Shown here one piece after another: positions 1 through 50,482 of a stretch of DNA of 50,482 bases. Under the pieces are notes generated by a model that saw nothing but the letters and a program-made list of their open reading frames with translations, searched no databases and was not told the DNA's origin. Source of the stretch: an uncultured Bacteroidales bacterium. Lineage in GTDB: Bacteria > Bacteroidota > Bacteroidia > Bacteroidales > Muribaculaceae. The DNA is taken from contig CASENC010000013.1 of the NCBI GenBank assembly GCA_949289215.1, forward strand, positions 1 through 50,482, given 5' to 3'. The number at the start of each line of letters is the position of its first letter. The first letter of the stretch is position 1. Made by a program: the position numbers and the translations under genes.

Positions 1-477
1 AAAGCAAATCACAACGCGCTAAATGCATACAATGCACCTGCTGCAGGTGTATCACCCAATACAAAAATACAAATTTGAAAGCAAATCACAACTCAACCAC
101 GACACTCGCCAACTACTTGGAGGGTGTATCACCCAATACAAAAATACAAATTTGAAAGCAAATCACAACACACTTTTTGATTTGCATTATGCAAACTGGG
201 GTGTATCACCCAATACAAAAATACAAATTTGAAAGCAAATCACAACACCATATTGCTGACTAGGCATCAAACCCATGGTGTATCACCCAATACAAAAATA
301 CAAATTTGAAAGCAAATCACAACGTAGGTAATTTATTTACATCTGCCGCGCTGGGTGTATCACCCAATACAAAAATACAAATTTGAAAGCAAATCACAAC
401 AAGATTTGTTTATGGGACTTCTCCCAAATCGGTGTATCACCCAATACAAAAATACAAATTTGAAAGCAAATCACAAC
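1..477 (-). CRISPR. CRISPR array, type II-C-like 47-bp repeats
   Basis: Six complete identical 47-bp repeats lie at 46-92, 123-169, 200-246, 277-323, 354-400 and 431-477, plus the last 15 bp of a seventh at 1-15. They are separated by six 30-bp spacers: 16-45, 93-122, 170-199, 247-276, 324-353 and 401-430. On the minus strand the repeat begins GTTGTGATTTGCTTTCAAAT, which matches from memory the start of 47-bp repeats linked to type II-C Cas9 in Bacteroides. crRNAs would therefore be read on the minus strand, with the first spacer next to 477. No repeat shows mutation, so the degenerate end must lie left of the window. No cas gene or tracrRNA anti-repeat is visible, so the type assignment rests on repeat length and sequence only. 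Confidence 0.97.
447..477 (-). promoter_or_regulatory. Bacteroidetes-type promoter inside the CRISPR repeat
   Basis: On the minus strand the repeat reads GTTG (477-474), 19 nt, then TATTTTTG (454-447). This is an exact TAnnTTTG -7 box and a 3/4 match to the -33 TTTG box, at the normal spacing. The same elements recur in every complete repeat. Initiation would fall near the repeat end, just before each spacer. The idea parallels the promoter-in-repeat design known for Neisseria type II-C arrays; here it is inference from sequence. Confidence 0.5.
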
Positions 478-596
478 GTGTTTTATATGAGACTGTTTTG
501 AATTTGGCATGAGGCAAATATAAATGCCGAACAGAAGCGAACTTTTGTCAAATATTGTCATTAAATTTGCTTATTTATTGTCGGGTCATGTCATGA
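478..596. other. Array flank between the CRISPR array and the argH promoter
   Basis: This AT-rich non-coding stretch is next to the first-spacer end of the array and so may act as its leader. On the minus strand a TAnnTTTG match (TATATTTG) sits at 522-515, about 38 bp before the first repeat, but no TTTG box lies at the proper distance. No repeat-like or anti-repeat sequence is present. Confidence 0.4.
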
Positions 597-628
597 TTTG
601 CGTAAAACAATGAGCCTGACTAAATTTG
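597..628 (+). promoter_or_regulatory. Promoter of the argH operon
   Basis: TTTG at 597-600, a 20-nt spacer, then TAAATTTG at 621-628: an exact match to the Bacteroidetes -33/-7 consensus. Transcription should begin near 635, leaving a leader of about 15 nt before the argH ATG at 650. Confidence 0.8.
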
Positions 629-649
629 CAAATAATAAATCATTATACG

Positions 650-1996
650 ATGGCATCGAAACTTTGGGAAAAAAATGTGCAAGTTGACCACGATGTAGAA
701 CGTTACACCGTGGGGCGCGACCGGGAGATGGATTTATACCTGGCTCCATATGATGTGCTTGGCTCAATGGCACACATCACTATGCTGCAAAGCATAGGAC
801 TGCTGACAGCCGAAGAGCTCGACACGCTGACAGCCGAATTGCGTAACATATACGATGAAATAGAACACGGCCGCTTCACCATAGAAGAGGGCGTGGAAGA
901 TGTGCACTCGCAAGTGGAACTGATGTTGACACGCCGCCTTGGCGACATGGGCAAAAAAATACATTCGGGACGTTCGCGCAACGACCAGGTGCTGGTTGAC
1001 TTGCGCCTGTTCATACGCAGCAAAATCGAAGAGGTGGTGGTTGCCATGACGAGGCTTTTCAAGACGTTGCAAGCACAATCCGAGCGCTACAGCCAGGTGC
1101 TTATGCCGGGTTACACACATTTGCAGGTGGCCATGCCTTCTTCGTTCGGGCTGTGGTTCGGGGCTTATGCCGAGTCGCTTGCCGACGACCTCACTGTGAT
1201 GCGTGCCGCATATGACATCGCCAACCGCAATCCGCTCGGCTCAGCCGCCGGTTACGGTTCGTCGTTCCCCCTCGACAGGGAAATGACCACACGCCTGCTG
1301 GGGTTTGCATCGCCCGACTATAATGTGGTATATGCACAGATGGGGCGCGGCAAGACCGAGCGCATTGTCGCACAAGCCATAGCCGGTGTTGCGGCTACAA
1401 TCTCCAAGCTTGCTTTCGATGCCTGCCTGTTCAATTCGCAAAACTTCGGCTTCCTACGCCTTGCCGACAAATTTACCACAGGGTCGTCGATTATGCCGCA
1501 CAAGAAGAATCCCGACGTGTTTGAACTCACCCGGGCCAAATGCAACCGTCTGCAAGCATTGCCGGGAGAAATCACACTGATAACCAACAATCTTCCATCG
1601 GGATACTTCAGGGATTTACAACTCATAAAAGAAAGTTTCCTGCCCGCATTTGATGAAATAATCGACATACTTGCCATGGTGGATGCAATGATAGGACAAA
1701 TAACGGTGAATGAAAACATACTTGACGACAACCGTTACGACCTGATGTTCTCGGTTGAAGAAGTAAACCGCCTCACACAAGGCGGGATGCCTTTCCGCGA
1801 TGCTTACAAAAAGGTGGGGCTCGACATCGAGGCCGGACAGTTCAAACCGGTGAAACAGGTGGCACACACCCACATCGGGTCGATAGGCAACTTGTGCAAC
1901 CGCGAAATAGAGACTCTTTACCGATGCGAACTCGACCGGTTCGACTTCGACACATACCACAACGCTTTCGATAAATTACTTGGGAGAAAACAATGA
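650..1996 (+). CDS. argH: Argininosuccinate lyase
   Basis: Cytoplasmic enzyme that splits argininosuccinate into arginine and fumarate, the last step of arginine synthesis. The 448-residue protein has the usual family length. The fumarase/aspartase signature GSSIMPHKKNP lies at residues 278-288 with the catalytic serine at about 280, and the general-acid/base histidine is in the THLQ motif near residue 157. An upstream in-frame ATG at 626 lies inside the -7 box, so the start at 650 (MASKLWEKN) is preferred; it also matches the family N-terminus. The stop codon overlaps the next start by 4 nt (ATGA), so argH is translationally coupled to an aldo/keto reductase. The other arg genes are not in the window. 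Confidence 0.96.
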   Translation: MASKLWEKNVQVDHDVERYTVGRDREMDLYLAPYDVLGSMAHITMLQSIGLLTAEELDTLTAELRNIYDEIEHGRFTIEEGVEDVHSQVELMLTRRLGDMGKKIHSGRSRNDQVLVDLRLFIRSKIEEVVVAMTRLFKTLQAQSERYSQVLMPGYTHLQVAMPSSFGLWFGAYAESLADDLTVMRAAYDIANRNPLGSAAGYGSSFPLDREMTTRLLGFASPDYNVVYAQMGRGKTERIVAQAIAGVAATISKLAFDACLFNSQNFGFLRLADKFTTGSSIMPHKKNPDVFELTRAKCNRLQALPGEITLITNNLPSGYFRDLQLIKESFLPAFDEIIDILAMVDAMIGQITVNENILDDNRYDLMFSVEEVNRLTQGGMPFRDAYKKVGLDIEAGQFKPVKQVAHTHIGSIGNLCNREIETLYRCELDRFDFDTYHNAFDKLLGRKQ

Positions 1997-3006
1997 ACTG
2001 CAAACCTGTATATACGGCAAATCCCGACCGCTATGCCGAGGGGGTGATGAATTACCGCCGGTGCGGCACATCGGGCATACGCCTGCCAGAAATCTCACTT
2101 GGGTTCTGGTGGCACTATGGTGAAATAAATGTATATGGCGAGGCACGCGAAAAGGTTTTGTATGCCTTCGACCACGGCATCACCTGCTTCGACCTTGCCA
2201 ATAATTACGGGCCTCCATATGGTTCGGCCGAAGAAACATTCGGGAAAATATACGGTGAGAATTTACGCAGCCACCGCCACGAGATGATTGTAACCACCAA
2301 GGCCGGATATGATATGTGGCCAGGACCTTACGGCATAGGTTCGTCGCGCAAAATGTTGATGACAAGCATCGACGAGTCGCTGCACCGCATGGGGCTTGAT
2401 TACGTTGACATATTTTATTCCCACCGTTACGACGGCTTCACTCCCATCGAGGAAACAATGCAGGCTCTCGTTGACATAGTGCGCAGCGGCAAGGCTCTGT
2501 ATGTGGGCCTGTCGAACTACCCTGCCGACAAATTGGCCGAAGCCGCCGAATATCTGTCGGCTCGCGATGTACACCCGCTTATTTACCAGGGGAAATACAA
2601 TATGCTCGTGCGCGACATCGAGGAGAAACACATCGACCTGCTCGCCAAGTCTGGCATAGGCCTGACGGCATTTTCCCCGCTTGCCGAAGGGCTGCTTACC
2701 GACAAATACATTGGCGGCAACTGCCCCGACGGTTCCCGTGCCGCACTCGGCCACCACTTGAAGCCGAGTGCAATCACACCGCAGTTGCTTGCCCGTATAA
2801 AAGCATTAAACTGCGTGGCGGCACAACGCGGGCAATCTCTTGCACAAATGGCAGTGGCATGGTTGCTGTCGCAACAACACATGACCTCGGTAATAGTAGG
2901 GCCCCGCACGGTAGAACAGCTTGCCGACAACCTGCAATCCCTGCACGACACCTGTTTCTCGGAAGACGAAATAATTGAAATAGACCGAATTCTTTCAATG
3001 CAATGA
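1993..3006 (+). CDS. Aldo/keto reductase (YghZ/Gpr-like)
   Basis: NADPH-dependent aldo/keto reductase of 337 residues with the complete catalytic tetrad visible: Asp67 and Tyr72 (FDLANNYG), Lys103 (TTKAG) and His144 (FYSHRYD). The WHYGE stretch near the N-terminus and the overall length resemble the YghZ/L-glyceraldehyde-3-phosphate reductase branch, which reduces small aldehydes such as methylglyoxal; the true substrate cannot be read from sequence. An alternative ATG at 2047 (MNYRRCG) lies closer to the usual family start, so the first 18 residues may not be translated. The gene overlaps argH upstream and the lipoprotein downstream by 4 nt on each side, so the three form one operon. Confidence 0.9.
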   Translation: MNCKPVYTANPDRYAEGVMNYRRCGTSGIRLPEISLGFWWHYGEINVYGEAREKVLYAFDHGITCFDLANNYGPPYGSAEETFGKIYGENLRSHRHEMIVTTKAGYDMWPGPYGIGSSRKMLMTSIDESLHRMGLDYVDIFYSHRYDGFTPIEETMQALVDIVRSGKALYVGLSNYPADKLAEAAEYLSARDVHPLIYQGKYNMLVRDIEEKHIDLLAKSGIGLTAFSPLAEGLLTDKYIGGNCPDGSRAALGHHLKPSAITPQLLARIKALNCVAAQRGQSLAQMAVAWLLSQQHMTSVIVGPRTVEQLADNLQSLHDTCFSEDEIIEIDRILSMQ

Positions 3007-3512
3007 TGCGAATATTTCTTATAACAATTCTCGCAACAATGGCTGCCATACAAATCAGTTGCAAGCAGACCAATGACGACCGCATACCGGCCTATCCCGT
3101 GCGCATGGAATTCAATACACAGGTGTGGGAATTATACGGAGTGCATACATATGGCGAGCATCGAATCTTCGACCGCAGCCGCGGCCTTCCGCCGGGATAT
3201 TACAATTACGATGGCGATGCCCTCACCGGATGGGGCGGCGTGCTGCTTGTCTCGGGATATGATTTCGAGTCGGGCGATTACAATATGCCCATGGCATACG
3301 ACCTTGCCTGCCCCGTCGAAGCCGACCGCAAGAAATTACTGTCGTTCGACAACGAGAAATTAGACGCATATTGCCCCAATTGCGGGTCGCGCTATGATGT
3401 GTGCGAGGGTGCCGGCACTCCCACGGCAGGCCCGGCAGCCCAAAGCAATTACAGCCTGCGCCGCTACAATGTCACGGCAATGTCGTCAGGCGGATATATT
3501 GTCACAAATTGA
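3003..3512 (+). CDS. Lipoprotein with degenerate Rieske-like domain
   Basis: A 169-residue protein with a lipoprotein signal (lipobox QISC, Cys20), so it is probably membrane-anchored in the cell envelope. The second half resembles a Rieske fold: the first ligand loop reads LACPVE near residue 100 and the second CPNCGSRYD near residues 122-130, followed by a Gly/Pro-rich turn ending in GPA. A true Rieske centre needs Cys-x-His in each loop; here neither His is present and three cysteines remain, so a classical 2Fe-2S Rieske cluster is unlikely. It may bind zinc or be purely structural. It starts at ATGATG overlapping the reductase stop. Related lipoproteins are, from memory, common in Bacteroidales, with no known function. 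Confidence 0.75.
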   Translation: MMRIFLITILATMAAIQISCKQTNDDRIPAYPVRMEFNTQVWELYGVHTYGEHRIFDRSRGLPPGYYNYDGDALTGWGGVLLVSGYDFESGDYNMPMAYDLACPVEADRKKLLSFDNEKLDAYCPNCGSRYDVCEGAGTPTAGPAAQSNYSLRRYNVTAMSSGGYIVTN

Positions 3513-3564
3513 TACAATTAAATTTCTCCGGTAGCATCTGCCGCAATTTGGCACATGGTGATTT

Positions 3565-3572
3565 TAATTTTG
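3565..3572 (+). promoter_or_regulatory. Probable -7 box of rtcB
   Basis: TAATTTTG matches TAnnTTTG exactly and lies 19 bp before the rtcB ATG. A TTTG is present at 3547-3550, but the 14-nt spacing is too short, so only the -7 element is supported. Confidence 0.45.
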
Positions 3573-3591
3573 CATTATAATTGTTTTAATT

Positions 3592-4863
3592 ATGAAAATT
3601 ATAGACGGACATAATGTGAAAATATTCACCGACAACATTGAAGCCGGTGCAATCGAGCAAATAAATCAATTACTTGCAATCGACGTATTTGGCAACTGCA
3701 AAATACGCATCATGCCCGATGTGCACGCCGGTGCCGGATGTGTGATAGGTTTTACGGGTGACCTTGGCGACAAGGTAATCCCAAACATCGTGGGCGTTGA
3801 CATCGGGTGTGGGATATTGGTAAGACCCTTCCGTTTTGTCGGTGACATCGACTTCCACGCGCTTAATGAATTTATTGTCGCCAATATCCCTTCGGGCAGG
3901 AATGTGCGTGAAGGTGAGACATTGCTGCCACAACCATACATCGAGCGATACCAGGCTGCCAAGCAATTGGCTATGCAATTGCGGTGTTACCGGGAATTGA
4001 AAGACCAGAAACGCCTTTACAAGGCCATAGGCACACTTGGCGGCGGCAACCATTATATCGAAATTGACCGCGACGACCGGGGGCGGGGCTACATAGCCGT
4101 CCACACCGGCAGCCGCAACTTGGGCAAACAGGTGGCCGAAATATACCAACGATTGGCTGTAAAACTGCAATCGGGGTGGGGCGAAATAATGGCCGAGCAA
4201 AACGCAATGATCAAAGCCTACAAAGAGGCCGGCCGCAAAGCCGAGTTGCAAGATGCCATAAGACAACTGCACAATTCGTTTAAGATGCGCAAACCGCCCA
4301 TCGCCCCCGACCTTTGTTACCTATGGGGCGATGCACGCGAGGATTACCTGTACGATATGCGCCTGTGCCAGCAGTGGGCACGCATCAACCGCAGCATAAT
4401 TGTTGACCTCATCAGCGAATACCTTTTACGGCAAGGCAGCATAGAAATTCCTGCCGGTGGCACCGAATACACACAATTCGAGAGCGTGCACAATTACATA
4501 GGCGACGACAACATAATCCGCAAGGGAGCTATTTCGGCCCGTGCAGGAGAACGGTGCATCATACCATTGAATATGCGAGATGGCGCACTTATCTGCGTAG
4601 GCCGTGGAAACGAAGACTGGAACTACTCGGCTCCGCACGGTGCCGGACGCATATTAAGCCGCGGTGAAGCATTCCGCCAAATCAATATGGACGATTTCAA
4701 GCATTCGATGGAAGGCATATACAGCGAAACAGTTACCGAAGATACTCTTGACGAGTCGCCGATGGTATATAAGCCAAAAGACGAAATCATTGCCAACATA
4801 AAGGACACGGTTGAAATCATCAACATCGTGAAACCTGTGTTCAACTTCAAGGCTGCAATGTAA
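3592..4863 (+). CDS. rtcB: RNA ligase RtcB (3'-phosphate/5'-OH ligase)
   Basis: GTP- and Mn2+-dependent ligase that joins RNA ends bearing 2',3'-cyclic phosphate or 3'-phosphate to 5'-hydroxyl ends, acting in tRNA and rRNA repair. At 423 residues it has normal length for bacterial RtcB. The metal ligands are recognisable as Asp70 and Cys73 (VDIGCG), His154 (GGGNHY), His171 (HTGSRNLG) and His300 (SVHNYIG). The histidine that is guanylylated is His349 in APHGAGR. No archease, rtcA or rtcR gene is adjacent. The gene appears to be transcribed alone from a promoter just upstream and converges with the acyltransferase gene across a non-coding gap. Confidence 0.95.
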   Translation: MKIIDGHNVKIFTDNIEAGAIEQINQLLAIDVFGNCKIRIMPDVHAGAGCVIGFTGDLGDKVIPNIVGVDIGCGILVRPFRFVGDIDFHALNEFIVANIPSGRNVREGETLLPQPYIERYQAAKQLAMQLRCYRELKDQKRLYKAIGTLGGGNHYIEIDRDDRGRGYIAVHTGSRNLGKQVAEIYQRLAVKLQSGWGEIMAEQNAMIKAYKEAGRKAELQDAIRQLHNSFKMRKPPIAPDLCYLWGDAREDYLYDMRLCQQWARINRSIIVDLISEYLLRQGSIEIPAGGTEYTQFESVHNYIGDDNIIRKGAISARAGERCIIPLNMRDGALICVGRGNEDWNYSAPHGAGRILSRGEAFRQINMDDFKHSMEGIYSETVTEDTLDESPMVYKPKDEIIANIKDTVEIINIVKPVFNFKAAM

Positions 4864-5135
4864 AATACCATCAACCTGCCAGCCTGCAGGGGGGGTGAAA
4901 TGCAAATTCAAAGGGGGCGGCAAAGCCGTCCAATCTGCAGTAACCGGCGGCGCAGCGACCGCCGAGGGTGGGTTGCAAGCCATCGGTTAGACTAAGCATC
5001 AACAAGCCTGGCCTCAAAGAGGTCGAACACATTGAACCGTATAATACATTCGATCTCTTTGAGGACGTTCCCAATATGGTGGTTTCTATTCCGATGGTTC
5101 GGCTTCGCCTCACACACCTTCATTTACATATTATG
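4864..5135. repeat. Non-coding GC-rich segment with strong hairpins
   Basis: Both strands are open for some distance, but neither frame resembles a protein. The left part (4880-4990) is GC-rich, with short inverted repeats such as CGGCGG/CCGCCG near 4947-4965. The right part holds a 16-bp inverted repeat, 5012-5027 against 5049-5064, with a single G-U pair and a 21-nt loop. No T-run follows the hairpin on either strand. It lies between the convergent rtcB and acyltransferase genes, so it may act as a transcript end. It could also be a dispersed intergenic repeat (REP or MITE type). Confidence 0.5.
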
Positions 5136-6278
5136 TTACTTCACCAACCGGGCTGTGAGGCGGCTGCGCGACATAAGCCATGTGACAGCCGTGCTTATGG
5201 CAAATGTGGTAACGGCTATACAAATTATACGCAACCAATAAGGCAGCACGGTAATGTCATACAAGTCGTAATTTGCAAATATGAACACAAAGTGGCACAA
5301 GTATATGCCGAATGTGAGCGAAGCAAGCTTTGACAGCCATCGGCGCGGGCGCAGCCCTATCTTTTGCACTATTACGAAAACCGGCAACGTCATCATAAAC
5401 ACGTTGATACCAGTAAAATACCACACTATTTCAAGGTAGGCATAATTGCCCGGGAAATGCTCTTGCGTGAGTATATATCCGCCTGTAGTTATGGCATACC
5501 CCACAAGGAACATCGGCACCATTATTGCCAATGTCTTGTTCCAACTCCATTGCAACGGATAGGTTTTCAGATAATAGGCCAATATAAGGTAACCTATGAA
5601 ACCCGAGAAATAGTAGAAAGTGCCGTAAATGTTCCAGTCACACATACCTAGCAGTTCCATATTCCCGAAATTGCCTTGGTAGCCAAGCACCGGCGCAAGC
5701 ATTTTCACATATGGCAGCAGCAGCGACACGCCCCACACGCCCAGCACCACTTTCAGCTCATGGCGCGAAGCCTGCACAAGCCAGCAATTGAGTATGGGCA
5801 TGAGCAAATAAAGCCCTATGAGCATATACAGGTACCACAACGGAGTGGTGTCGAAATTAAAATTGAATATAAACGTGTATAACCGCTGCACAAGCGTGGT
5901 TCCATTATAACTGTCAACAGCGATTTGCGGATTATGTGTTGCCGGATTGACAAAATTGAAATACAAGTACATAAGCACCGGCAGCACCAGCGACCAAAAA
6001 ACAAGCGGAGGCAACACGCGCCCCACGCGCTTGCGGTAAAACGAGACAAGGTTATAGCCGGGTGCAACAGGCAACAGCAATACGCCTGTCATCATCACAA
6101 ACAGCGGGACACTGGCTCGCACAAGGCTGCCAAATGACACACCTGTAAGAAACGATGCACGGTCGGCATCGAATTGCGCCACAAATGCATCGCAACTGTG
6201 GGAAAACACTACAAGGAAACACGCCAATACGCGCAACAGGTCGATCCACCCTATTTTTTCTTGTCTTTCGATATTCAT
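5136..6278 (-). CDS. Acyltransferase family 3 membrane protein
   Basis: Integral inner-membrane O-acyltransferase of 380 residues with about ten hydrophobic segments. The family signature is present: a conserved His in the first membrane segment (VVFSHSCDA, about residue 27) and a downstream R-x-PLFVMMTG stretch near residues 54-64. Members transfer acetyl or succinyl groups onto surface polysaccharides or peptidoglycan; the acceptor here is unknown. The gene is alone, 300 bp downstream of a lipoprotein gene that has its own terminator, and has a good promoter at 6315-6347. It is close in type to WecH/OafA-like proteins but lacks the SGNH domain of full OafA. Confidence 0.88.
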   Translation of the reverse strand: MNIERQEKIGWIDLLRVLACFLVVFSHSCDAFVAQFDADRASFLTGVSFGSLVRASVPLFVMMTGVLLLPVAPGYNLVSFYRKRVGRVLPPLVFWSLVLPVLMYLYFNFVNPATHNPQIAVDSYNGTTLVQRLYTFIFNFNFDTTPLWYLYMLIGLYLLMPILNCWLVQASRHELKVVLGVWGVSLLLPYVKMLAPVLGYQGNFGNMELLGMCDWNIYGTFYYFSGFIGYLILAYYLKTYPLQWSWNKTLAIMVPMFLVGYAITTGGYILTQEHFPGNYAYLEIVWYFTGINVFMMTLPVFVIVQKIGLRPRRWLSKLASLTFGIYLCHFVFIFANYDLYDITVLPYWLRIICIAVTTFAISTAVTWLMSRSRLTARLVK

Positions 6279-6314
6279 AATGTGATATAAGTAATGTTAA
6301 GATATTAACTATTG

Positions 6315-6347
6315 CAAAAGTACAACCTGAACGCCCAACTCTCCAAT
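6315..6347 (-). promoter_or_regulatory. Promoter of the acyltransferase gene
   Basis: On the minus strand ATTG (6347-6344), 21 nt, then TACTTTTG (6322-6315). The -7 box is exact and the -33 box is a 3/4 match. Transcription would start near 6308, about 30 nt before the ATG at 6278. Confidence 0.6.
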
Positions 6348-6440
6348 ACAAAAACGCCAAAAAATGCAACAATTGCTGCACCACCGAAACAAATCGGCTC
6401 CCCCTATCGCAACTCCGAAACAATCTCTAAAATCAAGCAC

Positions 6441-6479
6441 AAAAAAACAATGGAGAGAACCTCACGGTCCCCTCCACTG
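6441..6479 (-). terminator. Intrinsic terminator of the collagen-like lipoprotein gene
   Basis: On the minus strand a bulged stem (AGTGGAG paired with CTCCATT, inner GGACC with GGTTC around loop GTGA) is followed by TTTTTTT at 6447-6441. It lies about 100 bp after the stop codon at 6578. Confidence 0.8.
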
Positions 6480-6577
6480 CCATTATTAAGGACTTCTATT
6501 AAACTATATATTCTCCATTGTACCTATATAGTCGTAATTTAATCCTCCATATCCGGTTTAACTCATTGCTTTCGTAA

Positions 6578-9370
6578 TCAGTTAGCCTTATTTACGGTTA
6601 CTGTAGCTGTTTCAGCCCAAGTGGCTATACCGGCAACCTTGACGGTTACGTTAACAGATACAGTTGCAGGATATGTTCCATTCCAACCCGAACCGTTGAA
6701 TGTGAATATACCATCTTCATCAATCGAGGCCGTACCACCGTAATTGTCTTCGATAGAGAATGTGTAAGTTACATCCGCATCTTGAACGCCATATTTGTTA
6801 GCAGCTACAACAGCGCCGTCTTTAACAATCTCAACACCGCGTTCGGTATCTTTGATGCTGATTGCGCTCTTGACATTTACAGGAGCAACTACACCATCAG
6901 CATACTTTGTAGTAAGTTTGTTTTTATTGATTGTCATATCCAGCGGGTTAACAAATTCTACAGTGAATGCATCAACCACACGATCCTCTTCACCGTTGGC
7001 GCGAGTAGAAACGAGTTCTATTGCGTAAGAAGTGGTTACATCTTTTGCACCGATTTCGCTTGTGAAGTCGATTTCTTGTGCATCAAATGTAGCATCGCTC
7101 AATGTAGCTTGCTTCTTGGCATCTTCTTCGTTGGCAAAACGGAACTTGTAAGTATGGTTGTTGGGTACTTTCATTTCTGCACCATCTTTGTAACCGGTAA
7201 CAAGTACTGTTGCAAAGTTGTAGCCGGCAGGGTCGGTGGTAGCATAACCTACGATTTCAAATTTGCCATTCTTAATCCAAGAGCTGTGTTCCGGAGTAGC
7301 TGCGCAATTGTCGGTTACAGTGTAAGGAACTTCAAGAACAACTGCAGGATAAGCATTTGCATTGTTCGGCGTGTAAGTGATAGTAATCTTACCATAGTTA
7401 GCAAGGTCTTCGGTATCGCTTACAGGGATGGTGTTGGTGAACTTGATACCGATGAAGTCGGCAGTAGCAGTTGGATCATTTGCTGTTACAACAATACCGC
7501 TTACACGTGCATCGCCGGTAATGGCAGTAGAGTTGACATAGGTAGCACCGGTAACCGTCGGTACAGCATTATAAGCCTCGGCAAATTGAGCAGCAGTCAA
7601 GTCAAGCACGTCATATATCTGGCTGTTGATTTGTTCCCAGCCGAATATGTTGCTATGTACTTCGGCTTCGGCTTGTGCAGTCAATTCGGTGTATTCGAGT
7701 GCGATAGGATTAGCTGTAACAGTAATCTTTTCAAGATCGGTAGGAGCAATTTCCAGTACTACATAAGCAGTAGCTACAACAGTTTCGTTTACGCTTGCTT
7801 CAACCTTGATTACAGGCTTGCGGCCGATTGCCGAAGCACCTTCGTTAACAGTGATCTTGCCGTTTTCATCAAGTGTGATGAAGCTGTCTTGAACTGTGCC
7901 GGTAGCATCCTTGATGCCGGTTTTGCTATATTTGTAAGTAACATCAAATCCTTTTTCTTCAATTGCTACATACTCGGCACCTATGCTCATTGCGCCACGC
8001 AATTGGGCAATAGTATCAAGGTCGATACCCTTACCGCGAACTACTTGGAAATCAACCGAAGTGCTTTGATCTACAACAGTACCTTCGTTAACAACGAAAG
8101 TGAACTGGTCGGGAGTTTCGGCCGACTTGTCATAAATTGCATAAGCCTTCAAATCTTCGGCAATGAGTGTGGCATTGTCCGAAATGATTGTACGGCCATT
8201 GCCTTCGGCCTTCAATGCAAATATCAAGCCTTCGTTATTTGAATCATATTCAGGCAACTTGTTAACGTTGGCAGTCAATGTGAGTTCGCCGTTGGCAGCA
8301 ACAGGTTCGCCGACAACCGTAAGCAAGTTAGGATCATCGTTTTCGGCCCTTGTTGCGATACCCACTTTGCGGCCGATGAACGACCACTCGATGCCATCGG
8401 TGTAAGCATTGCCCGGGTTGAGGCGGTAAACCATCTCAATGTCGTTGCTTTCAACCAGCACGTCTTCGTCGCTGTATTCGGCAATTTCCTTTTCGGCGTT
8501 GAAGAATAAGCGGTATTTGTAAACCACTCCCATGCCGTCCATCATCACGTCGGGAACGAATTGCAAGCCCACAAGTGACTCGGTGAGGTTGATTTCGACC
8601 TTGCCTTCTTCACCTTCGCCACCTTCTACGTTGTAGAGAGTAAGAACTTGGCTGAGTGTGTCGTAAACGGCGGTTACGATATTGTCGGCAGTTTCAGGAC
8701 GCCACATTTCCAAGTCTTCGCATATTTCTATCGTCGTTTCGCTGCCATCGGCGTGGATTGTAACCTTGTGCCAATAACCGTCATCGCCCGGATAGTAATA
8801 AACAGTGTCGGCATCCTTGCCCGGAGCACCATCTTCACCGTCTTGGCCATCCTGACCGGCAGGGCCTTGTTCACCCTGAGCGCCGGCCTCACCTGTTACT
8901 TGGCCAAGGTCTTCGCCGTTGCAATACAAGTGCCCGTCTTTGATTTCAAATTTCGGGGTCTCGGCATCCTTACCGGGAACGCCGTCCTTACCCGGTTCGC
9001 CCGGTTGACCTTTCCACTGGTTTTCGGTCTTTACTCCGTCGATATACCAATATCCATCTTCACCCATCGATACCACCGAACCGGGCTTGCCATCGGCACC
9101 GTTTGTTCCGTTGGCTCCGTCTTTTCCGGGACGAATGGTGAAAGTCTCAGAGTCGGTAGTGATAATAACGCTACCATCTTCGCCTTGTGTAACCGACTTG
9201 ATAATGGCACCGCTCTTAATCTGCACCTGCAAGTCGGCAAGTGTGCCTTCCACAGCCTCAACGCGCATCCTAAGATCAGAGTCGTCGTAGTCGTCACAAG
9301 CTACAAACGTCCCTGCGAATCCCAAAGCGAGGAATCCGAACAGGGTTGCACTTAAAAACTTTTTAATCAT
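6578..9370 (-). CDS. Surface lipoprotein with collagen-like Gly-X-Y tracts (DUF4988-like)
   Basis: A 930-residue exported lipoprotein: signal peptide with lipobox FVAC (Cys25), followed by acidic residues DDYDD as often seen in surface-exposed Bacteroidetes lipoproteins. Residues 30-60 look like a short coiled coil. Three collagen-like Gly-X-Y tracts follow at about 82-98, 121-134 and 160-187, separated by GYWYIDG and DGYWHKV units typical of DUF4988 proteins. The remaining 700 residues are Thr/Val-rich beta-sandwich repeats without a catalytic motif I recognise. A role as an adhesin or scaffold at the outer membrane is inference. It is a single gene with its own terminator. No clear promoter was found within 100 bp upstream. 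Confidence 0.85.
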   Translation of the reverse strand: MIKKFLSATLFGFLALGFAGTFVACDDYDDSDLRMRVEAVEGTLADLQVQIKSGAIIKSVTQGEDGSVIITTDSETFTIRPGKDGANGTNGADGKPGSVVSMGEDGYWYIDGVKTENQWKGQPGEPGKDGVPGKDAETPKFEIKDGHLYCNGEDLGQVTGEAGAQGEQGPAGQDGQDGEDGAPGKDADTVYYYPGDDGYWHKVTIHADGSETTIEICEDLEMWRPETADNIVTAVYDTLSQVLTLYNVEGGEGEEGKVEINLTESLVGLQFVPDVMMDGMGVVYKYRLFFNAEKEIAEYSDEDVLVESNDIEMVYRLNPGNAYTDGIEWSFIGRKVGIATRAENDDPNLLTVVGEPVAANGELTLTANVNKLPEYDSNNEGLIFALKAEGNGRTIISDNATLIAEDLKAYAIYDKSAETPDQFTFVVNEGTVVDQSTSVDFQVVRGKGIDLDTIAQLRGAMSIGAEYVAIEEKGFDVTYKYSKTGIKDATGTVQDSFITLDENGKITVNEGASAIGRKPVIKVEASVNETVVATAYVVLEIAPTDLEKITVTANPIALEYTELTAQAEAEVHSNIFGWEQINSQIYDVLDLTAAQFAEAYNAVPTVTGATYVNSTAITGDARVSGIVVTANDPTATADFIGIKFTNTIPVSDTEDLANYGKITITYTPNNANAYPAVVLEVPYTVTDNCAATPEHSSWIKNGKFEIVGYATTDPAGYNFATVLVTGYKDGAEMKVPNNHTYKFRFANEEDAKKQATLSDATFDAQEIDFTSEIGAKDVTTSYAIELVSTRANGEEDRVVDAFTVEFVNPLDMTINKNKLTTKYADGVVAPVNVKSAISIKDTERGVEIVKDGAVVAANKYGVQDADVTYTFSIEDNYGGTASIDEDGIFTFNGSGWNGTYPATVSVNVTVKVAGIATWAETATVTVNKAN

Positions 9371-9781
9371 AATACCAAAAACTTTAAATATTAAAAATGA
9401 AAAAATGTATGTTTTTTATATACAGTCAAATGAACTAAAACCGGTTTATTCAACGTGCCGTTACCTTGTAGTTAACGGCATATTATTTTTTTACCAGGCA
9501 AGCCCGGAACCTTAAACTAATACCTGTAATTAAATACATTACACCCATTCAAATCGCAAAAACTCCCTAAAACAACGACACCCGACCACAACACATTTTA
9601 ATTGACTTCTTACACACTTACCGCAGCATGATTTCCTTTTTACCACATCCATCCCTGCCCCACTAAGTCCAAGGCAATATAGTGAAGAATCCAATGATTT
9701 TTTTCCATAAAAATTTGTTTTTACACAAATCTTGATATATATTCGCGATATCAAAATAATATCATCTTAAAATCAAATATT
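9371..9781. other. Divergent intergenic region with hairpin
   Basis: This 411-bp AT-rich gap separates the minus-strand lipoprotein gene from the plus-strand SPFH gene. An 8-bp stem (9456-9463 with 9473-9480, loop 9 nt) is followed on the plus strand by a T-rich tract. Read on the minus strand it would sit in the lipoprotein 5' leader, about 90 nt before the start codon, so it may be regulatory. A 71-codon minus-strand frame at 9539-9754 looks random and is not called. Confidence 0.5.
9714..9745 (+). promoter_or_regulatory. Promoter of the SPFH operon
   Basis: TTTG at 9714-9717, a 20-nt spacer, then TATATTCG at 9738-9745, one mismatch from TAnnTTTG. The start codon follows 36 nt later. Confidence 0.6.
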
Positions 9782-10735
9782 ATGGAAACAAAAGAATTTA
9801 ACTTCAACGGTACCCAAATGAACGGGTTTATGATGCTGTTTATCCACCTGGTGGTACTCACGGCAATAATTATCTTGTGCTTCTGGTCAATTTACTTTTG
9901 GTCCAACATCATAGGCGTGGCACTCATGATACTGTGGTTCATAATGATTGCCGGATATATGCAACTCGAACCCAATGAAGCCCGTGCCATGGTGTTTTTC
10001 GGGGAATACCGCGGCACTTTCAAGGACACGGGATTCTTTTGGGTAAATCCGTTTTACAACAAAAAGAAACTATCGCTGCGCGCACGCAACCTCAATGTGG
10101 AACCCATAAAAGTCAACGACAAAGTGGGTAACCCCATTCTCATAGGCCTGGTGCTGGTGTGGCGGCTTAATGACACTTACAAGGCAATGTTTGAAATCGA
10201 CTCACAAACAATGGCCGAGGCTAACACCCCCATAGGCACCAATATCAATATTGGCAGCGGCGTGGCAGGACGAATGAATGCCTTCGAGAATTTCGTGAAA
10301 ATTCAAAGCGACGCGGCATTGCGCCAAGTGGCCGGACAATATGCCTATGACGACAACGAGGAAGATACAAACCAACTCACATTGCGCTCGGGCGGCAATG
10401 AAATCAACGAGCAACTGGAGCAGCGGCTCAACGAGCGGCTCGTAATGGCCGGCCTCGAAGTTGTAGAAGCCCGGATAAATTACCTTGCATATGCCCCCGA
10501 AATTGCAGCCGTGATGCTGCGCCGCCAGCAAGCCTCGGCCATCATTGGTGCCCGGGAAAAGATTGTAGAGGGAGCCGTGTCGATGGTACACATGGCACTC
10601 GATAAACTTAAAAACGACGGTGTAGTGGACCTCGACGAAGAAAAGAAAGCCGCCATGGTGAGCAATCTGCTTGTGGTGCTATGCGCCGATGAACAGGCCC
10701 AACCGGTAGTCAACACCGGCACATTGTATAATTAA
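9782..10735 (+). CDS. SPFH (band 7/prohibitin-like) membrane protein
   Basis: A 317-residue protein with two N-terminal membrane segments (about residues 16-38 and 42-60) followed by an SPFH domain that begins with the typical EPNEARAMVFFGEYRGTFKDTGFFWVNPF stretch, given here only as residues 62-90. A long charged helical C-terminal part (about residues 200-300) suits ring or lattice assembly. SPFH proteins scaffold membrane microdomains and often regulate membrane proteases; no NfeD or protease gene is adjacent here. Instead it is followed at once by an Arc-like DNA-binding protein and a small membrane protein, apparently in the same operon, an association I believe recurs in Bacteroides. 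The function is unknown beyond the fold. Confidence 0.85.
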   Translation: METKEFNFNGTQMNGFMMLFIHLVVLTAIIILCFWSIYFWSNIIGVALMILWFIMIAGYMQLEPNEARAMVFFGEYRGTFKDTGFFWVNPFYNKKKLSLRARNLNVEPIKVNDKVGNPILIGLVLVWRLNDTYKAMFEIDSQTMAEANTPIGTNINIGSGVAGRMNAFENFVKIQSDAALRQVAGQYAYDDNEEDTNQLTLRSGGNEINEQLEQRLNERLVMAGLEVVEARINYLAYAPEIAAVMLRRQQASAIIGAREKIVEGAVSMVHMALDKLKNDGVVDLDEEKKAAMVSNLLVVLCADEQAQPVVNTGTLYN

Positions 10736-10748
10736 AGTATGCAAAACC

Positions 10749-10964
10749 GTGGCTAAAAAGGAAACAACTACCAAGAGTTTCGTCTTGCGCGTGGACGCTG
10801 CTACAATGGATGCCCTGGAAAAATGGGCAGCCGACGAGTTTCGCAGCATCAACGGACAACTGCAATGGATAATTGCCGATGCCCTGCGACGAAACGGGCG
10901 GCAAAAAAAGCCTCTCGACGCCGCACCGAAAACCGAAGAACAACCACAACCAAAAACAGAATAA
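10749..10964 (+). CDS. Arc-type ribbon-helix-helix DNA-binding protein
   Basis: A 71-residue protein starting at GTG (MAKKETTTKSFVLRVDAATM). The N-terminal half fits an Arc/MetJ ribbon-helix-helix: a short beta-strand (KSFVLRVD) followed by two helices, the second in the family-typical FRSINGQLQWIIADAL region. The C-terminal 20 residues are Pro/Gln/Lys-rich and disordered. The GTG start is chosen because the only nearby ATG (10739) is in another frame and soon meets a stop. The gene lies 13 nt after the SPFH stop, so it is co-transcribed. It may autoregulate this operon; that is inference from the fold and position. Confidence 0.8.
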   Translation: MAKKETTTKSFVLRVDAATMDALEKWAADEFRSINGQLQWIIADALRRNGRQKKPLDAAPKTEEQPQPKTE

Positions 10965-10971
10965 CAACTAT

Positions 10972-11436
10972 ATGGAAACACTCGACAAATCGAAACGCCA
11001 ACCCGGCATCCTGCCCGACGTACACTACCACCCCGGACTTGCCGACCGCATACTGGAAGCTGCCGCATTACTTATAATTATAGCCAATTGGGTATATATC
11101 TTTTATATGCGCAACACTGCCGATGCCGAAACATTCACAACAACGTGCATTTTGGGCGGATGTGCCACTTTCTGCTTCATAATAACGGCATTATGCGCTT
11201 ATGCACCCGTGCGACTCATAAATTTCCCTGTCCGCCCCACCGCCGATAATATCGCCGCACAATATGCAATGGCTATTCGCTTCATTCGCGTCACTAATGT
11301 CGCACTCGGCCTTTGCATGGCATCAGCCACCCTGGTGATATTCCACGATTGGGCATTGCCACTGGTATTTGCAACCGTTGCACTGCTCATGCTGACAACC
11401 ATCGCATATATCATAATATCATATAAACGCCGGTGA
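10972..11436 (+). CDS. Small four-helix membrane protein, unknown function
   Basis: A 154-residue protein with about four hydrophobic segments (near residues 28-47, 58-78, 103-122 and 126-147) and a short charged tail SYKRR. The ATG at 10972 is preferred to an upstream in-frame ATG at 10873 because the latter would overlap most of the Arc-like gene. The layout, with HPGLADRILE before the first membrane helix, recalls DUF1648-type proteins, but I do not assign a family firmly. It is the last gene of the SPFH-Arc operon, which ends at a strong bidirectional terminator 25 bp downstream. Confidence 0.75.
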   Translation: METLDKSKRQPGILPDVHYHPGLADRILEAAALLIIIANWVYIFYMRNTADAETFTTTCILGGCATFCFIITALCAYAPVRLINFPVRPTADNIAAQYAMAIRFIRVTNVALGLCMASATLVIFHDWALPLVFATVALLMLTTIAYIIISYKRR

Positions 11437-11460
11437 AAACCGGCACTCTGCAAAAAGAAT

Positions 11461-11493
11461 AAGCAGTGCCACATGGTTATCGTGGCACTGCTT
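11461..11493. terminator. Bidirectional terminator between SPFH operon and OPT gene
   Basis: A perfect 12-bp stem AAGCAGTGCCAC/GTGGCACTGCTT (11461-11472 with 11482-11493) with a 9-nt loop is flanked by T-rich sequence on the plus strand and A-rich on the other side, so it can serve both convergent genes. Confidence 0.9.
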
Positions 11494-11523
11494 TATTATT
11501 TGTCGCAACCAGTAAACCTATGC

Positions 11524-13494
11524 TTATTCTTCTGGTTTGGCACGGAAGCAGCTCCATGCAAGCCATATAATAAGCAATGCATAAAGCACCAAGCCAAGTG
11601 CCTGCAATGTGCCCTCGCCTAACGTGTGGCTGTATTCAAACCCGGCAAACTTCACGCCGGCACTCACCACGCCCATAAGTGCACCGCCGGCAATGAAGCC
11701 CGAGGCGAGCAATGTGCCGCGGTCAAGGCGAGCCTTGTTGACGGCCTTGTCTTTCGACCGTGTGCTTACAAACCAACTGATGGCTCCACCCACAAGCAGC
11801 GGCGTATTAAGTTCGATGGGGATAAACATACCCAACGAGAAAGCAAGAGCCGGAACACCAAGCCAATTAAGCAATACTGCAAATATCGCACCCACGATAT
11901 AAAGCATCCACGGTGTTTCACCACCCATCATCAACGGGTCGATAACGGCAGCCATTGCATTGGCCTGCGGTGCCACAAGTGCATCTTCACCCACAAAGCC
12001 ATACACCTCGTTGAGCAACAGCATCACACCGCCAACGGTGGCTGCCGAAACAAATGTGCCCAGGAATTTCCACGACTGCTGCTTGGCCGGAGTGGTACCT
12101 ATCCAGTAACCTATCTTCATATCGGTGACCATGCCGCCGGCCATCGACAATGCCGTGCACACCACGCCGCCGATTACCATCGAAGCCACGATGCCTGCCG
12201 GGCCTTCAAGGCCTATTGCCACAAAGATACCCGAGGCAATAATCAGCGTCATAAGCGTCATGCCCGATACCGGGTTTGTACCCACAATAGCAATGGCATT
12301 GGCGGCAACAGTGGTGAACAGGAATGCTATCACAGTTACCACTATAAATGCAATGACGGTTTGAAACAGGTTATGTATGACACCAAAGTAAAAGAACACA
12401 GCCGTAACCAGCAATGCGGCAACAAGGGCGAAAATCACAACGTTCATGGCAATATCCTTCTGCGTGCGCACAATATCTTTCGCGCTCACATTCTTGCCCT
12501 TGAATTCCTTGCCTGCAAGCCCCACGGCATTCTTGATGATAGGCCACGATTTTATAATGCCTATGATTCCCGACATGGCTATACCGCCGATACCTATGTA
12601 TCGAGCCTGGTCCGAAAATATCTGCTCGGGAGCCATCGAAGCAAACTCAGTGCTCATGCCAAGCAACGGGATTATCACAAACCATATAAATGCCGACCCT
12701 GCAAAGATAATAAAGCTATACTTCAGGCCGACAATGTAACCAAGCCCAAGCACTGCTGCCTGAGTGTTGATTTTAAACACCATCTTGGCATTGGCAGCCA
12801 GTTCGCTGCCCCATGGTAGAATCTTGGTGGTGAGAGTGTCGGTCCACCAACCGAATGTCGAGAGCACAAAATCATAAACTCCGCCTATGAGGCCGGCAAA
12901 TACAAGCGGACGGGCCTGGTTGCCGCCTTTTTCGCCCGAAATAAGCACCTGCGTGGTGGCAGTAGCCTCGGGGAACGGGAATTTACCATGCATATCGGAA
13001 CAGAAATACTTGCGGAACGGGATAAAGAACAATATACCGAGCACGCCGCCAAGCATCGAACTCAAGAACACTTCAAGGAAACTGACTGCAATCTCGGGAT
13101 ACTTGGCCTTCAGAATGTAAAGCGCAGGCAGCGTGAAAATGGCACCTGCCACCACTATACCCGACGACGCGCCTATCGACTGGATAATGACATTTTCGCC
13201 AAGCGCGTTTTTGCGCTTCATTGCCGACGACAGCCCCACTGCAATAATGGCGATGGGGATTGCCGCCTCAAACACTTGCCCGATTCTCAACCCAAGGTAT
13301 GCCGCTGCCGCACTGAATATCACAGCCAATATCAACCCGAGCGATACACTGTAAGGCGTTACCTCGGGATAACTGCGGTCGGGATGCAGCACGGGCACAT
13401 ACTTTTCTCCCTCCTTAAGTTCTCGGAAGGCATTTTCGGGAATACCGCCTGCCTCCGTGTGGAGTTCCTGCTTGTTTTCTTTGTCGTTTTGCAT
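11524..13494 (-). CDS. OPT family oligopeptide transporter
   Basis: A 656-residue inner-membrane protein with about 14-16 hydrophobic segments, the length and layout of bacterial OPT (oligopeptide transporter) proteins. The N-terminal cytoplasmic part ends in YVPVLHPDRSYPEVTPYSV, followed by the first membrane helix at about residue 50. A conserved PFPEATATTQVL segment near residues 172-184 is the family hallmark. These carriers are believed to import small peptides or peptide-metal complexes by proton symport; the substrate here is not predictable. It is a single gene with its own promoter and convergent terminator. Confidence 0.92.
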   Translation of the reverse strand: MQNDKENKQELHTEAGGIPENAFRELKEGEKYVPVLHPDRSYPEVTPYSVSLGLILAVIFSAAAAYLGLRIGQVFEAAIPIAIIAVGLSSAMKRKNALGENVIIQSIGASSGIVVAGAIFTLPALYILKAKYPEIAVSFLEVFLSSMLGGVLGILFFIPFRKYFCSDMHGKFPFPEATATTQVLISGEKGGNQARPLVFAGLIGGVYDFVLSTFGWWTDTLTTKILPWGSELAANAKMVFKINTQAAVLGLGYIVGLKYSFIIFAGSAFIWFVIIPLLGMSTEFASMAPEQIFSDQARYIGIGGIAMSGIIGIIKSWPIIKNAVGLAGKEFKGKNVSAKDIVRTQKDIAMNVVIFALVAALLVTAVFFYFGVIHNLFQTVIAFIVVTVIAFLFTTVAANAIAIVGTNPVSGMTLMTLIIASGIFVAIGLEGPAGIVASMVIGGVVCTALSMAGGMVTDMKIGYWIGTTPAKQQSWKFLGTFVSAATVGGVMLLLNEVYGFVGEDALVAPQANAMAAVIDPLMMGGETPWMLYIVGAIFAVLLNWLGVPALAFSLGMFIPIELNTPLLVGGAISWFVSTRSKDKAVNKARLDRGTLLASGFIAGGALMGVVSAGVKFAGFEYSHTLGEGTLQALGLVLYALLIIWLAWSCFRAKPEE

Positions 13495-13537
13495 CTTATT
13501 TTATTATAAAGTTTACATTCAAGCACATAATCGGCAA

Positions 13538-13571
13538 CAAAAGTAACCATTTTTGCTCAAAAAAATGCAAA
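13538..13571 (-). promoter_or_regulatory. Promoter of the OPT gene
   Basis: On the minus strand TTTG (13571-13568), 22 nt, then TACTTTTG (13545-13538). Both boxes are exact and the spacer is 1 nt over the usual range. The start codon follows about 43 nt later. Confidence 0.6.
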
Positions 13572-13629
13572 AAACCTGTAATTATGCTTTTTCTCGCAAA
13601 AAACGCTTCAACATAAATGTAAGAATCTT

Positions 13630-13686
13630 GCACATTATCGGTATTTTTTTGATGCATTTTTGCACATAAATGGCACATTATCGGTA
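13630..13686. repeat. Pair of 14-bp direct repeats
   Basis: GCACATTATCGGTA occurs at 13630-13643 and again at 13673-13686, 43 bp apart, about four helical turns. They lie between the OPT promoter and the tiny gene at 13793, so they may be operator half-sites for either gene; no regulator is implied by sequence alone. Confidence 0.6.
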
Positions 13687-13792
13687 AAAAGATTGAGCCA
13701 TTGCCTGTAGCCCGATTGTAACACAATAAAAACAATATACATGCGTTATACAATATAAAGAGTGTGACCACAGTGTGATTAATGAAAAAACT

Positions 13793-13951
13793 ATGAAAAG
13801 AAAATTAAAAGCCATAGGGCTTATTTTGGGAATAACGGCATTGATAGCCGCAACCTACTTCGGCTTCTCCCGTTTGATAGAGGAACATATCGCCAACGAG
13901 GCGGTAGGAATATCGATATTTTCCTCTGAACTTGCCAAAAGTGCATACTGA
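13793..13951 (+). CDS. Small single-pass membrane protein, 52 residues
   Basis: ATG at 13793, stop at 13949-13951. The product begins MKRKLKAIGLILGITALIAA, a positively charged end followed by one hydrophobic helix (about residues 7-25), then an amphipathic C-terminal tail rich in Glu, Ala and Ser. It is too short for routine gene finders, but it has a sensible signal-anchor profile and is followed at 6 nt by a strong hairpin, which supports a real transcript end. A four-codon frame (ATG at 13782) directly precedes it. No homologue is recognised. It could also be a free signal-peptide remnant. Confidence 0.55.
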   Translation: MKRKLKAIGLILGITALIAATYFGFSRLIEEHIANEAVGISIFSSELAKSAY

Positions 13952-13956
13952 AAAAC

Positions 13957-13995
13957 TTTTTGCAGCCCGGCACAATACCTAACCGGGCTGCAAAA
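13957..13995 (+). terminator. Hairpin terminator after the 52-residue gene
   Basis: A perfect 13-bp stem TTTTGCAGCCCGG/CCGGGCTGCAAAA (13958-13970 with 13983-13995) with a 12-nt loop. No T-run follows on the plus strand, but GTTTTT follows on the minus strand, so it may work better in that direction. Confidence 0.7.
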
Positions 13996-14044
13996 CGGAC
14001 AAAAGCCCAAAATCAACGACAATACCGCAACTCACTTTCATACA

Positions 14045-14084
14045 ATAAAATCTCCCGGCATAATGGGCCTCTATGCCGGGAGAT
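14045..14084 (-). terminator. Terminator of the galactan locus, minus strand
   Basis: A perfect 13-bp stem ATCTCCCGGCATA/TATGCCGGGAGAT (14050-14062 with 14072-14084) with a 9-nt loop. On the minus strand it is followed by TTTTATTGT, fitting the end of transcription after the deacetylase gene. The 120 bp between it and that gene holds only a 17-codon plus-strand frame (ATG at 14152). Confidence 0.8.
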
Positions 14085-14206
14085 CGTTTACACCGGTGGA
14101 ATAAACCACCGAACCACTACAAACCTAAAACTCAAAAAACTTACCTAAAACATGAATTACAGAAACAAAACCATGCTATTTACAGCACTATTGTGCATAG
14201 TATAAA

Positions 14207-15187
14207 TTAATCAAAAAAATTGTTTTCCTCGCCCAAACAATAACTTATTATTACCTTCTCCCCGTATGGGTCAATATCGACCGTAAAGTAATCACCACGG
14301 GAAACCGCCATAAGCACTTGCCTACCTTGTACCACCTTGATGTTGCTCCCCTTATTAAGCCCTGAAATATTCAACGTCAGAGGCATATTAAATACCGTGC
14401 TGTCAAGCCCTAACGAAGGCGATATCTCGATATTTTCCCCAACTATGTTAACATCAAGATGCACGGCATCTCGTTCTTTAACATAAGCTTGCACATGAGA
14501 AAACGTATCTACCCACACACTATCTTGTTGTTCGGCAAGTTCACAAAAGAATTGCCACAAAATCCACGGCTCATCCCATTGATCCCAACCGGTATAAATT
14601 CCATGCGTCATTGCTACCCCCCACTCGCGATTGTCGATTACATCGCGAAGCCATTTTCGTACCGACTGCAATGTACAACCGGAATTACGTTGTCCGAGAG
14701 CAAACTGATAGGTACGCGACCCCGTACGGCCTTTTTCACAAGCCGTTTTAACGGCAGCAGTATATGCGTTAAACGGATATAAGAAACTCATCGGCTTTAT
14801 ACCGATTTCCTTTATGATCGCCGAATCGTTTTTTTCGATTTCCATAATCACCGAATCCATGCCTGTATAATATAAATTCGGGTGGCTCCATGTGTGGCTG
14901 CATGTTTCATGTCCACCGGCAGCAAGTGAACGGCATTCTTCCCACGTCATACGTGGCGAATAGTGATCATCAATATCTCCTATATATTTCCCATTGATAC
15001 CAAATGTACCTTTAAGTCCATAACGGTCGAGATGTGGAGCCACAAGGGTGTAATGTTCCTGCATCCCATCATCGAAAGTTAAGCTCACGGCACATTGCCT
15101 GTCACCAAGATACCTGGCAACATTCACTGTCTGCGCCCCGGCCGATATTACGATAAACATTGATATGACAAATATTATTTTTTTCAT
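14207..15187 (-). CDS. Polysaccharide deacetylase (NodB-type, CE4-like)
   Basis: A 326-residue exported protein: signal peptide to about residue 18 (ISAGAQ), then a NodB-homology domain. The first motif TFDDG is at residues 37-41 (Asp39, Asp40) and the metal-binding H-x-x-x-H is HTWSH at 98-102, so the active-site metal triad is intact. An FLYPFN segment corresponds to the third motif. The C-terminal 70 residues form a small beta-rich domain. The in-frame codons up to 15256 are discounted because the signal peptide begins at 15187 and a terminator hairpin covers the longer start. Such enzymes remove acetyl or N-acetyl groups from glycans; in this locus it would remove substituents from the imported polysaccharide. 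Confidence 0.85.
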   Translation of the reverse strand: MKKIIFVISMFIVISAGAQTVNVARYLGDRQCAVSLTFDDGMQEHYTLVAPHLDRYGLKGTFGINGKYIGDIDDHYSPRMTWEECRSLAAGGHETCSHTWSHPNLYYTGMDSVIMEIEKNDSAIIKEIGIKPMSFLYPFNAYTAAVKTACEKGRTGSRTYQFALGQRNSGCTLQSVRKWLRDVIDNREWGVAMTHGIYTGWDQWDEPWILWQFFCELAEQQDSVWVDTFSHVQAYVKERDAVHLDVNIVGENIEISPSLGLDSTVFNMPLTLNISGLNKGSNIKVVQGRQVLMAVSRGDYFTVDIDPYGEKVIISYCLGEENNFFD

Positions 15188-15199
15188 AACATAGGGAAT

Positions 15200-15248
15200 T
15201 AAAACAGCCTCCCGGAACAAATTACAAACGATGCCCCAAGGAGGCTGT
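15200..15248 (-). terminator. Hairpin between glycoside hydrolase and deacetylase genes
   Basis: A 9-bp stem ACAGCCTCC/GGAGGCTGT (15204-15212 with 15240-15248), 27-nt loop, is followed on the minus strand by TTTT. It can end or attenuate transcription before the deacetylase gene, which starts only 17 nt later. Confidence 0.65.
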
Positions 15249-15293
15249 CTGAACAAAATTACAAAACAAACCTATACAACCTAAAACACATTA

Positions 15294-17537
15294 TTAATAA
15301 CCTAAAACTATCTTTTCCACCACAATGCCGCGGTTGGTCTTATTACCTTCGTCATAAAGTTCGCCACGCAACGACACTTGCACGCGTTCCATGCCATCCC
15401 AATCGGGTTGCACAGCGACGGTAGTTGTCGATTGCGGGTAATAATAATCGCACACACCCGGCCAGTCTTGCGGCAACACCACAGCAGGCATCGGCTTGAG
15501 CGAAGAAACCGGCACCTCAATCTCTTCCACATCGGCAGTCAATGGGAATGCCACGCCAAATGCGCGCCCATCCTTATCGACAAAGTTCACTATCGCCCGG
15601 TCAGTACCATTCAATCCCTTTGCCCAAATCTTGATGGTTCGTGGTGCTACGCCTTTGCGGTTCCACAGGCAGTCACCGAAGTAGTGCGACAGTGTCACAT
15701 CATCGGCGGTGCGCCACGATGGGTTAAGGGTAAGATCCTTTACCGACAATTCATAACCGTTGTTCATCCCCGGAGCCGTCTTTACTAAGCGCACCAAGCA
15801 TTCAGGACTCTCGAAATTGCGGGAATAAAGTATGCTACCCATTCCTTCGGCGGCATCGAGTATGACGGTGTAATCAGCCATGTCGTCGGTGGGCTGTATC
15901 GTAGTGTACCAATCCTTGGAATTCCAACGGTCGGGCTTAGACTGCACCGCCCCCTGCGACGGCCATCCCTTGTATTGTGCGTAGAACTCCTGTTGCGGGT
16001 GATCGGCAATGCGGGTTATGCCGTTGTCGTCTATGCGATACTTCCCGGGATATACCTTCCCCGACTTGGTCAATCCAGGCAGAGAAACAGCAATGTCGCG
16101 TTCGCGACAATCAGATATAACGAGCTGCTTATATGGCGAAGGATTGTCAAAAGCATCTCCCACCGCAATAATATCGGGATACAGGTCGAGCGTCCACGAG
16201 CCATCATTTTCACGGTCGATGAAATATATGCCGTTGCCACCATATTCCACCATAGGCGACGAGCCTACTCCGGCAATATGACACAACTGCGACAAATCCT
16301 TTGGAGTATCGACAGTGTTCCCGGTGTGGTAATACATGTCGCTACTGTTAAGCATTGCAAGATTCTCTTCATAGCTCACACGGAAATCCCCGAAACGGCA
16401 ATTTTCCGGATAATAAGGATTTGGTTCACCCGGGGCAATGCGGCGGGCTATTTCTGCCGCAATCATCGAAGCCACGGCCTTGCGAGGAGTATAAACCATA
16501 TTTACAAAATGTGTTTCCCAGCCAAGGTTTTGCGGTGCCGTGCGCAACATATCATACGAAAACATAGCCATAAATTGGCACCCGCCCTGCACAAATTCAC
16601 GCACCATCGCCGGAACTTGAATACCATCGACACGGTCGGTTGCGTCAAATTCATACACTATGCGCGATTTCCCCTTCATCACTGGGTCGAGCAATTGTTC
16701 ATAACGATCGACACACAGCAATTGGTTGCCTTTAATTTCCCTATGATTGTTAAGAGCATTGGGATACCAGGCGTAGGTGCCGCCATCCACCTTCGATGCC
16801 GCTACTATCGGGGCCACCTTGAAGTTTTGGCTGACGTTATAGAATGTCAGTTTCTCACAACCCGTAGAACGAATGGCATCAACCATGCCGTTGATATAAT
16901 CGGTCATCTCTTCAGGCTTGTCATGGAATTGCGCAGGTTCGTTAATCACCTCTATGAACAATATATTCGGCTCATCCTTTATTTTGCGACCGGTGTAGCG
17001 GTTGGTATGGTTGAGCAATTGCACAACGTAATTCTTCTGCGCCTGCTTAGCCACAGGATCGAGGATGAGGTCGGCTTTTGAAAATGTATTCATAAAACCG
17101 GTGTTGGTCGTGTCGGTCATCTCGGGCCATTGCGAATTATATGTCACTATAGGTGAAAGCAACATATAAATACCACGTTTGGTTGCCTCGTCAATCAGCC
17201 GTTCGAGCAGGCGCAAGTGGTCGTTGTCGATAAGGTTGCCGCGGGCATCGGTATTCTGCCAGTCTCCCCAAAAGCTCAGCCGCAAGCCGTTCCACCCCAT
17301 ACGCTTGAAGTGGTCAAGGTCCTCGGCAATCATGGCATCGCGGTCACCGCCCACATATCCGGCGGCACGGTAGTCGCAAGCCGAGGGAAGGCAATAATTC
17401 GCCCCATACAGAGCCACCCGGCTGTCGTCACCACTCCAGCGTATCACGCCTTCACGGTCCTGGTACACAAGTTCCTTTCCTTGCAATCCGGCCGCAGCAA
17501 GCAGCAGGCACATAAACAATATTGCGTGTCGTTTCAT
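15294..17537 (-). CDS. Secreted clan-A glycoside hydrolase, GH5-like, with C-terminal beta domain
   Basis: A 747-residue exported protein (signal peptide to about residue 20). Residues 40-400 form a (beta/alpha)8 barrel of clan GH-A: the acid/base is Glu200 in EVINEP and the nucleophile Glu296 in VYEFDATD. The first strand (YGANYCLPSACDYR) resembles cellulase-superfamily enzymes. The C-terminal 300 residues are beta-rich and may bind carbohydrate. Specificity is not readable; from its position after GH35 and an esterase it probably removes a side group or trims galactan oligosaccharides. Its ATG overlaps the esterase stop by 4 nt. A GH family number would need a profile search. Confidence 0.78.
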   Translation of the reverse strand: MKRHAILFMCLLLAAAGLQGKELVYQDREGVIRWSGDDSRVALYGANYCLPSACDYRAAGYVGGDRDAMIAEDLDHFKRMGWNGLRLSFWGDWQNTDARGNLIDNDHLRLLERLIDEATKRGIYMLLSPIVTYNSQWPEMTDTTNTGFMNTFSKADLILDPVAKQAQKNYVVQLLNHTNRYTGRKIKDEPNILFIEVINEPAQFHDKPEEMTDYINGMVDAIRSTGCEKLTFYNVSQNFKVAPIVAASKVDGGTYAWYPNALNNHREIKGNQLLCVDRYEQLLDPVMKGKSRIVYEFDATDRVDGIQVPAMVREFVQGGCQFMAMFSYDMLRTAPQNLGWETHFVNMVYTPRKAVASMIAAEIARRIAPGEPNPYYPENCRFGDFRVSYEENLAMLNSSDMYYHTGNTVDTPKDLSQLCHIAGVGSSPMVEYGGNGIYFIDRENDGSWTLDLYPDIIAVGDAFDNPSPYKQLVISDCRERDIAVSLPGLTKSGKVYPGKYRIDDNGITRIADHPQQEFYAQYKGWPSQGAVQSKPDRWNSKDWYTTIQPTDDMADYTVILDAAEGMGSILYSRNFESPECLVRLVKTAPGMNNGYELSVKDLTLNPSWRTADDVTLSHYFGDCLWNRKGVAPRTIKIWAKGLNGTDRAIVNFVDKDGRAFGVAFPLTADVEEIEVPVSSLKPMPAVVLPQDWPGVCDYYYPQSTTTVAVQPDWDGMERVQVSLRGELYDEGNKTNRGIVVEKIVLGY

Positions 17538-18220
17538 TTTTTCAAGTATTGCAAAATTTGGTTTTTAATTTGTTCCATTCCTTTTATTGACGGATGTCCG
17601 GCGAGCTTGTCGATGTCGCGCAACATCACATATTCCACATCAAGGTGAGTGCATATTTCCACTATCGACTCTGTTATTTCGTCTTTCAATTCGGTGTTGA
17701 CAATAAATACTATGCGAGTGCCGGGATAACGGTTACGAGCCTCAGTGAGTAACCGTGCCAAAGCCGGGCGAAACTCATACAAATGCCCACGAGTAAACCC
17801 ATCGTAAACAAACTCCCCAAGTGGGCCGCCGGTCCAACTGTCATTGGTCGCGCCGAATATCAACAACAGGTCGGGCGAACCGAGTCGCGGCAGGCGCGTC
17901 AGGAATGAACGGTCGCTGTAATCTTCCCCGTTATAACCCGTATAGGATATGGTGGCACCGCTGTAACTATCGTTCACTCCGAGTTTGTATCCACCCTCGT
18001 CGATAAGTTGCCACCACCATGTTTGGCGCACGTCTGTAACATCGGTACGCCCTTCCCATGGCACCGGAGCATACCACGATGCATTCCCCGACGGAATATA
18101 ATTTTCAAAAGTGGAATATGAGTCACCAAGTATCGACACCACCGGCTTGGCCTTGTCGGCTGCTCGCAGTGAAAACACTGCGAGCAACACAAGGCAAACA
18201 ACTCTCAATCGCACTGTCAT
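17534..18220 (-). CDS. Secreted SGNH/GDSL esterase
   Basis: A 228-residue exported hydrolase with a signal peptide (about residues 1-20). Block I GDSYSTF carries the nucleophile Ser34. A block II-like stretch is NDSYSGATI near 83-91, block III is GATNDSW with Asn126, and the C-terminal His209 lies in GHPSIKGM. The order and spacing fit the SGNH family of carbohydrate esterases, which remove acetyl groups from plant polysaccharides. The gene overlaps GH35 upstream (4 nt) and the glycoside hydrolase downstream (4 nt), so the three are translationally coupled and probably act together in the periplasm on acetylated pectic galactan fragments. Confidence 0.85.
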   Translation of the reverse strand: MTVRLRVVCLVLLAVFSLRAADKAKPVVSILGDSYSTFENYIPSGNASWYAPVPWEGRTDVTDVRQTWWWQLIDEGGYKLGVNDSYSGATISYTGYNGEDYSDRSFLTRLPRLGSPDLLLIFGATNDSWTGGPLGEFVYDGFTRGHLYEFRPALARLLTEARNRYPGTRIVFIVNTELKDEITESIVEICTHLDVEYVMLRDIDKLAGHPSIKGMEQIKNQILQYLKK

Positions 18221-20577
18221 AACTTTATTGTAGTCACATATTCGGGAATAATCACAGGGTCGCCGATTTCAAGCACCGGGCCTCCGGTAAGGTCGGGAAC
18301 ACGGTCGGCAGGAATGTCAGGCAGGAATTGTGCTTCGGGTCGCAACGGACGGAAGTAGAATCCGAGCGGCTTGCCTGTACTCATCTTGCTCGCAAAGCGA
18401 TTCAGCCCTATGCGCCACGGCTCGCCTTGCCAAAAGTGGTCAAGTACCATCGCATTGTCAAGGAATGCCATTGCCACGTCGCCCGTGTAAGGCACCGAAA
18501 TGAAATACTCGTTTACTTGCGGCATATCGGCTGCTCGGTCGGTAAATGTCACTTCCATGCGCCAAGGAACCGACTTATCAACTATGGCTTTCGGGGAGAC
18601 AGGCTCAACGCTCGCGGTTTGCGTCTTGAATCCCTGCTTCGACGGATACACTATGTAATCTATGTCAGGCTCGCCAAGGCTTAGCAGCTTCACACCCTCA
18701 TCGGTAGGCATCACCGTTGCACGGGTAATAAGCAATTTACCGTTTACCTTAGTGGCATTCAGCGCATCGGCATATGGCAACACAGTCACCTTTATGGCTT
18801 TCTTGCCGCGTGGCGATACCTTAAACGTACTCTTGAAACCGGGAACAATGTTCTTGAATTCCGACTTGCCTTTAACCGTTTCTTTGTCGAAAACAAATTC
18901 GGGAACTATGCCGTCGTGAACCGAGAAGAAATAATGGGTCGTTCCGTTATCGTCGATTATCATCAACGGCTGAGCAGTGGCATACTTGAGCAATGCTCCG
19001 CCCATATCCAAGTTAAACGGGAATATGGTAGAAACATTCTTGGGCAACGTGAAACCGCCCTTCTCGGGAATGGAAATCGTCTCACCGGGCAGATTGATTT
19101 TTACCTGCAAGTCGGTTTGGTCGTGGCGACCGAGATCGTGGTCTTGGGTATTAACCAAAAACAAGAAACCTCTGCCATCGGCCGACATACGGGCAGCATA
19201 ACGCAAGTCATCACGGTTGTCGGGTGTCATAATCTTGACATTATCGGGCATCACCGGCTGCATGGGAGCAAGCAGATGCTGGAAGTCGCCAAGGAAATTG
19301 TGAATGACGCGCAACGGGCGGAAACTGGGAGCCTCAAGGCCAAATTCACCGAGCGGAGCCTGGAAGTCGTAGCTAATCTTGGGTAACCCCATCGGTTGGT
19401 CGCTAAAGAACTCGCCATATCCGCCATCCATGCGCGGTGTGGAACCGCCATGGTACATGTAATAGCCGATTATGTTTGAACCACCGGCAAGGCAACGCAG
19501 CATCAGTGCCTCGGCAGCCTCGGGGGTACAAATGGGCCGCTTGTCATACACCATCTGAATGCCGGCACCCATCTCGGCCGATGCCGACGGATAGTCGAGC
19601 GGGTTGTAACGCACTGGGCTGTAGTCGGGGTTTGCCCACAGATTCTTAAACATACAGAAGTCACTCTTGCGCTGATCGGGGAACCATGTGGGATAAGTGT
19701 ATCCGGCAGTCACAGGTATCGCCTTGCCAGGAATTACAGCGGCATTGCCCCAGCCGGTTGCCGTGTAGAACGGGGTAACAATACCGGCTTCCTCGGCCAT
19801 ACGTTGCAAGGTAGCCATATGTTCATTGCCAAGGTCGGCAGTGTTGATTGCACTCTCTTGCACCGACACGCCAAGCTTCGTTATGCCCTTATCATAGCTT
19901 GCGGCAGTGAAATCAAGCACTTTCTCACCGGGGTAATTGATGGCCCACGGCGCAGCCGAGTGCTGATGCTCGTTTTCGAGTTGGCAGCCGATGATGGGAC
20001 CGCCATCCTTGTAATAAAGCCCCGTGAGCTGCTTGGCAATCTCGTTATACAATTTACGGGTATATTCAAGATACTTTGGGTCGTTACTGCGAATGTCGAG
20101 ATTCTTGGCAAAAATCCAGTCGGGAATGCCGCCCGAGCGTATTTCACCATGCCCGAACGGGCCTATGCGCACAATTACGTCCACCCCGTGCTTGCCACAC
20201 AGTTCGATGAAATGCCGCAAATTAAGATTCCCTTCCCAACAGAATTGTCCTTCCCGAGGCTCATGCATCGACCAAAATATGTAGGTGGGGATAATGTTCA
20301 CACCGCCGGCCTTCATTTTAATGATTTCTTGTTCCCACTGTTCGGCCGGATAGCGCGAATAGTGGAACTCACCCATCACCGGTACCACGGGCTTCCCGTC
20401 GCGAATTATATAATAGTTATTTACATCAATGGTGCCGCCATCAGGAGCTGTGCCCCCCATTTGCAGATGCTCGCTGCGTATAGGTTCCCATGATGTGGGA
20501 GCAGTAAGTTCGTAAGTCTTGGCCGAGGCCACCAATGCCGCCGCACCAAGCAACGATGTTATTATTGCTGTTTTCAT
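18217..20577 (-). CDS. GH35 beta-galactosidase
   Basis: A 786-residue exported enzyme (signal peptide to about residue 19) with the hallmarks of glycoside hydrolase family 35: GEFHYSRYP at residues 69-77, a VIVRIGPFGHGEIRSGG stretch at 134-150, the acid/base Glu203 in QLENEH and the likely nucleophile Glu335 in SAEMGAG. The C-terminal half is beta-rich, as in other members. It would release terminal beta-galactose from galactan oligosaccharides produced by the GH53 enzyme. It is separated from susD by a 15-bp hairpin and begins the GH35-esterase-hydrolase overlapping trio. Confidence 0.92.
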   Translation of the reverse strand: MKTAIITSLLGAAALVASAKTYELTAPTSWEPIRSEHLQMGGTAPDGGTIDVNNYYIIRDGKPVVPVMGEFHYSRYPAEQWEQEIIKMKAGGVNIIPTYIFWSMHEPREGQFCWEGNLNLRHFIELCGKHGVDVIVRIGPFGHGEIRSGGIPDWIFAKNLDIRSNDPKYLEYTRKLYNEIAKQLTGLYYKDGGPIIGCQLENEHQHSAAPWAINYPGEKVLDFTAASYDKGITKLGVSVQESAINTADLGNEHMATLQRMAEEAGIVTPFYTATGWGNAAVIPGKAIPVTAGYTYPTWFPDQRKSDFCMFKNLWANPDYSPVRYNPLDYPSASAEMGAGIQMVYDKRPICTPEAAEALMLRCLAGGSNIIGYYMYHGGSTPRMDGGYGEFFSDQPMGLPKISYDFQAPLGEFGLEAPSFRPLRVIHNFLGDFQHLLAPMQPVMPDNVKIMTPDNRDDLRYAARMSADGRGFLFLVNTQDHDLGRHDQTDLQVKINLPGETISIPEKGGFTLPKNVSTIFPFNLDMGGALLKYATAQPLMIIDDNGTTHYFFSVHDGIVPEFVFDKETVKGKSEFKNIVPGFKSTFKVSPRGKKAIKVTVLPYADALNATKVNGKLLITRATVMPTDEGVKLLSLGEPDIDYIVYPSKQGFKTQTASVEPVSPKAIVDKSVPWRMEVTFTDRAADMPQVNEYFISVPYTGDVAMAFLDNAMVLDHFWQGEPWRIGLNRFASKMSTGKPLGFYFRPLRPEAQFLPDIPADRVPDLTGGPVLEIGDPVIIPEYVTTIKL

Positions 20578-20599
20578 TTTTCTTGTTTAAGTTTAATAA

Positions 20600-20657
20600 A
20601 TCGGAACACACAGCTCATGCTTTGTTCCTTAAACACACTCGGGCTGTGTGTTCCGAT
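20600..20657 (-). promoter_or_regulatory. Strong intercistronic hairpin between susD and GH35
   Basis: A perfect 15-bp stem (20600-20614 with 20643-20657; core CGGAACACACAGC) closes a 28-nt loop in the 97-bp gap after susD. In the minus-strand transcript it is followed by a weak U-rich stretch (ATTTATTAAAC) and not by a run, so it could be a leaky terminator or a 3'-end stabiliser that keeps susC/susD mRNA more abundant than the enzyme mRNA. Confidence 0.7.
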
Positions 20658-20674
20658 ACGGTTTTGTCAATTGG

Positions 20675-22198
20675 TTAATATAACGGATTTTGCTTTATTG
20701 CCGACTTCGACTCGTTGATAAAATCGGCAGGGATTGGCATACGGTTGTGGCTGTCATCGACATTGAAGTATCCGCGACCTTCCGAAGCATTGATCTTGTC
20801 TATGCGGTCATTGGCATACTCCACATATTTGCCATAACGTATCAAGTCTTGACGGCGCAAGCCCTCGAACCAAAATTCATGCCCGCGTTCGAGCAATATG
20901 GCGTCTAAGAATGCCTCGGGGCTTGCCGTTGCAGTGGCATCAAGGTTGCCAAGCCCGGCACGGGCACGCACACGGTTCACAAGGTCGGTAGCCTCGCCGG
21001 ATACAGGACCGCCGTTGCGCACTATCAGCTCGGCAAGCGACAGCAGCACGTCGCTGTAGCGGTACACCACAATGTCGTTATGGCTCATGCCGCCTTGCAT
21101 TTGCGGGTCGATGCCATACTTCAGTGCCACCGCGCCATAAGTCATGTCTTGACGCGAAACGGTTTCTCCGGTGTTGTTGGTATATGAAGCATATACATTG
21201 GCAAGACGCTTGTCACCGGCCTCAAACGTGTCATAGAAATCCCAGGCCATCACATATCCGCCCCAACCTTCGCCATTAGGCGCACCGGGCATATCTTCGG
21301 GCATACATTCGGCAGTGAAATAATTCACGGCATTTGAAACATCGATATTGATGGGACGGCACAAAATCACCTCGTTGTTGCCTGCATTCGCTACCGAGAA
21401 TATGTCGGCATACTCCCCTGCGAACAAGTCGTATTGCCCTTGCATTGCATACAAGTCACGCGCAATCTTCTCGGCCTTTTCAAACTGGCCGCGTATCATG
21501 TAATACTTCAGCAATATCATGCGGGCCGGCCCCTTGGCCATGCGACCACGTTCCTCGGGCATATCGGGGAGCAGGCTGATTGCAGCGAGCAAATCCTCCT
21601 CCATCATCTCGTCATACTCCTCATCGGTGAGTCGCGGCAGGTAAACAAATGTCTCGGGATTGTCGAGCACATCATCGGGAGCAATAGGTACCGGGCCGAA
21701 CATATCATACAGGAACAAACCCATCCATCCACGCAGCGCATGAGCCTCGCCAAGGTACTTGTCCTTCACCGACTGCTCCACCGGGCTTGCCTCGATGCGG
21801 CGTATGGTGTTGCGGGCTTTCGACATATAGTTGTAGTGCGCGAACATATTCCAAAATTGCTTTTGAATGGTACCTGTTGTGGCAGTCCACTGGTGGAAGT
21901 ACATCTCGTCGCTTTCCCAACCCCAGTTGCACCACATCACATCGGTGGTCAAGTCCGACATCACCTGGTAGCCATTATAGTCGGCACAGAACACTCCGCC
22001 CAACGCGTCGGTTCCATACCAGTCGCCGGTGTTGAAATCATAATACAGCCCATCAACCGCAAGTTTCAGGTCGGTCTCGGTTTGGAAGAAATTATCCTCA
22101 TAAATCTCCGTGAAATCTTCACGCTCAAGGTCACAGGCCGCTAGCATTGTAAGCATCAAGCCCAATAGAGCTATTTTATAAGGTTTCATTGTTTTCAT
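20675..22198 (-). CDS. SusD/RagB-like glycan-binding lipoprotein
   Basis: A 507-residue outer-membrane lipoprotein (lipobox LAAC, Cys22) of normal SusD length. SusD hallmarks include the helical N-terminal segment starting DLEREDFTEIYEDNFFQ, the AHALRGWMGLFLYDMFGPVP segment near residue 150, and the C-terminal ERGHEFWFEGLRRQDLIRYGKY region near 445. It forms the lid on the SusC channel and hands oligosaccharides over. It lies 11 nt downstream of susC. Aromatic residues that would set ligand specificity cannot be assigned by eye; the neighbouring GH53 and GH35 suggest beta-1,4-galactan. Confidence 0.95.
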   Translation of the reverse strand: MKTMKPYKIALLGLMLTMLAACDLEREDFTEIYEDNFFQTETDLKLAVDGLYYDFNTGDWYGTDALGGVFCADYNGYQVMSDLTTDVMWCNWGWESDEMYFHQWTATTGTIQKQFWNMFAHYNYMSKARNTIRRIEASPVEQSVKDKYLGEAHALRGWMGLFLYDMFGPVPIAPDDVLDNPETFVYLPRLTDEEYDEMMEEDLLAAISLLPDMPEERGRMAKGPARMILLKYYMIRGQFEKAEKIARDLYAMQGQYDLFAGEYADIFSVANAGNNEVILCRPINIDVSNAVNYFTAECMPEDMPGAPNGEGWGGYVMAWDFYDTFEAGDKRLANVYASYTNNTGETVSRQDMTYGAVALKYGIDPQMQGGMSHNDIVVYRYSDVLLSLAELIVRNGGPVSGEATDLVNRVRARAGLGNLDATATASPEAFLDAILLERGHEFWFEGLRRQDLIRYGKYVEYANDRIDKINASEGRGYFNVDDSHNRMPIPADFINESKSAIKQNPLY

Positions 22199-22209
22199 CG
22201 ATTTTAAAG

Positions 22210-25200
22210 TTAGAATTTTAAGTCAAGGCCGACGGCCACGCTGAAATTATTAGGATATGCACCAATACCGTTGCCCGTTTCGGGGTCCATTCCATTATAA
22301 GGGGTGAACACGGCAATGTTGCGAGCTGCGGCATACAGGCGCAAGCTCTTGATTTTGTCTTTGAACAACTTCGACGGGAAAGTATAACCTATCGAAACAT
22401 TATCAAGGCGCAAATACCACGCATTCTCATAGAAGAAGTCGCTTTGGTTCGGGTTGAACCCGCTGCTTGCCTCGGCCACACCCGGCATATCGCCATAAGG
22501 GTTGCCCGGACGCCAACGGTTGGCAACATCGGTAAGCACGTTTATACCATATGTGATATCTTGCACGCCATACACGCTTTGCAGTTTCACATCGTTGATC
22601 TTGCGGCCACGCAACGACCCATAGATATAGATGTTGGCATCCCAGTTTTTCCAACGGAAAGTGTTGTTGATAGAGAATGGTATAGGAGTGTTGTTGAACA
22701 ATTCCACCATATCGGCCTCATCAAGCAATCCATCAGGTTCCCCCGAAAGCATATAGCGTCCGTCACTGTCGCGCATGCGTTCACCGTTTGCGTCAAGCAC
22801 ATAACCGTTTACATCAAGATATTTGATTGCACCGGCTCCCGAGCTTGGAAGGTGGGCATACGACTGTCCTTGCTGCACCAGTCCGTCGGTTTTCCAGCCA
22901 TATACAGCACCCCAGTCTTGTTGCATGGGTTGGTAAGGTGCCGGAATAAAATCGGGGTCACGTGTGATTGTCTCATTCTTGTAGAACGACACATTGAGGT
23001 CGGTACTCCACTCGAAATCACGGTTAGAAATGTTCACCGAATGAATACCTATATCGATACCACGGCTGCGATATTTCTCTTGCGAGTTATAGTCAATCGA
23101 CGTAATCTCCTGATAACTCATAAGTTCCTTCGATAGGATAACGTCCGACCGCGTGCGCTGGTAAGCATCGATATTAAATTGCAAGCGATTTTGGAAGAAT
23201 CCGGCATCGATACCGATGTTTATATCGGTGAGAGTTTCCCACTTCAAGTTAGGGTTGCCCAATTTGGCCATTGACACACCATTGGTGGCATGGCCGCCCG
23301 GAGCCCATGCGGGGCTGCTCATCACACTGTAGTAAGTATTGATACCTGTGAGGTTACCTGCATTACCCGTCTGCCCCCAACCGGCACGCAATTTCAAGGT
23401 AGAAAGCCACTGCTTGTCACGCAACCACTCTTCTTCATTAATCTTCCATGCAGCCGATACGCCGGGGAACACACCCCACTGATGCTCGGGCGAGAAATTC
23501 GACGAGCCATCGACACGGACATTGGCAGTGAGTATATACTTGTCCATCAACACATAATTCACACGTCCTATCCACGATGCCATCTCGTTGGTGCCACGGT
23601 AAGAACTGATATTAGGTTTCTCCTGTTGCGATGCACCCATATTGTTCATCAAGGCATTGTCGAATGGGAAATCATTGGCAACAATACCCATTCCGTTCCA
23701 ACTCGACTTCTTATATTCCCAACCGGCCATCACGCTCAAGTCATGAATGTCGGCAAAAGTCTTGTTGAAATTGGCAATGATGTTCACAAGGTTCATCTGC
23801 GCGTTGGCATTCTGCTTCGACGCCTCACCATTAAGCGTGGCACCATGCAAAGTGGTACGCGGCGAGTACTGGTCGGCCTGCGTCCAATTGATGTCAACAC
23901 CGCCGGTTGCGCGTATGCTCAGGAAATCCCAAGGTTTATATTCGAGGTAACCGCTCACATACAAGCTTCGTGACGTAGTTTGGTCGGTGATTTCAAGCAA
24001 CGACACCGGATTGGGATACAAGTTACGGAACGGATTGGTCGAATAGTCGCCATTTTCATCATATACCGGTACCGTGGGAATAAATGTCATTGCCGAATAT
24101 ATCACAGCCGAATTTTGCTGGCGGGCATCACCCATAGGCACATCATTATATTTCAATTGAGTAAACGACGAGTTCACACCGGCTTTCACCTTCTTGCTGA
24201 ACTCATGGTCAACATTTAGTCGGCCTGTCAAGCGGTTCATCGAGTTATTCTTAACCAAGCCTTCGTGGTTGTAATAGCTTACCGAGAACAGTGAGCGTGT
24301 GTACTTGCCTCCTGCGGTAACCGAAAGATTGTGTTCGTTGACTACGCCGGTGCGTGTAACTTCGTCCATCCAGTCGGTACCTTCACCCACGAAATTATCG
24401 ATTTGAGCTTGTGTCCAGCGTTTTTCGCTGCTACGACCAAGTTCATCAAACACCTGATTTTGGGTAATCATGAAATCACGGGCATTCATAAACTCGGGTG
24501 CATCCTTGATACGCGAGAAAGCAACCGACCCGCTATAAGTAACTTCAGGTTTTCCCTCTTTACCGCGCTTGGTGGTAATAAGAATTACACCACCCGATGC
24601 ATCGGAACCATAAATTGCGGCAGCCGAGGCATCTTTAAGCACATCGATGCTCTCGATGTCGTTCGGGTTAAGATTGATAAGTCCCGAATTATCCTTAGCA
24701 GCACCGCCATAGATAGTACCCGACGACATATTAGATGCCGGTGCTTGCGGCACACCATCGATAACCACAAGCGGCTTTTGCCCCGACAGGCCGCCACGAA
24801 TGGCAATATTGAGTGCGCCACCCGGTGTTGCCGACGATGATGTGATGTTCATACCTGCGGCACGACCGCGCAACATTTCACCCACCGATGCACTACCGGC
24901 AGTGGGCAATTCATCGGCCTTTACCGATGATACGGCACCAGAAAGGTTGCTCTTCTTCATAGAGCCGTAACCCACTACCACCACTTCGTCCATCACGGCG
25001 GCACTGGCTTTCAGCACAAAAGTCATCTGTGTGGCTGCGGTTTGCTCTTGAGCCGTGTAGCCCACGTAGCTCACACGTATGGTAGCCCCTTCGGCTACAT
25101 TTTTCAAGGTAAATTTACCGTCAAGGTCGGTAGCATTGGCATGTTGAGTTCCCACTTCGGCTACCGAAGCACCTATAAGCGGCTCCCCTTGTTCATCGGT

Positions 25201-25299
25201 GACCACGCCCGAAACCGTAATTTGGGCAAGCGCAGACAGTGCCGTCAGGGCTACCGCTGCCATAGTGGCCATTACTCGATTTAATATATTGGTTTTCAT
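22210..25299 (-). CDS. SusC/RagA-like TonB-dependent transporter
   Basis: A 1029-residue outer-membrane receptor. After a signal peptide (to about residue 25, ALAQ) comes a carboxypeptidase-D-like domain (ITVSGVVTDEQGEPLIGA), the conserved TonB-box-like VMDEVVVVGYGSMKKSNLSG stretch near residue 105, a plug domain containing VVIDGVPQAP, and a 22-strand barrel ending in the phenylalanine-terminated VGLDLKF. It imports large oligosaccharides, driven by TonB. It is paired with SusD downstream and preceded by the SusE-like gene, all on one transcript. Galactan as cargo is inferred from the neighbouring enzymes. Confidence 0.96.
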   Translation of the reverse strand: MKTNILNRVMATMAAVALTALSALAQITVSGVVTDEQGEPLIGASVAEVGTQHANATDLDGKFTLKNVAEGATIRVSYVGYTAQEQTAATQMTFVLKASAAVMDEVVVVGYGSMKKSNLSGAVSSVKADELPTAGSASVGEMLRGRAAGMNITSSSATPGGALNIAIRGGLSGQKPLVVIDGVPQAPASNMSSGTIYGGAAKDNSGLINLNPNDIESIDVLKDASAAAIYGSDASGGVILITTKRGKEGKPEVTYSGSVAFSRIKDAPEFMNARDFMITQNQVFDELGRSSEKRWTQAQIDNFVGEGTDWMDEVTRTGVVNEHNLSVTAGGKYTRSLFSVSYYNHEGLVKNNSMNRLTGRLNVDHEFSKKVKAGVNSSFTQLKYNDVPMGDARQQNSAVIYSAMTFIPTVPVYDENGDYSTNPFRNLYPNPVSLLEITDQTTSRSLYVSGYLEYKPWDFLSIRATGGVDINWTQADQYSPRTTLHGATLNGEASKQNANAQMNLVNIIANFNKTFADIHDLSVMAGWEYKKSSWNGMGIVANDFPFDNALMNNMGASQQEKPNISSYRGTNEMASWIGRVNYVLMDKYILTANVRVDGSSNFSPEHQWGVFPGVSAAWKINEEEWLRDKQWLSTLKLRAGWGQTGNAGNLTGINTYYSVMSSPAWAPGGHATNGVSMAKLGNPNLKWETLTDINIGIDAGFFQNRLQFNIDAYQRTRSDVILSKELMSYQEITSIDYNSQEKYRSRGIDIGIHSVNISNRDFEWSTDLNVSFYKNETITRDPDFIPAPYQPMQQDWGAVYGWKTDGLVQQGQSYAHLPSSGAGAIKYLDVNGYVLDANGERMRDSDGRYMLSGEPDGLLDEADMVELFNNTPIPFSINNTFRWKNWDANIYIYGSLRGRKINDVKLQSVYGVQDITYGINVLTDVANRWRPGNPYGDMPGVAEASSGFNPNQSDFFYENAWYLRLDNVSIGYTFPSKLFKDKIKSLRLYAAARNIAVFTPYNGMDPETGNGIGAYPNNFSVAVGLDLKF

Positions 25300-25319
25300 T
25301 ATTCTAAAATGTTAAGGTG

Positions 25320-26678
25320 TTAGTTTGCTTTCTTGATTGTTCCCCACGGGTGCGCAGTATCGCAAGTTACCACCACGTTGCCGAAATAATCGGGTGTGAA
25401 CATGACGCACGCGCCGCTGGCCGATTCGAACCACCATTTGCCCTCGGCATCGCCACGGAACACACGGGTCCAGTCGGAATTAGTAAAGTAATACTGGTAC
25501 CCACTGGCCGAACTTTCATTGATGGCAGTAGAATATTCATAACGGTAATCGGCAACCTTGGTCATCGGTTCGGGAGTAAGTGCCCAGTCGGCACCAAATG
25601 AGAAGCCTGTACCACTCAAATACAAATCGCCGTTATAAGACCCTTCGGGTACTTCAAGTTCCCAAATACTGTAAGTGTGAGCTTGCAAGTCAATAAACAC
25701 GCCGTAATAACCGGCCTTCTCGATAGTCACAGGCACAACGTAACCGTTCTTGTTCATAAGCTTCGACGAAACATATGGCGACACACCGTAAAGGTCTCCG
25801 TCGAGGCTGCGTTCGGGTGTAAACAGTATCTTGGCATTGTCGGTTGCTGCATAGAACTTGCCTTGGTACTGGTACTGGGTGTCGGCTACAGGATCCATCC
25901 AGCGATAGTAGCCATCAACGTAATCTGACGGATTTTCGTTGGCATCTACCACATACATTCCAGGATAATTCTGTATGGGGTCTTCCTCCTCGGCAAACAT
26001 CACCACAAGTTCCACATTGTAAACAGCCTTGTTGCCTGCCGCATCTTCAAGAGTTATCGACACAGGCACATTGCCTATCGATGAAAACTCCACTATGCGT
26101 TCTACCTCGCCCGTCTTACCCGAAAGTTCTACAGTCTCGTTATACGACACCGACGGAATGGCGATAACTGCCGACTTAAGTTCACGGTCGTCGGCAACCG
26201 TCATCTGCAAATTCCAGGTAGCTTTCCCTGTCTCGGTATCAAAATCAACCGAAACCTGAGAATTCAGGGTCGAAGTCACTGTCGGAGCCTGTGTATCGGG
26301 CAAGAACGTGATAGGAATCTCGCGAACAGTGCTCATGCCGTTCTCGCACTGTGCCATTACAGTAAGCACCTGGTTGAATGTGGCATCCTCGGGCACTGCA
26401 AGGCGGTAATTATAATTGAACACATAATCGTCATACCCGCGGCGGTCATACACCTGATTGATATTCCATGCCTCACACACAAGTGAAACCTGTTCGATAC
26501 GCGACCCGTTTGACACCTGTCCGGTTACAAGCACCGTATCGCCGGGGAATGTTTCAATGCGCTCGGTCTCGACATAATTGCCAGGAGCCACATCGTCATA
26601 CTCGTCGTTGCAACTTGGCAGTGTCAACGAGGCGACAGCAAGCACGACCGAGGTTATAGCTATATTGAATTTTTTCAT
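25320..26678 (-). CDS. SusE/SusF-like surface glycan-binding lipoprotein
   Basis: A 452-residue lipoprotein (lipobox LPSC, Cys23, followed by NDEYDD, an acidic surface-export-like signal). The first part (about residues 35-230) looks like two Ig-like domains, and the second (about 240-452) like the tandem carbohydrate-binding units of SusE/SusF, with repeated segments such as GYYRWMD, GYYGVFIDLQAHTYSIWEL and a Trp-rich end. It probably captures galactan at the cell surface. It sits between GH53 and SusC with gaps of 13 and 20 nt. The arrangement recalls, from memory, the Bacteroides thetaiotaomicron galactan locus BT4667-4673. It has no catalytic motif. Confidence 0.85.
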   Translation of the reverse strand: MKKFNIAITSVVLAVASLTLPSCNDEYDDVAPGNYVETERIETFPGDTVLVTGQVSNGSRIEQVSLVCEAWNINQVYDRRGYDDYVFNYNYRLAVPEDATFNQVLTVMAQCENGMSTVREIPITFLPDTQAPTVTSTLNSQVSVDFDTETGKATWNLQMTVADDRELKSAVIAIPSVSYNETVELSGKTGEVERIVEFSSIGNVPVSITLEDAAGNKAVYNVELVVMFAEEEDPIQNYPGMYVVDANENPSDYVDGYYRWMDPVADTQYQYQGKFYAATDNAKILFTPERSLDGDLYGVSPYVSSKLMNKNGYVVPVTIEKAGYYGVFIDLQAHTYSIWELEVPEGSYNGDLYLSGTGFSFGADWALTPEPMTKVADYRYEYSTAINESSASGYQYYFTNSDWTRVFRGDAEGKWWFESASGACVMFTPDYFGNVVVTCDTAHPWGTIKKAN

Positions 26679-26691
26679 GACTCAATTTTTT

Positions 26692-28152
26692 TCAATTGTT
26701 ATACTTAATTGCATCGAGCACCGGCAAAGCCTCTCCATCAAACCCGAAGAGCGTGGTGTTGCTTACATAATTTTTCCCGCCAAGTATCCACCCAAGTCCG
26801 GGAACCTCGATGTAGATGGGATCCCAATAGATGTAGCCAAGTATGCGACCCGACTTCGCCTGCTTGATTGAGTTGCTAAGGTCGGCGATGAAATCACGTT
26901 GGCCAAGCTTTGAAAATTCCCCGTAAGGACCGTTGTTGGCAATCTGCCCGGGATAGCCGTCGGGAAGCGTGGCGTTCCACGCATAAGCAGTCTCCATGAA
27001 AAGCACATCCTTGCCGAAATCGGTTATCAGGCGGTCGCACATCGAGCAAAAGTCTGACGCATACATTTGAGTATAGAATGGATATTGCGATATGCCCATG
27101 ATGTCATAGTCAACCGAGTAGTCCTGCATTTCGCCGAAGAACCAACGAAGGTCGGTTTCGGCCTGTGTACCCTCGCTGCTTGCCGAGTGTATCACTATAC
27201 GGGCCTGTGGTGCAACTTCTCTCACGGCTCTTGCCCCGGCATTAAGCAAGTCGCACGTGGCTTGGATATTGGCAACCGCCCCGTCGGGATAAAGCAAACC
27301 GGCCTGTATCTCGTTGCCGATGGCCACATATTCGGGCGTGGTGCCTTGGGCAATCATCTGCTTGAGGAAATCGACAGTATAGTCATGCACGGCATCCTTC
27401 AATCCCTCGAAGTCAAGGCTGTCCCATTCGTGCGGCTTGTATTGATCCGCACCATTGGTCCAATAATCGGAATAATGGAACGTAAGCAATATCTGCATCC
27501 CTTTCTCCTTGGCCCGGCGGGCAAGGTCGAGAATGTCGGCCTCGTCCTGGTAGCCTGCCGGGAGAGTATTCGACGGATAGTAATCCTTGTTGCCCGGGTC
27601 GTTGTAAAGGCGCAGGCGCACAAGGTTGACACCGTTTTGCTTGAGTATTTCAAGGCAATCATCGGCTTGGCCTTCGGTGTTGTAATATACTCCGCCGTTA
27701 TCTTCCACATAGTTGAGCAACGACACATCGCCACCTTTTATGAGATTAAACGACTGTTGCGTGGAACTGAGCAATTGCAGGTTGCTGATTTCCACTTCTG
27801 CACCATTGTCAAGAGTGATTTGGCAAGTTCCGTCGGTCACTTGAATGCCTTTGACCACGTTTTTGCTCCATGTCGCCGAAGGCTTGACGGCTGTCATCTT
27901 GCCCGATGCCGAAACATAAGGCATAGCATCGGTTTGAGCCGAACGTGTATAAAATTCCAAGTCATAAGTTCCCGGTTCCAAACCTGTCACCGTCCACCCG
28001 GTTGACGCGGAACCTTGTGCGTCATCTATCGGCACTACTCGGGTATTGACTACCGGAGGTGCCTGGTACACTTCATCGTCGTTGCACGATGCCAAGTTAA
28101 ACATTGACAGCAGTGCCAACGAGACTGTTAAAGATTTCGTTATTCGTAACAT
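26692..28152 (-). CDS. GH53 endo-beta-1,4-galactanase lipoprotein
   Basis: A 486-residue lipoprotein (lipobox LASC, Cys23, then NDDE) likely anchored at the outer membrane. Residues 36-130 form an extra beta-sandwich-like domain. Residues 135-480 are a GH53 catalytic barrel: GGDVSLL, VRLRLYNDP, FHYSDYWTNGADQYKPHEW (225-243), acid/base Glu281 in IGNEI and nucleophile Glu387 in FMETAYAW. GH53 enzymes cut beta-1,4-galactan, the side chain of rhamnogalacturonan I, which defines the probable substrate of the whole locus. The signal-peptide region overlaps the end of the upstream DUF5107 gene by 56 nt in another frame. Confidence 0.93.
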   Translation of the reverse strand: MLRITKSLTVSLALLSMFNLASCNDDEVYQAPPVVNTRVVPIDDAQGSASTGWTVTGLEPGTYDLEFYTRSAQTDAMPYVSASGKMTAVKPSATWSKNVVKGIQVTDGTCQITLDNGAEVEISNLQLLSSTQQSFNLIKGGDVSLLNYVEDNGGVYYNTEGQADDCLEILKQNGVNLVRLRLYNDPGNKDYYPSNTLPAGYQDEADILDLARRAKEKGMQILLTFHYSDYWTNGADQYKPHEWDSLDFEGLKDAVHDYTVDFLKQMIAQGTTPEYVAIGNEIQAGLLYPDGAVANIQATCDLLNAGARAVREVAPQARIVIHSASSEGTQAETDLRWFFGEMQDYSVDYDIMGISQYPFYTQMYASDFCSMCDRLITDFGKDVLFMETAYAWNATLPDGYPGQIANNGPYGEFSKLGQRDFIADLSNSIKQAKSGRILGYIYWDPIYIEVPGLGWILGGKNYVSNTTLFGFDGEALPVLDAIKYNN

Positions 28153-31100
28153 TGGTTAAAGATTTAAAAGATTGTATTCCTTGATGGTTTATGTTCATTT
28201 TTTCGGCTTCGTCACGGTAACGGTCGGAATGAGCTTTGTCGCCAAGCCCCGCATACCCCAGTGCGAGCATATACAGGCAGTGTATGCGATTGGCCTCGTC
28301 GAGGCTGCCATCCCAAATTTGCAAATCGGGGAGCGATACTGCAAAGTAATCCATAACTACTTTCTCATACAAGTGTTGCTTACCATAATTGACAAGTCGG
28401 TTAAAATAGGCGCGTGCCTTCTTCTCATCACCAAGTGCACGGAATGCAAGGCCGGCATAATAAATTTTATCGGGTTTGGCATCGTTGTAATACATTGCTG
28501 CGGCAGGCTCGGTGGGACCAAGCGTTGCTTGCTCGAAGCAATAGCGAGCGCGATCCTCGGCACCCTTTGCCTTGTAGCAAATGCCGAGCAGGAAGTAGAA
28601 ATCATTTTCCTGTGCGCCATAGAGCTTGCCTTCGCCAAGGTTATGCGGATATACAAGGCACTCGTCGAGCAAACCTATAGCCTCATCATAACGCCCGTCG
28701 GCAATTGCGAGCTTTGCAAGTTCCACACGGGCAGTCTGGTACTGCATGGGCACTTTGCCTTCGCCGCCCTCCCATGGGTGGAACTGGTGCGCATCAAGTT
28801 TGCGACGTGCCTCGGCATAGTTCCCGGTTTGGTTTAGAAGTGTTATCTCTTCAAGCACAAGGTCGTCGCGCTGCCCTATCAGTTCGGGATAATTTTGTAG
28901 GAACGCCAACCGCTCGGCGTGCGGACGTTGCAATTTCTTGTAAAGTTGGTCGAGTTCCATCAGCACACGTGAATCAGTTTCATCAAGGAAGAAAGCACGT
29001 TCCATGCACTCAAGGGCTTTTTTCGAGTCGTTGCGCTTGTTATAGTAAACAAGTGCAAGGTTGCGCCAAGTGGTCGGGAACTTGGGGTTAAGCTCGGCCG
29101 CACGTTCCCAATAGTTTTGGGCAAGGTCATATTGACGCTTGTCATAGAACAAGTTGCCAAGGTAATGATTGGCATTGGCATCGTCCTGATTAACTTCAAG
29201 TGCGGCACGCAGTGCAAGTATTGCTTCCAGGCGGTTGGGGAACACAAAGTCGGGCGACATGGCGGCACCATTGTCCCATGCCTTCTTTGCTGCATCGGCA
29301 TCACCTGCCTGTTGCATGCACCAACCCAGGTAATAATAAGTCATCGGTGTAATGGCATCATTGTCTATGGCTACCTGCCACAACGATTCGGCCTCGCTCC
29401 ACAACCCTGCCGAGCAGAAATCAATTGCGATTTCATCATAATTATGTGCACTGCCGCGCATCAAAGAAACCAATTCGTCGAGTAAGGCACCATCTTGCTC
29501 GATTAGATATTCCACATACAGGCAACCATAATTAAACTTGTCGAACTTGAGCGACTCACGGCACAGAGCCACGGCCTCCTCGTCACGCCCCATGCGGTGC
29601 AATATTGCAGCCTTCAGTGCGCGCGCTTTTGCACTATGCCAGTTTCGTAACAGCGAACGGTCGGCTTCGTAAAGAGCATCGGCATAACGGCCTTGCATAC
29701 ACGAAATCTGGGAGCAGGCAAAGTATCCGGCATCCTGCCAAGCTCCGTTCCAAGTTGACTTGTAAAAACGGTTGTAAGCCTCATCGTAACGGCCTTGGTA
29801 CTTCAGGGCAAGGCCAAGGTTGTAGATTGGTTCGCCGTCATACGGGTTGGGATTGCGCTTTTGTATCAATTTTACGGCCTTTGCAAGGTATTCCTCGGCA
29901 AGGTCGAAACGTCCTTTGCGAATGTACCACAAGCCCATGGCATTGTTGCAACGCACATCGTTGGGATCGCGGCGCAAGCCTTCAAGATAATAATCGGTGG
30001 GATTATAAGTTGCATGGCGGTACTGCTCCAAATGCAAGCCGGTGAGATACAATTGTTCCACGGTCTTGATTTGGTCGGGCAACAAGGCTGCTTCGGCGGC
30101 ATCGGGTATAGGACGAATTTCATCAGGCTCGGTGTGCCAAGTGAGCACCGTGCGGCCATCCTTGACGAAATCAAGTGTCAACGAGCTGAACGGAGTGCCT
30201 TGCACATCAATGGTTTCTTCAAAAATCCTTTCAGGAGTAATCTCCACTTCACGGTTCATATACTCACGGCCATCATCCCCCGCAAGACGAATGATTACGT
30301 TTTGGCGCGAAGTGGCAAACACTTTCAATCGCACCTTTCCGCCATCTATCGGATCGATGTTCATCAACAAGTCTTTATTGGCATTCTTCACTACGCCAAG
30401 TTCGCGATACGGAAGGAAATATTGCGTGAATTCCTTTTCCTCGTATGGCATGAGCCATGTAAAATCAGGCTGATTCTCAGTGTAAACGCCGGCCATAAGC
30501 TCGATATACGGACCGTCATCATCGGTAAGGCAACGGTCCCATGCACGGCCGAAATCACCATTGCCCCAAGTCCACTGTTTCTTGCCCGGCGACACATGGT
30601 GAGATGCAACGTGCAGCATACCGGCCTCTGAATCGAATTCATATCCTCCTTCAAAGTCGTATTTGGAATTGACACCCATATACGAAGTAGGCACAAATAT
30701 GTTTTTATAATTGGCGATGTCAACGCCCGATGAATAATCCATCTTGTAATATGTTCCGGTGGCAATAGGGAACGAACTTACGGCACGTTTGCCATGATCA
30801 AACACGGCATTGATGTCGGGCGGGAACACCGAGCGGTAATAGTCATTGACAGCCACAGCCGGATTGGCCCACCACAAGAACGTTTGCGGCACGTCGGTGC
30901 GGTTGTAGAGCACCCCTTTTATTTCAAGGTAGGCGCAACCGGGACGCAAAGTGAAACCGGCCATCCCTTTTTGGTGGAACATTCGCTCCATTTCGCTCAC
31001 CCACACAGTCACCGAGCCGTCTTCATGCTCCTCGATGGTGCTATCGACAGGCATATAGGTCGATGGGCGGTGATGTTGCGGCCAGTTAAATTCTATACCG

Positions 31101-31432
31101 CCCGAAATCCACGGTCCGGCAAGGCCCACAAGTGCGGGTTTGATGACATGGTTGTAATACACAAAGTGGCGATTGCGGATTTTGTCGTATGCCATTTGCA
31201 CACGTCCACCCAATTCGGGCAGTACCATCACTTTTATATATTCATTCTCGATATAGATAGCGTGCCACTCACGGTCATGCTTCTCGTTGGCAATCGACTC
31301 GATTACGGGATAAGGGTAAACCACACCGCTTGAGCCTTGATATACACGTTTTTCGAGGAATATAGGGTTCTTTTCGGGTTTTCCAACTTCATATGTGGGA
31401 ATAACCACTGTTTCTCTCCAAGCTTTTACCAT
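28097..31432 (-). CDS. DUF5107-TPR protein
   Basis: A 1111-residue protein without a signal peptide, probably cytoplasmic. Residues 1-420 form a beta-rich domain of the DUF5107 type, resembling galactose-mutarotase/aldose-epimerase folds (NEYIKVMVLPELGGRVQMAYDK near residue 61, EFNWPQHHRP near 114). The rest contains many tetratricopeptide repeats (for example NAMGLWYIRKGRFDLAEEYL and NHYLGNLFYDKRQYDLAQNYW). Such proteins accompany PULs and sugar transporters in many bacteria; the biochemical role is unclear. It lies 28 nt after the symporter gene. The C-terminus beyond NHQG adds about 22 residues that overlap the GH53 signal peptide, possibly through loss of an earlier stop. Confidence 0.85.
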   Translation of the reverse strand: MVKAWRETVVIPTYEVGKPEKNPIFLEKRVYQGSSGVVYPYPVIESIANEKHDREWHAIYIENEYIKVMVLPELGGRVQMAYDKIRNRHFVYYNHVIKPALVGLAGPWISGGIEFNWPQHHRPSTYMPVDSTIEEHEDGSVTVWVSEMERMFHQKGMAGFTLRPGCAYLEIKGVLYNRTDVPQTFLWWANPAVAVNDYYRSVFPPDINAVFDHGKRAVSSFPIATGTYYKMDYSSGVDIANYKNIFVPTSYMGVNSKYDFEGGYEFDSEAGMLHVASHHVSPGKKQWTWGNGDFGRAWDRCLTDDDGPYIELMAGVYTENQPDFTWLMPYEEKEFTQYFLPYRELGVVKNANKDLLMNIDPIDGGKVRLKVFATSRQNVIIRLAGDDGREYMNREVEITPERIFEETIDVQGTPFSSLTLDFVKDGRTVLTWHTEPDEIRPIPDAAEAALLPDQIKTVEQLYLTGLHLEQYRHATYNPTDYYLEGLRRDPNDVRCNNAMGLWYIRKGRFDLAEEYLAKAVKLIQKRNPNPYDGEPIYNLGLALKYQGRYDEAYNRFYKSTWNGAWQDAGYFACSQISCMQGRYADALYEADRSLLRNWHSAKARALKAAILHRMGRDEEAVALCRESLKFDKFNYGCLYVEYLIEQDGALLDELVSLMRGSAHNYDEIAIDFCSAGLWSEAESLWQVAIDNDAITPMTYYYLGWCMQQAGDADAAKKAWDNGAAMSPDFVFPNRLEAILALRAALEVNQDDANANHYLGNLFYDKRQYDLAQNYWERAAELNPKFPTTWRNLALVYYNKRNDSKKALECMERAFFLDETDSRVLMELDQLYKKLQRPHAERLAFLQNYPELIGQRDDLVLEEITLLNQTGNYAEARRKLDAHQFHPWEGGEGKVPMQYQTARVELAKLAIADGRYDEAIGLLDECLVYPHNLGEGKLYGAQENDFYFLLGICYKAKGAEDRARYCFEQATLGPTEPAAAMYYNDAKPDKIYYAGLAFRALGDEKKARAYFNRLVNYGKQHLYEKVVMDYFAVSLPDLQIWDGSLDEANRIHCLYMLALGYAGLGDKAHSDRYRDEAEKMNINHQGIQSFKSLTNVTNNEIFNSLVGTAVNV

Positions 31433-31460
31433 TGTCTTATTTATGTTTTTAGGAATAATA

Positions 31461-32840
31461 TTATTTAATTAACTCTTTCTCAAGTTCTTCAAGGCTCTTC
31501 CCCTTTGTCTCGGGCAACCGGCAGGCAAAGAATACGAAGCCCATCGCACAAATAGCGGCATATATCCAGAATGTGCCATAGCTGCCAAGCGATGTGTTGA
31601 GCAACGGGAAGAAATAGGTGAGCGTAAATGAACCCACCCACAGGGCAAATGTGCAGGTTGCAACAGCTATGGCACGCACACGGTTGGGGAAAATCTCGGC
31701 AATCAGCACCCAGGTGACAGGCCCCAGCGTCATTGCATAGCAGGCAATGGCTGCCACCACAAGGATTATCATAAAGAAACCGGTAACCTGCATCTTGTAG
31801 CAAGTGCCAAGTATGGCATATATGATTGCCAATCCGCCTGCACCCATCAGCATCAGCTTTTTACGGCCAAGGCGATCGACTGTATAGATTGCGACAAATG
31901 TGAATATCACATTGGTTATGCCCGTAAGCACTATGTTAAATAGCATATCGCCAAGGTCATAACCAGCATTCGAGAAAATCTCCTGTGCATAATTAAATAT
32001 CACATTGGTTCCGCACCACTGCTGGAACACGGCTATAACCACGCCAAGCAACAGCACCATGCGGAACGGGCGGCTGAACAACATTTGCAACCCGCCTTGC
32101 TTTTCGGCCTTTTCATGGCCTTCCTTCACGGCGGCAAGTTCGGCACGGGCGTAGTTCTCGCCCCCTATATTTGAAAGCACTTTAATTGCACGGTTGGTAC
32201 GCTCCTTCATGGCCAACCAACGAGGACTTTCGGGAATGAAGCAGGCAAACAGCAAAAACACGGCGGCTGGGAAAGCTGCACTCCAGAACATCCATCGCCA
32301 CCCCATGAGCACATTCCACGAGTCGGCAGCCGGCAAGGTCGTGCCTTCGGGCATAGGTTCGGCAATCAGGAAGTTTACGACTTGCGCACCCAGAATACCT
32401 AATACTATTGTCAACTGGTTAAGCGAAACAAGTTTGCCACGAATGTGGCTCGGAGCAACCTCGGCAATATACATCGGCGACAATCCCGACGCTATACCTA
32501 TGGCGATGCCACCTATGAAGCGAACCACAAGGAACGCCTCGAAAGCGTTGAATGCGCCGGTACCGTAGGCCGACACAAGGAAGATAAATGCCGAGATAAT
32601 CAGCAACGGCTTGCGCCCGAGGCGGTCGGCCAATGCTCCCGACACCATTGCTCCAACAAGGCAGCCGGCAAGGGCTATACTCATGGCAAGGCCCTGTTGC
32701 GAGGGTGAATCGGCAATGCCGAAATACACTTCATAGAACGGTTTTGCCCCGCCTATCACCACCCAGTCATAGCCAAACAGCAGTCCGCCCATGGCCGAGA
32801 CAATGCAAATGAAATAAATGAATGTTTTATTGAAATCCAT
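31461..32840 (-). CDS. Sugar/H+ symporter, MFS sugar porter family
   Basis: A 459-residue inner-membrane carrier with twelve hydrophobic segments. Sugar-porter signatures are clear: GGLLFGYDWVVIGGAKPFYE at the first helix, DRLGRKPLL in the loop between helices 2 and 3, FIGGIAIGIASGLSPMYIAE in helices 3-4, PESPRWLA before the central loop, DRLGRKKLM in the second half, and PETKGKSLEELEKE at the end. It resembles XylE and AraE/GalP. In this operon it most likely brings galactose released in the periplasm into the cytoplasm. It is the first gene of the PUL transcript, with the AraC regulator divergent. Confidence 0.92.
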   Translation of the reverse strand: MDFNKTFIYFICIVSAMGGLLFGYDWVVIGGAKPFYEVYFGIADSPSQQGLAMSIALAGCLVGAMVSGALADRLGRKPLLIISAFIFLVSAYGTGAFNAFEAFLVVRFIGGIAIGIASGLSPMYIAEVAPSHIRGKLVSLNQLTIVLGILGAQVVNFLIAEPMPEGTTLPAADSWNVLMGWRWMFWSAAFPAAVFLLFACFIPESPRWLAMKERTNRAIKVLSNIGGENYARAELAAVKEGHEKAEKQGGLQMLFSRPFRMVLLLGVVIAVFQQWCGTNVIFNYAQEIFSNAGYDLGDMLFNIVLTGITNVIFTFVAIYTVDRLGRKKLMLMGAGGLAIIYAILGTCYKMQVTGFFMIILVVAAIACYAMTLGPVTWVLIAEIFPNRVRAIAVATCTFALWVGSFTLTYFFPLLNTSLGSYGTFWIYAAICAMGFVFFACRLPETKGKSLEELEKELIK

Positions 32841-33249
32841 TGGTTTATGTTAATTAAATTGGTTATATTCCGATAAACATCTGTTATCTTTTCATGTCGC
32901 AAAATTACATCTGGCTCCAACCCTAAAAAATGACAAAATCGCAAAAAATAATGGACAATCTTACCGCAAGCCTGTTTCAAGCACACAAGGCTTGTTCTAT
33001 TACATTTTTTAACTAACAAATAACTATAATCGATATTTTGCCGCATATTTACAAATATCTGACTTAATCAAACTAATTTTGCACTTATCATAATATTATT
33101 CAGTACCTCTAACAGGCTCAAAAATATTTAAAATGTATTTCATAATTACATAAAATCACAAAAACAATGGATTATATTACTTTTGTTTCTGACAAAATAA
33201 TTTATTCCAATTTTTTTCTATATATTCGCCGCACCAATGAATAACTGAA
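32841..33249. promoter_or_regulatory. Divergent control region between the PUL and araC
   Basis: A very AT-rich 409-bp gap without genes. On the minus strand a TAATTTTG -7 box lies at 32907-32900, 60 bp before the symporter start; no TTTG sits at standard spacing, which fits an activator-dependent promoter. On the plus strand TATATTCG (33221-33228) and TACTTTTG (33178-33185) are -7-like boxes before araC. A 7-bp dyad CAAGCCT/AGGCTTG (32967-32973 with 32988-32994) lies upstream of the symporter -7 box and is a candidate operator. Confidence 0.5.
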
Positions 33250-34137
33250 ATGAAGATAAAAGACGGATTTAAAGGTGAGCAGTCGATAGTGCTGCCCAAA
33301 GCTATCATAGACATGATTGAAGACGACCCACTTGCTTCATCGCTGTTTGTCACCGACATAGGCTATTACCCCAAGGCTCAACACCACTATCGCAGCCGGC
33401 AAGAACCTATCGACCAGTATGTATTTATATATTGTGTGGACGGAAAAGGATGGTTTGAAGTCAACGACCACCACTATGATGTAAAAGAAAACCAATATTT
33501 CATCCTTCCGGCAGGAGTGCCACACACTTATGCCGCCGACGCAACCACCCCTTGGACCATATATTGGATACACTTTCGCGGAGCACTCGCACGATATTAT
33601 GCCACAGGTTACACTTGTCCGGTGGATGTCAGCCCGAGCATGGTATCACGCATAAACACCCGTATCAACCTGTTTGAGGAAATATACAACACCCTGAAAT
33701 CGTCTTTTGCAATCGAGAATATCCGTTACGCAATGGCAACATTGCACCATTACCTGGCTTCGCTGAGATACATACAGCAGTACCGCAATGCCGACCCTAA
33801 ATCACAAAACGATGAAAACGACATCGTGAACGTGATTATTCACTTTTTCAACGAAAACCTTGAACATCGCCTGTCACTGAAGGAGATTGCCGAATTTTCA
33901 GGATTGTCGCCATCTCGGCTTTCTTCGGTATTCAAGGAGCGCACAGGCCACAGCCCATTGAATTACTTCAACTTCATGAAAATACGCCGCGCCTGCGAAC
34001 TGCTCGACAACACTAAGATGAAACTCAACCAAATCAGCCTGAAATTAGGCATCGATGACCAATATTACTTCTCTCGCCTGTTTTCCAAAATCATGGGAGT
34101 AAGCCCCAAATCATATCGCACCCGCACCAAAGCCTGA
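33250..34137 (+). CDS. AraC-family regulator of the galactan locus
   Basis: A 295-residue transcription factor. Residues 20-110 form an AraC-type cupin (HHYRSRQEPIDQYVFIYCVDG, FILPAGVPHTYAAD) that would sense a sugar, and the C-terminal 100 residues hold two helix-turn-helix motifs (LSLKEIAEFSGLSPSRLSSVFKERTG and the second unit ending in FSRLFSKIMGVSPKSYR). It is transcribed divergently from the symporter and PUL. Most Bacteroides galactan loci are controlled by hybrid two-component systems, so an AraC activator responding to a cytoplasmic sugar such as galactose would be a different logic; that is inference from gene order. Confidence 0.92.
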   Translation: MKIKDGFKGEQSIVLPKAIIDMIEDDPLASSLFVTDIGYYPKAQHHYRSRQEPIDQYVFIYCVDGKGWFEVNDHHYDVKENQYFILPAGVPHTYAADATTPWTIYWIHFRGALARYYATGYTCPVDVSPSMVSRINTRINLFEEIYNTLKSSFAIENIRYAMATLHHYLASLRYIQQYRNADPKSQNDENDIVNVIIHFFNENLEHRLSLKEIAEFSGLSPSRLSSVFKERTGHSPLNYFNFMKIRRACELLDNTKMKLNQISLKLGIDDQYYFSRLFSKIMGVSPKSYRTRTKA

Positions 34138-34490
34138 CAGCAGTGATGCAAAAAAATGTGCTACAGCCATCATTTTATATGCAGATTTGTGTACTTTACA
34201 AGCAAAATATGTGCATAAAAATGTGTGCATTTGCTGTTTTTTTGATGCAAAAAAAATGCATCACCCCATAGAACGACCTGTATTACAACAACTTAAACAC
34301 CGGAAAAACAAAACCGACAGAAAACCTCTGATGCTAAATGCAGCAACAGAACAATTTTAATCAATACCCCGGTGGCTTGATTTTCCCGAAACTATAAAAT
34401 GTGAATGACATCACACACAAGCCGCTATTGAAAATCATGGAAAAGTTGTATCTTTGCAAGTTACAATATGCAAGGATACAAATAACTACA
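34138..34490. other. Non-coding gap between araC and cvpA
   Basis: No gene seen. It contains two related A-tract dyads: TGATGCA followed by A6 and TG at about 34144-34157, and TGATGCA-A7-TGCATCA at 34243-34263. They follow the araC stop and may end its transcript or bind a protein. The promoter of cvpA-suf lies at the right end. Confidence 0.45.
34427..34456 (+). promoter_or_regulatory. Promoter of cvpA-sufBCDS
   Basis: ATTG at 34427-34430, an 18-nt spacer, then TATCTTTG at 34449-34456, an exact TAnnTTTG. Transcription would start near 34463, about 28 nt before the cvpA ATG at 34491. Confidence 0.6.
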
Positions 34491-35033
34491 ATGGGACTGT
34501 TAGACATTATAATACTCATCATCGCGGTTGCAGGATTGGTGCTTGGTTATACCAAGGGGTTTGTGAGGCAAATATCAACAATCTGCGGCTTGGCATTAGG
34601 CATCATTGCCTGCCACTTGTGGGGTGACTGGGCCGCACGGGTTCTCGTGGAAATAGTCCCCGAATCGGCAAGTTGGCCTTCACCGGAATACACCACCGCA
34701 ATTGTCGCCAACATTATATTGTTCCTGTTTATATTTCTGGGAATAAAATTGGCCGGTTCGATGTTCAAATCGGTATTGACCAAACTGCACCTGGGCGTAA
34801 TCGACAGCCTGGCAGGCTCACTGCTATGCGTATTCAAATACCTGTTGGTAACGAGCATAATACTTAATATTGCATATGTGATAGTTCCCGGCAACAGGCT
34901 AAGCACTTCGGCCAGCCTGCCGCAACGCATCACCATGAATATTGCCCCGGCACTGCTTGGCGTGGATACCCTTCCACATATGCTCAACAACCTGAACAGT
35001 TCCCTCGAAGAAAACAAAAATAACAATGGATAA
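34491..35033 (+). CDS. cvpA: CvpA family membrane protein
   Basis: A 180-residue inner-membrane protein with four hydrophobic segments; the N-terminus [10 protein letters not shown] and the [20 protein letters not shown] segment are typical of the CvpA/colicin V production family. The longer in-frame start at 34401 is rejected because the promoter lies inside it. CvpA-type proteins affect envelope integrity and colicin V secretion in enterobacteria; the role in Bacteroidetes is unknown. Its end overlaps sufB by 8 nt, so it is coupled to the iron-sulfur assembly operon. Confidence 0.88.
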
Positions 35034-36480
35034 AGAACAAGACAGTAAAAACATACTTGACGAAGCCACCGGCGGTGAATACAAATATGGATTTGTGACC
35101 GACATCGACACACACGTCATCCCCAAAGGCCTTGACGAGGATGTGGTACGTTATATTTCAAGCATCAAGGGTGAACCCGAATGGCTGCTCGACTTCCGCC
35201 TGAAGGCTTATCGCCATTGGCAGAAAATGGAAATGCCTCACTGGGCACACCTCGGCATCCCGCCAATCGACTTCAACGCAATAAGCTATTATGCAGCTCC
35301 CAAGAAGAAAGAGGGACCGAAAAGCATGGATGACGTTGACCCGGAACTGCGCAAAACGTTTGACAAGCTGGGCATATCGCTCGAAGAACAAATGCGACTG
35401 TCTGGCATTGCTGTCGATGCCGTGATGGACAGCGTGAGCGTCAAAACCACCTACAAGGAACGGCTTGCCGAATTGGGTGTGATATTCTGCTCGATAAGCG
35501 AGGCTGTACGCGACTACCCCGACCTGGTGAAGAAATATCTGGGCACGGTGGTGCCTTACACCGACAATTTCTATGCTGCGCTTAATTCGGCCGTGTTCTC
35601 CGACGGCTCGTTTGTTTATATTCCCAAGGGTGTTCGTTGTCCTATGGAACTATCGACATATTTCCGCATCAATGCGGCCGACACGGGACAATTCGAGCGC
35701 ACACTCATCGTGGCCGACGATGACGCATATGTTTCATACCTTGAAGGTTGTACGGCTCCTATGCGCGATGAAAACCAGCTGCACGCAGCTATTGTGGAAA
35801 TAGTGGTTGAAGACCGCGCAATGGTAAAATACTCTACAGTGCAAAACTGGTATCCCGGCGACAAGGATGGCAAGGGCGGCATTTACAACTTCGTGACAAA
35901 GCGTGGGTTGTGCCGCGGCGATTTCTCAAAATTGTCGTGGACGCAGGTCGAGACAGGCTCGGCAATCACATGGAAATACCCAAGTTGCGTGCTTGCCGGC
36001 GACAATTCGGTGGGCGAATTCTATTCGGTAGCGTTAACCAACAATTTCCAACAGGCCGACACCGGTACCAAGATGATACACCTTGGCAAAAACACCCGCA
36101 GTACAATTGTCTCGAAAGGTATTTCGGCCGGACACAGCCAGAACAGTTATCGCGGACTGGTGCGAGTGGCTCCGAAAGCTGTCAACAGCCGCAATTACAC
36201 ACAATGTGACAGCCTGCTGCTGAGCGACACCAGCGGAGCGCATACGTTCCCTTACATCGACGTGCGGAACGATAGTTCGGTGGTTGAGCATGAAGCCACA
36301 ACGTCGAAAATCAACGAAGAACAGATTTTCTACTGCAACCAGCGCGGCATTTCCACCGAGGACGCAATAGGTCTCATCGTGAACGGATATGCCAAGGAAG
36401 TACTCACCAAGCTTCCCATGGAGTTTGCCGTCGAAGCGCAGAAACTGCTCCAAGTCTCTCTCGAAGGCAGCATCGGATAA
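35026..36480 (+). CDS. sufB: Fe-S cluster assembly protein SufB
   Basis: A 484-residue scaffold subunit of the SufBCD complex that builds iron-sulfur clusters in the cytoplasm. Conserved stretches include [20 protein letters not shown] near residue 206, the [24 protein letters not shown] segment at 234-257 that contains a conserved Cys, and the C-terminal [19 protein letters not shown]. Its length is normal. It overlaps cvpA by 8 nt and lies 40 nt before sufC. Confidence 0.97.
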
Positions 36481-36520
36481 TCCCCCACTATTTTAATCAC
36501 GAATAAAAAATTAGCAAAAT

Positions 36521-37294
<774 letters not shown>

Positions 37295-37298
37295 CACT

Positions 37299-38666
37299 AT
37301 GTCTGCAATCAATCAATATACCGACCTTTACCAGCAATTCGGCAGGCGCATCGATGCAGCTTCGTCACCGGTTCTCAATGCTTTGCGTCAGGCGGCTCTT
37401 ACCGCTCTTGACGGGAAGCGGTTGCCTGCCAAAGGGGATGAAAATTACGAAGTAAGCGACATTGAAGCCTTATACGCTCCCGATTACGGCTTGAATATCG
37501 ACCGCCTTGACGTTGCAGCCGACACCGACGAGCCGTTCAGTTGCGATGTCCCAAACTTGAGCACAAGCCTTTATTATATATTCAATGATATGTACCACGG
37601 GAGCGGTTTCACAAGTGGAACTTTGCCCGAAGGCGTGATGGTGGCATCGTTACGCAATGCCGATGAGGCCGCTTCTAAGATTATAGGCAAATATTATGGT
37701 TCGATTGCGCATATCGACGACCCACAAGTGGCACTCAATACACTGTTTGCCCAAGACGGGATATTGGTGTATGTGCCTGCACGCACTGTCGTTGAAAAGC
37801 CCATCCAGCTTGTAAACCTGCTACGAGCCTCAGAACCACTGATGACCAACCGCCGCATCCTTGTGGTGGTGGAGGCCGGTGCGCAAGCCAAGATGCTTGT
37901 GTGTGACCACACACAAACCGCCGATGTCGATTTCCTTAACACGCAAGTGGTGGAAATATACGTCGGGGAGGGTGCCACATTCGACTATTACGACCTTGAA
38001 GAGGCAAGCGGACACACACATCGCGTGTCTTCGCTTTGGGCTCGCCAAGAGGCAGGAAGCAACCTGCTCGTCAACGGGATAACGCTTATGAACGGTACCA
38101 CCCGGAACGATTACCATATCGATATAAACGGTGAGCACTCCGAGACTCAACTCCTGGGCATGGCCATAGGCAGCGGCTCGCAGCATATAGACAACCACAC
38201 CTACATAGGCCATAACGTGGGATACTGCCACAGCAACGAATTATTCAAGTATGTGCTTGACGACGATGCCGTGGGAGCGTTTACCGGCAAAATACTTGTC
38301 ACTCCCGGCTCGCCGCGTACCGAGGCATACCAAAGCAATCGCAACATCTGCGCAAGCGACCGTGCACGAATGTACACCAAGCCGCAACTTGAAATATACA
38401 CCGACGATGTGAAATGCGGCCACGGTGCCACAGTGGGCCAACTTGACGAGGAAGCCATGTTCTATATGCAGACGCGCGGCATATCGTGCCACGAAGCCCG
38501 CACACTGCTCATGCAGGCCTTTATGAGCGACGTAATCGACAGCGTGCGCCTCGAAGCCTTGCGCGACCGCCTGCGCCACCTCGTCGAAAAGCGTTTCGCC
38601 GGCACCCTCGCCCAATGCCGCAGTTGCTCGGCCGCACAAGCCTGCCATGCGAAAATCAAAAAATAA
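37299..38666 (+). CDS. sufD: Fe-S cluster assembly protein SufD
   Basis: A 455-residue partner of SufB, sharing its beta-helix core: a GQLDEEAMFYMQTRGISCHEARTLL segment near the C-terminus is diagnostic, as is the DVKCGHGATVG stretch just before it. The start at 37299 (MSAINQYTDLYQQFG) avoids overlap with sufC. The protein ends in an unusual cysteine-rich tail, CRSCSAAQACHAKIKK. I recall similar Cys-containing tails in Bacteroidales SufD, absent from E. coli SufD. The tail could hold a metal or an Fe-S intermediate, which is a guess. Confidence 0.95.
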   Translation: MSAINQYTDLYQQFGRRIDAASSPVLNALRQAALTALDGKRLPAKGDENYEVSDIEALYAPDYGLNIDRLDVAADTDEPFSCDVPNLSTSLYYIFNDMYHGSGFTSGTLPEGVMVASLRNADEAASKIIGKYYGSIAHIDDPQVALNTLFAQDGILVYVPARTVVEKPIQLVNLLRASEPLMTNRRILVVVEAGAQAKMLVCDHTQTADVDFLNTQVVEIYVGEGATFDYYDLEEASGHTHRVSSLWARQEAGSNLLVNGITLMNGTTRNDYHIDINGEHSETQLLGMAIGSGSQHIDNHTYIGHNVGYCHSNELFKYVLDDDAVGAFTGKILVTPGSPRTEAYQSNRNICASDRARMYTKPQLEIYTDDVKCGHGATVGQLDEEAMFYMQTRGISCHEARTLLMQAFMSDVIDSVRLEALRDRLRHLVEKRFAGTLAQCRSCSAAQACHAKIKK

Positions 38667-38681
38667 ATACTACAAATATAT

Positions 38682-39902
38682 ATGCCACTTGATATTGACA
38701 AAATAAGGGAAGATTTCCCCATCCTCAACCGCACTGTCGAGGGCAATAGGCTTGTTTACCTCGACAATGCAGCCACATCGCAAACGCCGCGCTGCGTGGT
38801 CGATAACATATGCCAAATGTATTACGAGCATAAGGCCAATGTGCACCGCGGTGTGCACACTCTGTCGCAAGAAGCCACCGACCGCGTGGAAGAAGCTCGT
38901 ACTAAGGTGAAAGAGTTTATTAATGCCGGTTCGACCGAAGAAATAATCTTCACCCGTGGCACCACCGAAGGTATCAACTTGGTGGCATCATCGTTTGGCG
39001 ACTCGCTGTGCAACGGCGACGAAATCATCATTACGGTGATGGAACACCACTCCAACATAGTGCCTTGGCAACTGCTGCAACGCAATTGCCGCGTGGTGCT
39101 GCGAGTGGTACCGATAAATGCCGACGGCAGCTTGATGCTTGATGCATATGAAGACCTTTTCTCCGACAACACCCGCTTGGTGGCCCTTACTCATGTGTCG
39201 AATGTGCTTGGCACCGTCAATCCTGTAAAGGAAATGATAGCCATTGCACACCGCCACGGTGTGCCGGTACTGGTTGACGGGGCGCAGGCAGTGGCTCACC
39301 GCCGGGTCGATGTCGTTGATCTCGATGCCGACTTCTATGCCTTTTCGGCTCATAAAATGTATGGCCCCGTTGGTGTTGGCATACTGTATGGCAAACGTCG
39401 TTTCCTTGAAGCCCTGCCACCATACCAGGGTGGTGGCGAGATGATAGGCCACGTGTCGTTTGAAAAAACCTCATTTGCCGACCTCCCGTTCAAGTTCGAG
39501 GCAGGAACACCCGACTATGTGGGAATGGCTGCCATGACAGCAGCAATCGACTATATCACCGGCCTTGGCATCGACAACATCGCAGCCCATGAACAAGAAC
39601 TGCTCGCAGCGGCGACTGCCGGACTGATGGAAATCCCGGGCATGAAGATTTTCGGCAATGCACCCGGCAAGGAAGGTGTAATCTCGTTTCTCGTAGATGG
39701 AATACATCACTACGACATGGGAATGCTGCTCGACAAGATGGGCGTTGCCGTGCGCACCGGCCACCACTGTGCACAGCCGCTGATGACCGCGCTCGGCATA
39801 GAAGGCACCGTGCGTGCCTCATTCGCCGCCTATAACTCCATGGACGAAGTTAACCGCTTCGTTGCTGCCGTAGCACGCGCCGCAGCCATGTTCCACAAGT
39901 AA
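38682..39902 (+). CDS. sufS: Cysteine desulfurase SufS
   Basis: A 406-residue pyridoxal-phosphate enzyme that removes sulfur from cysteine for Fe-S assembly. The cofactor lysine is Lys225 in FSAHKMYGP, the conserved His124 lies in EHHSNIVPW, and the active-site Cys363 in TGHHCAQPLM marks it as the SufS (group II) type. No SufE or SufU sulfur acceptor follows, so that partner must be encoded elsewhere. It is the last gene of the operon, followed at about 12 bp by a hairpin. Confidence 0.96.
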   Translation: MPLDIDKIREDFPILNRTVEGNRLVYLDNAATSQTPRCVVDNICQMYYEHKANVHRGVHTLSQEATDRVEEARTKVKEFINAGSTEEIIFTRGTTEGINLVASSFGDSLCNGDEIIITVMEHHSNIVPWQLLQRNCRVVLRVVPINADGSLMLDAYEDLFSDNTRLVALTHVSNVLGTVNPVKEMIAIAHRHGVPVLVDGAQAVAHRRVDVVDLDADFYAFSAHKMYGPVGVGILYGKRRFLEALPPYQGGGEMIGHVSFEKTSFADLPFKFEAGTPDYVGMAAMTAAIDYITGLGIDNIAAHEQELLAAATAGLMEIPGMKIFGNAPGKEGVISFLVDGIHHYDMGMLLDKMGVAVRTGHHCAQPLMTALGIEGTVRASFAAYNSMDEVNRFVAAVARAAAMFHK

Positions 39903-39913
39903 TAAGCAAAACG

Positions 39914-39960
39914 AGGGGTATTCCGATAAATGTTTTACCAAGCAGGGAATATCCCTTGTT
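39914..39960 (+). terminator. Probable terminator of the suf operon
   Basis: An 11-bp stem with one G-U pair, AGGGGTATTCC (39914-39924) with GGAATATCCCT (39946-39956), and a 21-nt loop, followed by TGTT. The T-run is weak. Confidence 0.6.
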
Positions 39961-40037
39961 TAGGCTATGTTCATTTCATTTGCAGTTTCAATCTGTTAGG
40001 CATATGCCGGTTTTAATCATAGAAGTTTGGTATCTGC

Positions 40038-41627
40038 TTACTGAACTTTCCAGTCGGCGATAGTGCCGGTTTGGGAAGAAAAGACCACGCCGATGCGATA
40101 AAGTTTGCGGCCATCGGCAACATAAGGGCGGGCATATCCCTTCTCCTCTATCTGAGACAAAGCTTCATCGGCTGTGCCGTCAAGTTTAAACTCAAAAATG
40201 TAAACATAGCCGGGAGTCTCCACTATGCAGTCAACCCTGCCCTCACTCTGCTGTTTCTCGGTGTAAACGGCATAAACACTCACCAAGCGGAAAATCAAGT
40301 AAAATGTGTAATGGAAATACCGTTCGCGTTCCCGTTCATCTTCCTTGCGGCGCATCGTGTAAGGTATATCGGCAAGAAATGAGGTAAACAACTTGCGCAT
40401 CTGCTCGACCTTACCTTCTTCCAGTGCATCCAACAAATCTTGTATCCAACTGTCAACATTCTCGGTTCGTGGTTTGAAATAATCAGAAGCCACCAACGAC
40501 AGGAAACCGTTTTTTACTTCATTGTTGGGAAAATCAAGAAGGAAAGTCCTGCGACGCGGCTTGTAGTCCTTGATTGTCAGGTAACCGCTTTGATATATCA
40601 TCGGCAATGGCTTCTCGACAGTCGCCTTGTAATCGACAAATTCTCGTGGGTCGTAATAGCGTCCTGTCAGTTCGTCAAGATTTTCATCGGTATGCGACAA
40701 CAGCCTTATCAAATATGACGGTGTACCACTGCGAAACCAATAATCGCGTATTGTTCCTGTGGCTAAAGCATTTAACAAGCTGAACGGATTATAAACATCT
40801 GTCATTTTTTCGCTGAAATGGTAACCATCGTATTGGCGTTTCAAGGCTTCTTTCAGTTCACTTACGGTTATGCCCATAGTGGTTGCCATTTCATTAATCG
40901 ACTCAGCAAAACAATGTTCGAGTTCTTCCCGGGTTATACCACACAATGCCTCATAGCGCGGATCCATGCTGATGTCGGCAGGCTGGTTGAAGCCACTGAA
41001 CACGCTCACCTGCGAGAATTTTGTCACACCTGTCAACAAAACAAATTGCAAGTCGCTGTCGGCAGCCTTAAACACTGAATAGAAACCTTTCAATATCTCA
41101 CGATGGGCATCTTCAAGTTGCATTTGAGCCTCGCCCACCGTGCTTGTAGCACCCGAATCCAACACATCAAGTATGGGCTTGTCATATTCGTCAATCAGCA
41201 CCACACACCTGCGACCATACTGCCTATGTGCCTGCGCAAGCACATGGGCAAACCGCTTACCTATGGTGGAAAACGATGAACGTCCGTAAATTTCTTCCCA
41301 CGAGGCTACCGTATCCTCGATCAACCTCTCAAGCGTACCCGGAACTGTGAAATTTTCTCCATTAAAATCGATGTGAAACACAGGGTGTTCGGCCCATTCC
41401 GTCTCAAGCGAGTCAATGGCAAGCCCTCGAAACAGCTCCTTGCGCCCCATAAAATAATTCTTCAGTGTTGACACAAGCAGGCTCTTGCCAAATCGCCTCG
41501 GGCGGCTCAAGAAATATATAGTGCCGTTGTGCACTAAATTATATATAAGTGCAGTCTTATCGACATATACATAACCCTCCTCCCGCAGCTTTTCAAAGCT
41601 TTGTATGCCTATCGGGTACTTCAACAT
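40038..41627 (-). CDS. AAA-ATPase-like / PD-(D/E)XK nuclease-fold protein
   Basis: A 529-residue protein of a family present in many copies in Bacteroidales genomes. The N-terminal AAA-ATPase-like domain (PF09820 type) has the variant Walker A SRPRRFGKS at residues 41-49 and a Walker B-like VVLIDEYDKPI near 140-150. The C-terminal domain (PDDEXK_9 type) has GRVD near 465 and EFK at 479-481, followed by the QIEEKGYA helix, so the nuclease-fold catalytic residues look intact. The biological role is not established; some authors link the family to mobile elements or defence. It is a single gene with its own promoter, adjacent to an AraC-type regulator. Confidence 0.88.
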   Translation of the reverse strand: MLKYPIGIQSFEKLREEGYVYVDKTALIYNLVHNGTIYFLSRPRRFGKSLLVSTLKNYFMGRKELFRGLAIDSLETEWAEHPVFHIDFNGENFTVPGTLERLIEDTVASWEEIYGRSSFSTIGKRFAHVLAQAHRQYGRRCVVLIDEYDKPILDVLDSGATSTVGEAQMQLEDAHREILKGFYSVFKAADSDLQFVLLTGVTKFSQVSVFSGFNQPADISMDPRYEALCGITREELEHCFAESINEMATTMGITVSELKEALKRQYDGYHFSEKMTDVYNPFSLLNALATGTIRDYWFRSGTPSYLIRLLSHTDENLDELTGRYYDPREFVDYKATVEKPLPMIYQSGYLTIKDYKPRRRTFLLDFPNNEVKNGFLSLVASDYFKPRTENVDSWIQDLLDALEEGKVEQMRKLFTSFLADIPYTMRRKEDERERERYFHYTFYLIFRLVSVYAVYTEKQQSEGRVDCIVETPGYVYIFEFKLDGTADEALSQIEEKGYARPYVADGRKLYRIGVVFSSQTGTIADWKVQ

Positions 41628-41719
41628 AGCCGTTGTTTTCTTTATTACAATACAAATATAGCAATTTAATATAGCATGACAAAATCAATAGAAACACCGC
41701 CACACATAGCCGTTGTTTT
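41624..41719. repeat. 16-bp direct repeats flanking the AAA-ATPase promoter
   Basis: ACATAGCCGTTGTTTT occurs at 41624-41639 and at 41704-41719, 80 bp apart. The first copy includes the start codon of the AAA-ATPase gene (41627-41625, minus strand). The second lies in the leader region of the AraC gene. The pair could stem from a small duplication. Confidence 0.75.
41653..41683 (-). promoter_or_regulatory. Promoter of the AAA-ATPase-like gene
   Basis: On the minus strand TTTG (41683-41680), 19 nt, then TATATTTG (41660-41653): both boxes exact. Transcription would start near 41646, about 20 nt before the ATG. Confidence 0.8.
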
Positions 41720-41808
41720 GTTTTGAGACAAATGTCGGGAAATTTGTAACACTGCAAGTGCCGGGATATTGGTTTATTTTGCAATCTGAAATTTTGAACA
41801 GTTTCTAT

Positions 41809-42699
41809 ATGAATGACGAAATCATAATCAAGGACCCGTCGGAACTGAAAGGTAACGGAACAGTGATATATGGCGACAACCGAATAGCTCTTATCGAGAG
41901 CCTTAATCATGAAACCAACAATTTGCCTGTCCGCATCGATATGGTTTTAGGGGTGCTTTGCTTGAAAGGGAATGCCACCTGTTACTTAAATGGAAACAAG
42001 TTACACATAGAAGCCGGAGACCTGTTTGTCCATCACCCCAATGTAATTCTTATGGGCAACGAGCATAGCGACGACCTCGAAATCCGTGGTATATGCCTGT
42101 CACGGGAATATGTGAAACATTTAGCCACAATGCCTCGGAATATATGGGATATAATATTGCACATTGAAAATTCCCCTATCGTGCGTCTGGGAAAAGGAGG
42201 GATAAACACATTCATGCAATATTACAACCTGCTGCGCGCAAAGTTGCTGAGCCGTCCGAGCATCACACGGAATGCAATCGTCGATTCACTGACGCAAGCC
42301 ATAATCTATGAAATTCGGGATGCCTTTTCTGCAATAGTAAAAATAGAACCGGTGAAATACACTTCATCGAATATGCTGTTCTCAAAATTTTTAGAACTTC
42401 TGTCGGCCAATGCCCCACAAGAACGTGAAGTATCGTTCTATGCCGAACGTCTGTTTGTAACGCCTAAGTACCTCTCGACCGTGTGCAAGGAAGTAAGCGG
42501 AAACACGGCATCGGCAATCATCAGCACTTATGTAATGAAAGAAATAGAACGCCTGCTTAAATTCAACAAAATGAGCATAAAAGAAATTACCAATACGCTT
42601 AATTTTTCAAGCATCTCGTTCTTCGGCAAATATGTTCGCAAGCACCTTGGTATGTCGCCCAAGCACTACAGGGAACTGCTCGCCCGCAACAGCGAATGA
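41809..42699 (+). CDS. AraC-family transcriptional regulator
   Basis: A 296-residue regulator. The N-terminal 150 residues look like a cupin-type sensor (VLCLKGNATCYLNGNKLHIEAGDLFVHHPNVI) and the C-terminal 100 form an AraC double helix-turn-helix with the closing GMSPKHYRELL motif; the recognition segment is ITNTLNFSSISFFGKYVRKHLG. The ATG at 41809 is preferred to the frame's first ATG at 41713, which sits among promoter-like sequence. Its target is unknown: neighbours are a minus-strand AAA-ATPase gene and a convergent P-type ATPase. A perfect bidirectional terminator ends its transcript. Confidence 0.88.
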   Translation: MNDEIIIKDPSELKGNGTVIYGDNRIALIESLNHETNNLPVRIDMVLGVLCLKGNATCYLNGNKLHIEAGDLFVHHPNVILMGNEHSDDLEIRGICLSREYVKHLATMPRNIWDIILHIENSPIVRLGKGGINTFMQYYNLLRAKLLSRPSITRNAIVDSLTQAIIYEIRDAFSAIVKIEPVKYTSSNMLFSKFLELLSANAPQEREVSFYAERLFVTPKYLSTVCKEVSGNTASAIISTYVMKEIERLLKFNKMSIKEITNTLNFSSISFFGKYVRKHLGMSPKHYRELLARNSE

Positions 42700-42720
42700 A
42701 CATTAGCATACAACATCAAT

Positions 42721-42762
42721 AAAACACAATAAAGGCGCGATTTTGCGCCTTTATTGTGTTTT
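42721..42762. terminator. Bidirectional terminator between araC and the P-type ATPase
   Basis: A perfect 18-bp stem (42721-42738 with 42745-42762) with a 6-nt loop GATTTT; the stem starts AAAACACAATAAAGGCGC, so both strands end in a T-rich arm. Confidence 0.95.
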
Positions 42763-42779
42763 ACATATTTCTTTTGTAA

Positions 42780-45527
42780 TTATCTGCGGCGCATGAGAAG
42801 GCGTAACAGTTCGCCTATCCACAGCACCATCGAAGTCCCGGCTATGATGATTGCCCAGTCAAGCGGCTTGATGGGTGTTACATTAAACATTCTTCCACCG
42901 ACTGTGACTATAAACACCTGTCCTACAAGTATGATAACCGCTATCAGCCCGAAACCGTTACAGCCCTTGAAATGGAATGCCGAACGACCGGTTTTGAACG
43001 CACGTGCATTGAACATATTCCAAAATTGCAGCATCACGAATATGGTAAAGAACATACTCAATTCATAAGGGGTGAGATGCTTAACATTAACGTTAAGCGA
43101 CAAATGCAACAAGTCGGTGAGGCTTGTAATGTCGGCGTGCTGGAATATGTATAACAGCACAAGCAACAGTGCGAAGAATATCGCACCCGTGCCAATTATA
43201 CCCCACCCCATTATCTTATCGATAATGAATGCCCGGCGGTCACGCGGCTTGTCTTTCATGACCGATTCCGACGGCGGCAGCGAGGCAAGTGCCATTGCAG
43301 CAAAGGTGTCCATTATAAGGTTGACCCAAAGCATTTGCGTAACAGTTATCGGCGACTCGGTACCCATGAACGCACCGGCAAGCACTATAAGGCAGGCAGC
43401 CACGTTCACAGTCATTTGGAAAAGGATAAAACGCTGTATGTTCTGATAAAGCGAACGTCCCCACATCACGGCACGGCCTATGCTGGCAAACGAGTTGTCG
43501 ATGATGGTGATGTCGCTGGCTTCCTTGGCAACCGATGTCCCATCGCCCATCGATAAACCCACTTGTGCGGCTTTCAGTGCCGGAGCATCGTTGGTACCGT
43601 CACCGGTGACAGCCACTACCTGGCCTTTCTCTTGCAGTGTTTCCACAAGCCGCTTCTTATCCATGGGGCGGGCACGGGAAATTATCTTCAAGTCAAGTAT
43701 CCGTTCCTTTAATTCCTCATCGCTTAGCGCAGCAAATTCAGGACCGGTGATTATGTTGCGGTCGGTGTCATTTTCGTTCCACAAACCTATTTGGCGGCCT
43801 ATCTCCTTGGCCGTTCCCGGTGTGTCGCCTGTTACTATCTTTACTGCAATGCCTGCATTCAGACATTCACGCACAGCAGCGGGAACATCGGCTCGGACAG
43901 GGTCGGCAATCGCAACTATTCCCAGGAAAGTAAGCCCCTTTGCCACCACACGACCGTCGGCAATCACTTGTTCTCCATCATTTTCAAGCACTTTATATGC
44001 AAATCCCAGCGTGCGCATGGCCTGATTTTGATATTCAAGCAACTGGCGGTCGATGGCTTCCTTAGTGACATTGCCACAAGCCTGTGAACATATCGAGTAA
44101 ACAATCTCGGGAGCACCCTTCACGTAAAGTATGGTTTTGCCGGTTGCCGATTTCACCACGGTAGCCATATATTTGCGTTCGGTCGAAAACGGCAATTCTT
44201 CAATGGCAGGTGCACTGTCTTTCAATGCCTGGTAATCTATGCCGTTGCCGTGCAACCACAACAGCAATGCACCCTCGGTGGGATTTCCCAGCACTTGCGG
44301 CTTCTCGGGGTGTGAAAGATTGAGCGAAGCAGTTGAATTTACAGCTATTCCCTCGGTAATGAGCCTGCTCATTTCATCATTGCCGAGTTTCTGGTCATCG
44401 GCAAGCCCGTAGAAATTGGTACGGTGCACGCGCATCTGGTTTTGTGTGAGCGTACCAGTTTTATCTGTACAAATCACAGTGGTTGCACCCATCGTCTCGC
44501 AAGCGTGCATCTTACGCACAAGATTGTTGGTCTTGAGCATACGGCGCATACTGTAGGCAAGGCTTAGTGTCACGGCCATCGGCAGGCCTTCGGGAACCGA
44601 CACCACAATGAGCGTTACGGCAATCATGGCCGTCTGCAACAAATAAGCAAGGAAATCGGGCCAAGAAAAAGCGCCCTGCACGCTTGTAAAGAACATTATT
44701 ATGCGCCCCACAATGATAAGCGTGGCAATTATGTAGCTGCCCCATGTGATAAGGTGGCTGAGGCGGTCGAGCTGCTCGTTGAGCGGCGTTTTTACGCTAT
44801 TGTCGATTTGTGCGGCAACGAATACTTTGCCGTTTTCGGTTTTGTCGCCCACGGCAAACACTTGGCATATGCCGTGTCCTTCCATCACCTTGGTACCTTT
44901 CATCACGTGGTTCGACGGGAAAGTGGCATCCTTGTCAAACTCTGCCGGATCGACAGTCTTGTCACACACAGGTTCTCCGGTAAGCGTCGATTCATCAAGG
45001 CGCAATGTCACGGCTTCGAGCAATTCGGCATCGGCCGGCACTTCGTCGCCGGTATTAAGAATTACGATGTCACCCACCACCACATCTTTTTTAGGTACTT
45101 CGATGGTATTGCCGTTGCGTATCACTTTCACAGGCTCCTCGTCGTTCACCTGGTTAAGTATGGCAAAAGCCTTGTCGGCCCTCACTTCAAAATAAAAAGC
45201 CACACCGGTGGCAAGGAATATGGCAAGCAATATGCCCACCGGTTCAAGGAACACCGAAGCCCCCTCGGGATGAAGCCCAAACCAGCCATAATATTCGCTG
45301 CACGCGATGGCTATCGACAACAACGCTGCAATTTCAAGAATAAAAATCAGTGGATCTCCGTTTTCCCACCCGGGAATAAAACGACCGAACGGGCCGACGA
45401 GTTTCTCTAAGAATTTCTTCCACAACGAATCTTTCTCGGGTGGAGTGAGGATATTCACGCCATGTCGGCTGCGGCTTTCAAGCACCTCGGCATCGGTGAG
45501 TCCTGTGTAATGCTTTTTTTGTTCCAT
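42780..45527 (-). CDS. Calcium-translocating P-type ATPase (PMCA-like)
   Basis: A 915-residue inner-membrane cation pump. Key P-type elements are in order: the TLTGEP actuator loop (181-186), PEGLP in helix 4 (312-316, Ca2+ site), the phosphorylated Asp355 in CTDKTGTLT, KGAPE in the nucleotide domain, TGDTPGTA, and TGDGTNDAPALKAAQVGLSMG in the hinge. PEGLP and a C-terminal set of six membrane helices place it in the P2 (SERCA/PMCA) group, so Ca2+ export is most likely. The gene is single, with its own promoter and a shared terminator. Confidence 0.94.
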   Translation of the reverse strand: MEQKKHYTGLTDAEVLESRSRHGVNILTPPEKDSLWKKFLEKLVGPFGRFIPGWENGDPLIFILEIAALLSIAIACSEYYGWFGLHPEGASVFLEPVGILLAIFLATGVAFYFEVRADKAFAILNQVNDEEPVKVIRNGNTIEVPKKDVVVGDIVILNTGDEVPADAELLEAVTLRLDESTLTGEPVCDKTVDPAEFDKDATFPSNHVMKGTKVMEGHGICQVFAVGDKTENGKVFVAAQIDNSVKTPLNEQLDRLSHLITWGSYIIATLIIVGRIIMFFTSVQGAFSWPDFLAYLLQTAMIAVTLIVVSVPEGLPMAVTLSLAYSMRRMLKTNNLVRKMHACETMGATTVICTDKTGTLTQNQMRVHRTNFYGLADDQKLGNDEMSRLITEGIAVNSTASLNLSHPEKPQVLGNPTEGALLLWLHGNGIDYQALKDSAPAIEELPFSTERKYMATVVKSATGKTILYVKGAPEIVYSICSQACGNVTKEAIDRQLLEYQNQAMRTLGFAYKVLENDGEQVIADGRVVAKGLTFLGIVAIADPVRADVPAAVRECLNAGIAVKIVTGDTPGTAKEIGRQIGLWNENDTDRNIITGPEFAALSDEELKERILDLKIISRARPMDKKRLVETLQEKGQVVAVTGDGTNDAPALKAAQVGLSMGDGTSVAKEASDITIIDNSFASIGRAVMWGRSLYQNIQRFILFQMTVNVAACLIVLAGAFMGTESPITVTQMLWVNLIMDTFAAMALASLPPSESVMKDKPRDRRAFIIDKIMGWGIIGTGAIFFALLLVLLYIFQHADITSLTDLLHLSLNVNVKHLTPYELSMFFTIFVMLQFWNMFNARAFKTGRSAFHFKGCNGFGLIAVIILVGQVFIVTVGGRMFNVTPIKPLDWAIIIAGTSMVLWIGELLRLLMRRR

Positions 45528-45646
45528 TATAAAATTGTAAAGTTATTTCTTTTGCTTATACGCCAAAGCGGCACTTAACCCATTGCCGCATTAGCTTAAA
45601 CAATTGTGTGTGTTTATTCCCTTCTCATGTAATTTGCAATGCGACG

Positions 45647-45678
45647 CAAAGTTAATAAAATAATGAATATATGGCAAC
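45647..45678 (-). promoter_or_regulatory. Promoter of the P-type ATPase gene
   Basis: On the minus strand GTTG (45678-45675), 20 nt, then TAACTTTG (45654-45647). The -7 box is exact; the -33 box is a 3/4 match. The leader before the ATG at 45527 is about 110 nt. Confidence 0.65.
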
Positions 45679-45767
45679 CTCGTTTTTATTATGTACGGAC
45701 ACCGGCAGTTTTTCGCCATTTATCATAACAAATACGACATTCAGCACGAAAAAACGACCACTTTTGT

Positions 45768-45798
45768 TTTGTTCTACGCTCACCTTGCACTATCTTTG
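45768..45798 (+). promoter_or_regulatory. Promoter of the DUF4465 gene
   Basis: TTTG at 45768-45771, a 19-nt spacer, then TATCTTTG at 45791-45798: both boxes exact. Transcription would start near 45805, 75 nt before the start codon. Confidence 0.8.
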
Positions 45799-45879
45799 CA
45801 CACGAGAATTAGAATAATAGCAGCAACATGACTTATTTAGCGTCTTTTTCAACAATACATAAATAAATCAAAACTGCTT

Positions 45880-46902
45880 ATGAAACATTTTAACTACTTA
45901 CTGTTGGCGGCATCACTGCTCATTGCAGGCAACAATGCAGAGGCAGCCGAAGGTATCACTACCCTCGACTTGACAAAGCCGCTTAATCCCGAGCAACTTA
46001 ACTTCGATGAAGACGGAGCTTGGGATGGAGTATATAAAGGTGAAGATGGCGTACAAGAATACTTTGAAGCACAAATCTTCATTATGAGCCATATGGCAAG
46101 TTATGGTGGCACTGTATGGGACGGATTTGCACCGTGTAAAAGCACAGTTATGACCGACAACGCTTCATACGTTGTTGGTTGCATGGCCGGGGGAGGCATT
46201 GCCCTTGATGACAGCGGAGATGTGACAACCGACGATAACGGGAATGTCGGCATTGATGCAACAGTTCCATATCTTGTGGGATATTACAACACAATGGGAA
46301 CCGACTTGCCATCGTGCCAAATATTTTTCAACGATGGATTGCAGCATGAGGTTGTAGGCGTATATGTCACTAATTTCCCCACAGCGTTCTATAACTGCTT
46401 ATACGGTAACGGATATACCAGCCCGTTTGTCAATGGCGACAAGTTCACGCTCACAATTCATGGTGTGGCTGCCGACCAAACCGAAAAAACGGTAGAGGTT
46501 GACCTTGTCAAATATGACGGCGATATGTTTCAAGCAATCAGAAGCTGGAAATATGTTGACTTGTCATCGCTCGGTGCAGTGGAATCGATATATTTTACAA
46601 TGAGCAGTACCGACGCAGGCGAATGGGGGATGAACACGACGGCAATGTTCTGCCTCGACAAGTTGATGGTAAAAACCGAAGGAATGGCAAGCATGAGCAA
46701 CGCAGAAATGTCTGCCGAAGCTATCACCTACGATCGGGCAACAGCCACAGTGACTTTGCCGCAAAGCACATTTGCCATCATTTACAATGCTGCAGGGCAA
46801 AAAGTCATGGCTACCGAAGGACAACAAATTTCAGTAGCAGGCCTCGAAAAAGGCATATATTTTGTGAAAACAGCAACCAGGAGTTTGCGATTCATAAAAT
46901 AA
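45880..46902 (+). CDS. Secreted DUF4465 protein with C-terminal sorting-like domain
   Basis: A 340-residue exported protein (signal peptide to about residue 22, AEAAEG). The central 200 residues match the DUF4465 pattern: FDEDGAWDGVY at the start, then GFAPCKST, a VTNFPTAFYNCLYGNGY segment in the middle, and a VESIYFTMSSTDAGEWGMNTTAMFCLDKL end, giving a beta-sandwich with likely Ca2+-binding Asp-rich loops. The last 45 residues (FAIIYNAAGQKVMATEGQQI to LRFIK) resemble a type IX secretion sorting domain. It may be a surface or secreted carbohydrate- or protein-binding factor; the exact role is unknown. It is a single gene. Confidence 0.82.
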   Translation: MKHFNYLLLAASLLIAGNNAEAAEGITTLDLTKPLNPEQLNFDEDGAWDGVYKGEDGVQEYFEAQIFIMSHMASYGGTVWDGFAPCKSTVMTDNASYVVGCMAGGGIALDDSGDVTTDDNGNVGIDATVPYLVGYYNTMGTDLPSCQIFFNDGLQHEVVGVYVTNFPTAFYNCLYGNGYTSPFVNGDKFTLTIHGVAADQTEKTVEVDLVKYDGDMFQAIRSWKYVDLSSLGAVESIYFTMSSTDAGEWGMNTTAMFCLDKLMVKTEGMASMSNAEMSAEAITYDRATATVTLPQSTFAIIYNAAGQKVMATEGQQISVAGLEKGIYFVKTATRSLRFIK

Positions 46903-46964
46903 CTAACAAAGCTTTATATAACTAACGACGAAATACATTTAACATAACTTTGTATAACTTCTGC

Positions 46965-47003
46965 TGGAGCTGTCATGTTGTGAAACAAGACAGCTTCTTT
47001 TAT
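46965..47003 (+). terminator. Terminator of the DUF4465 gene
   Basis: A 7-bp stem AGCTGTC/GACAGCT (46968-46974 with 46989-46995), loop 14 nt, followed by TCTTTTATA. Confidence 0.7.
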
Positions 47004-47218
47004 ATATTCCCCCACCCCCCCCGATTCCCCAAAGGGACAATCATAAGTTAGGTGTGTATTTGGTCATTTGGTAATGCAATTTTACAATAGTCACATAACT
47101 TGCATTTATGTGTGACTGGAACAGGGAATAAGAGTACCTTTGTATGTAGTTAAGGCACAGCCCACATCTATGGTATCTGATATGTAGGAGTTTGCTTTGA
47201 AAAAGTGGCGGTTCTATA
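47004..47218. other. Left edge of the AT-rich accessory block
   Basis: A C-tract (47009-47013, A, 47015-47022) marks a sharp change in composition: codon choice and base content to the right are clearly AT-richer than in genes to the left. The rest of this stretch is non-coding on visual inspection; a 103-codon minus-strand frame across it (to 47352) has no protein-like features. No att-like or tRNA sequence was found here. Confidence 0.5.
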
Positions 47219-47248
47219 GTTGTTTCTTGCTGAAATGTAGTATCTTTG
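47219..47248 (+). promoter_or_regulatory. Promoter of the structured leader and accessory operon
   Basis: GTTG at 47219-47222, an 18-nt spacer, then TATCTTTG at 47241-47248, an exact TAnnTTTG. Transcription would start near 47252-47255, about 260 nt before the first gene, which leaves room for the micro-ORFs and rod-shaped RNA. Confidence 0.6.
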
Positions 47249-47252
47249 CGAC

Positions 47253-47284
47253 ATGAAACATTAAATGAATAGCTAATGAAATAA
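47253..47284 (+). promoter_or_regulatory. Three consecutive micro-ORFs in the leader
   Basis: ATGAAACATTAA (47253-47264), ATGAATAGCTAA (47265-47276) and ATGAAATAA (47276-47284) are arranged head to tail; the second stop and third start share a base. They begin at or near the predicted transcription start. Such runs can couple translation to RNA folding, as in antibiotic-responsive leaders. They could also be chance in AT-rich DNA. Confidence 0.35.
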
Positions 47285-47305
47285 AAGTTTAACAAGACAT
47301 ATTGG

Positions 47306-47487
47306 AAAAAGAAGTGTTTGCTTCTTGCTTGATGTATTCTGAAAATCGCCAATTAGAGGAATATAACCATCACAGCATGAAAGTGAATGCTTGCACCATA
47401 AGGTGTGGGCTTCCCTTGTTTGTATGGTTATAGGTGTTTGGCGATACCTCAGAATAGCAATCAAGGTTTGGCTCACACCTTCTTTTT
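47306..47487 (+). ncRNA. Rod-shaped structured RNA, about 182 nt (leader or 6S-like)
   Basis: Five nested helices: 47306-47317 with 47475-47487 (9 bp plus 3 bp around a bulged C), 47328-47333 with 47460-47465, 47335-47342 with 47449-47456, 47346-47352 with 47438-47444, and 47362-47370 with 47424-47432. The apex holds two small hairpins (374-378 with 387-391 and 394-397 with 402-405, adding 47000). Forty-two base pairs are perfect Watson-Crick, far beyond chance for one ordered series. The outer helix ends in CTTCTTTTT, like an intrinsic terminator. It lies between the promoter and the first gene of the operon (ATG at 47516), so it is either a cis-acting leader or a free RNA. A closing stem, an unpaired central region and a long upper stem recall 6S RNA. 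Confidence 0.6.
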
Positions 47488-47515
47488 GTGGTATGGCTGC
47501 AAAAAGATTTGTATA

Positions 47516-48127
47516 ATGAAAATAAGTAGATTAAGAGATAAAATATCTCTCCCGGAAATGTTGGCGGGAATTGCAGTAACCAATGCACAATCTAGCAATT
47601 CCCAAAAAGAGCTTGAGGTTTTGATTATGTTGTATAACAAAATTCAAGAAGCTTCAAGCCAGTTGTTAACAATATCTGATTATAATATAGTAGGAAGTGC
47701 CTATTGTTTAATGGGGTCATATCCCTTATTTATGAATAATGAAAATGCTCGTCGGGTTATCGCAGATAATGCTTTCTATTGTTTGTCAAGAGCTATAGAA
47801 AAAGAGCAAAGCAAGGCTATTTATATAAAACGCTTATCAGTTCTTGCATATTTTCATAAAGATTTCTACTATACTATAGCTAATGCTATGAGAATATCTG
47901 ACAGTGAATCATTCTTCCAAAGGGTGCCACTAATTGTTAAAACAAATCAATATTATTATGACATTGCATATCATGATTTTTTGAAGGTAGGTCAAAATAA
48001 TTATCCTGAAAAAATAGGAGAATTATATGAATTGGTACGGCGTACAAACAAGTGTAGTGCCCAGAAAGGCAAGGTATGCATAGACAAAATTATCAGTTAT
48101 TTAACATCTGTATATCAGCAATATTAA
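47516..48127 (+). CDS. Unknown accessory protein A, helical
   Basis: A 203-residue protein with no signal peptide and no motif I recognise. It is largely helical, beginning MKISRLRDKISLPEMLAGIA, with Tyr-, Asn- and Ser-rich helices, and looks cytoplasmic. The ATG at 47516 is used because the longer frame (from 47405) runs through the RNA rod. Codon use is strongly AT-biased, unlike the genes to the left. It is the first of five same-strand genes with gaps of 9 and 12 nt followed by overlaps of 4 and 13 nt, so it very likely belongs to one operon. Function unknown. Confidence 0.7.
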   Translation: MKISRLRDKISLPEMLAGIAVTNAQSSNSQKELEVLIMLYNKIQEASSQLLTISDYNIVGSAYCLMGSYPLFMNNENARRVIADNAFYCLSRAIEKEQSKAIYIKRLSVLAYFHKDFYYTIANAMRISDSESFFQRVPLIVKTNQYYYDIAYHDFLKVGQNNYPEKIGELYELVRRTNKCSAQKGKVCIDKIISYLTSVYQQY

Positions 48128-48136
48128 TATAAAATT

Positions 48137-48745
48137 ATGACAATCAAAGAATTAGATAGTTCATTGATGGGGCAATATACCGTTGAGTCTATGCTTGAAG
48201 GAAGTGGAAAAACCTTCAATCAAAAGTGTAGCGAGAATTCCGATATTGCAGCACTACAAATTCAAGGTTCAATGTGGAGCTTGCGAACAAAAGGTTTTTT
48301 GTGTTCTCACTATGTTTCTCAAGTTTCTCCAGAAGGAAAATTCACACTAATGATGAAAGCCTATATGGAGAAATATAGGTCTAATGAATCAAATAAGAAG
48401 AATACATTCATAAAAGATTTGTATGAAACTACAGATTTGAGCATATTGGTTCAGCAAATCAGTATGCTTGCAATGCATGCGCAGTTAAAGGATTGTGAAA
48501 ATATATATGAGATAGAAGAGGAGATACAATCGCGTTCTTTGAATCCTGAAAGTGTTTCTGTCGCAATAGCTCTTTATACATATTTTACAATTCTAGTAAA
48601 TAAGTCGTTGGATGCCTTGTCATATAATGAACTTTTTATTAAGAGCTATTACTCTTATTATGAAAACTGGATGGCAAGAATGTTAATGTTTCAAATGAGA
48701 GGTAATTCGTGGAAACAAAGTTTTAAAGGGGTTTTATTAGAATAA
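48137..48745 (+). CDS. Unknown accessory protein B
   Basis: A 202-residue protein, 9 nt after gene A. The N-terminus MTIKELDSSLMGQYTVESML suggests a soluble helical protein; there is no signal peptide, membrane segment or catalytic motif visible. It is similar in size and helical, Tyr- and Ser-rich character to gene A, so the two could be distant paralogues or partners; direct similarity is not obvious by eye. AT-rich codon use. Function unknown. Confidence 0.7.
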   Translation: MTIKELDSSLMGQYTVESMLEGSGKTFNQKCSENSDIAALQIQGSMWSLRTKGFLCSHYVSQVSPEGKFTLMMKAYMEKYRSNESNKKNTFIKDLYETTDLSILVQQISMLAMHAQLKDCENIYEIEEEIQSRSLNPESVSVAIALYTYFTILVNKSLDALSYNELFIKSYYSYYENWMARMLMFQMRGNSWKQSFKGVLLE

Positions 48746-48757
48746 AATTCAAAAGTT

Positions 48758-49081
48758 ATGGACATATATGATATAAATGATAGATTTCCATTGAATGGCA
48801 ATTGGAAATATAAAGGACAAACAGTCTTTGAGGTTTTGCAGAAAGACTCTGGGTACATTAAAGATTTAATTAGATTGCACCCCACTTTCTGTCTTTCTGA
48901 GAAATGCTTGGTTGAAGCGCAACATCTGACCAAGGGATTTTATGATGAATGGGTTAAGCCCAAACATATTTCCCGTAATAATTTATTAGAAAGCTTACGT
49001 TCATACGGAGTTCCTTATAACTTTGATTTTAACAATGATGAGATTGTAAAATTGAATATGCTAAAATTATCAAAAGGGTGA
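48758..49081 (+). CDS. Unknown accessory protein C, 107 residues
   Basis: A 107-residue protein with an acidic N-terminus (MDIYDINDRFPLNGNWKYKG) and basic, aromatic middle section. One short motif, IRLHPTFCLSEKCLVEA, places two cysteines five residues apart, without a metal-site pattern. No signal peptide. The TGA stop overlaps the GTG start of the next gene (GTGA), so translation of C and D is coupled. A role as an accessory or regulatory partner of D is inference only. Confidence 0.65.
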   Translation: MDIYDINDRFPLNGNWKYKGQTVFEVLQKDSGYIKDLIRLHPTFCLSEKCLVEAQHLTKGFYDEWVKPKHISRNNLLESLRSYGVPYNFDFNNDEIVKLNMLKLSKG

Positions 49082-49446
49082 TATCAATCATTTTAGTTGA
49101 AAGAAAAGGAAAGCACCTTTGTTTTATCATACATACGGGAAGCACTTGCAGTCTGATAGACAGTAATGTGGTTGAATATTTCAAGGATATTGTAACTCCA
49201 GTAGGGGATTATAACATCAGTGGAATAGATGGAACCAAGCGCAAGGTTGATGTGGTTACATTGCCTTTCTCTTTTGAGGGTCAGTCATATAGCCCTAAAT
49301 TCTGTGTGAAGCCACTTCTTGAAGCCTTTAAGGACATTGAAATTGAAAATGGAATACAGGTACATGGGCTGCTTGGGACTGACTTCCTGATGGAAAACAA
49401 GTGGATTATAGACTTTGATAAATTAGTAATTTTATGTATAACATAA
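49078..49446 (+). CDS. Retropepsin-like protein lacking the catalytic aspartate
   Basis: A 122-residue protein with the single-domain retropepsin layout: a flap region, the IIHTGSTCSLI active-site loop at residues 17-27, and the closing GLLGTDFLMENKWIIDFDK near 98-116. In active retropepsin-like aspartic proteases the loop reads D-T-G-S/T; here position 19 is His, so the catalytic Asp is lost while the rest of the loop and the GTDFL motif are kept. It has no signal peptide. It is therefore likely a pseudoprotease that binds peptide or partner proteins, or one half of a hetero-oligomer. It starts at GTG in overlap with gene C. Confidence 0.75.
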   Translation: MISIILVERKGKHLCFIIHTGSTCSLIDSNVVEYFKDIVTPVGDYNISGIDGTKRKVDVVTLPFSFEGQSYSPKFCVKPLLEAFKDIEIENGIQVHGLLGTDFLMENKWIIDFDKLVILCIT

Positions 49447-49988
49447 GAATTATAGCATTAATAATATTGTCCTCTGTCTCTTTTAGTATGTATGCTCAAA
49501 AACATTTGACTTTTATGGGAGTACCTATAGGACAAAATATAAATACATTTACTGAGAAACTTATTGAACAAGGATTGACTATTTATAATAGTGGAAGCCA
49601 TTTATTTGGTAATGAAGAAGATGAGGACTGGGTTACATTATCAGGTCCTTTTTGGTATTTTGATAGTACTGATAACATTCTGGTTAAAGCACCATATATA
49701 GATAAAGGAGTTTCTTCCGTTTTAGTCATGGCAAGAGCAAACCACCAGACATACCAAAAGTTAATTTCCACTTTAAATACAAAATATGGAAAGCATCAGC
49801 GAAGTATAAACGTGCAATTTAAAGGTGATGCCCAATACATTTGGATTACATCTAAAGGTAATATAGAAGTTTGGCGTAGTGCTTTTGCAGAAGATGATGC
49901 ACAGTGTAATGTGGAAATTACGTACAAAGATTATCCATTAGTCAATAGGATTGCAAAAAAGAAAAGCAAAAGAAGTAATGATTTATAA
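49434..49988 (+). CDS. Exported accessory protein E
   Basis: A 184-residue exported protein: signal peptide MYNIRIIALIILSSVSFSMY followed by AQ|KHLTFMGVPIGQN. There is no lipobox, so it should be periplasmic. The mature part is beta-rich with Trp/Tyr motifs (DWVTLSGPFWYFDS) and a basic C-terminus (KKKSKRSNDL). I recall similar KHLTFMGIPI-type proteins scattered in Bacteroidales, without a known function. The start overlaps gene D by 13 nt. As the only exported product, it points to an envelope role for the operon or an interaction with external material. Confidence 0.7.
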   Translation: MYNIRIIALIILSSVSFSMYAQKHLTFMGVPIGQNINTFTEKLIEQGLTIYNSGSHLFGNEEDEDWVTLSGPFWYFDSTDNILVKAPYIDKGVSSVLVMARANHQTYQKLISTLNTKYGKHQRSINVQFKGDAQYIWITSKGNIEVWRSAFAEDDAQCNVEITYKDYPLVNRIAKKKSKRSNDL

Positions 49989-50250
49989 ATGTAAAAGACA
50001 TTACCTTCGGACTGTATATTCTATGATAAATAAAAAATATGAAACTTTACCCTAAAAGGGTGATTTAAGTATTTCAATCATACTCACTTTACTTATTTCA
50101 ATATAGGAAAGTGAGTACATAATTCAAATCAGACAGCTATTAGTATTAACTCAGAAAGCACTCTCTGTTTTATCCAGAGTTTTAACCATAGAGTAAGGAA
50201 GTATAGCTATTTAATTGATTATCAAGCAATAGAAGATATATCAGTTAATT
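49989..50250. other. Non-coding end of the accessory block
   Basis: AT-rich, no gene seen. A perfect 10-bp stem TACTCACTTT/AAAGTGAGTA (50081-50090 with 50108-50117), loop 17 nt, may end the operon transcript. A weaker 5-bp stem (50163-50167 with 50175-50179) is followed by TTTTAA. Confidence 0.5.
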
Positions 50251-50293
<43 letters not shown>

Positions 50294-50300
50294 CAGAAGA

Positions 50301-50340
50301 AACTCCGAAGTACTTAATAATCAAATATTTCGGAGTTTTT
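50301..50340 (+). terminator. Intrinsic terminator after the tRNA fragment
   Basis: A perfect 9-bp stem AACTCCGAA/TTCGGAGTT (50301-50309 with 50329-50337), loop 19 nt, within a run of five T. It looks like the original terminator of the tRNA-Phe gene and supports the view that the sequence to the right was the native 3' flank before the insertion sequence arrived. Confidence 0.75.
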
Positions 50341-50342
50341 CT

Positions 50343-50482
50343 GGGTCAGTCCGAAAACCCGGTTGTATTCCAGCCTTTCGTTTTTCCGTATTATGCGCAC
50401 AGCTTAGATAACCTGAACAAGAAGAAAGGTATGTCAACTACTCCCCTGAACTGGCTTCTGAAGGCCTTGACTTTGGCATTGA
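50343..50482 (-). mobile_element. End of an insertion sequence, cut by the window
   Basis: From 50343 a GGGTCAGTCCGAAAACCC motif resembles the terminal inverted repeat of Bacteroidetes DDE insertion sequences. It is followed by the C-terminal end of a transposase gene on the minus strand. The other end lies outside the window. Confidence 0.6.
50391..50482 (-). CDS. Transposase C-terminal fragment (runs off window)
   Basis: Only the last 30 residues are visible, ending in a TAA stop at 50391-50393: NAKVKAFRSQFRGVVDIPFF and a short tail FRLSKLCA. This matches the C-terminal end of DDE transposases from the ISL3/ISAon1-like group in Bacteroidetes, as I recall it. The family call needs the full gene. 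Confidence 0.7.
   Translation of the reverse strand, partial: NAKVKAFRSQFRGVVDIPFFLFRLSKLCA

Follow-up and report, generated by a model that had tools for sequence, protein, structure and literature searches.

The window analyzed here is a stretch of 50,482 nucleotides from an uncultured Bacteroidales bacterium (Muribaculaceae; contig CASENC010000013.1), and the parts of the leader and the first gene described below lie on its + strand. Positions 47219-47515 hold the leader of a gene cluster whose first gene (47516-48127) encodes a protein of 203 aa that matches no Pfam family at E values up to 1. From 5' to 3', the leader carries a candidate promoter with the -7 box TATCTTTG (47241-47248; Bacteroidota TAnnTTTG), from which the transcript would start at about 47255, two micro-ORFs that overlap by one base (AUG AAU AGC UAA at 47265-47276 and AUG AAA UAA at 47276-47284), a GACATAT motif (47296-47302), a long rod fold and a U-run (47480-47487). 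A second short ORF (47493-47516; AUG GCU GCA AAA AGA UUU GUA UAA, MAAKRFV) begins in the segment termed E below and ends in a stop codon that shares bases with the start codon of the first gene (UAAUG), an arrangement suggestive of translational coupling. Among related loci, L117 has MATKRKMQ followed by a stop; the genes of L139, L167 and L180 are fused to a MAAKR start. Further downstream, a 24-base stretch resembles the 3' end of a tRNA (CCAGTTCGATTCCTGGTGGCACCA, 50270-50293) in a window that contains no tRNA gene. It has near copies at C34 and C42 of the same genome, and an integration site may mark the end of the gene cluster.

Filtering 197 instances of the leader by flank length and shared 8-mers left 128 homologues, 118 of them with all the segments defined below. 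The TAnnTTTG box is present in 90 of the 128 (10.1 ± 2.7 when shuffled) and in 31 of 58 held-out loci, ACATA in 60 of the 128 (15.2 ± 3.2 when shuffled), and a T-rich run in 119 of the 128 (50.1 ± 4.9 when shuffled) and in 58 of 59 held-out loci. Comparison among homologues thus shows both the predicted promoter and the U-run.

Regarding the micro-ORFs, ATG triplets cluster 60-74 nt 5' of the rod helix P4 across the 128 loci, and 55 loci have one there; AUG AAA UAA occupies this conserved place in the window, 69 nt 5' of P4. An in-frame stop follows within four codons in 50 of these 55 (the two remaining frames give 11 and 13). The first set served to choose this interval; among held-out loci, the stop was found in 22 of 23 (3 and 8 in the other frames), while ATGs elsewhere gave 5, 6 and 3 of 17 by frame. 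By frame, ATGs 75-110 nt 5' of P4 gave 19, 12 and 21 of 52, those on the 3' side 19, 28 and 37 of 139, and those 30-50 nt 5' of P4 gave 9, 4 and 2 of 20. The micro-ORFs have 0-3 codons after the AUG, are often AUG-UAA or AUG-ACA-UAG with a GCCU or GCCA context on the 5' side, and with so few codons contain no control codons for a regulated amino acid. They occur in 15 of 23 loci from the family and relatives, in 32 of 80 loci found by pattern, and in 4 of the 25 that came from the phylum search (other orders and classes). Comparison shows the micro-ORF with its frame-specific stop to be real in the window's kin.

Rod fold and rival helices

For the leader (47219-47515), the predicted fold is a long rod of -88 kcal/mol (z -4.32); none of 200 dinucleotide shuffles was as stable. 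Its predicted helices are P3 (47334-47342 with 47449-47456), P4, whose 5' strand AUCGCCAA (47345-47352) pairs with UUGGCGAU, P5 (approximately 47357-47379 with 47416-47432) and the apical A:B described below; the 3' strand of P4 lies with its GGY/RCC flanks in GGU-UUUGGCGAU-ACC (47433-47448). We followed covariation in two alignments: A3, with 100 nonredundant homologues, and A6, with 68 rows added after A3 and drawn largely from new loci. Two-sided changes occur at all 34 modelled rod pairs in A3 (583 two-sided cells, 142.8 ± 12.8 when shuffled) and at 28 of the 34 in A6 (410 cells, 108.5 ± 10.3 when shuffled); since both alignments were fitted to the rod, these counts lean towards it. In A3, 93.4% of the rod cells are paired, against 38-45% after sliding, and in either alignment P3 and P4 reach 96-98% pairing.

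To these counts we added a duplex test that compares the pairing energy of each segment with its own partner and with permuted partners, the permutation ignoring relatedness. It was run on the 100 rows of A3, eight of which lacked a segment, was rerun on the remaining 92, and was applied to 59 of the 68 later rows, as nonredundant held-out loci. P3 gave z -36.0 (100 rows) and -28.5 (held out), and P5 gave -32.2 and -25.8. One apical pair is U-G in 72 of 98 rows of A3 and in 54 of 67 held-out rows of A6, which places the structure on the + strand. The rod at 47219-47515 is confirmed as a real structured RNA, and comparison shows its predicted helices P3, P4, P5 and A:B. The original prediction is supported in that a structured leader lies between a promoter and a gene (box TATCTTTG, gene at 47516), its helices change in a compensatory manner, with the outer arm as the weak part, conserved micro-ORFs precede it, and the design is attenuator-like.

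Within the leader, four segments compete for partners. Segment 3, or B (GGUGUGGGCUU, 47402-47412), has two complementary partners: segment 2, or A (47383-47397), with which it forms the apical hairpin, and segment 4, or C (47470-47479), which directly abuts the U-run and would provide the 3' strand of a B:C terminator stem. A can in turn pair with segment 1, or D (47309-47328); when B:C was forced in folding, the 5' arm folded on itself through D:A. Column counts gave 64 two-sided cells for B:C (18.7 ± 3.6 when shuffled) and 75 for D:A (35.4 ± 4.1), and these are unfitted counts because the model behind the alignments contained neither of the two helices. The number of B:C pairs with a two-sided change was unexceptional (8 against 6.7; 78 of 500 shuffles reach 8).

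In the duplex test on 100 rows, 92 rows and the 59 held-out loci, respectively, D:A gave z -7.7, -7.5 and -5.2, A:B gave -16.9, -14.9 and -10.2, and B:C gave -18.9, -18.1 and -10.0, against -1.7, -1.3 and +0.3 for the control D:B and -1.8, -1.9 and +0.1 for the control A:C. Exploratory controls went down to z -2.4, with P3a:P5a at -3.9, and held-out controls ranged from -1.7 to +0.7. Comparison thus shows the rival helices D:A and B:C as predicted pairings, and the set D:A, A:B and B:C without D:B or A:C is the scheme known from transcription attenuators, in which pairing runs 1:2, 2:3 and 3:4 but neither 1:3 nor 2:4. Two further pairings were considered. The 5' half of C could pair with segment E (47488-47497) after read-through, a weak candidate hairpin 3' of the U-run (z -6.6 on 118 exploratory rows, -2.7 on the 59 held-out loci). 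A small hairpin inside D, P0, had looked conserved by eye and was dropped because it did not clearly exceed shuffles: it occurs in 61 of 128 loci (49.2 ± 5.0 when shuffled), and its five-pair stems number 14 against 15.3 in shuffles.

A family across Bacteroidota

BLAST with the leader gave one match in its own genome and matches in 17 of 99 relatives. The covariance model R1, built from 17 sequences that all have the AUCGCCAA helix, was run on three sets of sampled genomes. At E up to 0.001 it matched 183 of 247 in the window's family and 26 of 296 from the phylum; for the order, with E up to 1e-5, the figure is 102 of 295. These samples include the window's own genome and the genomes that supplied the R1 sequences, and since the counts rest on R1, diverged members have surely been missed. 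R1 found at least 11 matches in the richest genome and at least 5 in the window's own, numbers that are lower bounds because scoring was limited to 9-11 candidates in each genome. Scanning named genomes with a DNA pattern gave at least 119 matching stretches, and the matches listed include Bacteroides, Prevotella, Butyricimonas, Dysgonomonas, Chryseobacterium and Tenacibaculum; six named genomes, picked for holding a match, have 6, 8, 4, 1, 3 and 6, Bacteroides stercorirosoris being one of those with 6. Matches were also seen in metagenome-assembled genomes labelled Lentisphaerae and Kiritimatiellae (L112 and L164), which could reflect transfer or misbinned contigs.

Rfam families were sought with cmscan over the whole window, where none matched at gathering scores, in 46900-47700, where matches up to E 10 were all chance-like, and at 20 diverse related loci, where none matched up to E 0.5. 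The RNA belongs to a large structured family that has no Rfam match. The literature searched, including passages of PMC6414381, PMC7366714, PMC8040213, PMC11697453, PMC9723704 and PMC2864571, contains no description of the element, and of six taxon terms sought in PMC2965389 none is present. Flavo-1 (RF01705), Bacteroidales-1 and Bacteroides-1 are structured RNAs of Bacteroidota according to the part of PMC2864571 consulted, and they gave no match at the same thresholds (E up to 10 in 46900-47700, up to 0.5 at the 20 loci). Bacteroides thetaiotaomicron has FopS and GibS, which resemble the leader in being a multi-copy RNA family of Bacteroides and are set apart by description only, FopS being free sRNAs of ~65-70 nt in the consulted part of PMC11697453, where a six-member paralogous sRNA family is also mentioned. 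In the parts consulted of the respective papers, the GUCCY-hairpin (Table 1 of PMC2864571) and unnamed candidates of PMC8040213 and PMC9723704 are candidate structures of Bacteroidetes, some of them before genes; the palindromic candidates mentioned in PMC8040213 (106 and 132 bp) lie close to TonB and TPR genes. One of these may be a fragment of the present RNA family, part of which is perhaps already listed unnamed, for example in the supplementary candidate lists of PMC8040213 and PMC9723704, as the GUCCY-hairpin or within the sRNA family of PMC11697453.

The P4 helix varies in sequence across the family. Other loci have different complementary helices in its place, for example ACUGGUA/UACCAGU or UCUGACAA/UUGUCAGA, and these exchangeable helices sit between GAAA and GGY...RCC flanks. 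GAAA was counted in 59 of 106 P4 calls, a rough tally in which the motif finder was shifted on some rows. The GGY and RCC flanks may form a local hairpin (PH) in the fold with D:A and B:C: PH has 10 two-sided cells against 1.3 ± 1.1, with a slide of +3 columns scoring nearly as high, and this support does not draw on the regular-expression motif tally, in which shifted matches were allowed. In one copy from the window's own genome (L082:2843-3007) the P4 strands are swapped, with UUUGGCG on the 5' side and CGCCAAA on the 3' side.

The element is consistently placed ahead of a gene. Of 121 loci in the nonredundant union, 118 have the next ORF on the strand of the element, as do 55 of 57 held-out loci, 74 of the 75 covariance-model matches with an ORF (78 matches in all) and 104 of the 113 pattern matches with an ORF (122 in all). 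Upstream ORFs are on the + strand in 74 and on the - strand in 44 of the pattern matches (29 and 23 held out). The RNA is thus tied to what lies downstream of it. Three IMG/VR contigs (L215, L216 and L217) also carry the element, each time 5' of a same-strand ORF.

A proposed switch and its alternatives

We propose, with a probability of about two in three, that the leader is a transcription attenuator with two rival folds, lying 5' of the gene cluster. In one fold, the rod, the 5' and 3' arms would be joined by P3, P4 and P5 and capped by A:B; C would then be left without its partner B, and RNA polymerase would read through (ON). In the other, D:A would free B, and B:C, placed before the U-run, would act as an intrinsic terminator (OFF). 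The B:C helix is GC-rich and ends at the U-run, and it is the likely terminator, although its loop of ~60 nt is long for one. Folded alone, the stretch of the window from B to the U-run gives a terminator-like hairpin of -34.0 kcal/mol, and the stretch from D to A folds at -22.8 kcal/mol. Since B:C excludes the apical A:B, the rod should be the read-through state, and we infer that termination occurs and that the rod is ON; this assignment relies on the GC-rich B:C at the U-run, whereas the outer arm D:C pairs the U-run itself with A residues. In 96 of 100 rows the rod has the lowest energy, and the two-hairpin fold is a median of 10.5 kcal/mol worse (window: rod -64.0, two hairpins -58.6 kcal/mol). 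Energy alone favours the rod, so OFF would need an input or kinetic trapping of D:A, the earliest helix to form during transcription.

In Bacteroidales, a ribosome held at the AUG-stop micro-ORF, ~25 nt 5' of D, would block D:A and so favour the rod. With D kept off A by the ribosome or another factor, A:B would form, the rod would zip and the genes would be read; with D free, D:A and then B:C would form and transcription would stop. Translation is probably an input in the window's kin. The original suggestion of a translation-coupled attenuator is partly supported, namely in its attenuator-like design and its conserved micro-ORFs. The micro-ORF is mostly confined to the kin, was found at only 4 of 25 loci of other orders and classes, and cannot serve as the input throughout the family. 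The other candidate sensor would be P4, a conserved module flanked by GAAA, GGY and RCC.

Ribosome-mediated amino-acid attenuators (trp, his, ilv) consist of four segments that pair 1:2, 2:3 and 3:4, with a U-run after the fourth. The leader resembles them in this pairing scheme, in the U-run and in the short leader ORF of part of the family. Unlike them, its ORF has 0-3 codons, lacks control codons and is often absent, the genes are non-biosynthetic, and the 2:3 helix continues into a rod that contains the conserved P4 module. Bacteroid-trp (RF01692), an attenuator found in Bacteroidota, was not among the Rfam matches here.

One could argue that a ligand or a protein bound at P4 selects the fold, with the micro-ORF as a lineage-specific addition. 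Such an orphan riboswitch or protein-binding leader would fit the conserved flanks around a P4 helix that takes many sequences, the rarity of the micro-ORF outside the window's kin and the diversity of the downstream genes, which suits a global signal. Like riboswitches with a terminator platform, the leader would combine a conserved core with a choice between terminator and antiterminator; unlike in them, the core helix P4 is freely replaceable. As the gene context points to no ligand or protein and the GGY/RCC hairpin has modest support, we regard this explanation as possible but rather unlikely. The original prediction had instead taken the closed rod itself, through its outer arm D:C, as the terminator. 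The minimum-energy fold does close the rod beside the U-run, and D:C cells are 86.6% (A3) and 90.4% (A6) paired; both alignments, however, were fitted to D:C, its letters are nearly constant, and two-sided change in A6 is found at 3 of 7 pairs. The duplex test gave D:C z -2.4, -4.3 and -3.4 on overlapping exploratory sets and +1.0 on held-out loci, which leaves the outer arm unsupported. With A-U pairs running into the U-run and a GC-rich, covarying B:C abutting it as the alternative, a D:C terminator is improbable, and that part of the original prediction gives way to B:C.

Its other proposal was a free 6S-like RNA, in the present terms an RNA merely sitting before genes. Rod shape, own promoter and U-run would agree with it, and the rod of ~180 nt recalls 6S RNA and 6S-flavo (RF01685). 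But the Rfam scan suggested along with the original prediction returned no 6S or other family, one genome has at least 11 copies, the following gene is almost always on the same strand (118/121), and the leader position and rival helices point to a switch; we consider a free RNA very unlikely. Least credible of all is an element acting as DNA, such as a mobile inverted repeat with no RNA function. It would be multi-copy, lie before unrelated genes and occur in a few viral contigs, as is the case here, whereas strand-specific U-G pairs, two-sided changes in every helix and a promoter and U-run in fixed order speak against it. As to the impression that part of the sequence was familiar from Bacteroides mobile elements, relatives occur in many Bacteroidales and in the three IMG/VR contigs, but blastn of the window's own leader found no match in phage and plasmid collections.

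Downstream genes and a possible regulon

Pfam was searched with 110 proteins, namely 109 of the 118 encoded by same-strand downstream genes plus the window's own. They matched 88 Pfam families, among them LRR_8 (8 proteins), LRR_5 (7), TonB plug (7), CarbopepD_reg_2 (6), DNA methylase (4), sigma-70 region 2 (2) and WG repeats (2), and many of the others look like lipoproteins or secreted proteins, as judged by eye from their N-termini. Defence was rejected as a general theme of these genes: PADLOC on the same 110 proteins was led by methyltransferase models in 4 (best 25 of 106 families).

Taken together with the proposed attenuator, these genes raise a wider and more tentative idea, to which we give about one chance in three. 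The leaders may be a phylum-wide class of regulatory RNA under which dozens of otherwise unrelated genes, for surface and uptake functions, DNA modification and sigma factors, form a single regulon. One global signal would act on it through the switch from rod to two hairpins: in Bacteroidales the translation state, read at the AUG-stop micro-ORF, or else a ligand or protein that acts at P4. If so, attenuation by a single RNA family would control diverse accessory and surface genes of Bacteroidota, and a family carried, often more than once, by about three quarters of the genomes sampled from one gut family would have escaped Rfam. It would offer a handle on how the expression of acquired and surface genes is decided, and a bacterial sensor consisting of an AUG-stop micro-ORF would be unusual.

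At eight loci from one family of another order (L054, L055, L059, L066, L067, L075, L077 and L078), the leader lies ~200-380 nt 5' of genes resembling TonB receptors, with an opposite-strand ORF ~110-180 nt upstream of it. In the window, the gene at 49078-49446 gave a weak, below-cut-off match to Asp_protease_2 (E 5e-4), with HTGS in place of the usual DTG(S/T), and a similar ORF follows the leader in L018 (DTGA) and L004 (DTGS).
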